From Psococerastis gibbosa (lineage: Eukaryota > Arthropoda > Insecta > Psocodea > Psocidae), in contig OZ020485.1 in assembly GCA_963971405.1 (NCBI GenBank), positions 47,365,469-47,429,468 of the forward strand: DNA of 64,000 nt. The letters are read 5' to 3'. The notes below the pieces were generated by a model. The model saw nothing but the letters and a program-made list of their open reading frames with translations. It searched no databases and was not told the origin of the DNA. This document shows positions 1 through 64,000 of the stretch, piece after piece. Numbering within the stretch: position 1 is the first letter of the stretch; each line of letters opens with the position of its first letter. A program made the position numbers and the translations under genes.

Positions 1-782
1 ATGATGTCGTCCTCACAGCAGACAGTCGCCAAGATGCTGAAGCTAACCTGAATACATGGGTAAAAACGCTGGAGAAGGAGGGACTGAAAGTGAACAAAGA
101 TAAGACGGAGTACATGGAGTGCGTTAGACAGGAGCCGGGATCCATCAGCATAGGCACTCACACAATAAACAAGACTAACAAATTTAAGTACCTGGGCAGT
201 ACTATTGAACAGAATGGCGGATGTGAAGATGATGTCAAATGTCGAATTAAGGCCGGGTGGATGAAATACAGGGATATGGCACCTATATTGACGGACCGCA
301 AGATGCCGATGAAACTCTAAGGCCGAGTGTATAAACAAATGGTACGTCCGAGCATGCTTACGGGTCGGAATGCTGGCCACTCAAAAGGGACGAGGAGAAT
401 ATGCTACATGTAGCCGAAATGCGTATGTTAAGAAGAGCATGTGGCTTTTCTCTGATTGACAGAGTGAGAAACACCGACATAAGATGCCAAATGAGAACAA
501 GAGACATCCACGAAAAGCTGCGAGAAAGACGACTAAGCTGGTGGGGGCACGTCGAGAGGAGGGGGGACAACGAGTTGATAAAAAGAGTGCGATCAACACC
601 CGTACCAGGAACCAGAGCACGTGGACGACCAAAAATCTCACTGGCGAGTAAAACACGGAAGGACCTACTAATTGCCAATCTCTCGAAGGAACAGGCCCAA
701 GACCGGGTGACCTGGAAGCGTTGCTGTCGTGCCGCCGACCCCCCGTGAAGGGAAATGGCGCTGAAAAAGTAAAAGTAAGTAA
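1..782 (+). mobile_element. Non-LTR retrotransposon ORF2 3' half (decayed)
   Basis: This is the C-terminal part of a LINE reverse transcriptase, cut by the window edge. Frame 3 opens on DDVVLTAD, the end of the RT catalytic YADD-type motif, and continues through KVNKDKTEYMEC and FKYLGS, which are typical of the RT thumb. An in-frame TAA at 318-320 stands where Lys is expected. A one-base loss near 358 moves the reading to frame 2, which carries RMLRRACG, WWGHVERR and GRPK up to a stop at 746-748. A short untranslated end and a GTAAGTAAGTA-like tail follow. The motif set resembles RTE-type or related LINEs; clade assignment is inference. The copy is dead. Confidence 0.85.
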
Positions 783-1430
783 GTACAGTGAATACCCCTA
801 CTAATAATCAGGTAAGCGTCACGTAAATGAAAAGGGCCTAAAATTAAATTTTTAGACGTATGGGAATAGTTTCATGTACTGGTAAATAATTGGGATTACC
901 GGCACCTGAAATTAATATGAGCCCAATTTTAGTTTAACTTTTTCCGAATTTAATATATTTTGATTTTTGAAATTGAGATGATCTCATGTTATTGAGAAAT
1001 TCCTAACCCGCGCCCCTCCCGAAATTCTTTCATCTTTCAACACAAAGATGAAATCGAAGAAACCCTTTCATTTTATTAATAGTCCATCTCTAATACTTAT
1101 TCTTCGAGATATCTTCAAAATATGAATTGAAAAAAATACAATACTTGTACGATGAAATAATCCAATGCTACTGAAATTGGATATGCAGTACAATATGCCC
1201 TCTAACTCCTTATTATGTTGTTTTGTGAGTATATTGTACCCCTCTTGAAAGAATTCAATGCTATAGATAGCCCATTTTGAAGAACAGATCATAAGCAAAA
1301 ATCGATTTCAACAAGCTGCATGTACCCTTAGCCGCCGCATGTACATAATACTGTATGTACAGTACTTCTATACACAAAATAGCACTCAAACCCCAAGTGG
1401 TGTGCCTGATTTGCAATGGTAGAAGCTGTG
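783..1430. other. Unassigned AT-rich sequence
   Basis: No coding region, repeat boundary or RNA gene was recognised. The short antisense frames at 1068-1509 lack any recognisable motif. Confidence 0.4.
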
Positions 1431-1439
1431 TCAGTACCC

Positions 1440-1800
1440 ATGGGCGCCGATTCCATAAGGCTTGGTATGGCCCGGGCCATACCAATAATTTTAGGAATAA
1501 CCACCTCATATTTTAGTGTATTTTGATAAATAAATTCACTAATTTACATTGGACTTATTTAGAACAAATCTAATAATTTATCATGAAAATTAAAAATTAA
1601 AGGAAATGAAATCGTCAAATTGATTATTTAAATCGAAATTGGCGGGAGCCAACAGATTTATTGAAATTATAGCTACAGAGTGAAGCCATATATTTATTGG
1701 TGGAGGGGGAGGGGGACAATTGACTCCTTCCCCCCCGAAAAAAAATTTCCTCGGGCAATGTTGGGCCATACCAATAATTTTCACAACACGGCCTATTAAG
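1440..1800. repeat. Possible decayed DNA element with 20-bp palindrome
   Basis: Positions 1464-1483 are a perfect palindrome, GGTATGGCCCGGGCCATACC. Its right part with flank (GGGCCATACCAATAATTTT) recurs at 1764-1782. A G-rich then C-rich stretch (1701-1740) lies between. This is compatible with a degenerate inverted-repeat element, but no terminal repeats or target duplication could be fixed. Confidence 0.35.
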
Positions 1801-2132
1801 TAATATACTGTATTATGTATAGCATTCATTTATTGCTTCATCAGAAGAACAACTGCAGTCGTTCTTACTGAAAAACATTAGTAGAAATACTGGCACATTT
1901 ATAAATTATTTTGTTTTCTTTTAAATACAATTATTATATTTGGATAAATAAATTAAAAAATTTCTTAGACTAGTTAGACTTTATGGAAACATTATTGAAT
2001 CTAACACCATATCAAATCATTAATATTGTATAATTATTAATGATGCCTGTCAGTAAAAGGGCAAAGGCAAATCTTAATATTGCATTGGATGGTGGGCATA
2101 TATTACAATGTAAGCAATACCGGTAATTCGGC
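1801..2132. other. Unassigned AT-rich sequence
   Basis: AT-rich DNA with no motif or repeat recognised. Confidence 0.35.
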
Positions 2133-2144
2133 TTCATTGTAAAC

Positions 2145-2360
2145 TCATTGTTAAAAATAACATTGTATAGTTTTACGTAATAAAATTAAATAAAAAAATA
2201 CAACAATTTTATCTGTTTTCAATCGCACTTGACGATGGCGTGAATCGAAACCGGTTGTGTATTTTTTAATTTTATTTTATTACGTAAAACTATACCAAGT
2301 TATTTTTAACAATGAGTGACAGCAAGTTTTACAAAGTTACTAAGGAGACTATTATGTTTA
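2145..2360. mobile_element. Inverted-repeat insertion flanked by 12-bp direct repeats
   Basis: TTCATTGTAAAC occurs at 2133-2144 and again at 2361-2372. Within the insert, 2145-2314 folds as a hairpin: about 60-bp imperfect arms start TCATTGTTAAAAATAAC and end GTTATTTTTAACAATGA. The loop contains CGAAACCGGTTG, a motif also seen at 4137-4146 as GAAACCGGTC. Downstream of the second direct repeat the sequence resumes as LINE. The direct repeats suggest a target duplication longer than usual for DNA transposons, so the class is open. Confidence 0.55.
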
Positions 2361-2372
2361 TTCATTGTAAAC

Positions 2373-2845
2373 AGTGAGTGGGAGTTCAGTCAGGATATTC
2401 GCAGCCAAGTTGAACAAGCCCGAAATGTTTTCATCAAAATGCAGAAAGTAAGTCCCTCAAATGTACATATAGTATGATTATATTATATTGATATTGAAAG
2501 TCGTTGTCGGAATCTGCGGCTGGAACTTCGACCGAGAATGTTCAAATGTTGCGTGTTTCCAACCGTTCTATTGTATGTATATATAAAGCTATAGAGAACA
2601 GAATCAGAGCGTTTGAAATGTGGATATGCCGACACAGCATCGCATGTCTAGCAGAGATGCTCAGGTCCTGAGACGAATGGATACTGAAGGCATGTTGCTG
2701 ATTACGGTTAAAAAACGGAAATATACATTCATGGACTATGTGATGACTGATGAGGAACGAAAAATATCGCCTTCTGAATGTTATAATCCAAGGGAAGACT
2801 GAAGAAGAGAGGGCTCCCAGCAGCAGAAGAAGAACACCCTGCTTC
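2373..2845 (+). mobile_element. Non-LTR retrotransposon ORF2 3' fragment (family B)
   Basis: Conceptual translation in shifting frames gives the end of a LINE RT: a KMQKV stretch near 2440, then LRRMDTEGMLLITVKKRKY (about 2670-2727), then a degenerate GHVM..ER.. block and a GRRR-like end. The same blocks occur at 11050-11280 with 15125-15390, at 49775-49990 and reversed at 18130-18300, so this is one LINE family with many truncated copies. Frameshifts and stops show it is not functional. Confidence 0.7.
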
Positions 2846-2929
2846 ATAACTCATTGAAAGAGTCTGTATGTATTTTTGAAAAATTATACAGTGATACCTT
2901 TGCCAACGGCCTTACCATGTTGATTCCAT

Positions 2930-3430
2930 TAGAGCAGAGCATGTTTCAAACTGCGGCAACTTGGTAGTGTGCACAGCGTTGGCAGGGGAACCTGCAGTCT
3001 GATCGAGGCGTTTATAATACCGGGGTTAAATAAATACCCTAGGATTATAACTGCAAGCAAACAAATTTTGAATAGCACTTTCCATTATAAAATTATCTTG
3101 TTTACCAGTGGATTAAATAAATACCGGTATTATAAACGCCCCGATCAGGCTGCTGGTGGGAAATGATAACGCGCTTAGGCAGTATAAGTCGAGTCCTGGT
3201 CACCTCCGATTTAATTGTGTGACTTTACCATGTTCCCCAAGTGGTTCGGAATCCACTATAATGAGGAGGTCCACCCTGTTAGTCAACTCCCCTTTCCCCG
3301 AGGTGAAAGAGTCTGACCTTAGGGTGCCTCAAGTTAACAAACAGACTCACTCCACCCACCAGGCTGACAGGGTTGCTTAAAGCAGAAATGCTGAAAGCAG
3401 GCGTTAGAAACAACAACAACAACAACAACC
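2930..3430 (+). mobile_element. tRNA-derived SINE (family 2), split by a MITE, CAA tail
   Basis: The left part (2930-2993: AACTTGGTAGTGTGCACAGC) and right part (3154-3430: GTCGAGTCCTGGTCACCTCC, then CAAGTGGTTCGGAATCCACT) match the uninterrupted copy at 39090-39275. GTGTCGAGTCCTAG in that copy resembles a Pol III B box. A 160-bp MITE (2994-3153) separates the halves. The copy ends in a (CAA)n microsatellite at 3408-3428. The downstream module beginning near GTCAACTCCCCTTTCC is shared with 50025-50185. Confidence 0.65.
2994..3153. mobile_element. 160-bp MITE inserted in a SINE
   Basis: Terminal inverted repeats: GCAGTCTGATCGAGGCGTTT at the left and the complement of GCAGCCTGATCGGGGCGTTT at the right, continuing through TATAATACCGG. 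An inverted, almost identical copy of the same length is at 28910-29069, and a diverged one at 25083-25240. Both good copies are flanked by CCT on the left and TG on the right. No coding capacity. Confidence 0.75.
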
Positions 3431-4250
3431 TTTGCAGGAATCAGCCTAATTAAATTCGTCGAAAGTAACCAGTTGTGTACAGAATATTTTGTTAACAAAA
3501 GACAAATTAGTCATGTTGATGAAATTACTTAATACCCGTATGTTTCCACAAACTATCGCGAAGCTTATACCAAATCAGATTTCTCTAGTTTATTTCCGAA
3601 ATAACACCCTTATTGAAAGGGGGAAGGTCCTTTATTGAAATTGGAAGGGGAAATCGGTTCGTTGTTATACCCTCCCCCCACCGTTCTCCTCCCCCGGGGG
3701 ATTCCCCTATCCTTCCTCTGTTGAATATCTTTCATCGTTCTAGTTTCTGACATTCTTATTCGGTTTTTTCGTTCTGCGATCCCGGGGGTGTTCACTTCTT
3801 TCACTCGGGCAACGTCATAAAAACTGTTCTGCTGCTGCCGACACTTTCATAGTTTTAGTCTGCTTTGTTTGTATATTTTGCTGTAGGCGTTTCTTTGTTA
3901 CGCCAACGCCTTTGGGGTATCCGGGTCGTAAGGTTATTGTTTTTGTTGTTGTTGCGTAATCCTGTTATCATGTTTAAGCTTGTCTGAACCCTACCTAGGT
4001 ATGTTGGGGGGGGGGGGGGGAGGGTTGCTAAGATTAGATACTGTACAACCGGATAGGAAAAACCCTTCTACTGTATCAAGAGTAAAAAAATTCAAATTTC
4101 TTTGGAAATACCGATATTTGTTGTTTTCCTTCTAGATTGAAACCGGTCGAGTTTGGTAGACTTTACTTGTCTTTTGTCTTGTTGCAACCCGGTTCGAAGA
4201 GGACAGCTGCTACTTCATATAGCAAGTAGAAGATTAAAATGAGTAGAGCA
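3431..4250. other. Unassigned; contains a 15-G tract
   Basis: G runs from 4006 to 4020. A GAAACCGGTC motif is at 4137-4146. No gene was recognised; the short antisense frame at 3610-3804 has no recognisable domain. Confidence 0.35.
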
Positions 4251-4254
4251 TTTA

Positions 4255-4455
4255 TTAATACACGAAAATCTGGTGCACACCGTCATTGGGGGCACAGTGG
4301 GAGGAACCAGTAGAAGGGAGTGGCCGAAGAAGGAATTCATGGATCAACTGAATTGGTAGACGCAGGAGTTTGAACGTATCAAGAGCTTGAGGATGATATG
4401 CAAAGAGTTGCTGCCAACCAATTGTTGAGATCGAAAGAAGAAGAAGAATCCGATT
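4255..4455 (+). mobile_element. LINE 3' tail fragment
   Basis: The run GGCCGAAGAAGGAATTCATG, ...GGATGATATGCAAAGAGTTG, ...GCTGCCAACCAATTGTTGAG and an AGAAGAAGAAGAA tail match the family seen at 39535-39680 and 47917-48190. It encodes the last residues of ORF2 (a RELLPTN-like end) plus the tail. Confidence 0.6.
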
Positions 4456-5553
4456 TGCATCCTTTTTACTTTCCAATTTACACAGAGTATAAGGAGAGTA
4501 AACCGTTCCAACGAGATTAGCCGCGTGTAACTGTTAACATTTGTCACCAAACAGTATTAATACAGTACAAAATTGTTCAGCTTATCCATCAGTTTAATTA
4601 ATTTCACAATAGCTGACTCATAATTGAAACAGTCGGGAAACAAGTAAATTAGCAATACTGTGACAACCGATGAAGTTGACACCCAACTCTTAATTAATAA
4701 TGAATTTCAAACTGAAAACAAGGTAGTTCCAACTGTCGAAAAAAGTTGTGACTCCATCTGAAATTTATTGAACTCGAAAATGTTTTTCACAATACCACTT
4801 CTCTGTGAAAACATTCCACCAAAAGGACAAAAAAAATTCTGGTGACAGCTATTGCTATCAAACCAAATTGAGCTACCGTGCTTTCTATCCGTTTCGGACC
4901 TTTTTTTCTATACCAGCAATGAAGTCCCAACCCCATCGCTGACGATTGCTGATGTAGTTAAGTCAAAATAGCGTTTATTGGCGCGGTAGGTCTTTTTCAC
5001 AAATTCCTTTTAAAATACCATACCATCAACAGTACACCTATCGCGGCAGACTTGTACAAAGTGTTTACCACTGCTTGTCTACTTTAACAACTATTGTACT
5101 TTTCGTCAAGTAATATATGCATCGCTATAAACAATTTGAATAAATCCTTTGTAAGCAGTGGCAAAGCATAGCAGCGCTTGGAGCAGTAACCCCGTCAGTG
5201 TTCAGTGTTTGCTGACTATAACTTTGTAATTTTACTGGAGGGTAACTTCAGCGTTTTACCATATAAGAACTCCTGTATTCACTATACACAGACTCAACCT
5301 GTCCCCTTTGGCTGCTGACATACTGCAAGTACGTAAAGTCTGCACTGTGTGCTGTTTTATTTTGTGCTTATGTTTTTGAGTGATGTGGTGTTTGCATATA
5401 TCGACCAATTGATCCGTTGAAATGTTCCATAGCCTCGGGGTGTCTCTTAAGACCGGTACACACAAACGTTAGGGGCCGGCATCACGCGCTTTGAAATTTG
5501 TCATTGGAGCAAATAGGTTGGTGAATGGTTGGTGCATAACCACAGAGTTCATT
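4456..5553. other. Unassigned
   Basis: A short TTTCCAATTTA..AGTATAAGG match to the GTCT-repeat element lies near 4470-4495. Nothing else was recognised. The reverse frame at 5256-5465 lacks recognisable features. Confidence 0.35.
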
Positions 5554-5890
5554 ATTTAACAAAGGGTTAGTTGGACTTACATTGCCTGCTGTGTTAAGGG
5601 CCATGGTCGAGTGGTTAGAGAACTTGCATTTCAATCGGGAGAACGGTAGTTCGAATCCTCAAGGGGATCGGATTTACTCAATAATACAGAGCAATGAGTA
5701 AATCACCCAGAAACCGTCAGTTCTTATCAGAGCTTAGCCTGATGATGGAAGAAGCATCCACTCCCGAAGCGTCGCGTAATCCTTCCCCTGACAATGAGCT
5801 CCGCCCTAGTTGTTCGATGACTATGAGACAAAGCCTCTATTGACTATTTACACAGCAGACAATGTAAGTCCAACTAACACTTTGTTAAAT
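5554..5890 (+). mobile_element. Inverted-repeat element with tRNA-like Pol III promoter inside
   Basis: Termini are imperfect inverted repeats of about 35 bp: ATTTAACAAAGGGTTAGTTG..., ending as the complement in ...CTAACACTTTGTTAAAT. Just inside the left arm is a tRNA-like block with an A-box match TGGTCGAGTGG (5604-5614) and a B-box match GTAGTTCGAATCC (5646-5658). The acceptor ends do not pair, so it is not a functional tRNA. Relatives are at 40366-40560 (opposite orientation), 42187-42345 and 46783-46880. Confidence 0.6.
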
Positions 5891-6013
5891 AGTATGAGAC
5901 CATTACCAATAACATTTACCAATAGATCAGAGTCTATCTCTACCTCAGGAGATTTCTGTCCCGTCCATCTGCGTGAGTTCAGCGTCACGCCAGTAGCGGC
6001 TGAAATCTTCTAA

Positions 6014-6153
6014 GGCGCTGATTCCACCGACGTCAATAGTCAAAATAATGCTGATATTGACGTGGTAGCAGACATTTTTACATTGTCTTTAATGTCTGCT
6101 ACCACGTCAAACACCTTCAATAATCATTATTGACGTCTGTGGAATAAGGTTTT
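6014..6153. mobile_element. Hairpin MITE, TWA group, decayed right end
   Basis: Left end TAA|GGCGCTGATTCCACCGACGT; the inner part is an inverted repeat around GACGTGGTAGCAGACATT. The right end reads TGACGTCTGTGGAATAAGG and has lost the expected GCGCC terminus. It shares its core with 41473-41637 and with the longer copies at 26131, 26599 and 49342. Confidence 0.65.
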
Positions 6154-6450
6154 GCAACAGTCAACGTGCAACGCAGGCGTGAAATGTGTCACGCTCTTTT
6201 AAAGGCTCGAGGGTGCCCCAATTATGGAAAAAATGTGTACATATTCAGGAAAATATAGAAATTATTATAATTTTTGTATGCTGGGCCTTAAATAATTGAT
6301 ATGGTTCAAAAAATAGGCAGTCAGCATGAGTCCATTAAGCGTACGGACGTTATATTTCAACCTCTTACACAATTTCGGAATTGAGTACAGAATCGGAAGG
6401 ATGGTGTATAAAATAAAAGTTTAGAAAAAAAATTATGATAAAAATAATAA
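6154..6450. other. Unassigned AT-rich sequence
   Basis: No recognisable feature. Confidence 0.35.
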
Positions 6451-6650
6451 TTAATATTTTTTCTTTGTTTCTAGTCGCAATCTATCGATTGGTTTGCAAG
6501 AACTCTTTCTATCTTGTCCATTCTTCTCTGCCCTCCCTTTCAAATCCAATGATCTCATATTTAGCATGAGGTCTTCCGCGTAAACCTTCGTTGGCCGGCG
6601 CTTGGCATTAATGCCCTCAACGGGCCAACGGTGCCTTCTTACCTGCATAC
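6451..6650 (-). mobile_element. LINE ORF2 C-terminal remnant
   Basis: The reverse frame reads VRRHRWPVEGINAKRRPTKV, then basic residues, ending RLRLETKKK. Its terminal AAGAAAAAATATT-like tail resembles the other LINE 3' ends here. Only the last 60 or so residues remain; assignment rests on the basic end and tail. Confidence 0.45.
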
Positions 6651-7312
6651 TACTTAAAATTAAAAATCATTGGCGGGATTATAAGTTTGTGCAGTTTACG
6701 ATAATATAGGTGCTCGAAGGGTATAATATATATACAATATACTAACTAGTAATATAATATTTTTACAGCATATTATTAATAGCCTACATATAGCCTATAA
6801 TATATATTATATCTACATATCAGAGCATGTAGAAGGGTTGAAAGGTAGCAGGGAAGAAAAGGTAGGTAAGTGAATTTTCAAACTCAACATAATAATGCTT
6901 AAAAAGCTAGCCCACAAAAAAGACCAAAAAACAAAGAAATCAGGAAAAATGGAATTTACTAAATTGGAAAACCGAATATCTGCAGCAGACCCCATTAAAA
7001 TGCACGAAAGCATGCAATTCACACAGGCACTGGTTATGACATTTTAAAAACGCCGCAAAACCGCTACACGTATTACAGGAGCCCCCTGCAGCTCCCCCCC
7101 CCCCCCCCCTCAAACCAACCATCCTATTTTTACATAATGAGAATAATGTTTACAAAAACGTGCTTACCCAGCGATTATGACGTAGCCTACCCACCTTTCC
7201 CCTGTTTTATGGACGAATTAAAAACATATTCATGTTGTAGGTAATTACGAATTTCCCACCCCAGGAACCCATCAAAATCTGGCATTTTTTATTTTTTTAT
7301 TTAATTTAATAT
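6651..7312. other. AT microsatellite region and 16-C tract
   Basis: Degenerate TATA-rich repeats occupy 6720-6822, and C runs from 7094 to 7109. No gene recognised. Confidence 0.5.
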
Positions 7313-7497
7313 GTCAGGACATCTACAGTAGTGGTACGGACCCCGGCTTTCACCAATAGGTTGTTGGTTCGAGTCCTACACTTTATGTTTATGCTTCCGA
7401 GGGCATTCCTAGTTGAGTGTAAGAGAGGGCTCTCGGGCTTGCTTGATAGCTCATACTCCGCTAGGCTGCGCTTAGTAATAGAAAAAAGTCATTGTTT
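7313..7497 (+). mobile_element. tRNA-derived SINE (family 1)
   Basis: Head GTCAGGACATCTACAGTAGT with B box GGTTCGAGTCC, then GTGTAAGAGAGGGCT and the diagnostic end GGCTGCGCTTAGTAATAGAA. About 35 bp are missing from the middle compared with 20824-21045. Confidence 0.75.
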
Positions 7498-7512
7498 ATT
7501 ATTTATATATTT

Positions 7513-8058
7513 ATTGCTTTCCAATTTATACGTAGTATAAGGAAAGCTTTGTGATGGTCGAAATTTCCGATTCCGAGATTTCAACGGAATTACACGTTTT
7601 GAGGTCCCAGGAACCCAAAAACGTGATTTTTACGAAATGTCTGTCTGTATGTCTGTATGTCTGTCTGTCTGTTCATCTATTTCCGGAGAAACTACACGGC
7701 CAATTTTGATGAAATTTTGCATGTAGGTTAACAAAAATCATGCCTCGAGAACGTTTTTTTTTTACTTTGGGCTAACTGAATTTGGGGGGGGGTTTTATTC
7801 TCAAAAAACTCCAAAAAAAACGTCTAAAAAAATTATTTCTCAAAAACGCCTCCAACGATTTCTTTGAAATTCACATATATTGTAGTCGTTATTAATGTTA
7901 ACAAAATGCGGTGGGTCGCTTGCCCCTTGATGGTTTGCTTCTGGGGGTAAAAAAATAAAAATAATTAATTTTTAATGAAAAATGACTAAAAAATAATTTC
8001 TCTATCTACTAATTGATAAATTGGAAAGCATGCTCGAGTAAACTCGGACCGGTTCTTT
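7513..8058 (+). mobile_element. GTCT-repeat element (nonautonomous)
   Basis: Starts TTGCTTTCCAATTTATACGT. It contains GTTTTGAGGTCCCAGGAACC, a (GTCT)n block at 7638-7670, the block CCGGAGAAACTACACGGCCA, and ends near GTAAACTCGGACCGGTTCT. The reverse copy at 35606-36550 shares all blocks in order; decayed copies lie at 8360-8870 and 21600-21835. No open frame of note. A defined short tandem repeat inside a mobile element is the most economical reading. Confidence 0.65.
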
Positions 8059-8124
8059 AATACGCATTTCATTAGCGATGTAGTCTGTCGAATCTCTCTT
8101 AGTACATCATTTATAAGGTGATGA

Positions 8125-8330
8125 TGATGATGTTTATAAAAAGGTTAACCGCATGCAATCAATTAAAGGGATGCATCCGGTCGCCATTCAGTTGCCTCAC
8201 TAAGACGTAAGACGTAAGCAAATGGGTTCATGTGTCTAGTTACACCACGCCTCCGATCACAAGGTTTGTAGAGGCTTGCACAAGTTAAAGCGCGCTACCA
8301 CCTTGCCACCGAACCCGATTAATTAAGGTA
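8125..8330 (-). mobile_element. tRNA-derived SINE (family B)
   Basis: On the minus strand the head is a tRNA-like segment (GGCAAGGTGGTAGCGCGCTT, A-box-like), a weak B box near CGGAGGCGTGGTGTAAC, and an AT-rich end that in other copies runs into poly(A). Confidence 0.6.
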
Positions 8331-8359
8331 TTGTATTGAGCAATTTTTAATTTTTTTGG

Positions 8360-8870
8360 AGAACCTAAACCATCAAGTGGGACGTGACCTAGTGAGGTTT
8401 GCTTAATTTTTATAAGTAACACCGAATTTAAAAGAAATCGTCGGAGACGTTTCTGAGAAAAAATATTTTAGTCGTTTTTGGGGCAATAAACTACGATACA
8501 TGTAATTCCCAAAATGGAACCCCTGGACCATATTTTTGTGAACCTATGTGCCAAATTAATCCAATTCTATCGAGTAATTTGGCACCAAATTTAGTTTTTT
8601 TTTTTTTTTAAGGTAAATCGCGTACAAACAATTTAATAGATGTATCCAATTGACCTCTTCAGTCGTTGTTGAGTTACGACACGTCTCCGATTGCATGGCA
8701 CTTAGAGACTTGTACAAGCACGCTACCACCTGGCCATCGAAGTCGTAACAGACATACAGACAGACATTTCGTAGAAAACCTTTTTTGGGTTATTGGGACT
8801 TCATACCGTAAATCCATTGCAATCTCGTTATCAAAAAATTGGCCACCACAAAGCTAAAAGCTTTCATTAT
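8360..8870 (-). mobile_element. Decayed GTCT-repeat element split by a SINE
   Basis: The left block (8360-8594) shows AATTTAAAAGAAATCGTCGG and TTTTTGTGAACCTATGTGCC; the right block (8745-8870) shows CAGACAGACATTTCGTAGAA and an ATTGGCC..CAAAGCT end. They match the reverse copy at 35606-36550 in order. A family B SINE (8595-8744) lies between. Confidence 0.6.
8595..8744 (-). mobile_element. tRNA-derived SINE (family B), poly(A) tail
   Basis: On the plus strand: a T15 run (the tail), then AAGGTAAATCG, ATGTATCCAATTGACCTCTT and CTACCACCTGGCCATCGAAG. The reverse strand starts with a tRNA-like head. It is inserted in the decayed GTCT element. Confidence 0.7.
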
Positions 8871-11029
8871 GCTAAGTTATTTAAGTTATATAGGACAGCA
8901 TAAAAGTGCTCAAATATAATTAACTGAATAAAAGCTAAATAATTTACGTTAATATCCGCCGCATTTAGCCTACATTATGGTGCTTAATTTTCTTTAATTT
9001 CCTTATTACGAAAGAAAGACATCCTGTTTCCACGCCTGCTAATGATGTAAAATTAAAATACAAAGATGAAACAAAAATCTGTGATTTTCCTGATTGCATT
9101 TAAGAAAACTTTTTGAGATTGAGTTCCCCCCCCCCCCCCAAAAAAAAGAAGAAAGTGGAAAAATTTTCCGACTGTATCCTAATTGTTATTCATTCTTTTT
9201 AAATTCTGGAGGATGAAACAGCTCGTATATACCGAGTTAAGCTGAGTTTTTATTAAGTTTGAAGTCTGTTTCTAAGATATATTTCATTTTTTTTCGTACA
9301 GCTAAATGTTTTAAGTGATTTCTTGCAGAGTAACGAATGCAAATGGCTCGTTTTTATCGTTTTAGTGCTATTAAGGGCAGTACCTACCTTACAAAGGGAT
9401 ATTTATTTCACTACCGAAAGCAGTCTAGATTTAAATTATTAATTAATTAAATCTTTGGAGGCGCAACAAAGCGCAAGTAGTTATATTAATGGAGATACTC
9501 TAAAAGCTATTGAGGCAAATAAGTAAATTATTATAAATAATAATAAAATTACACTTAATTCCATAACATATATTTTTTTTTTAAATCCAGTGCAATTTTA
9601 TTTATAATTTATTTACTTATTTGTCATGTATCACTTCCACGAAGTGACTTAAGAAACTCTCTCAAGCTATTGAGAGGAGTGCTTACTGTGCTTACCTATA
9701 TTGATTTTTTTTCTACTTACCTATACCTTAATATATGGGGGTATTTAGCTTTATGCCACTGGTTAACGTAACATCTTTGCTCATGATTTTAAGGTTCCAG
9801 GCCTAGCACGGGTCGGAAGGAATAACTTACCGCGGAATTTTTAAACCCGTTTCAATACTAAACGGACTTAACTTAGTTAACCTTTAATTTTTTACGCCTT
9901 AAGAAGTTGTGACCGAACGGTATCAGTGCATGGCTTCTACTTCTACTCTCGTTTATGGCTCTATGATCAATATTTCATTAATACTAGTATAATGCTATTT
10001 TTGTTTCTTTAAAAAAAACGAGTAGTGGGGATTTCTGATTAGCACTTTATTCTTTTGGTTTTTTCTTTCTGCTAACATTGATGGATATATAATTTTTTCT
10101 TGTTTTGGGGGTGGGGGGCTGGGTCAGATTATTTCCAGCGATCAACTTCTGGGCGCGGCCCGCGAGACGACAGCCAAATCGCTTACAGCTAGTCAGCACT
10201 GTTGACCCTGACACCCATTAAATCTGACAAATTATGCATTACAACAAGGCACACAAGTTAATATTGTCTTAAAGTTTCCTGTTTTGGGGAGGGGGACTTA
10301 CCCCTCTTATATCTACCACTGCCTACTTGGTTTTAAGTCCAATGAAGGGCGCAGATCCTGTGAACTCTGAACCCCCTTTTAGATTGCTACCGACTACAAA
10401 GCAAGAGCTTATTTATTTTTTACTTAAAAAACTCGTCCAAAAATTTTACCCCTAATAAACTCTCTTCAACTTTACACAAATAAACGGGGTGATTTACCAG
10501 AGTTTATTTATATGAAACTGGTAAAGAAAGTTAAGCAGCAAAAAATTGCTGATGGAGTAACAGAGATGGGGGCTTGCTCAGAAGGAGGACGAGGAGGTGG
10601 GGGGGGGGGGGGGGGTTTCAGCAGTGTTTTATATTGCCCGGGAAAGTTGGAGAGAGAATGGCTTTCTTTTAACTAAAAGAAGCTGAATGGTAGACATTAA
10701 GCGGAATATATCTAGCCGTCAAAAAGATGGATCCTGCCCCTCTGATGGGATCATTTATATCGCTTATGAAAGCCCTTTCTTGCCGAGAACTCCCCTTTGT
10801 ACTCCTCCCCAGTTTTTGCATTTTGCGAAAACGCTTGTATAGATGGTAGATTGCAGGGTTTTTTACCCACACATAGACGTTGAATATATAGATATCGTTC
10901 AGAGAAAGTCCCATCATCTTATGGGTTTTTCCTCGTGTAAATTCGAAATACCTTCGAACCTATGATTTTTTTTTTTGGGGGGGGGGGGGCTTTCGGGTAA
11001 AGCCATAGGCATAGCTTGTGAAAACACAT
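8871..11029. other. Unassigned; G/C tracts at 9126, 10599 and 10977
   Basis: AT-rich DNA with C14 at 9126-9139, G17 at 10599-10615 and G13 at 10977-10989. The reverse frame at 10669-10917 (82 residues) has no recognisable domain. At 11029-11050 there is a short palindrome, ATTATTTCCAGTTGGAAATAAT-like with 10-bp arms. Confidence 0.35.
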
Positions 11030-11049
11030 TATTTCCAGTTGGAAATAAT

Positions 11050-11288
11050 GATTCGCAGCAACCTGCAGTTTGAGCGAGTTGAACGCTGTGCACCCAATTT
11101 ACTGTTCACCAAAATGCAGAATATAGGTACTTCAGTCAGTTCGGTGTCAGAATGCGGTTGGACCTTCGATTTAGAATGGTGAAATATTAGGTGTTCCCAA
11201 TCGGTCTATATGGTATGGACGTTGTTATAAGATATGAAGAATAGTATCAGTGCATTTGAAACGTGGATACATAGATGACTACTGCATA
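11050..11288 (+). mobile_element. LINE family B fragment, left of the hAT insertion
   Basis: CACCAAAATGCAGAATATAG, TGCGGTTGGACCTTCGATTT and AGTGCATTTGAAACGTGGAT parallel 2433-2620. It encodes the RT region before the GHVM block. The LINE continues at 15125 beyond the hAT transposon. Confidence 0.7.
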
Positions 11289-14200
11289 CAGTGCCGGGTT
11301 TGGCTATGGGGCACTGTGGGCCCGGGCCCCAGGGCCCCCACAAAAATGGGGCCCCCACAAAACGAAAAAATACAAATAAAAAATTGAAAAAATTAAAAAA
11401 AATCAAAACAGATAACTTTTTAAATTTTCGCGGGAAATTCGAACGCATCGTGGCATTAATGACTCATTTTTGATAAAAATTTAACAAAAAATGAAGTATG
11501 TCCACTCCTGCTCTGAAACCACGATTGTTTTGCTTCATTAAATACAAATTGAAAATTTGAAATCAAATTTCTAAATTGAAACTACTTTTATCAGCACTTT
11601 CTGGTTGGTATATTGTTAAGGTAAGTAGCATAAGTTAATTCTTATATTAGAGGCGGAAGTACCTAATAGTTGTTCTTTATAAGATAAGGTCCTTATTTTT
11701 CGTATTCTGCGCCCATTTACCACAATTCACAGAACGCATCAAAACTTTGTAAGCCTATTAATTTTAATACGAAATGTGCCCAGCCACGTGGTCGCCACAA
11801 AATCGAGCACGTTATAAATATAAAATTCATTGGTCTAAAATGTTATATGTCATAAAATGTTATATTATAAGACGCATGATTCGGAATTTTGAGATGTTTT
11901 ATACAAAAGGGGATAAAAAATAAAATGTATTCGATTTTGTGGTGACCACGTGGCTGCACATTTCATCTTAAGTAGGGCAATAGGAACAAGTGGACTAGAT
12001 AATTAGGCTCTGGCTAGTGAGTTCTGAAAAAACTAATTTATTACAATTTTTATTTTTGATTCCGTAGTGAAATAATGGATCGTCACAAGGGAAAACGCGA
12101 ATATGCAAGCGGCAGTGAAAAGCGGAAAATCGCAGCAGATAAAGAAAACAAAATTCAAGATGTTTTATCTAAAACGCGCCGTATAACGGATTTTGTAACA
12201 AAAATAGAGACGGGTCCATCTACTCCTAGTTCTACTTCTAATTTTGTTGAAATGATGAGTGGTGATTCTGATTTTCCTGCATCTTCTCAAGTTATTGCTA
12301 GCCCTACCCAAGAGGTAAGAGTTTGACTTTAATTACTTAATTAAGGTGACCGCAATCAAAAATTACCGACCCCACTCACCCCAGTAATTCTTATGGAATT
12401 AAAAATGGGGGACTCCTGTTAATTTACTGTATGAATTAAACCTACCTAAACTTGAGTCGGCCATGCCGAAAGGATTGTTTACAAAATTAATTACAACTGT
12501 AATTGTTTTACTTGTAGGCAGTAATTGATAACAATGACGAATCCGAAAATACTGCTGATGATGGATTTTGCAAAGAAAATGACGTGGGATTGTGGCCAGC
12601 AGTTCTTAGTCAACAACACATCGACTATTGGATCAAGAAAGGAAATTTGGAAACTCAGCATTGTAATGAAGATATTTTGAAAGAAAAAAGCTTGGGACAA
12701 GTAGATGCAGTGAAAAGAAGAAAATGCCATGCAAGTTTATTCCTTCGTCAAACTCAGGCAGGCAAGTCTATAAGCCGCTCTTGGTTATGTTTTTCACCTA
12801 GTACGGGGAAGCTATACTGCTTTTATTGTAAATTGCTCTGCAAATCAGCAAATCAGTTTTCAACTGAAGGGTTTGCTGACTGGAAGCATGCGTCTGAGCG
12901 TTTGAAAAGACATGAAACTACCGTAACGCATTTGCAAATAGTTTGCCAATTTAAGCATCTCTCAAACGAGGCAATGCGTATTGATCGTGAGTTGGCCACA
13001 CAAGTGAAGGAGAGCATTGCTTATTGGCGAAACGTTCTAAACAGATTGATTTCCGTCATAATATTTCTTTCTGGACGAGGACTTGCCTTTCGAGGGGACA
13101 ACGAAATTTTGGGATCAACCAAAAATGGCAATTATTTGGGAGTCCTTGAGCTAATTGCACAATATGATCCGTTTTTAGTAGGCCACTTAGAGAAGCATGG
13201 AAATCGTGGCAGTGGTAGTGGCGGCGTTAACTACCTATCTGCCCACATTTGCGAAGAATTAATTGCGCTGATGTCCACCAAAGTTAGCGATGAAATAATT
13301 AAACGCTTAAAAGCCTGCAAATATTATTCGGTTTCGGTAGATTCAACAACTGACGAAGGCCATATAGATCAAATGACTGTGATTGTCAGGTATCTAGAAG
13401 AAAGCACACCAAAGGAAAGATTTCTTAGTTTTATGCCAAACCAAGGCCATAAAGCTAAAGAATTATTTGATGGCCTCAACAAAGTTTTAAAAAAGTTCGG
13501 CCTGGATTTGAAAGATATTCGTGGGCAGTCGTATGACAATGCTTCCGCTATGAGTGGAGAATATAGTGGTCTACGCACTTTGGTGCTAAATGAGAATCCT
13601 TTGGCTTTATGGGTTCCATGTTTCAATCATTCCCTCAACTTAGTGGGCACAAAAGCGATGGACTCCTGCTCCCAATCGAAATTATTTTTTAGCTTTCTTG
13701 AGCAAATTTATGTATTTTTTACAAGTTCCACAGCTCGGTTCAACGTCCTTTCAAATGTTCTAAAAAGTGCTGCGAAGAAGTATGGCCACAACATACCAGT
13801 GCCCAAAAGAATCAGTTTAACCCGGTGGTCCTCAAGAGCGGAAGCTACTAATAGCCTAGTTTTGGGCTATAACGAAATACGAGAAGTCCTTAAAGATCTC
13901 TCCGAAGAAGATGTCCAAGCAAGTGGACTCTATTTGCAAATTACCACGTTGGAGATAGCAATTTACGCTGTTCTTTGGAACGATATACTGGCAAGGGTGA
14001 ATGCAGTAAACATCAATCTCCAGAATCCAAGAATCGACATTAATACTTCGATCAGTGTGATGGAGTCCCTTAAGATCTTCATTGGGGAATTTAGGGATTC
14101 TTTCCAAGAATATGAGAAAAAGGGTGTTGAATTGTGTGGGCACAATTCTTATAAATCGGAAACTTTGCGGAAGCGGATCCGAAATGTGAGGCTAAATCCT

Positions 14201-15116
14201 TTGGATTATGGGAAAACTGAGGAAGCTGAATTCAGTCATAGCGAGAAATTCCGAATCGAAAGTTTCATTCCCATAATTGACCAGTTTATGCAATCATTGG
14301 ATCGGAGAATTTCAGCATATGAAGACATAAATAGGAAATTTGGATTTTTACAATATTTAGAAAAAATAAGCCCTGATGATTTGAAAACTAGGGCAGAGAA
14401 CCTGGTGAGTTGTTACACAGGTGACTTGGACGGTAACTTGTACTTCGAGCTAGTACAGTTTCGTGAGTTTGTGAAATTATTTGTGATAGATGATGCACAA
14501 AAAAACAATATAATCGAAGAAAAACGTATCAGTTTTGAACGGTTCATGTACAATTTGATTTTAGAAAGAGGAGTAGCTGATAGCTTTCCCAATGTAGAAG
14601 TACTTTTGAAGATGTACTTAGTTATAATGAGTGGCAACATAAGCAGCGAGCGATCTTTTTCCGTACTAAAACACATAAAAAATCCTCGTCGCACCAGTTC
14701 TTCTGAAGCTCGGCTTAGCCATCTTTCAATGCTGAATATAAATCACGACATAGTGGCAGCGTTAAATTATGACGATATAATTGACAGTTTTGCTGTAATA
14801 AAGAGTCGAAGAGTGCATCTTTAAATAAATTAAAATTTTGTGTTTATAATTAGGTACCTATTAATTTATTCCTTTTAAAAATACACCGCAGTGTCTACAG
14901 CTTTAGTTGAGTAGCCCTTAGGCTTGTATTGTACTATTGACTTGACTTTATATTACTAAGAATCGCTTTTCTTTTTTATAATGATTTTGCAACCTGTGTC
15001 ACCATTTTATAATTTATTGTGGGATATTCGTCTAAGGGGATTAGAAATTTCTCCCCGAGAAAGGGCCCCCACATAATTCGGGCCCACGGGCCCCCACAAG
15101 CCCAAACCCGGCACTG
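11289..15116 (+). mobile_element. Complete hAT transposon (3828 bp, 8-bp TSD)
   Basis: The element begins CAGTGCCGGGTTTGG and ends CCAAACCCGGCACTG, a perfect 15-bp terminal inverted repeat. The target sequence ACTGCATA is duplicated exactly at 11281-11288 and 15117-15124; 8-bp duplications are the hallmark of hAT transposition. GGGCCCCCACA recurs in the same orientation near both ends (from 11332 and 11350; near 15063 and 15088), plausible transposase-binding repeats. It carries one spliced transposase gene (12075-14824). The host LINE is interrupted cleanly and resumes after the duplication. Intact ends, exact TSD and open coding sequence argue for a young, potentially active copy. Confidence 0.93.
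12075..14824 (+). CDS. hAT transposase, ZMYM1-like/TTF zinc finger type (2 exons)
   Basis: Join 12075-12314 and 12518-14824; the 203-bp intron has GTAAGA...TTGTAG borders in phase 0, giving about 848 residues. The N-terminus is charged and serine-rich. Residues ~160-230 form a TTF-type zinc finger (RSWLCFSPSTGKLYCFYCK, then WKHASERLKRHE). Next come a DUF4371-like region and the RNase H-like catalytic core: D355 in SVSVDSTTDEG, D420 in GQSYDNASAMSG, the CxxH-type PCFNHSLNL, then E791 in NISSERSFSVLKHIK within the hAT dimerisation domain. Its expected role is to bind the element's ends in the nucleus and catalyse cut-and-paste transposition. Domains and length fit hAT proteins often annotated as zinc finger MYM-type 1-like. 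No stops or frameshifts. An AATAAA overlaps the stop (14824-14829). Splicing is inferred from sequence. Confidence 0.92.
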
Positions 15117-15124
15117 ACTGCATA

Positions 15125-15395
15125 TATCCTGGAGGGTTCGTGTCCCTAATGCTGAGGCGAATTGATAAAGGAGCCAAGTAGCTGCTGACGGTTAAGAAAC
15201 GGAAACTAACATATTTGGGCCATGTGATGAAGAACGAAAAGTATTGCCTTCCGCATGTAATAATCCATGGGATGATAGAAAGACTGAGGGCTCCTGGCAG
15301 AAGAAGAACATCCAGGTTGAGAAACCTGTGGCAGTGGTTTGGCAAGATCACGACTTCTGTAATCGCCAATCTTAGATAGAAGAGGCATTGGAAGA
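15125..15395 (+). mobile_element. LINE family B 3' end, right of the hAT insertion
   Basis: Continues the LINE from 11288. Conceptual blocks LTVKKRKLTYLGHVM, RAPGRRRTSRLRNLW and WFGKITTS lead to ATCGCCAATCTTAGATAGAA at the 3' end. The same end block recurs at 41665-41715 and 49960. It is interrupted and decayed. Confidence 0.75.
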
Positions 15396-15452
15396 AGATG
15401 AAGCACCCAATTTACAGCTGTATCTAAATGGCCATGAACGGATGCGTACCAG

Positions 15453-15637
15453 ATCACTGCGACCAGGAAACTGGGAACGGAACACTGTGACTGGGACACT
15501 GTGGCCGGAACACTGTGACCGGAACACTGTGACCGGGATACTGAGGCCGGAACACTGTGACCGGGACACTGAGGCCGGAACACTGTGACCGGGATACTGC
15601 TACCAGGACATTGCGACCAGGACACTGCGAACTGGAC
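15453..15637. repeat. GC-rich minisatellite, ~14-bp unit
   Basis: Degenerate tandem copies of GAACACTGTGACCG (variants with GGGACACTGAGGCC), about a dozen units. It gives repetitive open frames on both strands (for example NTVTG on plus), which are by-products and not genes. Confidence 0.85.
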
Positions 15638-15639
15638 GG

Positions 15640-16374
15640 CAATGGGCTCGCTGGCAAACGCTGACAAAAAGCTGGCTGCAACAGGCCGCAAGAAGTTAAA
15701 GGCTGCTAGGGCTACTAAACCACCGCTCTCATGAATATCCTTGTTGAAACAGGACGCTGTGGGAACACATTGAATCATTTGAATCTATATGTACCGTAAG
15801 GCTAAAGCTACAGTTGCATGTGTTGAAGAGGCAGTAGCAACGTCAAGTCATAAAAATAATTTTGACATGTGTGCAAGAGATGGCTGCTGAAGTACAATAG
15901 CGGAAATCAGCACATATAGGGGAGCTTTATTAAGTGAAGAGGAAAACCGCGGGGCACGGGGGAGGGAAACTTTGGGGAGTTCTTGGAAGTCTCTTGATCA
16001 ACGCACGGCATTTCCTCTTTAAACAGTCAAAGAGTGATGTGTGCTATGTGGGGGGCGGGGGGGGCGTACCTGGGGACAAGCTCGATATTGGGTTTGTTGA
16101 GAGGGTTTTGCCCCCTCGGGGGGACGCCTCTTCATCAGCAGATATACAGAATTGTCCCCAGTTCTCCCCGTAGTCTCTAATTCTGTCACTGACAAGAGGG
16201 TTGGCAGTGGGAATTTTTTCGAAGAGAAGGCTTCCTTAGTCGCTTTATGAATTTTTGCGACTTGTTCCAATACTTGCAGTAAAGTCGAGCTAACACCTGT
16301 TACAAAGTCAATGGCAAGCGTGTCTAAGCTTGACCACTGGCACCTGCATTTGGTATGGGCTAAATAATTAAATA
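15640..16374. other. Unassigned
   Basis: Short overlapping frames at 15934-16173 (+) and 16019-16270 (-) have no domain I recognise. A G-rich patch lies near 16050-16070. Confidence 0.35.
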
Positions 16375-16441
16375 GTGACTTTTATTCTATTACTAAGTCA
16401 ACCTAGCGGAGTTAGGGTTATAAAGCCCTCTCTTTCCTCAG
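16375..16441 (-). mobile_element. SINE family 1 fragment
   Basis: TATTACTAAGTCAACCTAGC and GGAGTTAGGGTTATAAAGCC match the 3' half of family 1 on the minus strand. The tRNA-like head is absent. Confidence 0.6.
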
Positions 16442-16491
16442 ACAAATTTCAAGTGCTTTTCCTGATATTTTTGACAACTTTACGATTGATA

Positions 16492-16665
16492 CAGTGCCGG
16501 GCATGGCTATGGGGCCAGGACGGTCATGCCCCAAGGCCCCCACAAAAAAGGAGGTCCCCACAAAAAACCTCAAAATACCAAATCGAAATCGATTAAAAAA
16601 CCAAAACAAATAAATAGATTTGTCAATATATTTGGCGGGAAATTGTCGTGACATTAATGATTAAT
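16492..16665 (+). mobile_element. Solo left end of a related hAT element
   Basis: CAGTGCCGGGCATGGCTATG..., the GGCCCCCACAAAAAA and GTCCCCACAAAAAA repeats, then TTGGCGGGAAATTGTCGTG correspond in order to 11289-11465. No transposase or right end follows, so it is a truncated relative. Confidence 0.7.
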
Positions 16666-17347
16666 GGCCTTGCTCTATTCTATTCTATTTTTCATCCTAT
16701 GTCTCTCTATTATAAATGATCATATCTTTGCAGTCGTGACACGTGGAATTGATTAAATTACTCAAAAATATCCCGACCTCCTTTGTTTACAACATATTTG
16801 GACATTTCCGCCTTTAGGATTGGATTTTTAGCGTGGAGAAGCCCGTAGTCCATAAATCTGTCCTTTTTGGAACGGAAATTAGTGATTTGTCAAGTTTCTC
16901 GGCGTGTGAGAGGCTACATCGCGATAATTGGCAATGAATTACGTTGGGGTGTGATTTGGTTTTGGCACTCGTCCACAGGAGGCGGTTTTGCTCTAGTTGG
17001 CACAATTGTCTCAACAGGTCGATTTGCCATTTTAAAGGGATCCCTTCCGGCCCGCCATTACCGGAAGTAGGATCTTCCGCCTGATTTATTGGCGCAAATG
17101 CTATACGCCATTTAAATGAAAATTAATGGGAATATTTGTCGTAAGGATGTAAGGAAGGTTCTACGCAGCTGATCTGCTGCGTGATCAGTCGTAACTTAAG
17201 ACGCGTTTTACCTACAAAGAAATAAAGAAATAGAGAAAATTGCTTTATTTTCCATAGAGACTTATGTGCGAATTTTGGGCCTTTCACCCCACTCTTACAA
17301 TTAACCCAATTAACCAACAAAGGTGACTGAAGAGTTTTTTTCATAGG
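16666..17347. other. Unassigned
   Basis: No gene or repeat recognised; the short frames on both strands at 16814-17070 are unremarkable. Confidence 0.35.
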
Positions 17348-17722
17348 TCAACACCGGTCGGCCTTAACTTCTTCATCTTCTTCTTCCTCAATGCCACGTG
17401 CCCGGACCCATTTCCTGAACTCGCCCTGGTCGAACGCTAACGCCTTGAGCTCGGCCATTGTTTTCCTTTTTGCTCTGGCAAATTTTTCAATCCTTTCCTC
17501 GAGGGTCGTTCTCGGTCGGTCGATGGGTCTTCGTCCTTGTGGCCTTTCTTCCGCCAACCTCCGGGTGGTCCTGTTCTCGTCCATCCTTTGGACGTGGCCG
17601 AACCATTGCAGCTGGTTGTTCTCCATTCTTCTCTCTATGGAATCCACTTGCAGGTCTTGTCTGATGCGGTCATTTCGAATTCGGTCCCACCTTGTTCGAC
17701 CAGCAATCCGTCTGTCGGTCTT
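17348..17722 (-). mobile_element. Non-LTR retrotransposon ORF2 C-terminus, open frame
   Basis: The reverse strand is open from about 17722 down to 17348. It reads ...RIRNDRIRQDLQVDSIERRM, then QLQWFGHVQRMDENR, GRRPIDRPRTTLEERIEKFA, and ends in an acidic stretch. GHVQRM followed by a GRRP..R block is the conserved end of many LINE ORF2 proteins. It is a different family from B. The frame is intact over about 120 residues, but no RT core remains, so it is a 5'-truncated insertion. Confidence 0.75.
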
Positions 17723-17755
17723 AAGTTAAATTAAATTAGATTGAATAATGACGTT

Positions 17756-17911
17756 TTGTTGTATTACTAAGCCTACCTAGCGGTTTAAGTGGCTATATAG
17801 CCCTCTCTTACACTCAACTAGGAACTAGGACCGCCCTCTAACTTGAGAAGAACTCGAACCAACAGCCTTTCGGGGGAAAGTCAGAGTCCGTTCCACTACT
17901 CTGCATTCCTT
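17756..17911 (-). mobile_element. SINE family 1 copy
   Basis: GTATTACTAAGCCTACCTAG, TAGCCCTCTCTTACACTCAA, a degenerate B box (GAACTCGAACCAACAG) and GGAAAGTCAGAGTCCGTTCC on the plus strand. Confidence 0.7.
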
Positions 17912-18129
17912 TACAGTAGACTATGGCATATTGTGAGCCTGTTCGCCTCCTTTTTCTAATTTGAGGTTTCGCATTGTATCCCTCTAGTTACACCTTCCCT
18001 TATTAGCGAGGTAGCTGCTGTTGTAGCCCCTGGCCTAAGTCCTGTTTTGTTACGCTATAACAGCATAGGCACTCAGCACAACCGTCGCAAAAACTAACCA
18101 ACACCTACGAGACCAGCAAATATCTGCAC

Positions 18130-18300
18130 ATTCATACAGGTTTCTTCTTCTTCTCCAAATGCCTTTTCTATCAAATATTGGCGATCATCATGGCAATTTG
18201 GACCTTGGAGACTGCTGCTCTGAAAAGGGAAGTCGTGCTTTTGCCAAACCATTGCCTCAGGTTCTTCTTCTGCATGGAGCCTCCAGGTTATATTGTCATC
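18130..18300 (-). mobile_element. LINE family B 3' end
   Basis: The reverse strand reads through CCTGGAGGCTCCATGCAGAA, AGAACCTGAGGCAATGGTTT and ATTGCCATGATGATCGCCAA to an AGAAGAAGAA tail, matching 15300-15390. A one-base shift is visible within the GRRR block. Confidence 0.65.
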
Positions 18301-18464
18301 TGCCACAAGGCAACCCATCAACTTCGCAAAAAGCCGCAACAGGCCAACGACTGAACGAATTTTAGTGATACGGTTGGTTTTTAATTTCCTGAACCTTCCT
18401 CAGGCCCGAAAACCAGCTATATATTGCAGTATTATATAACACTGACATCAAACTAACTTGGGAT

Positions 18465-18600
18465 GAAGTTATAACGAAATTAGACGATATAGAAAAACTG
18501 GACTTGGCGGGATTCCAATCCACGATCTACGCCTATCCGGAGTATCGTCTTCATTCGAAGCCACACGCCACAAGCTACGATAGACCAATGGACAAGCTGA
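18465..18600 (-). repeat. tRNA-like SINE head, decayed
   Basis: AAATTAGACGATATAGAAAA, GACTTGGCGGGATTCCAATC and ATCTACGCCTATCCGGAGTA parallel 51195-51290, where a B box and A box are clearer on the minus strand. Confidence 0.45.
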
Positions 18601-20719
18601 GATATGCTTGCGATTGACACAAAGTCGCAAGCGTGAGTGTTACTTAACCCTGTTCGGAAACGTTTCTCATTGACAGATAGCCAAACATTCTATCGCACCT
18701 ATCTCGAACTCTCTCACACTATACAATGGATCGCAATAACGATTGAATTAATTAATTTATAATCTCATTTCTTAAGATCCTGGGAAACCCCGTCTAAGTT
18801 AATAACTTGATCTTCCTGATCGTGTTGACCCCAAGTTTAATAAGGCATATTTAGTTCAGCGAAAAATTTAACCCCGTCGATCAATGTCAGCCTTCATCGT
18901 AAATTCATTAAAACTCCACCCTACAGCAACCCCCCCCCCCGGGTTTCTTGGGGGCCTAACCCTTAGCACTCCCTCCCCCCCGCCCCCCTCTTCGTCAGCT
19001 CTCCTGACTCCTTCCTAATCAGTTTTGTCATCCCTCCAAGCCAATTTCTATTATTCAAGTCGCGAAGCCGCTTATGCAGGGGGTGAGTTTTGTTCTATTA
19101 AGAGACGATTGGACACCCCCTCACAGCCCAATTTTGGAAGGGAATCTAATTACACAGGAAATATCAATCGTAGAAACCATAGAAACATATTATTGTAAAG
19201 CAGACGAAGTTTTAGTAGTGATAAAAATAACCATTTTAAGCATTTTGGGAAGAGTTCAGAGCACGCACGGGGGGGGGGGGGGAGACTGAACATGGAAGAA
19301 CATGGAAGAGGCTGCAGGGGAAGTTCATCGCTTCAGGTACCCTAGTAACCACGAAAAATGGCACATGCCAGTAGAAAGTGTAAACAAAAAAATCACTACA
19401 TAAAGGTACATTGCAGTGTAATATGGTACGGATATAAAATTAACTTTGGTTAAAGAGATGGTAACCGTAACTTCATCGTTACATCCGAAATTGGAGGATA
19501 TTGCAATGTATTCAATATAGCATGGGATAAAGTAAGCACAGAGACCTGTTCGATTAGATAGTTGTGTAGCTGTGCTAACCTGCTAACCTGCCTAGTAATA
19601 CGAATCTTGTCAATAAAAGCAAAAGTAGCTGCTCGACAACACTCCCCCCAGTCATCTCAGTTTTGTACAACGCTCCACCACGGACTCCCAACTCGCGAAG
19701 GTCAGTTTCCAACTCATTCTTCCAGCATTTTTGCAATGGTAACATAATGTAATAATGCAAATCATAATTCATAGAAGAACACTTCTTCCACATTATGACA
19801 TCTCATTTATGGCTGTAAAATAAATAATTCAATCGAAATTTGACTTTGTACCAATACAAACAGTGGGTGGCTCCATTTGCAAGGCGTTTCGCAGTGACTC
19901 GCGAGAAATTTTCCTCACATCTTGCTGCAAAAGCAAATGCCGGCAGAGAAATTTTCCATTGGGGGCAAACGGAGAAAAAGAAAGAAAGGACTTAGTGCTA
20001 TTTTATATAACTCGAAAAAGCTAGCGAAGGTTATATTTTATATTGCATTTAGAATTTCCCTACAAAACTTTATTTATTGCAGTGCGCAAAGGTGTCGCTC
20101 AGGTTTCCCCTCAAATGAAAATTTCCTCCACAACAGCGGTCCCCTATGTAACATCCTCCTTGTCTCGGGTGGTAGCTAAAATTTTGAAACAGAGTACTTT
20201 TCCCCGTGAACAAGACAATAAAGCATTGTTAGGGAAAGGAGCTGTGAAGATGGAAATAAAACTCTTTACGCGGGGTAGTAGAAATGTCTTAAGAGGGTGC
20301 TGAGAATTTTTTCAATGGCTCTGCAGAGTACCATTTCCAGCAGCGAGTGCTATGAAACTTAATAAATATATGTGGTTTTGTGAATGGAGTGTTGCCTGAG
20401 CAACAGCAACATGCTGTATTCCCGTAACAATAAGTCCAGTAGAGATTTAATTACCAATACCTGCCAGGCGGGGCGAAGGAGGCTTCCGCGCTTCAGGCCT
20501 CGCGCTCTAATCAGTTGCGGAACTACTATGGTGCGAATCCCTAGACTTACATACTATACTGTATGTATCTTCTTTAAATATAGTAATGAAAATATTTACA
20601 AATTAAAGCAGTCTTTTACTAAACAAAATGGTAAAAAATATTAAAATTAATGCAGCATTTGAATTTGAATTTTGCCGGCTTAGCGAGCATCTATATAATT
20701 TATGTATGCTTCTGTATGT
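18601..20719. other. Unassigned; C/G tracts
   Basis: C12 near 18930, mixed C/G around 18965-18990 and G14 at 19269-19282. Short frames at 19074-19289 and 19922-20303 lack recognisable domains. No host gene recognised. Confidence 0.35.
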
Positions 20720-20782
20720 GCTTCTGTGGGCCCATAATGTCTTATCTTGCACCGGGGCCCACGAATTTTAGTTACTCCACTG
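20720..20782 (-). mobile_element. Possible hAT-type terminal fragment
   Basis: The reverse strand starts CAGTGGAGTAACTAAAATTC then GTGGGCCCCGGTGCAAG. CAGTGG..GTAACTA plus a GGGCCC patch is a common hAT-end pattern. No partner end or target duplication found. Confidence 0.35.
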
Positions 20783-20823
20783 GCGCTCTTGTAATCCTAT
20801 AGCACATGTTCTAACTATGTAAA

Positions 20824-21045
20824 GTCAGGACATGTAGAGTGGTGGTACGGACTCTCACTTTCACCCGAAATGTTGTTGGTTCGAGTCCTACACTTTCTAC
20901 ATTTTCTGGCCATGCTTCGGAGGGCATGTAAAGCAGGCGGTCCCGGGCTTTCTTGGTTGAGTGTAAGAGAGGGCTTTAAAGCCCTAATTCCGCTAGGTTG
21001 GCTTAGTAATAGAACAAAAAAGTCTTTATTTATTTATTTATTTAT
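20824..21045 (+). mobile_element. tRNA-derived SINE (family 1), near full length
   Basis: GTCAGGACATGTAGAGTGGT (A-box region), GGTTCGAGTCC B box (20879-20889), CATGCTTCGGAGGGCATGTA, GTGTAAGAGAGGGCTTTAAA, CTAGGTTGGCTTAGTAATAG and a (TTTA)n tail. It serves as a reference copy for the family. Confidence 0.8.
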
Positions 21046-21599
21046 GTAATATATGAAGAAACCCACTATTTCACAACTATGTTTTCAAACATTTTCCCCA
21101 GGGGCTGACCACAGGCCCCCTGTTTTCTTTTTAATATGAATGAGTCGGCCTGTAAAATCTATCTCTTACTGCTTTCAAAATGCACAAGCTCCCACTATTT
21201 CTAAGTATATATTCCAAGCATTTCCCAGGGGAGAGACGTTTGGAGTAATGGCAATCTAAACTTTCTAAACCGTTGAGTGACTTCACTTAGTGAAAAATTT
21301 TATTCCAACTTTGTGCAATATGTTACCCGAAAGAGACATTAATTCTCACTTTAAAAATGTGTTTCGTGTACAACAGGCCACATTGGGTCTTCTGTCATTT
21401 TTTTTCTACGTCGTTACCCCACAACGTACAGTGGGCGCATATATTTAACACAATTGCGGTACAGTTCAATTTTTCAAGTGTCCAACAACCCTTTCGGGTT
21501 TGTCTGGTGCAGTTATTATTTTTTTTCGCAAAACTAGCTACCGTCTTGGGAAGCTTAACTTTTTAAATACTTAGTAAAAGAAGACAAGTGCCGTTATGA
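21046..21599. other. Unassigned
   Basis: AT-rich; the frame at 21357-21566 has no recognisable domain. Confidence 0.35.
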
Positions 21600-21835
21600 T
21601 AATATTAATTATATACATACAGACAGACATACAGACAGACATACTACAGACAGACATACAGACAGACATACAGACTGACATACTACAGACAGATATACAG
21701 ACAGACATTTCGTAAAAACTACTTTTTTGGGTTCCTCGTACCTCAAAACGTGTAAACCCGTATAAACCTCGGAATCAAAAATGTCGACCGTCACAAAGGT
21801 TTCCTTATACTACGTATAAATTGGAAAGCAATAAT
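21600..21835 (-). mobile_element. GTCT-repeat element, partial
   Basis: (CAGACAGACATA)n at 21619-21710, then CATTTCGTAAAAACTACTTT and TTCCTTATACTACGTATAAA with the terminal TTGGAAAGCAATAATATT. This is one end plus the tandem block of the family. Confidence 0.65.
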
Positions 21836-21836
21836 A

Positions 21837-22055
21837 TTACCTCAATAGCCGGACAGTTTAAATGGTTTTTACATCTTGCCAGACACATTGAAAGTCCCCT
21901 GTAGGTGCGAGCGCACTCGACTATATAAAGCGCCCTACCTCAAATCACTCGCACCCGTTTCATTGTATTGTTACCTCGCGTTCGCACTTATGGCGAACTT
22001 TCAATGTGTCTGGCAAGATGTAAAAACCATTTAAACTGTCCGGCTATTGACGTAA
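21837..22055. mobile_element. 219-bp foldback element with 53-bp perfect arms
   Basis: 21843-21895 (CAATAGCCGGACAGTTTAAA... ) is the exact reverse complement of 21997-22049. The similarity extends a few more bases with one mismatch (TTACCT versus TTACGT). The 101-bp centre has TATATAAA near 21935. No target duplication was identified. No coding capacity. Confidence 0.75.
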
Positions 22056-22147
22056 CATTTTATCATAAGTCCCCAAGTAACATAAGTAAAATTTAGCTTT
22101 TATACTATGACAAAAGTATAATGACTTATAATTAATTAAAGTTTAGG

Positions 22148-22290
22148 GGTGTCTGGCAGGGGGTAGCAACCATCATAAGTGTCCGGCAATGAAGTACGAG
22201 ATTTCTAAAGTTATCCCTAGTAGTATTTGTAGTAGTAGTAGTAGTCGGGACCCAGGCCGCAATTTGGGCCCATAGGTCCCCCAAAGTTAT
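22148..22290. repeat. Related motif and SINE-2 remnant
   Basis: GTGTCTGGCAGGGGGTAGCA and GTGTCCGGCAATGAAG echo the arms of the foldback element. 22225-22280, (GTA)n then AATTTGGGCCCATAGG, resembles the reversed end of SINE family 2. Confidence 0.35.
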
Positions 22291-23866
22291 CCCTAAGAAA
22301 ATATAAAAAAATTAAGCTTGATATGATAAGATCAATAAGATCAATAAGATTGATAACGAAAGTTTGGTACTATTTTATGCACCTTTACTACCAGTTAACT
22401 GCCAAAGTCACCACAACCAAAACTCCATAGTCGCTGGTCGTTCTTATCTCTGTGGGGACCACTTAGTCCCACATGTGTAATAACCAGTCTGCTTCCAGCT
22501 TCACCTTTTTCCCTGTAGATGGCGCTGTTCACATTCAGATAATTCAACATTCCTCAATCTTCCTTTAACGTATTTATTTCTCTTATTCAATATCTTTAAT
22601 CTACCCTCTGTGTCTCATCAGCTCCTTTAGCTGTGGACACAGAGTTGGTTTTTCTATATGGAAGCAGGCTGGATCAAATTCAATATTAATTGTAAGCATG
22701 TATCGTTCTCGTCTCACAGCTCATATTGTAACCACTGTGTGTTAAATTACTCTAACTTGAGTCGAAGCACTGCAACACAAACCAATTCAAGTCTACACTG
22801 CCTATTCAATTGCATCGTCCTTCGACTAGCTACATCTCTATAGGGGTCATGTACAGAAAAACTTTGAGTTTTATAAAATAACGAAGGTCTGGCCGTCGGG
22901 GGGCTTTTAGTGTATTACTCCGGCCTGCAACTATAATTTTCGCGCCAACTTTTCTTTGAGCCTGCATTGCCTTTAAGTATCCCCGTATGTATAGTCCCAA
23001 AGAATTTCTAATAATAATATATCAATAATCAATATAATATAATCATACTATATGTAAATTTGAGAGACAAAAAATACTGTGGACGCGATAGCCCGTGGCC
23101 CACTTATTATTTTTTATTTACCGCAAAAACCCCAAATAGTGATTGGCTTTGAAACTAACAATTGCCATGCTTATATAAAATAAGACAACCAGGCGGCAAT
23201 AAATCATAATTATACAAGAGCAGTGCCCGCTGAATTTTAATTCCTTCCCCGCCCCCCCTGTTTAGGCCCCGGGGAGCCCCTCCCCCGTGTTAGCTTAGAT
23301 TGGGTTTTAGTTCCCAAAGGAAATAACTGCAGCGATAACTGTGGTCGGCCATCTTCTACATTTTGATTTTCTTTTCATTTGCCCTTCAACCCGCTCATTT
23401 CATTTCCCAGTATGCCTTGTTGAACAGACTGCGGCTGCGAAATTAGGTCAAAGAAAATAGTAATTTTGCATTTAATTTAATTTTTTTTTAAATTGTGTAA
23501 CTACTTCCACCTCTCTTGCGTCTGCTATGGGCAGCAGTGGGGTCTTCGGTCTCACGCCCGATGTTTCCTTGAAATTGTCTAATTTTATAGTAGTTACTTT
23601 TTATAACGTTGCTTACGTTTTTACTCGATTTTTTTTTAATTTACGGTATTTTTTCTGAAATTGGGACGAGGAGGAGTCCCACATATAGTTAAGGGTTCTT
23701 TTTTTATGGTTTCAGCCATTTTTGTCTTCAGTTGAGATATCATTGGGAAGGAAGAAAATTTTACGAGTGTAAAACATTTCGCAGAAAATATCGATTGTAG
23801 AGAATCTAAAAACAATGTACACCAATGGATCTGAGATGTGTCGTAACTCGGCACAAAGCCGGCCGC
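22291..23866. other. Unassigned
   Basis: No gene or recognisable repeat. GC-rich runs occur at 23250-23285. Confidence 0.35.
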
Positions 23867-24102
23867 CTTACCAAGATGAATCGAGCGGACCAGAGCAGGT
23901 TCAGAAGTTGCAGATAACTTGGTAGTGTGCACAGTGCCGGTAGGGAAACATGGTAGGACTTGTCCTGGTCACCTCCGAACTGATCGTGTGACTTCACTGT
24001 GTTTCCCAAGTGGTTCGGAATCCACTATAATCAGGAGGTCCCCTGTCCTATGGGCCCACACCGTGGCCTGGGACTGTGTCCAACCATACTACTACTACTA
24101 AC
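23867..24102 (+). mobile_element. SINE family 2 copy with CTA tail
   Basis: AGCCGGCCGCCTTACCAAGA, AACTTGGTAGTGTGCACAGT, TTGTCCTGGTCACCTCCGAA, CAAGTGGTTCGGAATCCACT, ATAATCAGGAGGTCC and (CTA)n. It matches 58455-58745 and the reverse of 41010-41300. Confidence 0.75.
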
Positions 24103-25082
24103 TCGGCATAAGTTTTAATTGAGTTCAATTTAATACTTTGTTGCTGCATGCCACAGTTCCAACATGATTTATTGAGATTCCATACTTTTCCGTTACTTTA
24201 ATTTGGCGCAGTCAGCCTAATAGGTCAATAGGACAATAAATAGTCCTCCGCATTTCGCGGTCCTCAGCCATTATATTACATTAGTAAAGGACAAGTTCAT
24301 AATTCCAAAATATCCAGCACACGACTGCCACAACGACGTCAGCTATTCCGAATTTGCTCGACAGCTGAACTAATAGATGTACTTGCTGCTGACCTAGATT
24401 GGTTGTCTTGATCCCGAATGTAAATGTTAAATGGCGAATGGGCCATACAGGGGCTTGGATAGATGAGGAGGAGGGGGGGGGGTTCCCTACCCCAGACTGC
24501 ACACCACCATCTGTTTGTGTCAACTGATGCCCACAATATTTTATTTATTTAACCCCCCCCCCCCCATCTCCAACTCTTGGACCCTCTTTTGAAGCCCTTA
24601 ATTTCAATTTCCAGAGAACCAATGATGATCTGTAAAGGAGAAAAAGATATGTGATGCTAGAATCGGATGGATCCTACCTTGTCGTTTTAATTATTTAATT
24701 TTAGTTTTTTTTAATGTAATTAATTTTTATTTATAATTAATTGCTTCCAAGTAGCAGTGACAAAGAAGTCTGCTTACAATGTGGCGTCTGCGCTTTTCCC
24801 TGACGCCAATAATTTAAAAGTTGTTTTCCATTTCAAAATTAAAATTACCCTTTTTTTTACCTGCATGTCTGAATAAGGGCTCTATTTGTATTTCAGTTGT
24901 ATTTTCCCCATTCACTTTGCATTACATCTTCATAGCAACTTCAATAAAATAAAATAACAAGTCAATAACTATTTACTGTCAAGTATTACTAAAATATATA
25001 TTACTTATATATATAATATATATTGACTTAACTAGACTTTCACTTCCAGTCAATTTTTTTTTTTTTTAATTTCTGGCGCCAC
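24103..25082. other. Unassigned; 13-C tract at 24553
   Basis: C runs from 24553 to 24565, with a G10 patch near 24473-24482. AT repeats lie near 25000-25022. No gene recognised. Confidence 0.35.
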
Positions 25083-25240
25083 TTGCCACACGATTATAAT
25101 ACCGATATTAGCCTAATTTAATCCCCTGGTATTAAAATTAAACAAAAAAAATTTGAATAGCACTTTCCAATATAAAACTTGTTTATATTTTTAATACCAG
25201 GGGATTAAATAAATATCGGTTATCGCCATGATCAGGCTGC
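25083..25240. mobile_element. 160-bp MITE family, diverged copy
   Basis: AATTTGAATAGCACTTTCCA, GGGGATTAAATAAATATCGG and ATGATCAGGCTGC match 2994-3153. Ends are degenerate. Confidence 0.55.
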
Positions 25241-25854
25241 AGTCATGGAAATAAACGTAGCAACGTAGGAAAAAAAAAATACTTTTGGCGGGCTCAAACA
25301 TATCCCAACCCTGTCATATTAAACTCTAGAATTAACCAAGTACCTACGGAGCTTCACTTAATAATGTACCATGTTATTCTGGCAGCTTGGAAATGCGTGG
25401 CTTGGCGGGAAAGCAATATCTCGCGTTTCACTTCACCACAGACAAATAACAAATGAAGAGCTCAACTAGCAGAAGAGAAATTAATCATCCTCCATTATGC
25501 CGCCATGTTTATTAGACTGTATACACGCTACAATGCGAATTGTGTACATATATGACTTCTTGCCGTGTATCAGCTGCCGACTGTGTGACTTGTGTAATTT
25601 GAGTCTGTCTAACAAGTTTAATATGAGTTTTGCTCCGAAATTAAATTATTTTGCTCGTTAGACGTTAGGTAGTCGTTAGTCGTCGTTATATTCCGACTCA
25701 AGACATAAGGAGATTTCCTATTGAATATGCAAACTTTCTGCCTCTGTTAGTTTATGCGTTTTCCCTTGTTCTCTCTGTGGATGAATTAATTAATTTTTGG
25801 TCCTTTGGCACTATGAGCCTCGTTTATAATTACATTAAATAGATGAATAATGAC
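25241..25854. other. Unassigned
   Basis: No recognisable feature. Confidence 0.35.
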
Positions 25855-26020
25855 GTTTTGTTCTATTACTAAGCCAACCTAGCTGACTTAGGGCTATGGA
25901 GCTTTCTTAACATCCCCCGAAACACGACATGAAAATGTAGTCCTGAAGTGTGGGACATGAACCAACAACCTTTCAAGTGGAAAGTCGGGGTCGAGGTCCG
26001 TGCCCACTACTCTATATAAT
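25855..26020 (-). mobile_element. SINE family 1 copy
   Basis: TTCTATTACTAAGCCAACCT, GACATGAACCAACAACCTTT and AAAGTCGGGGTCGAGGTCCG on the plus strand; decayed B box. Confidence 0.65.
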
Positions 26021-26130
26021 GTTCAGAGGCCATTTTTAGATTACCTACTGAACAGTAATGACATATCCGATAATGTCATTATTATTGACCGTGTAGGGGC
26101 CACTTTAGACTCGTATCTGTACTTGGTTAA

Positions 26131-26514
26131 GGCGCCCATTCCACCGACCTGCTAGGGCTATTTACAAAAACAGTGACGTGGTAGCAGACATTCAAGACAT
26201 AAGCGGGTTTTCCACCGACCTCACATTGCAGAATAGACGGAAATGTTCATTTTCCTCTATGCCATAGTTAAAATTGATCAATGATCATACAGTAAAATCA
26301 CAAACAAACTAACTAAAATTAAAAAATTGCGTCATGGGATATGTTAAGTACAAACATTTTAATAGATTTCTACAAAAAGAAAAATTCTAATTTCCGTCAA
26401 TGTCATTTGCATTCTTCAATGCGAGGTCAGTGGAAACGTCACCTAAGTCTTGAATGTCTGCTACCACGTCACCTTTTTTGTAAATAGCCCTAGCCGGTCG
26501 GTGGAATGGGCGCC
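26131..26514. mobile_element. TWA-group MITE, 384 bp, TSD TAA
   Basis: Begins GGCGCCCATTCCACCGACCT and ends GTCGGTGGAATGGGCGCC, with long subterminal inverted repeats containing GACGTGGTAGCAGACATT and its complement. TAA is duplicated at 26128-26130 and 26515-26517. A 3-bp TWA duplication and G/C termini suit PIF/Harbinger-type MITEs; that class is inference. No coding capacity. Confidence 0.8.
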
Positions 26515-26598
26515 TAATTCATGCTTCCGCCTGGTACATTGCGTCAATGGTAAGCATGCTTCAGCTTGTCCATTATCACTCGGTGTAGGTTTGCATTA

Positions 26599-26994
26599 GG
26601 CGCCGATTCCACCGACCGGCTAGGGCTAAATACAAAAACGGTGACGTGGTAGCAGACATTCAAAACTTAGGCGGGTTTTCCACCGACCTCACATTGCAGA
26701 ATGCAAATGACATTGACGGAAATTAGAATTTTTATTTTTATAGAAATCTATTAAAATGTTTGTACTTAACATATCCCTTGACGCCATTTTTTAATTTTAG
26801 TTAGTTTGTTTGTGATTTTACTGTATGATCATTGATCAATTTTAACTATGGCATAGAGGAAAACAAACATTTCCGTCAATGTCATTTGCATTCTGCAATG
26901 CGAGGTCCGTGGAAACCCCGCCTGAGTCTTGAATGTCTGCTACCACGTCACCGTTTTTTGTATTTAGCCCTAGCCGGTCGGTGGAATCCCCGCC
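26599..26994. mobile_element. TWA-group MITE, 396 bp, TSD TTA
   Basis: Begins GGCGCCGATTCCACCGACCG and ends CGGTCGGTGGAATCCCCGCC, flanked by TTA at 26596-26598 and 26995-26997. It is close in sequence to 26131-26514 with the centre inverted, so it is an independent insertion 84 bp away and not a tandem duplicate. Confidence 0.8.
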
Positions 26995-27012
26995 TTAGAC
27001 AAGGGGCCAATG

Positions 27013-28026
27013 GGCCACTATATAAGCGTTATGTTGGTATTATACAGCGGGTCTGGAATGTCGTATTAATATAATAAAAATATGCATAAAAATAAAGCAT
27101 GTGGTCCTTAGAAAGTCCTTCAGGACAATATTATTATCCCCTTTCCATAGTTATCTCTTAAAATTTGTATAACCTGTAGTAATATAATCTAAGCAAAAAT
27201 AGATGTTTCTTGTAGGCCCGTTGAAGCTAACGCGTTTTATGTTTAAATATTATACAGCACTCAGTACTCTGGCTCTGAGTGGGGCCGTATGTTTGAAATG
27301 AAATGAAAAACTACTTTTTGTTTGGTGTGTGCCAGCGTGGTTTGGCAAAATATTTGTAGATACACGTAAATACACATAAATACGTAACTACACATGTTTC
27401 GTAAAAAGTGTGAATTTCAATTTCAATATTATTGTTTATTACCACACTACTCTTTTAGGCAGTTAATGGTAAGTCTTTGGCCCTAATATTCGTTGCTAAA
27501 ATGGTTATGGTTTTTTTTTTCAATAAAGGCGATTTTATTATTATTATTATTAGAAATAATAAAAGATATATCTTGCAAGGACAACAATTTTTTGAAGCTT
27601 GTCCAAAAACCAATAGGGGCAGGGGGTCGGGGTAAGGTGAAATAGAGCTGAAAAAACGCGTATAGCTGGGGGGCTGAAGGAAGGACAGCGGGCAGGAGCC
27701 AGGGGGGAGGGGGGAGGGGGGACATGGGACACTTTGGCACCATTCCACGCCTTTAGCGAAATCCCTATAATGGATTTCAAAGCCAAATGTGTTTTCCATG
27801 AGATCGCCGCTTTTCCAACGGAGTTGAACATGGCTTTCCCTTTCCTCCCTAAGACATGTCTAATCCTAATAATGTGGAAGATTTCACGTATTAATTTAAT
27901 TAGTTTTTAGTCTTAAATTTATTTGATTTTATAAATTTTTATTCAAATGTAATAATAGGGAAATTGACCATTGACATTGGCTAGCCTTTCTATATGAGCC
28001 TACTAAGTTGAGTAGTATTCTTGGAG
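27013..28026. other. Unassigned
   Basis: The G-rich patch around 27610-27725 produces proline-rich reverse frames (27455-27831) with no domain; rejected as coding. Confidence 0.35.
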
Positions 28027-28058
<32 letters not shown>

Positions 28059-28213
28059 AATCGCATACAAACAATTTAATGAATGTATCCAATTGACCTC
28101 TTTAGTCGCCTCTGTAGGTTAGTACCCGCGTTGAATTACGACCCGTCTCCGATCGCATGGCTTGTAAAGACTCGCACAAGTGCAAGCACGTTACCACCTG
28201 GCCATCGAAGTCG
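28027..28213 (-). mobile_element. tRNA-derived SINE (family B), 26-nt poly(A)
   Basis: Poly(T) at 28027-28052 is the tail of a minus-strand copy. TTTAATGAATGTATCCAATT, GACCCGTCTCCGATCGCATG and CACGTTACCACCTGGCCATC follow. The reverse strand's GATGGCCAGGTGGTAACGTG is the A-box region. The long pure tail suggests a fairly recent insertion. Confidence 0.75.
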
Positions 28214-28217
28214 ATAG

Positions 28218-28330
28218 ATCGATAGTTAGTTATTATATTTTAAGGACTTTTTATGGATCCAGATCCATTGATCCCTCGTTCAATGCCAGCGACCCTCATT
28301 CTGGACAGGATTTTTGCAGGCAACCCTACA
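28218..28330 (+). mobile_element. Repeat R4 left-part fragment
   Basis: TAGTTATTATATTTTAAGGA, TTTATGGATCC and TCAATGCCAGCGACC parallel 44098-44195. Confidence 0.45.
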
Positions 28331-28909
28331 TCATCGTATTTGCAAAAAAAAACAGTGCTTATTCCTATGTTTTATTTATCCATTAAACAAGTAGGTGCAT
28401 ACCTGTATTTTTAATACCTGTTTAAACCCTGCCAAACCCTATGTATAGCCAAGAAAAATATAGGCAACCCTACGTCTTCATACTCTATAGGCTTAGTACT
28501 AATGGCTAGTGCAAAAATTATTCGTTAAACACATCGGTGAAAATTCAACAAAAAAGTGATTTTTGAATTTTGAATTAATACTGATAGCCTGGCCAGGGTT
28601 TTTTCAGACAACCCATTATTTTTATGATTCTTAACTTACTAAATTGCTTATAAAACCATTTTTATCCATTAAACAGATCGGTGATGGTCGATCTTACTTC
28701 GGAGCAACTACTAGAGCAAACGGACCCTCACATTTTCTGTTTTTTTTTTGCACATGGGTAGGATTCGTTGAGATTTCACTCGTCCAGTTATTATATATTA
28801 TGAATGTGATGCTATAGAGTAGAGGAAATGTTCCTCGCCATTTCGATATGTATAGTTTTGTGGCCGTAACTAACATCAAACAGTCACTGTTGTGGATCTC
28901 CTTCGACCT
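28331..28909. other. Unassigned
   Basis: No recognisable feature. Confidence 0.35.
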
Positions 28910-29069
28910 GCAGCCTGATCGGGGCGTTTATAATACCGGTATTTATTTAATCCACTGGTAAACAAGATAATTTTATAATGGAAAGTGCTATTCAAAATTT
29001 GTTTGTTTACAGTTATAATCCTAGGGTATTTATTTAACCCCGGTAATATAAACGCCTCGATCAGACTGC
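28910..29069. mobile_element. 160-bp MITE, near-perfect copy
   Basis: Begins GCAGCCTGATCGGGGCGTTT; the right end is the complement of GCAGTCTGATCGAGGCGTTT. It is the same length as, inverted relative to, and nearly identical with 2994-3153, indicating recent spread. Confidence 0.8.
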
Positions 29070-31816
29070 TGACATCCTCATCAGTGACTGTTATCTTTAA
29101 CTAATCATAATAATATTAATATATTAAACGTCATATATCTTATTTATGTTTACTTTTTCTGTCTCACCCAGGCTCAAAAAAATAATACAATTTCCAAAAT
29201 ACAGTACACAGTCAAAAATACAAAAAATTAACTGTTATGGCTTAACTTATAATCTTATTCTAAACGTATCATAAAAATACACATGAATCGTATTCTAAAA
29301 CATAGAGCATGCAGGTAACAACTGACTATTCCATTCATGTTGTTCTGATTTCCACCCCTAGCAATTTTTTTAGCAACTGGTTTTTAACCCCACGAATCTT
29401 AGGCTGTGACCTGATTTCCTTATCAAGGGATTTCCATTATTGTGGCCCCTTCGGTGTTAACGATGGCACCACGATCTTTCATCAAAGCGTAGGGGATGAT
29501 ACTTTCTATTCTATGACACGTCACTTATGATAGATTTAGGCAGACTTCTGTTTGAAAATTGGATCGTCTTCCATGACGTATGTTCTTAGTCATAAGGTAC
29601 ATAACACACGAGCCTAGGGTTCGTAGAGGCAGAGCTGTGCAACACCGTGCAAGCTAGAGTAGTACGTTTTCATATTGCCCCCCTAAGTTACTAAACTGCC
29701 CCCTCCCCTTTAGTGTGGTTAAGTTGTCCCTAGAGTACTCACTAAGATTGTTATGTTATGTTACCTACTGCTTGCATTTGTCCCTCACGGAAGTCCACCT
29801 AGAATATGCGAATTCACAGAAGGCCCCAATTAGTTGGTATTCGGAGTGTGACAGTGCACCTAAGGAAGTTTTAACTTCAAAAAATCTTAATCCTGAAATA
29901 TCGTCTTAGAGAAAGCATGTGCTCACGTTAATGGGCTCTCTTCTATCCTCCTCGATGTAAACAAACAAAAACAGAACAACATCAATCAGAATGTCTGTGG
30001 TGAATGGCCGAAAGAAAACACATGTTGTCAAGAGGGGGGGGGGGGACAGGTAAAATGTCGTTTGTTTTGCAACCCGATCGACAAATGCTTTTTGCCCCAC
30101 GTCAATTTGTTTACTTTCTACTTTGGTATTTTTGGAAAGCCCTTGTGTCATTTTCCAAGAGTGTTATGAGATGTAGGTATAGAGCAATCTTTTGCGTCTT
30201 GCTGCTGTTATTTCGAGGTCTCAATGACAGTGTACATGACAGAGACTGCCAAGAAACCTGTTAGAATGTGCAGGCTACATGCAGGTCTGATGGGAGTTGG
30301 TAAGTGTGTGAGGCGTTTGTCGTTTGGCTATGCTTGGGGTCCAATAATACCCGGACTAATAGCGAAGCAAAATGGGGACTTAGTTCTGACTGCAGAAAGG
30401 GCTACAAAAACCAGTCCGGTTTCGATATAACATAAAAAGAAGCAAATTTCAAAGCCACAATTGAAAATTTAGGCTAGATGTTAATTTCCTGTCTTTGAAA
30501 ATTATTTTTATATACGGTACTGCAGGTCATATTAGCAATGGGTTGTCAAGTAATGTAGGCCTACCATGGAATATGCTGTAATATACCAGGCTATAACTCC
30601 AATTCCTAGTATAGCCTACCAGCTATTGTATTTTTGATTTTTTTTTCAAAAGCATGGAAGTGGAGCAACAAAGCAATACCAATCATGTAAAAAAAAAGTA
30701 ATAGGATCCTTAACTGATTACAAATATGAAAACATCTTAAACAACTATTATATTATATTATATTAAGAATGCTGATACCAGGCAAGAATTTTGCATATGT
30801 CCATTTCGACAAACAAATTTGGAAGAAATTTTGGGGGAAAATGCCTAATTGGATCTAAACATAAGTAACGTAGCAGATACATAGAAAATAAAAAAAAATT
30901 GGACAAAAGTCAAAAAGTCCACACCATAAATCAAACCCATAAATATAAAAGCGCCAAGCAATTTCAACTCCTTGTCAACTTTAATATTACAAACAATTCA
31001 AAAAAAAAACTTTCCCTCTCCGCAATCTACATACTCATATTGATTTCCTATGTAAAATAAGAAAGCATGACGGTACGGTTTACGGGGACGGTCGTGATAT
31101 AGAAAAAAAGGTGTTTGGTTCTACTATAAAAGCCATGACACTGAGGACTGGTAGTGGATCTTCTCACTTGACAACAGCTTTATTTGGGATATTGTGGTCA
31201 GCAACATGCCCGCAGTAGTCAATCTCGCGCTCCGATTTTTTTCATACCGTCATTCAATATTACAAAACAATAACTTTATCATTTCCGTTAAAAGTCCAGT
31301 TACAATAATTGTAACATGCTACAAGGCTCAGCCCGTGTGCAGCTTACAATTGGAAAAGAAAGGCTTAATCTAACATTCAGTAAGTGATTCGTACGTAGTG
31401 TGTGTAAGCGCTATTGGCTAGTCTTCGTTTGTCCGTGTTAATACCTTGAGATGTGTTTTTAAATGTTATTCATAATGTCAGATACGTTTATTAACATAAT
31501 CTGAAATATCCTACATAATTAGGCGTACAGGTATAAGCAAACAGCGACGGGCTTAGCTTTGTTGATGACAAAGGCAGATGACATTCTGTGGACATGCAGC
31601 CTGAGTCATAATGTTACAATTTATCTCGGCTTAGATTGTATAGATATAGTCATATTCCCATCATCCCAAAGAGGAGGTCCAGCGTCTCCCCTGGGGGGGG
31701 GGGGATTTTTCAAAATATAGGCACATAATTGTAAGAGTTGGCGCGTTTTAAGTTCTGATTTTACACTTACCTTACTTTTTCGTGTCCGAGAGATGGAGTT
31801 TACAGAGGAAGACTTA
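29070..31816. other. Unassigned, longest repeat-poor stretch
   Basis: About 2.7 kb with G12 at 30034-30045 and at 31693-31704. Frames at 29309-29530, 29715-29909, 29906-30264 and 30224-30430 show no recognisable domain. A diverged host gene exon cannot be excluded. Confidence 0.3.
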
Positions 31817-31838
31817 TTCATTTTTTTTTCTTTAAAAA

Positions 31839-31997
31839 AAGATTAATCGCATACAAACAATTTAATGAATGCATCCGATTGACCTTTTCAGTCGCCTCTG
31901 TAGGTTATTACCCGTGATGAGTTCGACACGTCTCCGATTGCATGGCGTGTAAAGACTCGCCCAAGCGCAAGCACGTTACCACCTGGCCATCAAAGTC
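31839..31997 (-). mobile_element. tRNA-derived SINE (family B)
   Basis: GATTAATCGCATACAAACAA, TTAATGAATGCATCCGATTG and CGTTACCACCTGGCCATCAA on the plus strand; T-rich run before it. Confidence 0.7.
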
Positions 31998-32098
31998 TTA
32001 TTACTGCTAACAGGGGGGTTTCAAACGAGGGAAATTTGGATAAATAGGCGCGAAATAGTGCGTTTCTTGATACTTGGTGAACGTGTCACAAAGTGGTA

Positions 32099-32312
32099 TC
32101 AGGACATGTGGAGTAGTGGGACGGACTCCCACAGTCACCCGATTAGCTGTTGGTTTGAGTCCTACACTTGCTACATTTTCTAACTCTGCTTCGAAGGGAA
32201 TGTAAAGCAGGCGGTCCCGGGCCTTCCTAGTTATGTATAAGAGAGAGCTTTATAGCCCTAACTCCACTAGGTTGGCTTAGTAACAGAACAAACAGCCATT
32301 ATTTTATTTTAT
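32099..32312 (+). mobile_element. tRNA-derived SINE (family 1)
   Basis: AGGACATGTGGAGTAGTGGG, GGTTTGAGTCC B box, CGAAGGGAATGTAAAGCAGG, TAGGTTGGCTTAGTAACAGA and a TTTA-rich tail. Confidence 0.75.
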
Positions 32313-33641
32313 TTAATAACCAACAGTATAATTACTTTATAAACAATTTGTTGAGTCTCTTTTATATAGCTGGTATATTACATTTTATTTCTTTTCAGAT
32401 TATATATATAGCATATTTCATGTATTTGAATACCTGAATACCTGAATACTTTGAATGCTAAAAGAGCTATAGGGCCTATGACAGTTAAAAATTTAAATAT
32501 GTCACTGTGTGCCCACGTGAGTAGCCTACCAATAATGTCAATATAAACTGTAGGTAAATCCACTACTTTAACTCGGTAAGCCACTATTGCCACATCTGAT
32601 AAAGAATGAAAAGATGTAAAGAAAACATAAATATTGGCCAAAAGTCAATATATAATTTAAAATGGCTGCATGGGATAGGAAAAACAAAGAGGAAGCTCTT
32701 TGCTTCTACAACTGGTATTGGAAAAATCGTCTCATTTGCCTTTAAAATTGCATCGGAACTTTTAATATGCGGTCGTTATCGAGTGGAGACTGGCGACGGG
32801 AAGACGCTTATTGAAAAGGTTTAGCCGTTACCGTAGGATCAAGAGCCTTTTTACCGAGGACACTTTGCCGTAGCTGGCAAAGAGCCTGATTTGGAAAAAG
32901 TCAAAGTTATTTATGGGGTAATTCGCCATGTTATTGGCTTTTTGCATGCATCATGCATTTCCTTTCTGGTTATTTTTCAAGCCATTGCCGTTTTAATGTG
33001 TTTCGTTTTTATAATTTAAAAGAGGGGGGAGAAGCCAAATAAGTGTAAAAATCAAATATCTCATGAAATATCAATTGTTGAGTAGTGAAAATTATCAGGA
33101 CAAGCAGAAGATATTTTTCTGAGCATTTCGATACACATGATATGAACAGGGGCGTAAAGTTGAGGGGGGGGGGCACGGTCCAACTTGCCCCCCCCCCAGC
33201 GTCGAGCATTGTATGACGTGTTTCATACTTCATGGTCCCCTCAGCAATATGAATGTATAAGCAATCCTTTTTTAGCTTTGTAAAATCTACAGCTATACTT
33301 TACAACTATTAAAATGAGTAAAACCCTACTATTTTGCTCTTATATTTTCAATTTTTCCTTATCTGCCTGATGACGTCACAAGGCCTACTTAGTTTTGCCC
33401 CCACCATCATTCTAAAACTTTAAGCCTCTGAATTATGTACCTCTTTCTAACGCAGAATGGCCTCAATTGTAGAATTTGATTTGAGGGCGCTAAGTGTTAT
33501 ATGCATATATATCATATCCTAGCAAATAGATTGTTGTGTTTATTTATTAATAATGTTGGGTATAGCTCTCTTCCTCAAATAATTGAGTGCAACGTCATTG
33601 TAGTGCTTTACTCGTAATTCAGTAATTGCATAATCGTATTT

Positions 33642-33674
<33 letters not shown>

Positions 33675-33690
33675 AATAAGGACTTTTTTT
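32313..33690. other. Unassigned
   Basis: A G/C palindromic patch at 33160-33199 (G-run then C-run) and an (ATA)n microsatellite at 33641-33670. The frame at 32606-32824 (72 residues) has no recognised domain. Confidence 0.35.
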
Positions 33691-33884
33691 TGTTTCTATT
33701 ACTAAGTCAACCTAGCGGAGTTAGGGCTATAAAGCCCTCTCTTACACTCAACTAGGAAGGCCCGGGACCGCCTGCTTTACATGCCCTCCGAAGCATGGCC
33801 AGAAAATATAGCCAGTGTGGGACTCGAACCAACAACCTTTCGGGTGAAAGTCAGAGTCCGTACCACTACGCTACATGTCCTGAC
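33691..33884 (-). mobile_element. tRNA-derived SINE (family 1), full length
   Basis: TGTTTCTATTACTAAGTCAA, GCCTGCTTTACATGCCCTCC, GGACTCGAACC (complement of the B box) and ACTACGCTACATGTCCTGAC. On the minus strand the head reads GTCAGGACATGTAGCGTAGT, strongly tRNA-like. Confidence 0.8.
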
Positions 33885-33914
33885 AATTAATTGACATTTT
33901 AATTACCTCCATTT

Positions 33915-34165
33915 CGGTGAGAAGAGCAAAATGGATGTGTCACCTGATCAGACAAGAAAGACTCCTAAAAGCACCATAATAGAAGCTACAATCGAAGGCA
34001 CCAATGGAAGAGGGCAACCAAGGATGGCGTTCGCAAAAGACCTCATATGAGATGCGGAACCTACTTGGAACTAAAAAGAACGGCCGAAGAAAGGGAGGAG
34101 TGGAGAAGGAGGGGGAATGATTTGCTGCATACCAATCGTTAGATTGAAACTAAAGAAGAAGAAGA
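33915..34165 (+). mobile_element. LINE ORF2 C-terminal fragment with tail
   Basis: Frame-shifted translation gives LIRQERLL, then IEATIEGTNGRGQPRMAFAK and GTYLELKRTAEEREEWRRR, ending in DLLHTNR before a stop and a GAAGAAGAAGATA tail. GRGQPR and the terminal EEWRRRG stretch are typical LINE ends. Confidence 0.65.
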
Positions 34166-35605
34166 TAATCGTATAATAAGCAATAATAAAGAACCAAGTG
34201 AATGCCTTATAAATGAGTTGCCAATTAGCAAAAGCACTCCTGTCCACCCAGGTCGATTTTTCAGAAACCGCAAAAAACTGCTGTGCCGCAACGCCATGAG
34301 GTATAACATTACAGTTTTTACAGCTAATTTTAACAGTATTAGAATTGCTTTTGCGTCTCAATATCTGATTCATCGGATAGAGTAATGAAAAATTAAAAAA
34401 AAGGCGCGAATATCTCAAAACTGCAAAAAAATGGAGAGGATTGCTTCTGCTAATAGGCAACTCAAATAGTCTATATACATAGGCAATACAAGTAGCAGTA
34501 TACATATTTTACTAATTTACTTCGAAGCGTCTTTTATTTTCTATTATTCTATTATTTGTTTCATGTTCATTTCTAAAAAAAACAATATTACTATTTTCAA
34601 CGATTAATTTTTTGACCGTATTTATAATAATATAGTAAGTTAGTCTTTTTTATATTAGTTTTTGAGTTAGTTTATATATTAGTATTTAGTCATAGGCCCT
34701 AGTTTGAGGGGCCCATCACTGGAAAATCTTAATGGTGCCCCTCACAACCACTAATACTAAAATTGCATACCTTTTGAAATGAATTAAACGAAAGAAATGA
34801 AATGAAATGAAAAACGTCTTTATTTTAGGCGAGCTTTAGCCCCGAAGGGCTACTCTACCAGCTAACCTTTTCAAGTACGTGTCGTAATAAAGATTCACAT
34901 TACTTTACTTTACCAATGGGCAACAATCCAAACAAATGGTAATAACCCAATAGGTACTCCAACACGGATTAACTCAACCTTAAAAGTCTGTGTAATTATA
35001 AAGGACAAGACATCTCTAAGCAATCAAGTTTTCAAGAAGGTGAACCTGCTGAGGGAGGGGGGGGACCACTGGGGTTTGCTGTTCTCGATGTTGTGACGTC
35101 TGAGGTTAATTTTGGTTTTAGCAAATGGAAGAGGGCAAACTTGCGATTCATCTCTCCCCCTGCCACCCCCCCCCCCCCCCATCCCCTATGTTCTCACTAT
35201 TTAATGCCTTTACCCTGCTGCTTGTCTTCCTATCCTTTTTGCCGTCTCTCGTTTCTGCTTGAGGAAAAAGTCATTAATTTTTCATAGAATTCTTCAAACA
35301 CTTCCTGAGTCAACTATCCTCTTTCCTAAGTTAAATTAAACAATGTTTTTAGCTCGTCTTGTCATTCAAGTTTGCAATGTTTTTGTCTGTTTTTGGTTCT
35401 TTTTACTAATCCCTTAAGTGGAGCATTAATTTTTTACGTTATATTTTGGTTCAAATTGACTTACGCTGCTGCTGGCAGTCCGAAGAGAAATGATGTAGGA
35501 AGTGTGAGGAGTGTTTTAAGAGACAATATGAATTAATATCGATCGTAGAGCTATAAGAAAAGATATCAGAACCCTTTGAACATACATATACATCCATGCA
35601 TACAC
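34166..35605. other. Unassigned
   Basis: The reverse frame 34071-34505 (144 residues) overlaps the LINE tail and is hydrophobic by base composition; not accepted as a gene. C15 at 35166-35180. Near 34815-34860 is a small hairpin (TTTAGCCCCGAAGGGCTA). Confidence 0.35.
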
Positions 35606-36335
35606 CTAGAACCGGTCCGAGTTTACTCGTACATGCTTTCCAATTTATCAATTAGTAGATAGAGAAAATGAGTACTTTCATGGTAAATAATATTCCTATA
35701 GTTAAATTTCGGACATCTCGGGGGGTAGGGGGGGGGGTTGTCCACCTGACGTCACTGGAGGTGAAGTAACTTCTAGATAGGTCAGACATTACATTACATT
35801 ACCACACAGGAACAATGGCAGGGCACGCAAGACGCAATGCATTAGAGCGTGAATTTTCATTTTTTCAAAAACAATTTTTTTTTTTTTTTTGCACAAACCA
35901 AATGGATTTTTGGGAAAGCAACCTGTCCCGTTTCGTTACTCAATGTAACAACTAAAACATGCCTGAAGGTAGAAATCATCGATTGAAAAGTTAAACAGAA
36001 AAATTATTTTTTAGTCATTTTTTATGAAAAATGAGTTATTTTTATTTTTTTACCCCCAGAAGCAAACTATCAAGGGGCAAGTGACCCCTTGCATTTTGTT
36101 AACATTAATAACGACTACAATATATGTGAATTTAAAAGAAATCGTTAGAGCCGTTTTTGAAAAATAGACTTTTTTTGGAGGTTTTTGAGAATAAAACCCC
36201 CCCAAATTGAGTTAGCCCAAAATATAAAAAAAAATGGTCTCAAGACAAGATTTTTGTGAACTTACATGCAAAATTTCATCAAATTCGGCCGAGTAGTTTC
36301 TCCGGAAATCGACGCACAGACAGATATGCAGACAT

Positions 36336-36370
<35 letters not shown>

Positions 36371-36550
36371 TACAGACAGACAGACATATAGACAGACAGA
36401 CGGATAGACAGAGCGACAGACAGACATTTCGTAAAAACCACTTTTTTGGGTTCCTGGGACCTCAAAACGTGTAATTCCGTTGAAATCTCGGAATCGGAAA
36501 CTTGGACCAACACAAAGCTTTCCTTATACTACGTATAAATTGGAAAGCAA
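35606..36550 (-). mobile_element. GTCT-repeat element, longest copy, itself interrupted
   Basis: In reverse orientation it contains all blocks of 7513-8058: AGAACCGGTCCGAGTTTACT, TTACCCCCAGAAGCAAACTA, AGTAGTTTCTCCGGAAATCG, (CAGA)n at 36315-36425, CATTTCGTAAAAACCACTTT and TTCCTTATACTACGTATAAA. About 330 bp at 35667-35995 are absent from the other copy and look like a later insertion with a G10 patch; its class is unknown. Confidence 0.65.
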
Positions 36551-36719
36551 TAACATACATACTGTATGTCAAAATATAAAAGTACATGTTTACTAAAAGA
36601 TGGGGCATTTCTTATGGCTCAACGATATACATTTCCAGTGTTTTCTACACTTATTAACCAGAAATATTAATTGTACACTAAAGATGAAGCATTGCGTACA
36701 TAACTATAAATATTGCACA

Positions 36720-36925
36720 CTTAACAAGAAACATTATTTGCGCACCAAAGTTGGAACATTACACACATAACCAGAAACATTGCACACTGGCCCTGAAACA
36801 TTGCGCACTTAACCAGAAACATTAATTGCGCACCAATGTCGAAACATTGCACTCTGACCCTGAAACATTGCAAACTGACCCTGAAACATTGCACATTTAA
36901 CCAGAAACATTGCTCACCGAACCTC
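36720..36925. repeat. Degenerate ~21-bp tandem repeat
   Basis: Repeats of CTGACCCTGAAACATTGCAC alternating with TAACCAGAAACATT and CACCAATGTCGAAACATTGC. The reverse strand gives an open CAMFQGQ-type repeat frame (36721-36942), which I regard as a by-product. Confidence 0.75.
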
Positions 36926-37330
36926 AGAAGAATGTAAATCAAATCTAAATTCTAAAATTTACGACAAGAATACAGAAATGGGGGTGACAACGAAGAGCTG
37001 TTATTTACACAGTTGGAGAGTTACAATGGTATATGAGACATAAATTGAGATCAAATTTAACGCGCAGCCGTCTCCAATTTTGTCAAATTTTAAATACTGC
37101 AACGCCCCCCTCCCCTCCTTCCCATTTTGATCACTCTCAAATTTATAACATGAAAACACCTTTACAATAATTTTATTCCGCAAGTTCGTCGGCATTCGTT
37201 GCATTATGGATGAGGCTTCGTCTTCTAGAGAATTTTCTGATTATATTTGATAGTTTCTATTGCGACTTTGAGAATCATGGACATGGTCCTTTTTTTTATT
37301 CTTCTCCTTCTTTGTGAACTATCTTGGAAG
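36926..37330. other. Unassigned
   Basis: No recognisable feature. Confidence 0.35.
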
Positions 37331-37615
37331 CAGGCGCGGATCCAGAATAAGACCAAGGAGGGGGCTAAGATGACCTACGATTTAAAAAAACAAAAACAAA
37401 ATAAGGCCGAAATATTGGGGTATTACGCATTTTCAGAGCAATAATGGTTCTATATTATAGGTAATTAATACAATATAGCCCAAGAGGGGCCCGGGTGTCT
37501 CCCCCGGGAGAAAATTTGTGAAAAATAGGGCTGAAATAGTGGGGTTTTACGCATTTTGAGGAAGCTAATGAGGCTATATTGCCCCCATAGCCCCCCCCCC
37601 ATAGATCTGCGCCTG
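37331..37615. mobile_element. hAT-type MITE, 285 bp (CAGGCGCGGATC ends)
   Basis: Left CAGGCGCGGATCC, right GGATCTGCGCCTG-type inverted end (ATAGATCTGCGCCTG). Flanks CTTGGAAG and CTTGGAGA are a plausible 8-bp duplication with two changes. A C10 tract sits just inside the right end, and the interior repeats GGGG(T)ATTACGCATTTT twice. Same family as 44678-44808 and the end at 51120-51159. Confidence 0.75.
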
Positions 37616-37912
37616 CTTGGAGAAGCTTTCCAGCATTACATCAGGATAGTCGTGTCATGGACATGGACCTAGTTATAGTAAAAATAACGTAGTTTTGTGC
37701 TTATTTGCATATTTATTTATATTTTTCATTTGAGGGTACTAGAAGCAAAAGGTTCCAGTTTAAATTTTTTTGCGATATTGAGTTATTGGTATCGTCGGAG
37801 TCGTCTAGTAAAGGGCTACAAAGAGACAGTGTTGTTAGGAGCAAAATAGGACTTACTAGGTGTTAAAATATAGCGTGAAAGAATCACATTCCTAAGTACG
37901 TTATCAGCTAAC
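37616..37912. other. Unassigned
   Basis: No recognisable feature. Confidence 0.3.
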
Positions 37913-38290
37913 CTACAGTTTTTGGTCTCTCATTAAAAATTTAATTAAGTGGAACTGGAACCTTTTGCTTCTAGTACCCTCATTTGCTTTGTACACCTTG
38001 TTCAGCAAGAGGTCGTCGGACTCTCTTACGTGTCCCAGCCATCTTTTATTAGGCGTTGCGCTTTTATAAACCGGACTAAATATGACTATTATGTCCGTTG
38101 AGTCAATTTTGGCGTTGTTTCTAACTTCGTCTTCGCAGAGGGGTTCACAGATCTTCCTTATTATCTTTCTTTCCAATACTCGCAGTTTGTTTGCGTCATT
38201 GACAGTAAAATTCCAGGTTTCCCGCCAAGTCCAGTTTTCAAAATTCTCTAATGTCGGTTCCACACCGTTAAGTTGACAAAGAGTTCCCAC
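37913..38290 (-). mobile_element. Non-LTR retrotransposon ORF2 C-terminal fragment
   Basis: The reverse frame has ETWNFTVNDANKLRVLERKI, IRKICEP, NKRWLGHVRESDDLLLNKVY and KANEGTRSKRFQ. This is the classic order of LINE ORF2 ends: thumb with ERKI.R.I, RWLGHV and K.Y...GT. It is open over 125 codons, but the residues are diverged and the RT core is missing, so it is a truncated relic. Confidence 0.7.
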
Positions 38291-38580
38291 TCAATTTAGG
38301 GAGGACAAGGTTTAAAATATTAACGGCAGTGTTTTCATTTCCTCTTAGATAAAACAAATTACCCCCCGCCCCCCCCCCCACCCTGCAACCTCATCCCACC
38401 ACAGTTGTGGGAATTTCATCGCAGATGACTGTTCTCACCACCAGTTTTTCATCATTTCTCATGGCTACAAAATGAATGTTTCATTACCCGTGAGATTTCT
38501 CGGGATATTTTTTTATTATTGCTCTGCTTGACAAACAATGCTGTACAGTACAAACTAGGGCAACATGGTTTCAGTCAGTT
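38291..38580. other. Unassigned
   Basis: C-rich patch at 38362-38380; nothing else recognised. Confidence 0.3.
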
Positions 38581-38607
38581 ACGTGATATTGACAAAAATG
38601 CAACAGA

Positions 38608-38960
38608 CTTGGTTTAGCCCCGGCTAGGTGGAGACTCAGGTTCAAATCCCATTTCCGTTATGTTGTCAATGTATTTTTCTCTCTCATTCTTCTACCTGTA
38701 GAGTAGGTAACTCTAATTTTGTTCTTATTGTGCGGGCCTACTTTCCCTGTGATAAGTAGCTCGCACAAATCATAAGTAATTTGGCTGGATCCGACCCTGC
38801 TGTTGTGCGTCTTTCACATTCCCCCCAGCAGTAGCCTGAACATATGGCGCATAGTGTTAAGTGTTTAGCTTGTAAGCCGTTGACCGGTCTGGCATTGCTT
38901 TTTTACCTGCCTTAATGTTTAAAAATTAAAGAATTTTAAAAAATGTAATAATTCAGTTTC
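38608..38960 (+). repeat. Possible tRNA-like SINE
   Basis: TTGGTTTAGCCCCGGCTAGG and GGTTCAAATCCC (38639-38650) resemble A and B boxes but are closely spaced. An AAAATTAAAGAATTTTAAAA tail ends the block. Only one copy in the window. Confidence 0.3.
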
Positions 38961-39089
38961 TCTCAATCTCAAACCTATGCTTATATTACTTCACCTTACT
39001 AACGCCTCGACAGTTATATAGTGACGTACAATATTGAAAAATGTGTTTGGTGTATATTTTGAGGATTTGTAAAACGGATTTTCCAAAGA

Positions 39090-39278
39090 GAGCATGTTTG
39101 AACTTGATAGTGTCCACAGCGTTGGCAGAGGAATATGTTGGGACATGATAACGCGCTGAGACTATACCAGTCTATGTGCGTGTCGAGTCCTAGCCACATA
39201 TCCGAATTAGTCGTGTGACTTTGCTATGCTCCCACTATCCACTATCCACTATAATCAGGAGGTCCACCCCGTAAACGA
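39090..39278 (+). mobile_element. SINE family 2, uninterrupted head
   Basis: AACTTGATAGTGTCCACAGC, TTGGCAGAGGAATATGTTGG, GTGTCGAGTCCTAGCC (B box near 39179), CACTATAATCAGGAGGTCCA. CACTATCC is repeated in tandem near 39230-39250. It provides the empty-site comparison for the MITE at 2994. Confidence 0.7.
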
Positions 39279-39534
39279 AACGTTAGGCTTGCTACGAAAT
39301 GTTGTTCGTTTTTCCGGTTTTCAGCTGCAAAATCCGATTCTGCCATTTCCCACCAAAATCAAAATCTCTGAGTTGACCTGTACAAAAATGGTATTAATTT
39401 GAAAATAATCACGTCTCTCCGCTGTTTTTTGCCTGCAGTTCGAGTCTACATCAATCCATCCTATGACTTCCGAAACAAAATAACAACACTTACTTACTAT
39501 CAGCAGCCTTAGCACATAGTACCAATTAACTTAT
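39279..39534. other. Unassigned
   Basis: No recognisable feature. Confidence 0.3.
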
Positions 39535-39680
39535 TCTGCCGAAGAAAGAATGCATGGATCAACTGAAGGAGGACGCAAGAGGTCGAACGTAGCAAGAGCT
39601 GAAGAGGAAGGCGCAGGGCCGAGAGAGCTGAAGGATGATATGTAGGGAGTTACTGCCAACAAATCGTTGATCATATCAAG
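39535..39680 (+). mobile_element. LINE 3' tail fragment
   Basis: TGCCGAAGAAAGAATGCATG, AGAGCTGAAGAGGAAGGCGC, GGATGATATGTAGGGAGTTA and CTGCCAACAAATCGTTGATC belong to the family of 4255-4455 and 47917-48190. Confidence 0.6.
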
Positions 39681-40365
39681 TGGTGCCCTAATGGTAGTCT
39701 AATATTGTTTCGTTTTGCTGTTTAAACTTTTAACCACAGAATAAGTTAAAATGGCACCTTGTGCTATGGCTGCAGCTATACACTATTCACTTTTTTATAA
39801 TAAACTAACAATACCTTATTAACATAGCTTATCCCGCCTTAGAGAAAATTTCAATTTTCTAAGCACATTGTACATTGTGTTTCCTCGGTTTTATCTGAAG
39901 CAGCATTCATTAATTTACTTCTTCAAGCCCGCTCTCCCTCCTGTATTCACTTAGTCTCGGAACGGGTTGGGGGGGGGGGGGGTTAGTCCCATGGAGCCTA
40001 TTAACTACCCCGCCTTACCCCTTGTAGTTGTTAAACAAGCTATTGGCCCCTTTAAATGGGGATTACTCGCTCAATGGGCGGCTTTTGCTTGCTGTTGGAA
40101 GCTATTGCTTCTGCTAAATAGCCTAAATAGGTATTGTCCTCTATATGTCTAGCTTATGCAATCGAGCCCAAATCGGTTTAAGTAAGTTATGTTATGTGCT
40201 AATGCATGTCAGAGCTTGTCCATAGTCGCTCGAGACAAGTTTGCTTCATGCAGAAGCAATAAGAACCGATAATATGTGGAAAAACGCTGGGATCGTTGGC
40301 AGAATGGTTAAAAGATTAGAATGACAGACCCTAGGATAATCATAGTTATGAAATTCATACAATTT
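39681..40365. other. Unassigned; G14 at 39969
   Basis: G tract at 39969-39982. A small R4-like fragment (GAGCTTGTCCATAGTCGCTC) at 40212-40232. Confidence 0.3.
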
Positions 40366-40560
40366 AACAAAGGGTAAGTTGGACTTACATTGCCTGTTGT
40401 GTTTATTAGTCATTAGAGGCATGGGCCTCATGGTCATCGAACAATTAGGTTGGAGCCCACTGTCAGAGGAAGGGGTTGACGTTTCGGGAGTGGGTGCTAC
40501 TCCCATCATCATAATAACAGTTTCCTTTTCTATTACAGGTAAGATGTAATGCAACTCTCA
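40366..40560 (-). mobile_element. Inverted-repeat/tRNA element relative
   Basis: AATTTAACAAAGGGTAAGTT, CTTACATTGCCTGTTGTGTT and ACGTTTCGGGAGTGGGTGCT correspond to the reverse of 5554-5890. The tRNA-like part and the second arm are degenerate. Confidence 0.55.
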
Positions 40561-40667
40561 GCTCAAGTCACAAAGACCTTCAAGTCGACCAATGAAGTGA
40601 TGGCGCGAACAGGTACTGGAAAATGTCAAATATGTAATGTGACGTGACTTTACGGCCTTCAATGGCA

Positions 40668-40815
40668 TAGTGGTAGCTTGTAACTGCAAAGGCTTTCACG
40701 GCCGGAGTTGTATGAGGAACCTGTAGAATCCGGGCTGACGGGCCGTGGTCGATATGAAAGTGAATTTCCAAACGTTTCGTCAACATCGGCGGTCGACATC
40801 TTCAGACTTCGAAAG
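40668..40815 (-). repeat. Repeat with CGGGCTGACGGGCCGTGG motif
   Basis: TGTAGAATCCGGGCTGACGG, GTGGTCGATATGAAAGTG and TTCCAAACGTTTCGTCAACA form a block of dispersed-repeat character. Only one clear copy is in this window. Confidence 0.35.
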
Positions 40816-40849
40816 TTGTACCTCGGTGGCTCCGTAGTGATACGCTCTT

Positions 40850-40910
40850 CTTCTGTAGTTGCAATCTAGAGATTGGTGTGCAGCAAATCTTTTCACCTTT
40901 CCTGATACGC
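40850..40910 (-). mobile_element. LINE tail remnant
   Basis: TCTTCTGTAGTTGCAATCTA then GAGATTGGTGTGCAGCAAAT mirrors the LINE end at 34120-34160. Confidence 0.5.
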
Positions 40911-41009
40911 TACTCTGATTAAAATGCCTGAAGTCCTGTTGGAATGACCGTGTCTCACCTAGGGCCAGAACCACCTTGGCTTGAAAAACCTCGATAAGTA
41001 GCATTTCTT

Positions 41010-41300
41010 CTACTTAAGTAGTAGTCTTTGTCGGGTTAATAACGACTTAGGCCTCATATTTGGGCCCATAGAGCGACTCCGACTTGACTGTCCTATGTCA
41101 GCCCATAGGACAGTGGACCTCCTGATTATAGTGGATTCCGAACGACTTGGGGAACACAGTGAGGTCACACGATTAGTTCAGAGGTGACCAGGACAAGTCC
41201 TACCATGTTTCCCTACCGGCACTGTGCACACGACCAAGTTATCTGCAGCTTTGAACCTGCTCTGGTCCGCTGGATTCAACTTGGTATGGTGGCCGGCCTT
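41010..41300 (-). mobile_element. SINE family 2, near full length
   Basis: Reverse of the 58455-58745 copy: AACGACTTAGGCCTCATATT, TGTCCTATGTCAGCCCATAG, GTGGATTCCGAACGACTTGG, CCAGGACAAGTCCTACCATG and GGTGGCCGGCC. TAGTAGT at 41019-41026 is its tail. Confidence 0.75.
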
Positions 41301-41472
41301 CTACTTAAGTACTTAAGCCCTTAATTAAAGCTCTACGATTGTTCGTTGATATGTTTGTTTATATGTATATTTATATTGTTCGTTGTTCTGGGGCTAGGAA
41401 ACTCAATGAGGACTCAACGGCATAAGGAAGCAGAAGACAACGGAAAACCACTGCAGTACAGTTCCCTAGTAA

Positions 41473-41637
41473 GGCGGGTATTCCACATACGTCAATCGTC
41501 AAAAAAAAAAAATTGAAAAATGACGTAACAATGACGTAAATTGACGTGGTAGCAGAATTTTTAGTATGTCTTTAATGTCTGCTAAAACGTCATTATTCAA
41601 TTTTTCATTGACGATTGACGTATGTGGAATACCCGCC
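41473..41637. mobile_element. TWA-group hairpin MITE, 165 bp
   Basis: GGCGGGTATTCCACATACGT at the left and its complement at the right make a nearly complete hairpin. TAA precedes it and TAT follows. The core GACGTGGTAGCAGA is shared with the other members; one arm reads CTGCTAAAACGTC. Confidence 0.75.
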
Positions 41638-41659
41638 TATGATAATCATTACATGAACT

Positions 41660-41715
41660 GTCATGATGATCGCCAATCTTCGATAGAAGAGGTAGGCTAT
41701 TAGAAAAAGGAAAAG
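41660..41715 (+). mobile_element. LINE family B terminal remnant
   Basis: ATGATCGCCAATCTTCGATA then GAAGAGG, as at 15360-15385. Confidence 0.5.
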
Positions 41716-42067
41716 GCTATCGGGTACTAGTTGTTTCTTAACTTGTAGTGAATCTTGTTGGGCAAGAATAAAACAAATTGTGAAAAACGAAGTTGACGTA
41801 GTTGAAGGAATGGATCAAGGTGGGCAACCGTGACTATTGAGACCTCGCTAAACTCGAAAAAAGCCAAATCAGGATCGACAACGCGCCCTGTGAAGGTACG
41901 TTTATCTTTTTCGGGGCAAATCGATACTTGAGAAACTCACTATCAGAGTTACCCGCGTTGCCAATTACTCTTCTCCCCCTTACCTACTGGAGAAACCTAA
42001 TGGCCATTTTGAACTTTTTTTGCTTATTCGATAAAGTATATAGAATATGATAAAAAGGATAGAAACT

Positions 42068-42136
42068 GGATTCGAACCCTATATAGTCTCCATCTTTTGC
42101 CGGTGTGGTGTGCTTGCCACTGCACCAAACCAGCCA
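42068..42136 (-). repeat. tRNA-like SINE head
   Basis: On the minus strand: TGGTTTGGTGCAGTGGCAAG (A box) and GGGTTCGAATCCAGT (B box) about 40 bp apart. Outer stem pairing is poor, so it is not called as a tRNA gene. Confidence 0.45.
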
Positions 42137-42186
42137 AAGTTTCCACATCTTTCCGTATCTAGATGAATGCTATGACGACCGGTTTA

Positions 42187-42345
42187 AAGGATTAGTTGGA
42201 CTTACATTGCCCACTTACAGGCCTATTTCCCCTGGCAATGGGCTCCGCCCTAATTGTTCGGTGACTGTGAGGCCCCTGCTCCTAATGACTATTAACACAG
42301 CAGGCAATGCAAGGCCAACTAGCCCATTGTTGAATAATAGCATTT
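42187..42345. mobile_element. Inverted-repeat element relative, short form
   Basis: GGATTAGTTGGACTTACATT at the left; CAGGCAATGCAAGGCCAACT and CCATTGTTGAATAATA at the right. The centre (GGGCTCCGCCCTAATTGTTC) matches 5790-5815. The tRNA-like segment is absent. Confidence 0.6.
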
Positions 42346-42799
42346 TGAATTTTTCTCTTGTTTAGGGTATCTACCCTACCTATACTGTATGTTAAGTATT
42401 TTACATTTTCAATTTTAGTTGCAGTTCTAGTTCTGTTTATATGGCCGCTCGCCACTGCCCGGAGTGAAGCCAGGCCCCTTATCTTACTCCGCCACTGAGT
42501 TATCTGCTAAATAGCTTCTGAAGTCATTGTTAAAAGGGATAACAGACATGGACGATTCGCCCGCCAGTGACTCACTGAAAAATTTTCATAGTAGGAAATT
42601 GGTATTTCGAAAACCAGAGTCGATTTCAGTGGATTTCTGAAACTGGCGTGAAGCACCCGAGTCCACGGTTTTCCCTCGACACGCCCAGGACTTGCCAGCT
42701 CATAGAAATCTTCTGGAGTAGACTCTGTGCTTTTCCACCAACCGTACCCGAAGCCCATTTGCTACAATGACAAATTTCACAGAGAGTCACCGTGTCTAT
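42346..42799. other. Unassigned
   Basis: No recognisable feature. Confidence 0.3.
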
Positions 42800-42990
42800 T
42801 GGGTCTATTCTTCTTCTGAGGTCACAATCTCAACGATTGGTTAACAGCATATCATCCTCCAGCTGTCTGGGTCCTGCACCTTCTTCTTGAGCTCTTGGTA
42901 CGCTCGAGCTCCTGAGTTATGTATCAGATGATGCCTTTGTTGTAGCTGTGTTAAACCCCCTACGTATTAAGCCAATCGCTTCGTATCTTT
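42800..42990 (-). mobile_element. LINE 3' tail fragment
   Basis: TTCTTCTTCTGAGGTCACAA, ATCTCAACGATTGGTTAACA, CATATCATCCTCCAGCTGTC and GCACCTTCTTCTTGAGCTCT are the reverse of the 39600-39665 type tail. Confidence 0.6.
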
Positions 42991-44097
42991 CTTTCTTTTC
43001 GTGTCCAAGGTAGAGATTCCTAGTTTTTGGGTCCATTATGCTGCCAACCTGACGCCATATTCAGCGCACACGCAAAGGTCGTTGAAGTCCTGGGGCTCTT
43101 CTCTGTGGTGAAAGTATTAGCCACTAGATGTTTCCGCTTAGCGTTGCCTGGGCTACGCCCGATCGGTTTGTTGTCCACGTTTAAAAAAAAAAACGATCTT
43201 CGGGGAGGATCCTCTCTTGTACCCATACTGCTGTCGCTTCGTATAAGAAGAGTTTATGTTGCGTAAAAAGGTGTCCACACTATGTCGCATTGGCAGTGGC
43301 AAAGCCAACACGGCAAATCTGATTGTTGGCCTCCCGTCCACACCGGGAGTTGGCCTTCAGCCGCAAAATGTCCACCGAAGAGGATGTACACTGAAACTGA
43401 ACGTTCCGCGTGGAGCCAACGGTTGGCACGTCCACACTACCCGCTCTCTTCATTGATGGAGACCGAGACTTTAGCGAATTTCTGCGGCGAACCATTGGCT
43501 CAATGGCACATGCTAACGGCCACGTTCACATTGTATTGGCAATTGGCACACTACAACTCGTGGACAAAGCACAGCAATAATATTATTTGGATCATTACTA
43601 ATTTCTGGGGAATATTCTCCCCGCGTATCTCACTCAACCTCCCTGCTTCCCAATATTCCAAGCAAGTTCTATGCAAATATAGAAAAAACAATTTTCTTTC
43701 GTGTGTAGAGTCTCTCGCCTGGGCTCTTGTTTATATTAAGCTCAATGTTGTGGAAACTTCATGAATTTTCTCCCGTAGACGGTTTTCTAATATAAAAATG
43801 GAATTTTCCCCTCTTCGTTTCATACTTATCATTTCCCGGAAACTGTGCCAAAGGGGTCGAAAGGGAGGGGGATTGCTACTCAAAATTCTGATCGTAATAT
43901 ACCCATCACTTCGGTTTTGATTTACATGAGTAACTCGACCTTATTCCTCGCCGTACCTACTTAATATTGAATTATCAAAAGCACGATTCTCATATTTCGC
44001 GCAGTAGGCCGTTACGTACATAAAAAACTTTTGGCTGCCCGTCCGTGATGAACTTCGGAAAATTTGGTAACGTATCTTTCACCACGGAATAACCTTT
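42991..44097. other. Unassigned; plus-strand open stretch 43282-43764
   Basis: A 160-codon plus-strand frame and overlapping frames on both strands at 43020-43500 are noted. The sequence is GC-richer here and multiple frames are open together. No domain recognised. It may be a decayed DNA element or nothing. Confidence 0.3.
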
Positions 44098-44362
44098 AGC
44101 TATTAGTTATTATTTTATAAGGACTTTGTTTATGGACCCAGGCCTATACTTATAGTGGCCCATAAGTTCATGTCCAATGCCAACGACCCCATGGATTTCG
44201 GACATTAGGTACTTGAATTGTTTCCGTAAGATTTTATCAATATATGGCCATTGGCAAACTGGTTTACGAACGTTCTCGATGTCAACCTACAGCGACTACT
44301 AGACTGAGCTGAGACAATCTTACCATTGACACAATGAAACAGGCGAAAGCTTGACAGAATGA
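44098..44362 (+). mobile_element. Repeat R4, full copy
   Basis: TAGTTATTATTTTATAAGGA, ATGGACCCAGGCCTATACTT, CCCATGGATTTCGGACATTA, TTGTTTCCGTAAGATTTTAT, CGATGTCAACCTACAGCGAC and GAAACAGGCGAAAGCTTGAC. Same order as 50535-50765; reverse pieces at 51330-51435, 52375-52545 and 26095-27012. No coding capacity; class unknown. Confidence 0.6.
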
Positions 44363-44445
44363 CCTTACTTTTAGGACCATTAAGTAACGAAACTTTTACT
44401 AGGGGTGCACCAGTGGATAGAGTGACATCTCAATGTCTAAAACAC

Positions 44446-44578
44446 AGGACGTGTAGAGTAGGGGTACAGACTCCGACTTTCTTCCGAAAGGTTGTTGGTT
44501 CGAGTCCACACTTGCTATAATTTCAGCTATGTTTCGGAGGGCATGTAAAGCAGGTGGTCCCAGACCTTCCTAGTTGAG
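44446..44578 (+). mobile_element. SINE family 1, 3'-truncated
   Basis: AGGACGTGTAGAGTAGGGGT, GGTTCGAGTCC, TTTCGGAGGGCATGTAAAGC and CAGACCTTCCTAGTTGAG, where it stops. Confidence 0.7.
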
Positions 44579-44677
44579 ATGAGCATAAGAAAAGAATATC
44601 TGCAGCAAGGGTGATGGAGGATGTAGGGGCCGGTGAAGCTGAACCAGCCACCCTGCCGTAACTTGACGAAGATCACC

Positions 44678-44808
44678 CAGGCGCTGATCTACGGTGGGGG
44701 GGGGGGGGCTATAGGGTGAAAACCCCAATATTTCAGCCCTATTTTTAAAAAAAAAAATCTAAATTTAATCTTAGCCCCCTCCTTGGTCTCATTCTGGATC
44801 CGCGCCTG
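44678..44808. mobile_element. hAT-type MITE, 131 bp, perfect 8-bp TSD
   Basis: Begins CAGGCGCTGATCTACGG and ends CTGGATCCGCGCCTG. AGATCACC is duplicated exactly at 44670-44677 and 44809-44816. G13 lies just inside the left end (44696-44708). It is an internally deleted relative of 37331-37615, both with ACCCCAATATTTC-like interior. Confidence 0.85.
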
Positions 44809-44816
44809 AGATCACC

Positions 44817-45528
44817 CACTTTTCGGCACTGTATGCCCCAAAGGAGTGGTACGAATTTGACTTCTTTGTTGTTCTGGATAACGACCATGACGTAGGTACC
44901 TAACATTTTAGGTTCGTGTTAGAAACTCATGGTAAGGTTAAACCTGTATATACCCAAAACCTCATTATGTGTTAATTAGTCAATCACTGCTGGCAATACG
45001 ATACGGCGCAAATTCGCAACAATCCCACACTTGAATGACTCGGTGAAATTTCCCCCAGGCAAATCAGTAAATGCGGCTTTATTTGCAAACACTTGCGTAA
45101 ATTGGCAAACGGGTTTTCCCCCCTCCTCAAAGTTCAATATAATCTTTCCCTTTTGCTTGATCCTTGTTTTCCGCGCGGGAATTCCCGAAAGGTTTCAGCA
45201 CAAAGCAAGTCCTCGGGAAATTTCAGCAAAGTAATAGTTTAACGGCTAGAAGTTGTGTTAGGGACCGAAATTCCTTTAAGCAGTTTAAGCTAAAGTCACC
45301 TACAACTAGGGTTAGACAGATTTGCCAAACTTTAACCCCGGACATGGGCCTAAGGCATTTTATGTATGTTTACGCATGTTACATACTAGTAGTACCGACG
45401 TACATATAATGTTCTTACTTTCACTCATATACCAAGTTAAGTTAGAGTGAATGATAATTATATTGTGATTGACCAAATTTTCGATTTCAAGATTTAAATA
45501 AAAATAAAGATTGACTTTCTTTGTTCTA
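44817..45528. other. Unassigned
   Basis: No recognisable feature; short frames at 45031-45409 lack domains. Confidence 0.3.
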
Positions 45529-45704
45529 TTACTAAGCCAACCTAGCGGAGTTAGGGCTATAAAGCCCTCTGGTACACTCAACTATAGTTGCCTACTTTAC
45601 ATGCCCTCCGAAGTATGGCCAGAAAATGTAGCCAGTGTGGGACTCAAACCAACAACCTTTCAGGGGAAAGTCGGAGTCTGTACCACTACTCTACATGTCC
45701 TGAC
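45529..45704 (-). mobile_element. SINE family 1
   Basis: TTGTTCTATTACTAAGCCAA, CTACTTTACATGCCCTCCGA, GGGACTCAAACCAACAACCT and TCTACATGTCCTGAC. A convergent copy follows within 140 bp. Confidence 0.75.
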
Positions 45705-45835
45705 TAGATTTAGTGTTTTCCATGGTTCTTTAGGTTCAATGAGTACGAAAAAGTTTACAGGGTTGCGCATGCATACATGCACAGAGTAAGAATCCAAACT
45801 ACTCGACCGATTTCGTTCAAATTTGATAAGAATTT

Positions 45836-46058
45836 GTCAGGACATGTCGAATGGTGGTATGGACTCTGGACTCTGACTTACACCAGAAAGGTTGTTGCTT
45901 CGAGTCCCACACTTGCAACATTTTCTGGCCATGCTTCGGAGGGCATGTAATGCAGGTGGTTCCAGGCCTTCCTAGTTGAGTGTAAGAGAGTGCTATATAG
46001 CCCTAACTCCGCTATGTAGGCTTAGTAATAAAACAAAAAGTTATTATTTATTTATTTA
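45836..46058 (+). mobile_element. SINE family 1
   Basis: GTCAGGACATGTCGAATGGT, GCTTCGAGTCCCACACTTGC, GCTTCGGAGGGCATGTAATG, GGCTTAGTAATAAAACAAAA and a TTTA tail. GGACTCTGGACTCTGACTTA shows an extra local duplication in the tRNA-like region. Confidence 0.75.
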
Positions 46059-46267
46059 TAAAATTCTCCGATGGTGGTCGTGCAAGAAAAATAAACTCAA
46101 AATTGGCGTCTGTATGTTTAATTAGCAAAAAATCTTGTATGAGAAATGGTTGAAGGGATAATTATTAAACTTTGCTCAATCATAGGTCTATATAACAGTG
46201 GTTAGGCGGTATATCTGAAAAACCGCGAAATTATGACTTTGGTAACTTTTGTGTTTTTATAGTTAAA

Positions 46268-46459
46268 CTATTTTTTTTTTTTAAGGTTAATCGCATACCA
46301 TACAAACAATTTAATGAATGTATCCGATTGACCTCTTCAGTCGCCTCAATGTGTAAATTAATCCTTGTGCTGAGTTACGACACGTCTCTGATCGCATGGC
46401 AAGTAGAGACTCGCACAATAATTATAAGTTTAAGGATTCTACCACCTTGCCATCGAAGT
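46268..46459 (-). mobile_element. tRNA-derived SINE (family B)
   Basis: T12 tail, AAGGTTAATCGCATACCATA, GACACGTCTCTGATCGCATG and CTACCACCTTGCCATCGAAG. Confidence 0.7.
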
Positions 46460-46477
46460 GGCCTGTTGTGTTTCAAT

Positions 46478-46576
46478 ACAAACATACAAACAATTTTAAT
46501 TAATGAATCCGATGTAGGCTAGTAGGTACTGTACCCGTAATGAGTTATGATACGTCTTCGAACGCATGGCGGGTTT
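46478..46576 (-). mobile_element. SINE family B, partial second copy
   Basis: AATACAAACATACAAACAAT, TTAATTAATGAATCCGATGT and GAGTTATGATACGTCTTCGA. It ends before the tRNA-like head. Confidence 0.6.
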
Positions 46577-46782
46577 TCCCATAGCTGTTCTTACGAGAGT
46601 TAAATTATATTACAAGACGAATGTGAAAAGAAAAGAAAATTGTGAGCAAATTGCAGACGGTGACATTTATTATGAGTAAAAGCTTAACAGCCTGATTACG
46701 GTCAATTTATTTTTTTACTCAATTGATATTATGGTAATAAATTACTAATGCACATAAATTTAGTTTTCGATTATAACATAAC

Positions 46783-46880
46783 AAAGAGCTAGTTGGAATT
46801 AACATTGCCAGAGGCCCTCGCTTCTCATGACTACTAATACAACAGGCAATGTAAGTTCAACTAACCCTTTGTTAAATAAT
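46783..46880. mobile_element. Inverted-repeat element relative, arms only
   Basis: AACAAAGAGCTAGTTGGAAT at the left and CAACTAACCCTTTGTTAAAT at the right with a very short centre. A minimal member of the 5554-5890 family. Confidence 0.65.
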
Positions 46881-47297
46881 ATTACACCATTGCCATTAAC
46901 CCTTGCCAAACGGTTATAACTTGTTAAAAACTAGAAAGTGAAACCCAATATCATTATTAAATTGGAATGCTAATTTTTGCATCTGCCTTGAGGAGCCCTT
47001 TTCTTCGTCTTTACCTACCTTATTAGCAACCCCTTCAGGGTTTCTAGGGACTCTTAATTATTCCTATATAGCACAATCTCTGTCATTTTCACGAATTTTT
47101 CTTGGGCATGGGTTCAAGTATGGAACTTACATAGCGCCAAGTCATCGTATTGGAACATGCTATGATGTGATTGATGTCAAATCCTGATTATAGTGGGCAC
47201 CAAACCGAATTAATTAAAATTAGAGAAAGGTGAATAGGTGGCGGATTGGGGCCCGTGACTTCCTCTGGCCTCTGCGGAAGTCCGGATTACACTACAC
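46881..47297. other. Unassigned
   Basis: No recognisable feature. Confidence 0.3.
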
Positions 47298-47768
47298 CAG
47301 AGGTTCTCAAACTTTTTACGTCGCGGACTCCTAAATGATATAAAATGGCTTCGCGACCCACTAAATTGTATATTGCAATTTCCTTCCTATAAAAAAAAAT
47401 AGCCTTACGCAGGAATAGAAGCAGGGGGGGGGAGGCAAGTCAGGGGGTGGACCCAGAGACCAATAAATATGATACCTTGCCTTACTACCCCCCCCCCTCT
47501 CCCCCGAGGCAAATTTTTCATTAGGAACGCCTAGGCCAATGCGTTCTCCCATTGGTCTAGCAATCTATTCTATTTAATATCCATGGTTCCCGCCAATTTC
47601 TATTATACAATATATTCTTGGTTTCCGCTAATCTTTACAAAATATATGGCTTAAATTCAAAAAAAGCTTGTCATTCAATTCAATTCTACTTAGTGTATAA
47701 CTGGCAGATAAGACCACGCCGCGACCCACTTGGAAAGTTTTCGCGACCCCACACTTTGAGAACCCCTG
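47298..47768. mobile_element. hAT-type MITE, 471 bp (TTCTCAAACTTT ends)
   Basis: Left CAGAGGTTCTCAAACTTTTT, right CACTTTGAGAACCCCTG. Flanks CACTACAC and CATTACAC are an 8-bp duplication with one change. CGACCCACT motifs (CGCGACCCACTAAATTG; CCGCGACCCACTTGG) lie inside both ends. TTCTCAAACTTT termini are well known from hAT families of many animals. The reverse frame at 47361-47552 is a G/C-tract by-product. Confidence 0.82.
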
Positions 47769-47916
47769 CATTACACTACGACTTTCACCAGCAACTCAGT
47801 AACCGCCTTACATCATTACCAAATCCCATCAGACAAGCAAGTGGCAAGTCTGTCAGGTTACAGGTAATTCCAATCCTGTACACGGTCATGAGGCCATCGA
47901 AAGAATGTATTATGTA

Positions 47917-48195
47917 GTACAAGAGGAAGGCGCAGGAGTGCTCAAGGATGATATGTAGGGAGTTCTTCTTCTTCTTCTTAAGGTTACAATCTTAGCGATT
48001 GGTTGGCAGCAACTCCCTGCATATCGTCCTCCAGTTTACTCGGTCCTCGATCTTCCTCTTCAGTTCTTGATATGATATTGCTCCTGCGTCTTCTTTTACT
48101 TGATCCATGAATTCCTTCTTCGGCCGTCCTCTTCAGTTATTTCCCTCTAGGGAGTTACTGCCAACAAACCGTTGAAATTCTGACCTCAGAAGAAA
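47917..48195 (+). mobile_element. LINE tail interrupted by another LINE tail
   Basis: The outer copy (47917-47964 and 48148-48195) reads ACAAGAGGAAGGCGCAGGAG, AAGGATGATATGTAGGGAGTT, then continues ACTGCCAACAAACCGTTGAA. It is split by the reverse-oriented copy described next. Confidence 0.7.
47965..48147 (-). mobile_element. Nested LINE 3' tail with 9-bp TSD
   Basis: TAGGGAGTT occurs at 47956-47964 and 48148-48156. Between them a reverse-strand LINE tail of the same family begins with (CTT)n, the complement of its AAG-rich tail, and runs through AGCGATTGGTTGGCAGCAAC to TCCTTCTTCGGCCGTCCTCT. An exact TSD plus a tail at one end shows target-primed insertion. Confidence 0.8.
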
Positions 48196-49102
48196 GAATG
48201 TTGCTGCAAATTGAGTACCGATAAGAAACACTGTGCTTTTTTATAAGCTGTGCAAGCTTAGGAAACCAACTTCAACATACTTATCAAAACATAAGCGCAA
48301 ACAGACCCCTAAAATAACTAAAAAGTTTAATATCTGAACACTTCAAAAGTTTTACCAATTCAGCGCCAAATAACCCATTTTTCAAACGCCGTAGATTACA
48401 TTTAGGCGTTTTTCATTTTTGTTGTTATAATTTTTCCATAAACTTGACAATTCGGTAAATTTGCGTCCTTTATCAGTTTCACTGAAAACCTTCACCAATG
48501 ACCCAAACTTATAAAAAAACATTATTACTATGCATATATGAAATAGTCTTCTGTCAATTGACGAGACCAAATCATTGTAGCTTCAGTATTAAATTAAATA
48601 TATATAGTTTAATTATTTAATTAATTAATTATTATTTATGTATTTAAATAAATAATAATATGAACCAACCTATTTGAGGGTGATCCACGTAAGACCAATG
48701 TCAACGTTCAGCTTTCTCTTGAACTAAGAATTCTGTTGCAAGTTTTCACATTTGTCACTTTGGCATTCTTCTTCTTCTGCTTCTTTGGCGCTAAAACTGG
48801 GGGTGAGCTTTGGCCTCTCGCACCACATCTTAAGAAATTAGATTGAAGGTTCTTCAAGATTAAAACTTTGTAAAATCGATTCTGCTTGATTCATAAGTTG
48901 CAATTCCTTCAAACTTGCTCGGGAGGACTAAGAAGATTTCGTACATTTCCGCGGAAGTTTTACAAAGAACAATGCTTCCGGAGAAAACTTGATCCGTTTA
49001 TAATATCGCGGAGAAGAGTTTTTTTCGTTTCTATCATTCTTGGCTTCAACTCTCATTTTTGGTGCATAGTTGGATCTCTGATTTTGCTAAGAGGGAGGGG
49101 GG
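48196..49102. other. Unassigned
   Basis: AT-rich palindromic stretch at 48597-48655 (TTAATTAATTAATTATTATT). Frame 48886-49113 has no recognised domain. Confidence 0.3.
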
Positions 49103-49258
49103 CAAGGCCGTAGCCAAGGGGGTTCATGGGGGTTCAACCCCCCCCCCCCCCCGAAATGAAATGGCTTGATACTTGATAGAATCGGATTTTGAGAGGAAAA
49201 ATAAAACCACTATGTAATACCCAATTAAATTTCTGAACCCCCCCTGGCTACGGCCTTG
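49103..49258. mobile_element. hAT-type MITE, 156 bp (CAAGGCCGTAGCCA ends)
   Basis: Left CAAGGCCGTAGCCAAGGGGG, right CCCCTGGCTACGGCCTTG. Flanks GAGGGGGG and GAAGGGGG fit an 8-bp duplication with one change. C15 at 49138-49152. The interior (CTTGATAGAATCGGATTTTG) is shared with 52157-52305 and, weakly, 53890-54046. Confidence 0.75.
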
Positions 49259-49341
49259 GAAGGGGGTGTTTATAGAAAGGTGATTGCGAGAATTTCATTT
49301 ACTACAGAAAATGGATTGAGGTGTGTACGAGTTTCACCTAA

Positions 49342-49724
49342 GGCGCCCATTCCATTGACCGGCTAGGGCTATTTCCAACAACGATGACGTGGTAGCAGAC
49401 ATTCAAGACTTAGGTATGGTTTCCACTGACCTCGCATTGCAGATTGCAAATGACATTGACGGAAATGTTTGTTTTTCTTTTTATAGAAATCTATTAAAAT
49501 GTTTGTAATTAACATATCCCGTGAAGCCATTTTTTATTTTAGTTTGTTTGTTTGTGATTTTACTGTATGATCATTGATCAATTTTAACTATGGCATAGAG
49601 GAAAATAAACATTTCCGTCAATTCTGCAATGCGAGGTCGGTGGAAACGCAACCTAAGTCTTGAATGTCTGCTACCACGTCACCATTGTTGGAAATAGCCC
49701 TAGCCGGTCAATGGAATGGGCACC
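49342..49724. mobile_element. TWA-group MITE, 383 bp, TSD TAA
   Basis: GGCGCCCATTCCATTGACCG at the left, CGGTCAATGGAATGGGCACC at the right. TAA at 49339-49341 and 49725-49727. Contains GACGTGGTAGCAGACATT and its complement near the ends, and the same GATCATTGATCAATTTTAAC centre as 26599-26994. Confidence 0.8.
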
Positions 49725-49774
49725 TAAGCCTGGTTGGTTTCAGTGCATATATAGGCCCTATTATAAAAACCAAG

Positions 49775-49990
49775 CCAGGGCATGTGATGTGGAACGAAAA
49801 GAATCGGCATCTTCATTTAATAATCCAAGGGAAAATAGAAGGACTGTGAGATTTTAGCAGACGAAGAACATCCTGGTTGAAAAACCTGAGAAAGTGCTTT
49901 GCTAAGACCTTCTCGGAGCAGCAGTCTCCAAGGTCCAACCAAATTGCAAGGATGATCGCCAATCTTTGATTAAAAAGGCATGGGAAGCCG
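49775..49990 (+). mobile_element. LINE family B 3' end
   Basis: GGGCATGTGATGTGGAACGA, ATTTAATAATCCAAGGGAAA, GACGAAGAACATCCTGGTTG, AAAAACCTGAGAAAGTGCTT and ATGATCGCCAATCTTTGATT, the same order as 15217-15390. Conceptual blocks GHVMWNEKNRH and LIIQGKIEG are visible. Confidence 0.7.
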
Positions 49991-50024
49991 AAAAAAAATT
50001 CAAGAGTGACCCACTACGCGTTCA

Positions 50025-50185
50025 AGTGGTTTGCAATCCTCAATAATCAGGAGGTCCACCCCTGTCAGTCAACTCCCCTTCTCTCCGAGGTGAAGGAGTC
50101 TGCCCTCAGTTAATACACGGACTCACTCCCCCTGCCAGGCTGACAGGATTACTTGAAGCAGAAATACTGAAAGTGTTAGGAAAAA
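50025..50185 (+). mobile_element. SINE family 2 downstream module
   Basis: TAATCAGGAGGTCCACCCCT, GTCAGTCAACTCCCCTTCTC, CGGACTCACTCCCCCTGCCA and GGCTGACAGGATTACTTGAA parallel 3258-3400. Confidence 0.6.
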
Positions 50186-50534
50186 AAATTACGCGTTATT
50201 GGTACAATTTTAAAATTCGTACAAAGTCGACACAGTTATCACAGACAGGTATCAAATATTACACATCCGTTATAGGAATCCCCTGAGTTTTAATGGGCTA
50301 CATGATGTGTGGCCGAGACTAGCTACAATTATTTAGCTTGGTTAGTAAAAAATCACAGGCAAAACGAGGTTCTATGCCTATATATGGAATAACAGAATAA
50401 ATAACTTTCGAGGGTATATAGCCATAGCGGTGTGGTGGTCCCGAATGCAGTGACACCTGTTCTACAGAATAAAATGGGATAGAGGATAGTGGAATAAAAA
50501 AGCCTTTCGAATATTGTAAATGATGTTTTTTATT
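50186..50534. other. Unassigned
   Basis: No recognisable feature. Confidence 0.3.
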
Positions 50535-50765
50535 TTTGTTATTTATATAAAGACTTTTGATGGAACCAGGCCCACAGGTCCCTTGTCTAATGCCAACTAC
50601 CCCATGGATTTCGGAAATTATTTGTATTGTTTCCGTAAGAATGTTTAGCCATTGGCAAATTGGTATACGTCCTCGATGTCAACCTACAACGGCTACAAGC
50701 GATAATGGACAAGCTTACCATTGACAATGCAATGAAACATGCGAAAGCTTGACTTAACCTAGTAC
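50535..50765 (+). mobile_element. Repeat R4, full copy
   Basis: GGAACCAGGCCCACAGGTCC, CCCATGGATTTCGGAAATTA, TTGTTTCCGTAAGAATGTTT, CGATGTCAACCTACAACGGC and GAAACATGCGAAAGCTTGAC. Confidence 0.6.
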
Positions 50766-51119
50766 TGTAATACGGGTCAATTGTAAAGGAAATATTTGCT
50801 GTTAATAGTATTGTACTTTACCTAATAAATGTCAGTAATAAATTCGTTATTATCCTGAAATATTGATTAATCCACATATGTATTCGCTCGGCTACCGGTT
50901 ATAAATTTTATTTTAACTGCGTAGATAATGCTTATCGCCGGCCAGTAGCTACCTACAAACCATTCACAGCCAGTAAATTTAATCCAAATTAATCCTAATT
51001 AATCCAATAATATTCCAATTTAAACACTGCAATATGCGATAGGCTACATCTGGGGCTAGTAAACATTTAGGAAGTTAGTAGCCAGAAATAAACAATGCAG
51101 CCCACGACCTGGTAACAAC
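50766..51119. other. Unassigned
   Basis: No recognisable feature. Confidence 0.3.
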
Positions 51120-51159
51120 AGCCCCCATAGCCCCCCCCCCCCCCATAGATCCGCGCCTG
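51120..51159. mobile_element. hAT-type MITE right end only
   Basis: GCCCCCATAGC, a C14 run, then ATAGATCCGCGCCTG, identical in form to the right end of 37331-37615. Confidence 0.65.
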
Positions 51160-51194
51160 ATACATACATACCCATTAAATAACCACTAACCGAA

Positions 51195-51293
51195 ATTAGA
51201 TGATATGGAAAAAACTGGGCTTGGCGGGATTCAAACCCACAATCTACGCCTAACCAGTGCGTCGTCTTAACCGCTGGACCACAAGCCAGTATT
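51195..51293 (-). repeat. tRNA-like SINE head
   Basis: The minus strand reads GGCTTGTGGTCCAGCGGTTA (A box) and GTGGGTTTGAATCCCGC (a pairing T arm with B box), ending CAAGCC which pairs with GGCTTG. It is cloverleaf-like, but the anticodon arm is imperfect and a relative with flanking similarity lies at 18465-18600, so a SINE is preferred over a tRNA gene. Confidence 0.5.
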
Positions 51294-51329
51294 ATATATA
51301 TAATATAATATATTATTTATACCATATAA

Positions 51330-51435
51330 TACTACAATGTAAGAAATAACCACTAGTCTGAACCAATTTATCGCTTGTAGCCGATGTAGGCATAGACATC
51401 AAGAACATATTGAATATAGCCTAGGTACCAGTTTG
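51330..51435 (-). mobile_element. Repeat R4 fragment
   Basis: TCGCTTGTAGCCGATGTAGG, then GACATCAAGAACATATTG and CAGTTTGCCAATGGCC, the reverse of 44250-44300. Confidence 0.45.
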
Positions 51436-52156
51436 CCAATGGCCTAAAAGGTGGGCATTACCATTATCGTCGATAAAAATATAACCATAATAAGCAACAA
51501 GCGACAGTACACCATCCCTTGTAGTTTTAATGCACAATAAGAAAATCATGGAGAGATATTACAAAAACAAAGTTAAATAAATCCCACAAAAAAAAGGTCA
51601 CATTCCTCAGAAACACCTGCGACCCCCATATCAATTTAGAAAAGAAGTAAAATAAACGACCTCCCCCACAACACACATGGGGCTGAGAGCGAAAAATAAA
51701 ATATTAAACAAGTATAAAAGGTAGGGGGTCAATAGGGTAATTAAGAGGTGAGTGACATGAATTATGAGACGAAGGGCTGTTGCCGACTACAATGAACACT
51801 TTCCGTCCCTTTGTGTCCCGTTGTAAACAATGGTTTACTCATTGTTATGGTGGTTGTTTGTTTGGGCTAGGTGCGTGACGAGCAGACACTCCCAATGTTT
51901 ACGTATTGTTCTTTGCAAACAATGTTATATGCCTCAGGGGCAACGTTGCCAGATTGCATTGTTTTTGTTTTCATTTCATGCGTTTTGCAAGTATAAATTT
52001 TGTGGAAGCTGGCCGGTATGTCTTCGGCAGCTACTGGACTTAACCATAGAAATATATTGATTGCAACAGCGGGGGCTATAATATCCCTTACGGCACCCGT
52101 TAACCATAAGCCAACTATCAGAGATAAGTACCCGGTCAAAACTCTGTACTTAGCTT
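51436..52156. other. Unassigned
   Basis: Overlapping frames at 51830-52139 on both strands have no recognised domain. Confidence 0.3.
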
Positions 52157-52305
52157 CAAGGCGGTAGCCAAGAGGGGGTTCATGGGGGGTTCAACCCCCC
52201 CCCCCCCCCCCCCCGAAATGAAATGGCTTGATACTAGATAGAATCGGATTTTGAGAGGAAAAATTAACTACTATGTAATATCCAATAAAATTTCTGAACC
52301 CCCCT
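52157..52305. mobile_element. hAT-type MITE, right end truncated, 20-C tract
   Basis: CAAGGCGGTAGCCAAGAGGG left end; C20 at 52195-52214; GATAGAATCGGATTTTGAGA; stops at TGAACCCCCCTC without the GGCTACGGCCTTG terminus. Sister of 49103-49258. Confidence 0.65.
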
Positions 52306-52374
52306 CCCGCAAAAAAAATCCCAGCAAATTTGCGTACTTATCTTGTGCAGGCTACACTAGCATCAGCCATATTG

Positions 52375-52545
52375 ATAACGGTCTACAGCCACGGGATGGA
52401 CTTAACCTGCTGCCAGACTCGTTTCTGTACTTGGTTAAGTCATGTTTTCGCCTGTTTCATTGCGTCTATAGTAAGCTTGTCTCAGCTTATCCATTATCGC
52501 TTGTAATCGGTGTAGGTTGACATCAAGGATGTACCTCTCAATGAT
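52375..52545 (-). mobile_element. Repeat R4, uninterrupted reverse copy
   Basis: GACTCGTTTCTGTACTTGGTTAA-type junction at 52418-52440, then TTTTCGCCTGTTTCATTGCG and GTGTAGGTTGACATCAAGGA. It is the empty-site paralogue for the two MITEs near 26.1-27.0 kb. Confidence 0.6.
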
Positions 52546-53157
52546 TTTGGTGCCCCCTTAATTCGGTGCCCGGGGCAAATGCAAAGAAGCTAAAAAAAAA
52601 AAAAAATGGGGATCAGGGCACACGAAGTTATGGAAATAAGTTCCAAATTATTCTTAGCTAGTTTTCAGGAGTTACAGTTCATAGGGTTTGCTTTACCTTT
52701 ACTTCAAAACTCCTCAGCTGTTAACTTGGAAATTTACGGGTCAAAGGACCGAAGGTTTGTGACATGCTTTACGTAGCGTTCAGGCGGTGGGGGGGGGGGG
52801 GGGGGTTGCTCCCGCAGAGAGGCTGCTGGAAGGCTGTCAAAAGGGTTCACATATAGTTTTGTGAAATTTATGCCTCTTTCAGCGGACCTCTATGACTCTA
52901 TACTGTAACAATGAGTTTTGGGACCACAGGGCCCTAAAGGGACTTGTTAGAATCGCCTGAGGCTATATTGTATGTTAACTGATAAGTAAACAAAGTTTTT
53001 TTATTATTATTTATTTATTTATTTATTTTAGTTTCTGGTAGTAATCATAGCAAATATCTCAAAAGTTAATTGAGGAAGCTTACTGTATATATTGGCCACC
53101 TCTGGATCCCATCGAAAGAAATAAATGAATAATAAATTATATATATTTTCTTATACT
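52546..53157. other. Unassigned; G17 tract
   Basis: G runs from 52789 to 52805. (TTTA)n at 53000-53030. No gene recognised. Confidence 0.35.
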
Positions 53158-53215
53158 TAAAAAAAGATTATCCGCATACAAACAATTCAATGAATGTATC
53201 CGAATAACCTATCCT
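53158..53215 (-). mobile_element. SINE family B tail fragment
   Basis: AAAAAAAGATTATCCGCATA, CAAACAATTCAATGAATGTA and TCCGAATAACCT. Confidence 0.5.
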
Positions 53216-53510
53216 AGTTTTAGTTGGGACAGAATTTATCAAACAACTAGGTAGGCTGTTACGGTTATAGCAGAAATCCCCCGTTATCTTTTGGACCTAA
53301 CCAGACTAAATTACGATTCATCTATTCTCTCAGCAAGCTGACATCATAACAATGTTTATGTTGTCTCCCGTTGTCCCTTTGCCCTTACACCCCCCCCCCC
53401 CTCCCCCTTCTGAAGTGACAACCACCCAATCAGTTAATTTGAAACTCAACAAAGACAATCCACAATACTATATAGCACAGTTGTTACTCCTGCCTCTCTT
53501 TGTCTTCCTC
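53216..53510. other. Unassigned; C-rich run at 53390
   Basis: The proline-rich frame at 53352-53546 is due to the C run. Confidence 0.3.
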
Positions 53511-53810
53511 CTCAAACAATGTAGGGTCGGATTATCCCAGTCTTAGATTGCTTAATTTCGTGACTGCCTGATAACCCATTGCGTTCCTGGCAAGAGGTGG
53601 ATTTGCCCCTGGACCATTTTAGAAGCATGGTCCGAGAGGCACACCGGACCTGTCTCCATTTGGCTTTCTCCTCAAACAATGTAGGGTCGGATTATCCCCG
53701 TTTAAAATTGCTTAATTTCATGACTGGCTGATAACCCATTGCGTTTTGCCCAGGACCTTGGAAAGCAGTGGTCCAAGGGGCCCATTGCTTATCGGGCAGG
53801 GCAAGTCTCG
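53511..53810. repeat. Direct duplication, 160-bp offset
   Basis: CTCAAACAATGTAGGGTCGG begins at 53511 and 53671. TGCTTAATTTCGTGACTGCC versus TGCTTAATTTCATGACTGGC, and GATAACCCATTGCGTT in both. Divergence of several percent and indels after about 100 bp show it is older than the 159-bp duplication downstream. Confidence 0.75.
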
Positions 53811-53889
53811 ACAAGACTCACTACTATTTCGTGTGCTGAGGTGCAGAAAGGCAGAAGGGGTTATGTTCTCTATTCCAAATAGGTGAAGA

Positions 53890-54046
53890 CAAGGACGGAT
53901 CCTTGGGGGGGGGGGGCGGTCGCCCTAGATACTAGATAGAATGGACTTTTGTAGGAAATGAAGAGAATTTATTACTCAAGTAAGGGAAACGCGATATTTT
54001 TTAGGCCACCCCCCCCCCCCGAAAACTTTTTCTGAAACCGTCCCTG
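53890..54046. mobile_element. hAT-type MITE, 157 bp, perfect TSD GGTGAAGA
   Basis: CAAGGACGGATCC at the left and GAAACCGTCCCTG at the right (imperfect inverted ends). GGTGAAGA is at 53882-53889 and 54047-54054. A long G run follows the left end and a C run precedes the right. The interior ACTAGATAGAATGGACTTTT recalls the 49103 family. Confidence 0.78.
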
Positions 54047-54332
54047 GGTGAAGATGATGACTATAAAAGTAGCCAAGGCCACCGGCAGCCTCTACGAGTT
54101 CTACTGATTTCTCGCAGTAATTTAAATTGAAAGTAAAAAACCCAAATACAATGCACTACGTTCAGGATTCAGCCCCCCCGAAAACTTTTTCTGAAACCGT
54201 CCCTGGGTGAAGATGATGACTATAAAAGTAGCCAAGGCCACCGGCAGCCTCTACGAGTTCTACTGATTTCTCGCAGTAATTTAAATTGAATGTAAAAAAC
54301 CCAAATACAATGCACTACGTTCAGGATTCAGC
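54015..54332. repeat. Recent 159-bp tandem duplication
   Basis: 54015-54173 and 54174-54332 are identical except for about one base (GAAAGTAAAAAA versus GAATGTAAAAAA). Each unit holds the right end of the MITE, its target repeat GGTGAAGA and flanking DNA, so the duplication happened after MITE insertion. Confidence 0.85.
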
Positions 54333-54985
54333 TGGGTTTCGCAATAGGAATAATTGGTTCCTCTCCGCTCTCCCCCGCCGAGCTGTTGATAATTAACGAA
54401 CTGCAGAATTTCTGAGGAAGGACGGAGCGTGGGGGGGGGGGTCTCCCCTGGGGGTAATGTCGGAAATTTTGGGTGAAAAATTGTGGGGTTTTAAGCATTT
54501 TACATGCGTACATATTTTCGGGCCCTGTGGGCCAATGTAGTATGTTATGGATACATTGGGTATATTATGCATAAAGTTTGGATCTGCCACTGACTATTTT
54601 GTCGCCATACACCCAATAGTAACTTACCATTAAGCTAAATAAATGTGAAGCTGTTTAACTATAAAATTCTTCCCTTATTGGCTTTTTTTAAGTTCTCGGG
54701 TATAGTAATATACTCGTACATACATTAATTATCTAGCGAAACGGTATAGGTGAGCCTAGCGGGACGCCCTCGGGGTAATTATTCGAAATATAGACGTTGG
54801 TTTTTAAGCATTTTTAGGTAATGTTTTAAAGTTCCCGATGGTAGTCGAAAGCGGTGCAGTGGCGGCACACTGCGCTATAGCCTAGGGACTTAGGGGACTC
54901 TACCTACTCTTCAATATCAACGCACAAGGTTTCCCATTTGCTTCCTCAGGCAGGGATGCGAGAATTCTGTAGTGTGTACTAGAAT
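54333..54985. other. Unassigned; G11 patch and hAT-like end
   Basis: G run at 54432-54442. GGATCTGCCACTG (54581-54593) reads CAGTGGCAGATCC on the reverse strand, like a hAT end, with no partner found. Confidence 0.3.
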
Positions 54986-55297
54986 CAGTGGCATATTGGG
55001 GGAGGGGGGGATGGGAGGTGTAAAAAGAAGACGAAATTAACTAATGTAAGTTGTTGGTATGCATAATTCGCTAGACTTAATGAATGTTTCGGTCAACAGT
55101 GAGCGGTAAGCGGTTTGGTTTGTAGAATTCTGCCTCTGCGAGAAGTTGATAGTCAGAGGTATCCCCCCCCCCCTGAAAATATTTATATAGTTTACCTTGG
55201 CTAGGATGGTATGATCTGCAAACCTTCCAAGAGCCGTGAGGGAGGCCCGCAATGGCTGAGCTGTGAGCAAGGCGCCAAAGAGCTAAATCTGCCACTG
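54986..55297. mobile_element. Possible hAT-type MITE (CAGTGGCA ends)
   Basis: CAGTGGCATATTGGGGGAGG at the left and GAGCTAAATCTGCCACTG at the right give short inverted ends CAGTGGCA.ATT. Flanks do not match, so no target duplication supports it. C11 lies at 55163-55173. Confidence 0.4.
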
Positions 55298-56104
55298 TTC
55301 CCGGCTATGCGACATTTTGAAAATCTAGTCAGCATTCACGACTCCATGGATGCAAACTGCTTATTAATTCCTGTGATGTCTCACCTCAGTAGCCCGTTTC
55401 CCTCTGACAGCGTCCCTGACTGCTGACTAGTATTTAGGATATCAACTAAATTATGAATTCTCTCTTCGAGCTCCTGACATACGATATTTCAATGTGTATG
55501 CGTGGTAGGCTTCATAGATAGGCAACGAGTTTAATTAACTTGCCCTCAAGAATGTGCTGTATATTCTCGAAAATAATGGGGACAGTAACCGCCTTACTGT
55601 AGGTAGGCGCCGTGCAGCATTCCTAACCAAGACTTGCCAAGCGTTGGTGGGAACCGTCCTCAGTACGTGACGAGTCACAGAGTCAGTTATTGTTATCAGC
55701 TTTGGTAATCAATGTTATCTGAATGCTTTGCATAATCATAAAAATGACTTCATTCTTGACATATAATAACTTTGGCAGAAACTATATACAATATTTCTTC
55801 TACAATGATCGGAACGGAATCAACAGTTAGTAATAACAGTACAACTTGTATGTTTCTTCCTTGCCACCCTTTTTGGATTTGCCACAATTGGTGGAAATGA
55901 TAGAAACATAGCGCAACAGCTTAAGGTACTTTGTTTCTATAATTGGAAATCGTGACTGATCGATTTTCTAGAAACGAACTGTTTCCGATATTGGTTGTGA
56001 ACAGTAGTGAAAGCTGCGTCGATGAGAGTTTCATTGGATCGGATAGAAAGTACTATTATCAAATTTAACACTAAAGTGAAGTTTTGCCATTTTATTTATT
56101 TTTT
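55298..56104. other. Unassigned
   Basis: No recognisable feature. Confidence 0.3.
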
Positions 56105-56470
56105 TGCTCTTTTATAACACTTATATACAATCTAATGAATGTATCACATCTTGGAAAGACATTTGTATAGCTGTTTCGTGGTGGGTCACCCGCGTGCAAT
56201 GTATTTGGACCAGCTTCACAGAGACTTCAACTGCACGACGTACGGGGACCTCAAGAGGCTGGTCGAGGACAGAACGGAATGTAGGAAGTGGAGCGTGATG
56301 CTGCAGACCAACACCTAGGGTTCTCCAGAAGTAGAAGAAGAATAACGTATCGGATTGACCCCTTCAATCGTCTCACTAAATAATTTAATAGGGACTTCTG
56401 TCGAGTTACACACGGTATGTAGAAGTTTACACAAGTACAAGCACGCTACCACCTTGTCACCGAAACCAAT
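56105..56470 (-). mobile_element. SINE family B split by a LINE tail
   Basis: Outer pieces 56105-56145 (ATACAATCTAATGAATGTATC) and 56344-56470 (CGGATTGACCCCTTCAATCG ... GCACGCTACCACCTTGTCAC) join into one SINE. Confidence 0.65.
56146..56343 (+). mobile_element. LINE ORF2 C-terminus and tail nested in a SINE
   Basis: Frame 56181-56318 reads VGHPRAMYLDQLHRDFNCTT, YGDLKRLVEDRTECRKWSVM, LQTNT and stop, followed by an AGAAGAAGAATA tail. The layout (G.PR..Y.DQL, ...L...M.DR..W) is the standard LINE ORF2 end. AATGTATC (56138-56145) and AACGTATC (56344-56351) are the target duplication with one change. Confidence 0.72.
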
Positions 56471-57182
56471 TTTATATATATAAGTACCTGCACAATATTA
56501 TTATATATATTATTACCGTGTTGTCAAACTGCTGAATTGTACTTTACACTAAGTAAGGGACTTAATTATTGATACATATTTTGTAAATGTCATGGTAGTG
56601 GAGGCACAGTACCAACCCAGTTTGCAGCCGGCACAAAGGGAAATGTGAAACCTAAAGTTAAAGAAGGGATGCGAGCCAAATGAACCTAACCAACCGGTTT
56701 CAACATAAGAAAAACAAATTACAGAATAAAGCTATGTGGATATCTGCTTATTTTTTTCAAAGGTAAAATTTATTGAATTTCCATCAGACAACAGTAAACA
56801 GTATGTACCTGCTTATCGTTTGTGTAAATAACAGAGGAATCTGCTAACTCTGTTGCTGACGCAATCAGCAGCATCACTGACAACTGCATTCGCTACATGG
56901 AAATTACAAAGGATAAAAGAGGTGATGGTACAAAAGCTGCTGTTTTCATGCAGATCTCTGGTTTCCGCATGCTTATGTATGAATGCACATTAACAATTTT
57001 AATAATTGTATTGTTACTACAGTCAGTACCTCTTAAAATTGTAATCTATGCTTCTGTTGTTAATTTATCAACACGGCTTATGAGATAGTTAGGTGAATAA
57101 TTCCATTCAATTCAATTTCTATTTCCTTCAATACAGTACAACCACAACATGTAAAATAAATATAATTATCGTTGAGCTTTAG
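56471..57182. other. Unassigned
   Basis: The frame at 56897-57088 has no recognised domain. Confidence 0.3.
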
Positions 57183-57780
57183 CAACCCGTAGACCGAGAC
57201 GCGGAGGTGAGAGAGGCTTCTTTGGAGGAGGTAGTGATTGCTATGAAGGGCATGAAAAATCACAAAGCGCCAGGAGAGGACATGATAGCAGTTAAACTAT
57301 TGTAGGAAGGTGGGCAATATTTGCACCAAAAACTAGATCCCCTTGTGCTTAAAGAGTGGAGGACGGAAAAAATACCGGCAGAACGGGAGGTGGCGCTGAT
57401 GATAATTCCAATGTACAAGAAAGGATCTTAACTAAATTGAGACAACTACAGGGGATATCCTTGCTCAACACCATATTCAAGGTACTTACCCGAATAATGC
57501 CTATAATCACATGGATGAGTTTGCAAGAAATATCTTTACTGACTATCAGTACGAATTCAGACGTAACAGTAAACAAATATTTAGCAACCTCTATGTCGAT
57601 TTCAGAAAAGCATACGACAGTGTTATAATGGGGGTTCCTATTTGAAACTCTCAAGGAGTTAGGACTCCCACTTAAGCTAATCGGACTGGTGCGGGTAACC
57701 CTCAGAAGTACAAGAAACAAGGTCAAAGTGCAAGGAGAACTATTTGCGTCAGCGCTTGCAGTCCACTCATAGATAGAGTA
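57183..57780 (+). mobile_element. RTE-like reverse transcriptase core fragment (decayed)
   Basis: N-terminal half of an RT domain in shifting frames: EVREASLEEVVIAMKGMKNH with KAPGEDMI (the NxKAPGxD motif), KEWRTEKIPAEREVALMI, YKKGS, then DNYRGISLLNTIFKVLTRIM after a one-base loss. Domain A, LYVDFRKAYDSV, with the metal-binding Asp (codons 57595-57600), follows in another frame. Several stops make it non-functional. The long reverse frame over 57349-57954 is its antisense shadow. Confidence 0.85.
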
Positions 57781-58206
57781 TATATGTAGAAATTTACCAA
57801 GGGTTTGGTTTGTCCCTCGCATTTGTTTCCAATACTGCAAGCATTGGCGTAGATAGGGGGGTCCTGGGGGGGGAGGGGCAGGTCCACCCGTAGCCCTCCC
57901 CCCCAGGATTTCTAGTGACAACGACGTAACGGAGGCAAAAGGCATAGTATCCACAATAATGAAAGGGAAATTAATTCTTAGTATTCTTAATTTACATGAA
58001 AAAAATCAACATATTGACCAAGTACTTTCACAAAAAATATATTGCTCAAAATGCTTAAAACCCCAATACTTCAGAGCTATTTTTTTCCAAATTTTTCTTC
58101 AGGGGAGACTCCCGGGCCCCCCTTAATGGTAGGTTTATTCGTCATTATAATATCTCAATTGTACTGCTTGCAAACATTGGCGTAAATGGGGGTTCAGCCC
58201 CCCCCC

Positions 58207-58313
58207 AGAAGCACCCGTAGCCCCCCCCCCCCAGAAGCACCCGTAGCCCCCCCCCCCCCCCCCCCAGAAGCACCCGTAGCCCCCCCCCCAGAAGCACCCG
58301 TAGCCCCCCCCCC
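58207..58313. repeat. Minisatellite AGAAGCACCCGTAGC plus C-run, four units
   Basis: AGAAGCACCCGTAG followed by C runs of 9 to 19 begins at 58207, 58233, 58266 and 58290. Units are 24-33 bp, differing only in C-run length. The reverse frame encodes glycine-rich LRVLLGGG repeats, a by-product. Confidence 0.85.
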
Positions 58314-58454
58314 AGGATTTCGGGTGATAAATACGTTTTGGAGGCGAAAGACATAGTATTCACAATAACGAAAGGGAAATGGAAGGGGTATGCTTATTTC
58401 ACATGAAAGACATCATATATTAAAAAAATCAATATATTGACCAAGTCCTTTCAC

Positions 58455-58745
58455 AGCCGGCCGCCATACCAAGTTGAATCCAGGGGATCAGAGCAGGTTC
58501 AAAGCTTCAGATAACTTGGTCGTGTGCACAGTGCCGTTAGGGGAATATGGTAGGACTTGTCCTGGTCACCTCCGAACTAATCGTGTGACTTCACTGTGTT
58601 TCACAAGTGGTTCGGAATCCACTATAATCAGGAGTTCCACTGTCCTATGGGCTGGCATAGGACAGTCAAGTCGGGGTCGCTCTATGGGCCCAAATATGAG
58701 GCCTAAGTCGTTATTAACCCGATGAACACTACTACTACTACTACT
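58455..58745 (+). mobile_element. SINE family 2, full copy with TSD and CTA tail
   Basis: AGCCGGCCGCCATACCAAGT ... TTGTCCTGGTCACCTCCGAA ... CAAGTGGTTCGGAATCCACT ... (CTA)n. AAGTCCTTTCAC at 58443-58454 and AAGTAATTTCAC at 58746-58757 are the flanking duplication (two changes). Confidence 0.78.
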
Positions 58746-58901
58746 AAGTAATTTCACGAAAATATATTACTCAAAATGCTTAAGACCCCAATATTTCAGA
58801 CCTATTTCTTCAAAAAAATTTTTTCTTTAGAACAAGGTCTTGGGGTTCTAAAGCCCCCCCCCCCCCCAGAAATTTTGGGAATTGACGCCAATGACTGCAA
58901 G

Positions 58902-60840
58902 GTAAGTTTCTGCTCTGTAATAAGAGAAATTGTTATGCAGCTTGGAAGTTGCGCCGTTGTCGGTGCTCATGGAAAAATCTCTCCCCCCACTTGGTGAGCC
59001 GAATATTTCCTACAGGACAAAGGGCAAAAAATCAAAATGCAACTCAAAAATGCATGGAACATCGTCAGGTAACCCCTCCGTTTCCTGTTGACAAAAATAT
59101 CTTGCCTCATTGTGAAAGAAACCACTACCATGCTCTGAAGCTCTGCTTATATCACAACAGCTTTGATTAGTTAACTTTCTACATTATATTTATAGAAAAG
59201 TTGCGAGTTACGTGTTCCAAGCATGCAATTCATTTACACGAGTTCACTTAACACGAACCTCTCGTTGAAATTGCAATGCCATGCAAAATCACTTGCTTTT
59301 GAGCTATGGTATTTCCTTTATCTCAGTTCAAATACGAAATATTGCTAACGACTTTTCTCCCTTCGCTTGAGTATTTTGCTACGATGAAAAATTGTTTGCT
59401 GCTTTGACCTTGAAGTTATCGATTTCCATAATCCTTGCACAGTAGTCAGTGCTTTAGTAAAACTTTCTATTGAAACTCGTGTTAGTAAAACCCAAATACT
59501 CGTTAAATATTTGATGAAGGAGTAGAATCCGGGGCGATAAGCCGGGAATCCGGGTCGAACTAACATCGTATTATCAAATCATCCAGCGAAGAAAACAAAT
59601 TAATAAGGTATTAGTTGAGCATACCTCAACAGATGAAAGTCTAAGAAAAACAAAGATAATCTCACTCTCTCTCTCTCTCTCTCTATTTCTCACTACCTCT
59701 GAAACCAATAACACTCATTAGTTTTCGATATTATCCTTATCTAAGTCTATTTATCATTGAATCCCCAACTATTTATTTGTTACTACTGCAACTACTACTA
59801 CACTGCCGCCCGTGTCTGCCAACGTCTCCTACTGATAATCAAACGTCAGGTACTACCTACCTACTTACTTTTACTTTTACTGTGCCTTATCCTCATGGAG
59901 GGACGGCGGCAGGACGGCAGCGGTTCCATCACAGACCTGACCTCTGTTGAGAGCCCCAAACTTCTCATATTTCCGGCGATCTTTCTTCCCAGTGTAACTT
60001 TGTGGTCTTGTGGCCTTCTCCCTTGTATTTACCAGTTCATTACTCTTTTGACTAGGTGGTTTTCATCTTTACCGAGCTCGGGAAAAGCTGCACCGTCACC
60101 TTTAAGCTAAACGCACTAGCTGTAAGTTAGCTTATCATACTAGTGCATATATTTAAAAAAAATTAATTAACTAGATACGCCCTACCCCGATTAAAAAAGA
60201 AAGGGCTACATAAAACCAGGCCGGTTCTCTTTGGCACAGTTTCAAACCTCGCTCTTCCGTTTCACAGTCCCATTCTCTACCAGCTGTTAGTACTACAAAT
60301 GCTAACAAAAACATAATGCATATTCAGCACAAGAGCAACAAAATGTCCCTGTTGCTTTTTAAACTTTCCCACAACTCGCTCCCTCTAATTTCATTAATTA
60401 TAACTTTTCGTGCGAAGTTTCCAAGCAGGAAGTGGCTGCAGACATTTGTCTAGGCTCTGCTACCACTCCTACGTGATACGGATTAAGCTAAACTCTTGTG
60501 CCACGTTCTGCAGAATGGCGGCAAAAGTTTGCATTGTTTTCAATTATGTAAAGTGTTTTACTTATCGTGCTGTGTGGCAAAACTCAACTTTGTTTTAATA
60601 AGTTTCCTGGTTTTGCCTAGGAAAGTTCTCTTGTGAGTTGCAACTACAAAGAATGACGTCTTTGGTTGGGTGTTATGTGTTATTGAGCAATTGGAAGAGC
60701 TTATAGAAACATATTGATTTTTGTTGGAAATGTTGACAGCAAACTGCAGTTGAGAGAACCCTCTAACTTATTAGTCCTCACGTCTAAGCCCAGTTTGGGT
60801 TTACGTGCCAAGGATTTTTTAAATCCTTTCCTTTTATCTT
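58902..60840. other. Unassigned; (CT)n microsatellite
   Basis: (CT)n at 59660-59684. Frames at 58949-59170, 59757-60110 and 60410-60598 have no recognised domain. Confidence 0.35.
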
Positions 60841-61333
60841 TTAACACTGTGCCGGCCGCAGTGTCCAATGGACACCGTTTTTGATTTTCAAAACTCTGTT
60901 ACATGAGCTGCCGTTCACTTATGGGGTTGGCTTTTCATGACTTTTCCTAACTATGTGCATACTTTGAGCCCATGAAAAAAAAAATTGCATTTAGTCAGCG
61001 GTTTCTCCGGGAACGATATTGACCTACGTTGCCGGCCGCAGTGTCCATTGGACTCTTATGGGAGAATGCATTGCGTCATTGCTATATCAGCAGCCAGCTC
61101 GGGGCTATTGGTTTGTTTCAGGTAGTATTTCATCGTCTACAATATAAAAAGAATTGTATTTCTTTTACTTTCTTATTGCCATAGACCTCAACTTAGCTTG
61201 CGGACCCAATTTTTTTTGTCAAATTGGCAAAAGCTCAGGTCATTCATTTACTTCATAGTTCATTACTTGACTGTTGTCTTCTATCCAAACTACAGTGTAA
61301 TATACGTACCATATAGCTTACTTTATCATCGCA

Positions 61334-63167
61334 ATGAGCAAATACAACAAAACAAGACCTCTGAAGGCTTCAGAAATCGCCAAACTTCTCGAAGAAGACG
61401 ATTTTAGTTCGGACTGTTCAGAATTCAGCGAATTACGTGAGGAGTCCCCTAGACGAATGTCTGAGTCTCCCCAGCAGATGCTAGATTCTCCACCCCATGC
61501 TAGTCATTCTAGTTCTTCCCAAAGTTCGGAGGAGGGGGAGCCAATGGACACAGATTTTCACGAAACTGCCGAAGCTCGTTGGTACATATCCAAAGACTGC
61601 GAAGAGATATGGTGCTCTGAACCAGTGGTTCAAGCGAGTGGGAGAAGGAGCTCCCGAAATGTTCTGAAGGATAATGAAGGTACGTACTATAACATGCTGT
61701 ATTTTATTTTACAGTAGAATTTGGAATATTATTTTAAATACCGTATAATGAACAAGCCCATCACACAAAGGTGGCGAAATATTGCTTACAAAAAAATGTA
61801 TGCAAACATAACTGTTTTATTTTATTATTATTATTTTATTTACAGGTCCAAAGAGATGGGCAGAGCGACAATGCAAGACAGTTTCTGATGCTTTTTTTAT
61901 ATTTTTTCGTCAATCTTTTATTGAAGAAATCTGTAAGTGGACCAATAAGGAAGGAACATTAGCACTTGGTGAAGGTTGGAAGAAGTTGACAGCAGAGGAG
62001 TTCAAGAAGTATTTAGGCTTACTTCTCCTGATGGGTGTCTATAAAGCGAAAAATGAAGACATCGACGAAATGTACTCAATTAATGGTGGTCGGCCAATTT
62101 TTGGACAAGTGATGAGTCGCAATCGGTTCAAAGAAATAACGCGTGCTTTGAGATTTGATGACGCAGAAAATAGGAGAAAACACCGCTCGCCCGATAAGTT
62201 GGAGCCTATAAGACACATTTTTGATACTTGGAACGCAAACCTAAAGGAAGCCTATGTACCAGGATGGAGTATGACTGTGGATGAACAGTTGGTTACGTTT
62301 AGAGGCCGATGTGCTTTTCGACAGTACATCCCTTCCAAGCCTGGGAAATTCGGAATAAAATTTTGGGCTATATGCGACTCTGCAAATGGGTTTGTGTGGA
62401 AATTACAAGTGTATACAGGGAATGAGCCAGGTGGCACAAGAGAAAAAAATCAAGGCGAGCGCGTTGTACGATCTTTGGTAACAGAAATTGAAAATAGTGG
62501 AAGAAACGTCACCTGTGACAATTTCTTTACTAGTCTACCACTAGCTCGTTACCTGCTTTCCAAAAACTTGACATTGGTAGGGACCATTAAAAAAAATGAA
62601 GGAGCGCTTCCTCTAGAATTCATTAATCCAAAATATAGAACGGAAAACTCTACTTTATTTTTGTTCCAAGAAGACGTGATGATTGCCTCTTACTGCCCTA
62701 AAAAAAACAAGGTTGTCACTCTACTCAGCACACTGCACGACAAGCCAGAAATCTCCGACACATCAGAGAGAGAAAAACCGGATCTGATTATTACCTATAA
62801 CGAAACTAAAGCTGGGGTAGTTAGGGCAGATCAAAAACTGAGGAACTACTCAGTAAAAAGGAAGACACGGCGTTGGCCAATGGTAGTTTTCGCAAACATG
62901 GTGGACGTTAGCGCTCTCAATGCCTTCATTATCTATTTATACACCCATGGAAATGAATTGGGAAGGAAAAGCGGGAAAAGACGCAAGTTCTTAATACAGC
63001 TGGGAAAACAACTGGCCGGGCTGGTGGCTGAACGCTCAGAACAGGATGTGAGAATTGGTGCGGTTGGACATCAGGATGGTTCCCAACCTGATGTTGCCCC
63101 TGATGATAACCCAGAAAAAACGTCAGGATCCAATAAAAAAAAAAAGATGTTCCGTCTGCCCAAATAA
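61334..63167 (+). CDS. piggyBac transposase, 2 exons, likely inactive
   Basis: Join 61334-61679 and 61846-63167 (166-bp intron, GTACGT...TTACAG), about 555 residues. The N-terminus is acidic and serine-rich; the core starts near residue 120. Catalytic D261 is in SMTVDEQLVTFRGRC and D340 in NVTCDNFFTSLPLA. The third site reads AGVVRADQ where the family has GVDxADQ, so its Asp is V441 (GTT at 62820-62822). D444 of the same motif remains. RKTRRWPM and the NAFIIY segment follow. After an 11-A run (63135-63145) this frame ends at 63165, while the +1 frame continues to 63258 with CSVC, TCCEKWGKNICKEH and CCNC, the usual zinc-ribbon tail. One extra A explains the loss of that tail. A polyadenylation signal AATAAA is at 63268. 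The family cuts and pastes DNA at TTAA. Confidence 0.9.
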
Positions 63168-63258
63168 CTTAGGGAGAACCACGAAAACATGCTGCGAAAA
63201 ATGGGGCAAAAATATATGTAAAGAGCATAGCTCAGTAATTTGCTGTAATTGTAATTAA
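63146..63258 (+). pseudogene. Out-of-frame cysteine-rich tail of piggyBac transposase
   Basis: The +1 frame encodes RCSVCPNN, then TKTCCEKWGKNICKEH and VICCNCN before TAA. The spacing of Cys and His matches the transposase zinc-ribbon domain. It is separated from the main frame only by the A11 tract. A sequencing slip, a polymorphic indel or ribosomal slippage would each restore it; the sequence alone cannot decide. Confidence 0.8.
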
Positions 63259-63445
63259 AAAAAAACAAATAAAATTGTCTGTTTATAAAAAAACAACCCC
63301 CTACCTAACAGATTCAATCAAATGAATGGAAAAAGCTATCAGGACTGAGTATATTTGTGAAAAGACAATAGGAAATCCCATAAGTGTCCAATGGACACTG
63401 ACGGCCGTTAACGTAGGTCAGATTCTCCGGCCGGCACAGTGTTAA

Positions 63446-64000
63446 TCATTTAAACTCTTCGTGGCAGTGGGGCCCCTCCTCAACGGAGAGGTCTCAGCTG
63501 TGATAGATGCAACCACCCACTAGAATGAAGAAAGAAAAATTGTCAAAAATGTTTAATACAGCCGAATTTTTGGCCATTCACAACTTACTCATAATCAATA
63601 AATTATACAATCTTGTACAATATAATATGTTTTTACAATCAGAATCAGTAGCAGCGGTGGCTTTTTTTAGAACTTTGGCACGACTATCTGCAGTCCTATC
63701 TGTACAGACTACACCTAGCCGCATCATCCGTTCGGTGACGCCTTCTCGTCCATGGCCGATGTCAGAAGTCAGAACATCCCTACCAGTGCCGACGACCCCC
63801 AAGAGCCTTTTCCACCATCAACTGGGCCGCACGACGTCGAAATGCTTCCGTGACAAAACCGGGCGTTGGTTAATGTAAAGTAAAGTTTTTTCATCATTTT
63901 TACGACTATGAGCCGGCACGAGACTGGGCATAAAAAAAAAATTCCACCGTACATCAAACCCTAACAGGTCTTATAGACAGATCAACTAGAGGATCTCAGT
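63446..64000. other. Unassigned
   Basis: Open frames on both strands at 63507-63878 and 63578-63802 are noted. The reverse one (GTGRDVLTSDIGHGREGVTE) has no domain I recognise. Confidence 0.3.

Follow-up and report, generated by a model that had tools for sequence, protein, structure and literature searches.

The window, a 64,000-nucleotide stretch of the Psococerastis gibbosa genome, contains a complete DNA transposon of the hAT superfamily inserted in a LINE remnant (Table 1). Both termini of the element carry CAGTGCCGGGTTTGG, reversed at the right end; the 15 bp are identical and base 16 differs. On either side lies the same 8-mer, ACTGCATA; two specified places would agree over 8 bp by chance with a probability of ~2e-5. 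The perfect inverted ends and the exact 8-bp duplication were both part of the original prediction, and both are borne out. The size and ends fall within the ranges given for hAT elements in PMC3942097, namely inverted ends of 10-25 bp and a length of 2.5-5 kb.

Table 1. Features of the hAT element and its insertion site (positions are those of the window).
Feature	Position	Strand	Remarks
LINE remnant, left half	11139..11288	+	tested stretch only
Left target-site duplication, ACTGCATA	11281..11288	.	
Complete hAT element	11289..15116	+	3828 bp; among 43 full-length copies read, 41 have this sequence
Left terminal inverted repeat, CAGTGCCGGGTTTGG	11289..11303	+	5' 36-mer exact at 170 places
Imperfect palindrome	11764..11971	.	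TTAA on both sides; upstream of start codon
Transposase exon 1 (predicted)	12075..12314	+	80 codons
Predicted intron	12315..12517	+	203 bp, GT...AG
Transposase exon 2	12518..14824	+	768 codons and stop; DUF4371, DDE residues, weak hAT dimerisation match
Marker site	14057..14057	+	C for G (V to L) at 13 genome places
Right terminal inverted repeat	15102..15116	-	3' 44-mer at 171 places, up to 2 mismatches
Right target-site duplication, ACTGCATA	15117..15124	.	
LINE remnant, right half	15125..15274	+	tested stretch only

The frame of the split repeat is, from its translation, presumably a LINE C-terminus. The element had been said to split this LINE cleanly, in such a way that the halves can be rejoined across the site. 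When the flanks were joined into a 300-nt empty site and searched against the genome, 40 of 3250 candidates were scored: the two halves in the window itself and 38 matches elsewhere. All 38 were continuous across the junction at 75-84% identity; this makes the host repeat an old one and, as predicted, the insertion clean.

The two exons, when joined, give 848 codons and a stop with no internal stop. The frame is thus open throughout, as had been claimed, while the splice itself is predicted from the sequence. The codons for D355 (13340-13342), D420 (13535-13537) and E791 (14648-14650) are present, as are those for C448xxH451 and W517, and all of these residues are invariant in a relative that is 24% identical. 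We take D355, D420 and E791 with the CxxH and W residues to be the catalytic set, an assignment based on Hermes; with that naming, the three catalytic residues of the original prediction are in place. The protein matches DUF4371 in Pfam (E 1e-19, 71.8 bits versus a cut-off of 32.1). Its match to the hAT dimerisation domain (PF05699; E 0.0037, 17.5 bits) is below the cut-off of 21.4, and the homologue in the same genome scores 33.3 bits with this domain. The presence of DUF4371 points to the Tip group, and the use of this domain as a Tip mark comes from BuT2 (PMC3942097) and from general background. A search of NCBIfam gave no match, and a sequence search of solved structures gave chance-level matches only, with no solved hAT structure among them. 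An AlphaFold2 single-sequence model of exon 2 alone was uninformative (pLDDT 34). Together, the ends, the duplications and the open frame support the structural integrity and the hAT identity of the element.

The searched assembly, one primary assembly of 409,210,807 bases, holds 170 exact occurrences of the 5' 36-mer, and allowing up to two mismatches adds none. With up to two mismatches, the 3' 44-mer has 171 occurrences, and with up to three a 200-bp core has 160; older copies past these limits escape the counts. The element is present on all ten chromosome-size contigs, and copies lie on both C20 and C21, by length X and Y. When the first 100 listed matches of each end were paired, 97 pairs resulted, 77 of which are exactly 3828 bp long. 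Nine others measure 3811-3845 bp (not 3828) and eight 780-3605 bp, and there is one each of 3694, 4043 and 13,622 bp. Each of the 77 pairs measuring 3828 bp has the exact core, as do 94 of the 100 listed 5' ends overall (92 of the 97 pairs and two of the three unpaired ends). The listings put exact matches first, and the cores were verified separately for these 100 ends. Two of the five pairs that lack the exact core are confirmed deletions, and the others measure 2182, 2296 and 3438 bp.

Several copies differ in structure. The lengths 3811 and 3845 are 3828 minus and plus exactly 17 bp, and a 13-bp direct repeat with a 17-bp period occupies 11836-11865 of the window, inside the palindrome; a 780-bp derivative lacks 17 bp there. 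The copy at C2:11153082-11166703, which was read over its 3' third only, carries an insertion of ~9.8 kb at the position corresponding to 12386/12387, inside the transposase intron. At C13:40400902-40404177, two DUF4371 stretches of the element lie 2.6 kb apart on the same strand in a tandem or nested arrangement.

The copies are nearly free of divergence. Of the full-length copies, 43 were read; 41 match the window's copy exactly over 3828 bp, and the remaining two each have one substitution. Thirty-nine of the 43 were the best-scoring ones (39 scored of 1068 candidates, with a query that included the window's own duplication) and understate divergence, while the other four were picked by place among the pairs of exactly 3828 bp. 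Further copies with >98% identity and different target duplications, by which the original prediction was to be checked, thus exist. A strict count over the 170 5' ends and these four copies found no substitution in 21,288 bases, with a 95% bound of 1.4e-4 per copy. A larger count that adds 96 cores and 97 3' ends listed as exact found none in 43,780 bases; its bound of 6.9e-5 comes from a set partly selected for exact matches. At an assumed mutation rate of 3e-9 per generation, these bounds correspond to ~47,000 (strict) and ~23,000 generations, and the age of the burst would be at most ~20,000-50,000 generations. Host heterozygosity is given as 0.64% (PMC12559846). Independently of any rate, pairwise divergence among the copies is at least 23-fold below host heterozygosity by the strict count, and 47-fold below it by the larger one. 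The recent arrival that had been predicted is therefore supported, and "recent" understates near-zero divergence.

Sequence variation does exist among the copies. The C variant at position 14057 is a sub-lineage that multiplied in its own right. The 13.6-kb copy has one further substitution, and a few more occur in a 1582-bp derivative. These variants bear on an alternative in which assembly created the sameness of the copies and hides a greater age of the element. Consensus errors do arise in identical repeats, and the HiFi library was amplified (ULI) (PMC12559846). However, the reads average ~9.4 kb (22.19 Gb in 2.36 million reads), so the 3.8-kb element fits inside one read, and the primary assembly has a QV of 60.4 (PMC12559846). 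Furthermore, C at 14057, lengths other than 3828 bp in the nine pairs close to that length, and private substitutions all survived assembly. An artefact is thus extremely unlikely.

A perfect 8-bp duplication, as expected of a hAT element, flanks 44 of the 45 copies read at both ends, and the sole exception fits an inversion. No 8-mer recurs among the 86 sites on chromosomes 1-4. The copies have spread by movement and not by duplication. The exception, at C1:33137541, has unlike flanks and no matching duplication. Its neighbour in the opposite orientation, at C1:33146770, shows an exactly complementary exchange of CAGCTAAA and CGGGTACT. An inversion of the intervening 5.4 kb predicts exactly these exchanged flanks, and the pair (C1:33137541-33150597) fits a 5.4-kb inversion between two copies or a misassembly, which between identical inverted copies would give the same flanks. 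The derivatives of 780 and 1582 bp are internal deletions, each with its own perfect duplication.

The target sites were compared over 86 sites, which are all paired copies on the four chromosomes (for 57 of them the 5' side alone was read, and one belongs to the inversion pair). The pattern nnTnnAnn occurs at 20 of the 86 sites versus 8.2 expected (P 1.4e-4; picked post hoc and uncorrected for the four patterns tried), and this preference is weak. An earlier consensus from the 39 best-scoring copies was discarded and replaced by the 86-site set because the query with the window's duplication had skewed it. The Buster family has the target consensus nnnTAnnn, and this pattern was rejected for the element at three of 86 sites versus 7.1 expected. 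TnnnnnnA was found at three versus 8.0 expected. The consensus of the Ac family is nTnnnnAn (PMC8961557), and this pattern was found at 13 of 86 sites versus 7.8 expected (P 0.046). The 2014 paper that names the Tip group states that the target preference of the group was not investigated (PMC3942097).

How would the element move? In hAT chemistry, the transposon is excised with hairpins formed on the flanking DNA and inserted at an 8-bp stagger. The 848-residue transposase would recognise the element by its 15-bp ends and by GC-rich subterminal repeats, cut it out and reinsert it with 8-bp duplications at weakly preferred nnTnnAnn sites. Copy number may have been raised by gap repair or by replication timing, and the deletion derivatives are in keeping with a gain through gap repair. 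The moving was probably done by the element's own transposase. Another model is that the copies were moved mainly by a different hAT transposase, for example that of a second family in the same genome. A genome scan for DUF4371 (150 scored of 476 candidates) assigned 99 matches to the element, 36 to this second family and 15 to others. A second DUF4371 source is therefore present, with 36 scored copies of equal score, 32 of them with a full 732-residue frame. However, the two transposases are only 24% identical, and the full-length 768-residue exon-2 frame of the element is open in 96 of its 99 scored copies, though a young burst would keep its frame for a while anyway. Movement by a foreign transposase is thus very unlikely. 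The same count answers a concern raised with the original prediction: no disabling changes shared by all copies were seen.

The second family looks young too, its sameness being judged from equal domain scores rather than DNA identity. Thus the original prediction that the element lies among otherwise decayed repeats holds for the split LINE but not for this family. One second-family copy was read (C2:3999400-4003700). The piece read showed no inverted ends, and a long TTAA-bounded palindrome follows directly after the stop codon. This palindrome is ~80% similar to that of the element over 69-88 bp and is very stable (-276 kcal/mol for 450 nt). The palindrome of the element may be a MITE-like passenger. 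An arm of it has 332 matches with no more than three mismatches in 26, 166 on each strand. Two arm patterns that fit both families occur 407 and 406 times, and controls once each. The surplus of 74-75, read from totals without placing every match, is what ~37 two-arm copies in the second family would give. At the similarity searched, these counts fit a palindrome confined to the two hAT families, and the passenger MITE would then be otherwise missing from the host; with a limit of three mismatches in 23-26 bases, palindrome copies more than ~13% diverged would be missed.

The findings converge on a model that an autonomous cut-and-paste hAT of the Tip type is in, or just past, an invasion of the Psococerastis gibbosa genome (probability roughly 0.88). 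The timing of the burst suggests that the element, judged on its sequence, may well be active at present. It probably arrived by horizontal transfer, because old copies are absent within the mismatch limits searched and because of the palindrome evidence. Could the burst have arisen within the host lineage instead? A vertically inherited, low-copy resident hAT might recently have escaped silencing, with one preserved master as the source of all present copies and no horizontal transfer. The data here come from one species, and 15 of the 150 scored DUF4371 matches belong to neither amplified family, both of which leave room for such a resident. However, no 5' end with one or two mismatches exists, and the arm counts leave almost nothing outside the two families (up to three mismatches in 23-26 bases). 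A resident source is therefore rather unlikely. Relatives were also sought at the protein level; of five candidate stretches in viral contigs and 25 in bacterial and archaeal ones, none was confirmed. The 15-bp end had 34 matches in viral contigs, which were taken as chance.

The arrival by horizontal transfer could tentatively be extended to a double invasion, a reading that is somewhat doubtful. In it, donors with a common TTAA-bounded palindromic MITE would have passed two Tip-type hATs to the host horizontally; the insertions of both would be mostly polymorphic, and a first inversion is perhaps visible. If this is true, the MITE passenger inside both elements is a fingerprint of the donor lineage.

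Hermes, hobo and other hATs of the Ac type share with the element the 8-bp duplications and a layout of D, D and E with CxxH and W. In contrast to them, its stronger target signal is nnTnnAnn and its weaker one nTnnnnAn. Likeness is also found in the Tip group, which includes BuT2 of Drosophila and Tip100 of morning glory and shares the 8-bp duplications and short inverted ends (PMC3942097). As in the element, DUF4371 of BuT2 precedes the hAT dimerisation region and deletion derivatives occur beside longer copies; however, BuT2 has 643 aa in five exons, compared with 848 aa in two predicted exons, and the BuT2 copies described there differ far more among themselves than those of the element (PMC3942097). 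Mariner-2_DF of the fire ant, a recent burst with many near-identical copies, has been called currently active and horizontally acquired (857 copies, pi 0.0051, 30 identical; PMC6307670). It belongs to another superfamily, and the present burst (~170 copies, pairwise divergence <2.8e-4) is younger by the pi and identical-copy measures reported for it (PMC6307670). In sea kraits, the DNA transposon Harbinger-Snek likewise multiplied explosively once it had been acquired horizontally, but it is of another superfamily, was transferred after a split 15-25 million years old, and its expansion is described as having slowed (PMC8437027).

A search of the literature by end sequence and topic, with Repbase and most subscription papers outside its scope, gave no description of the element among the matches listed. 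The end 15-mers were absent from literature text, and none of the 18 papers matched by a 10-mer was about transposons by title. Transposon invasions are mostly reconstructed long afterwards, whereas here study close to the start is possible. Since divergence is at least 23-fold below the host heterozygosity reported in PMC12559846, it becomes possible to test directly whether insertions are polymorphic, how silencing sets in and which donor was involved. The alternate-haplotype assembly of the same individual (GCA_963971355.1; PMC12559846) could already serve part of such tests. A further gain is target-site data for a hAT of the Tip type.

Other features were noted in the window and in the genome. 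ARAGORN found no tRNA on a piece of mtDNA. A minisatellite (14-bp unit, 12.4 copies) lies just outside the element at 15455-15627, a complex array at 36654-36923, and two copies of a 159-bp unit with 99% matches at 54014-54332. A gene for tRNA-Thr (anticodon GGT) occupies 51216-51288 on the minus strand. COX1 matches fell outside the mtDNA contig (C68) in 42 of 43 cases, and the nuclear genome thus holds many fragments of this mitochondrial gene. An example lies at C14:11085363-11086704, and one fragment is nearly complete in two adjacent pieces.
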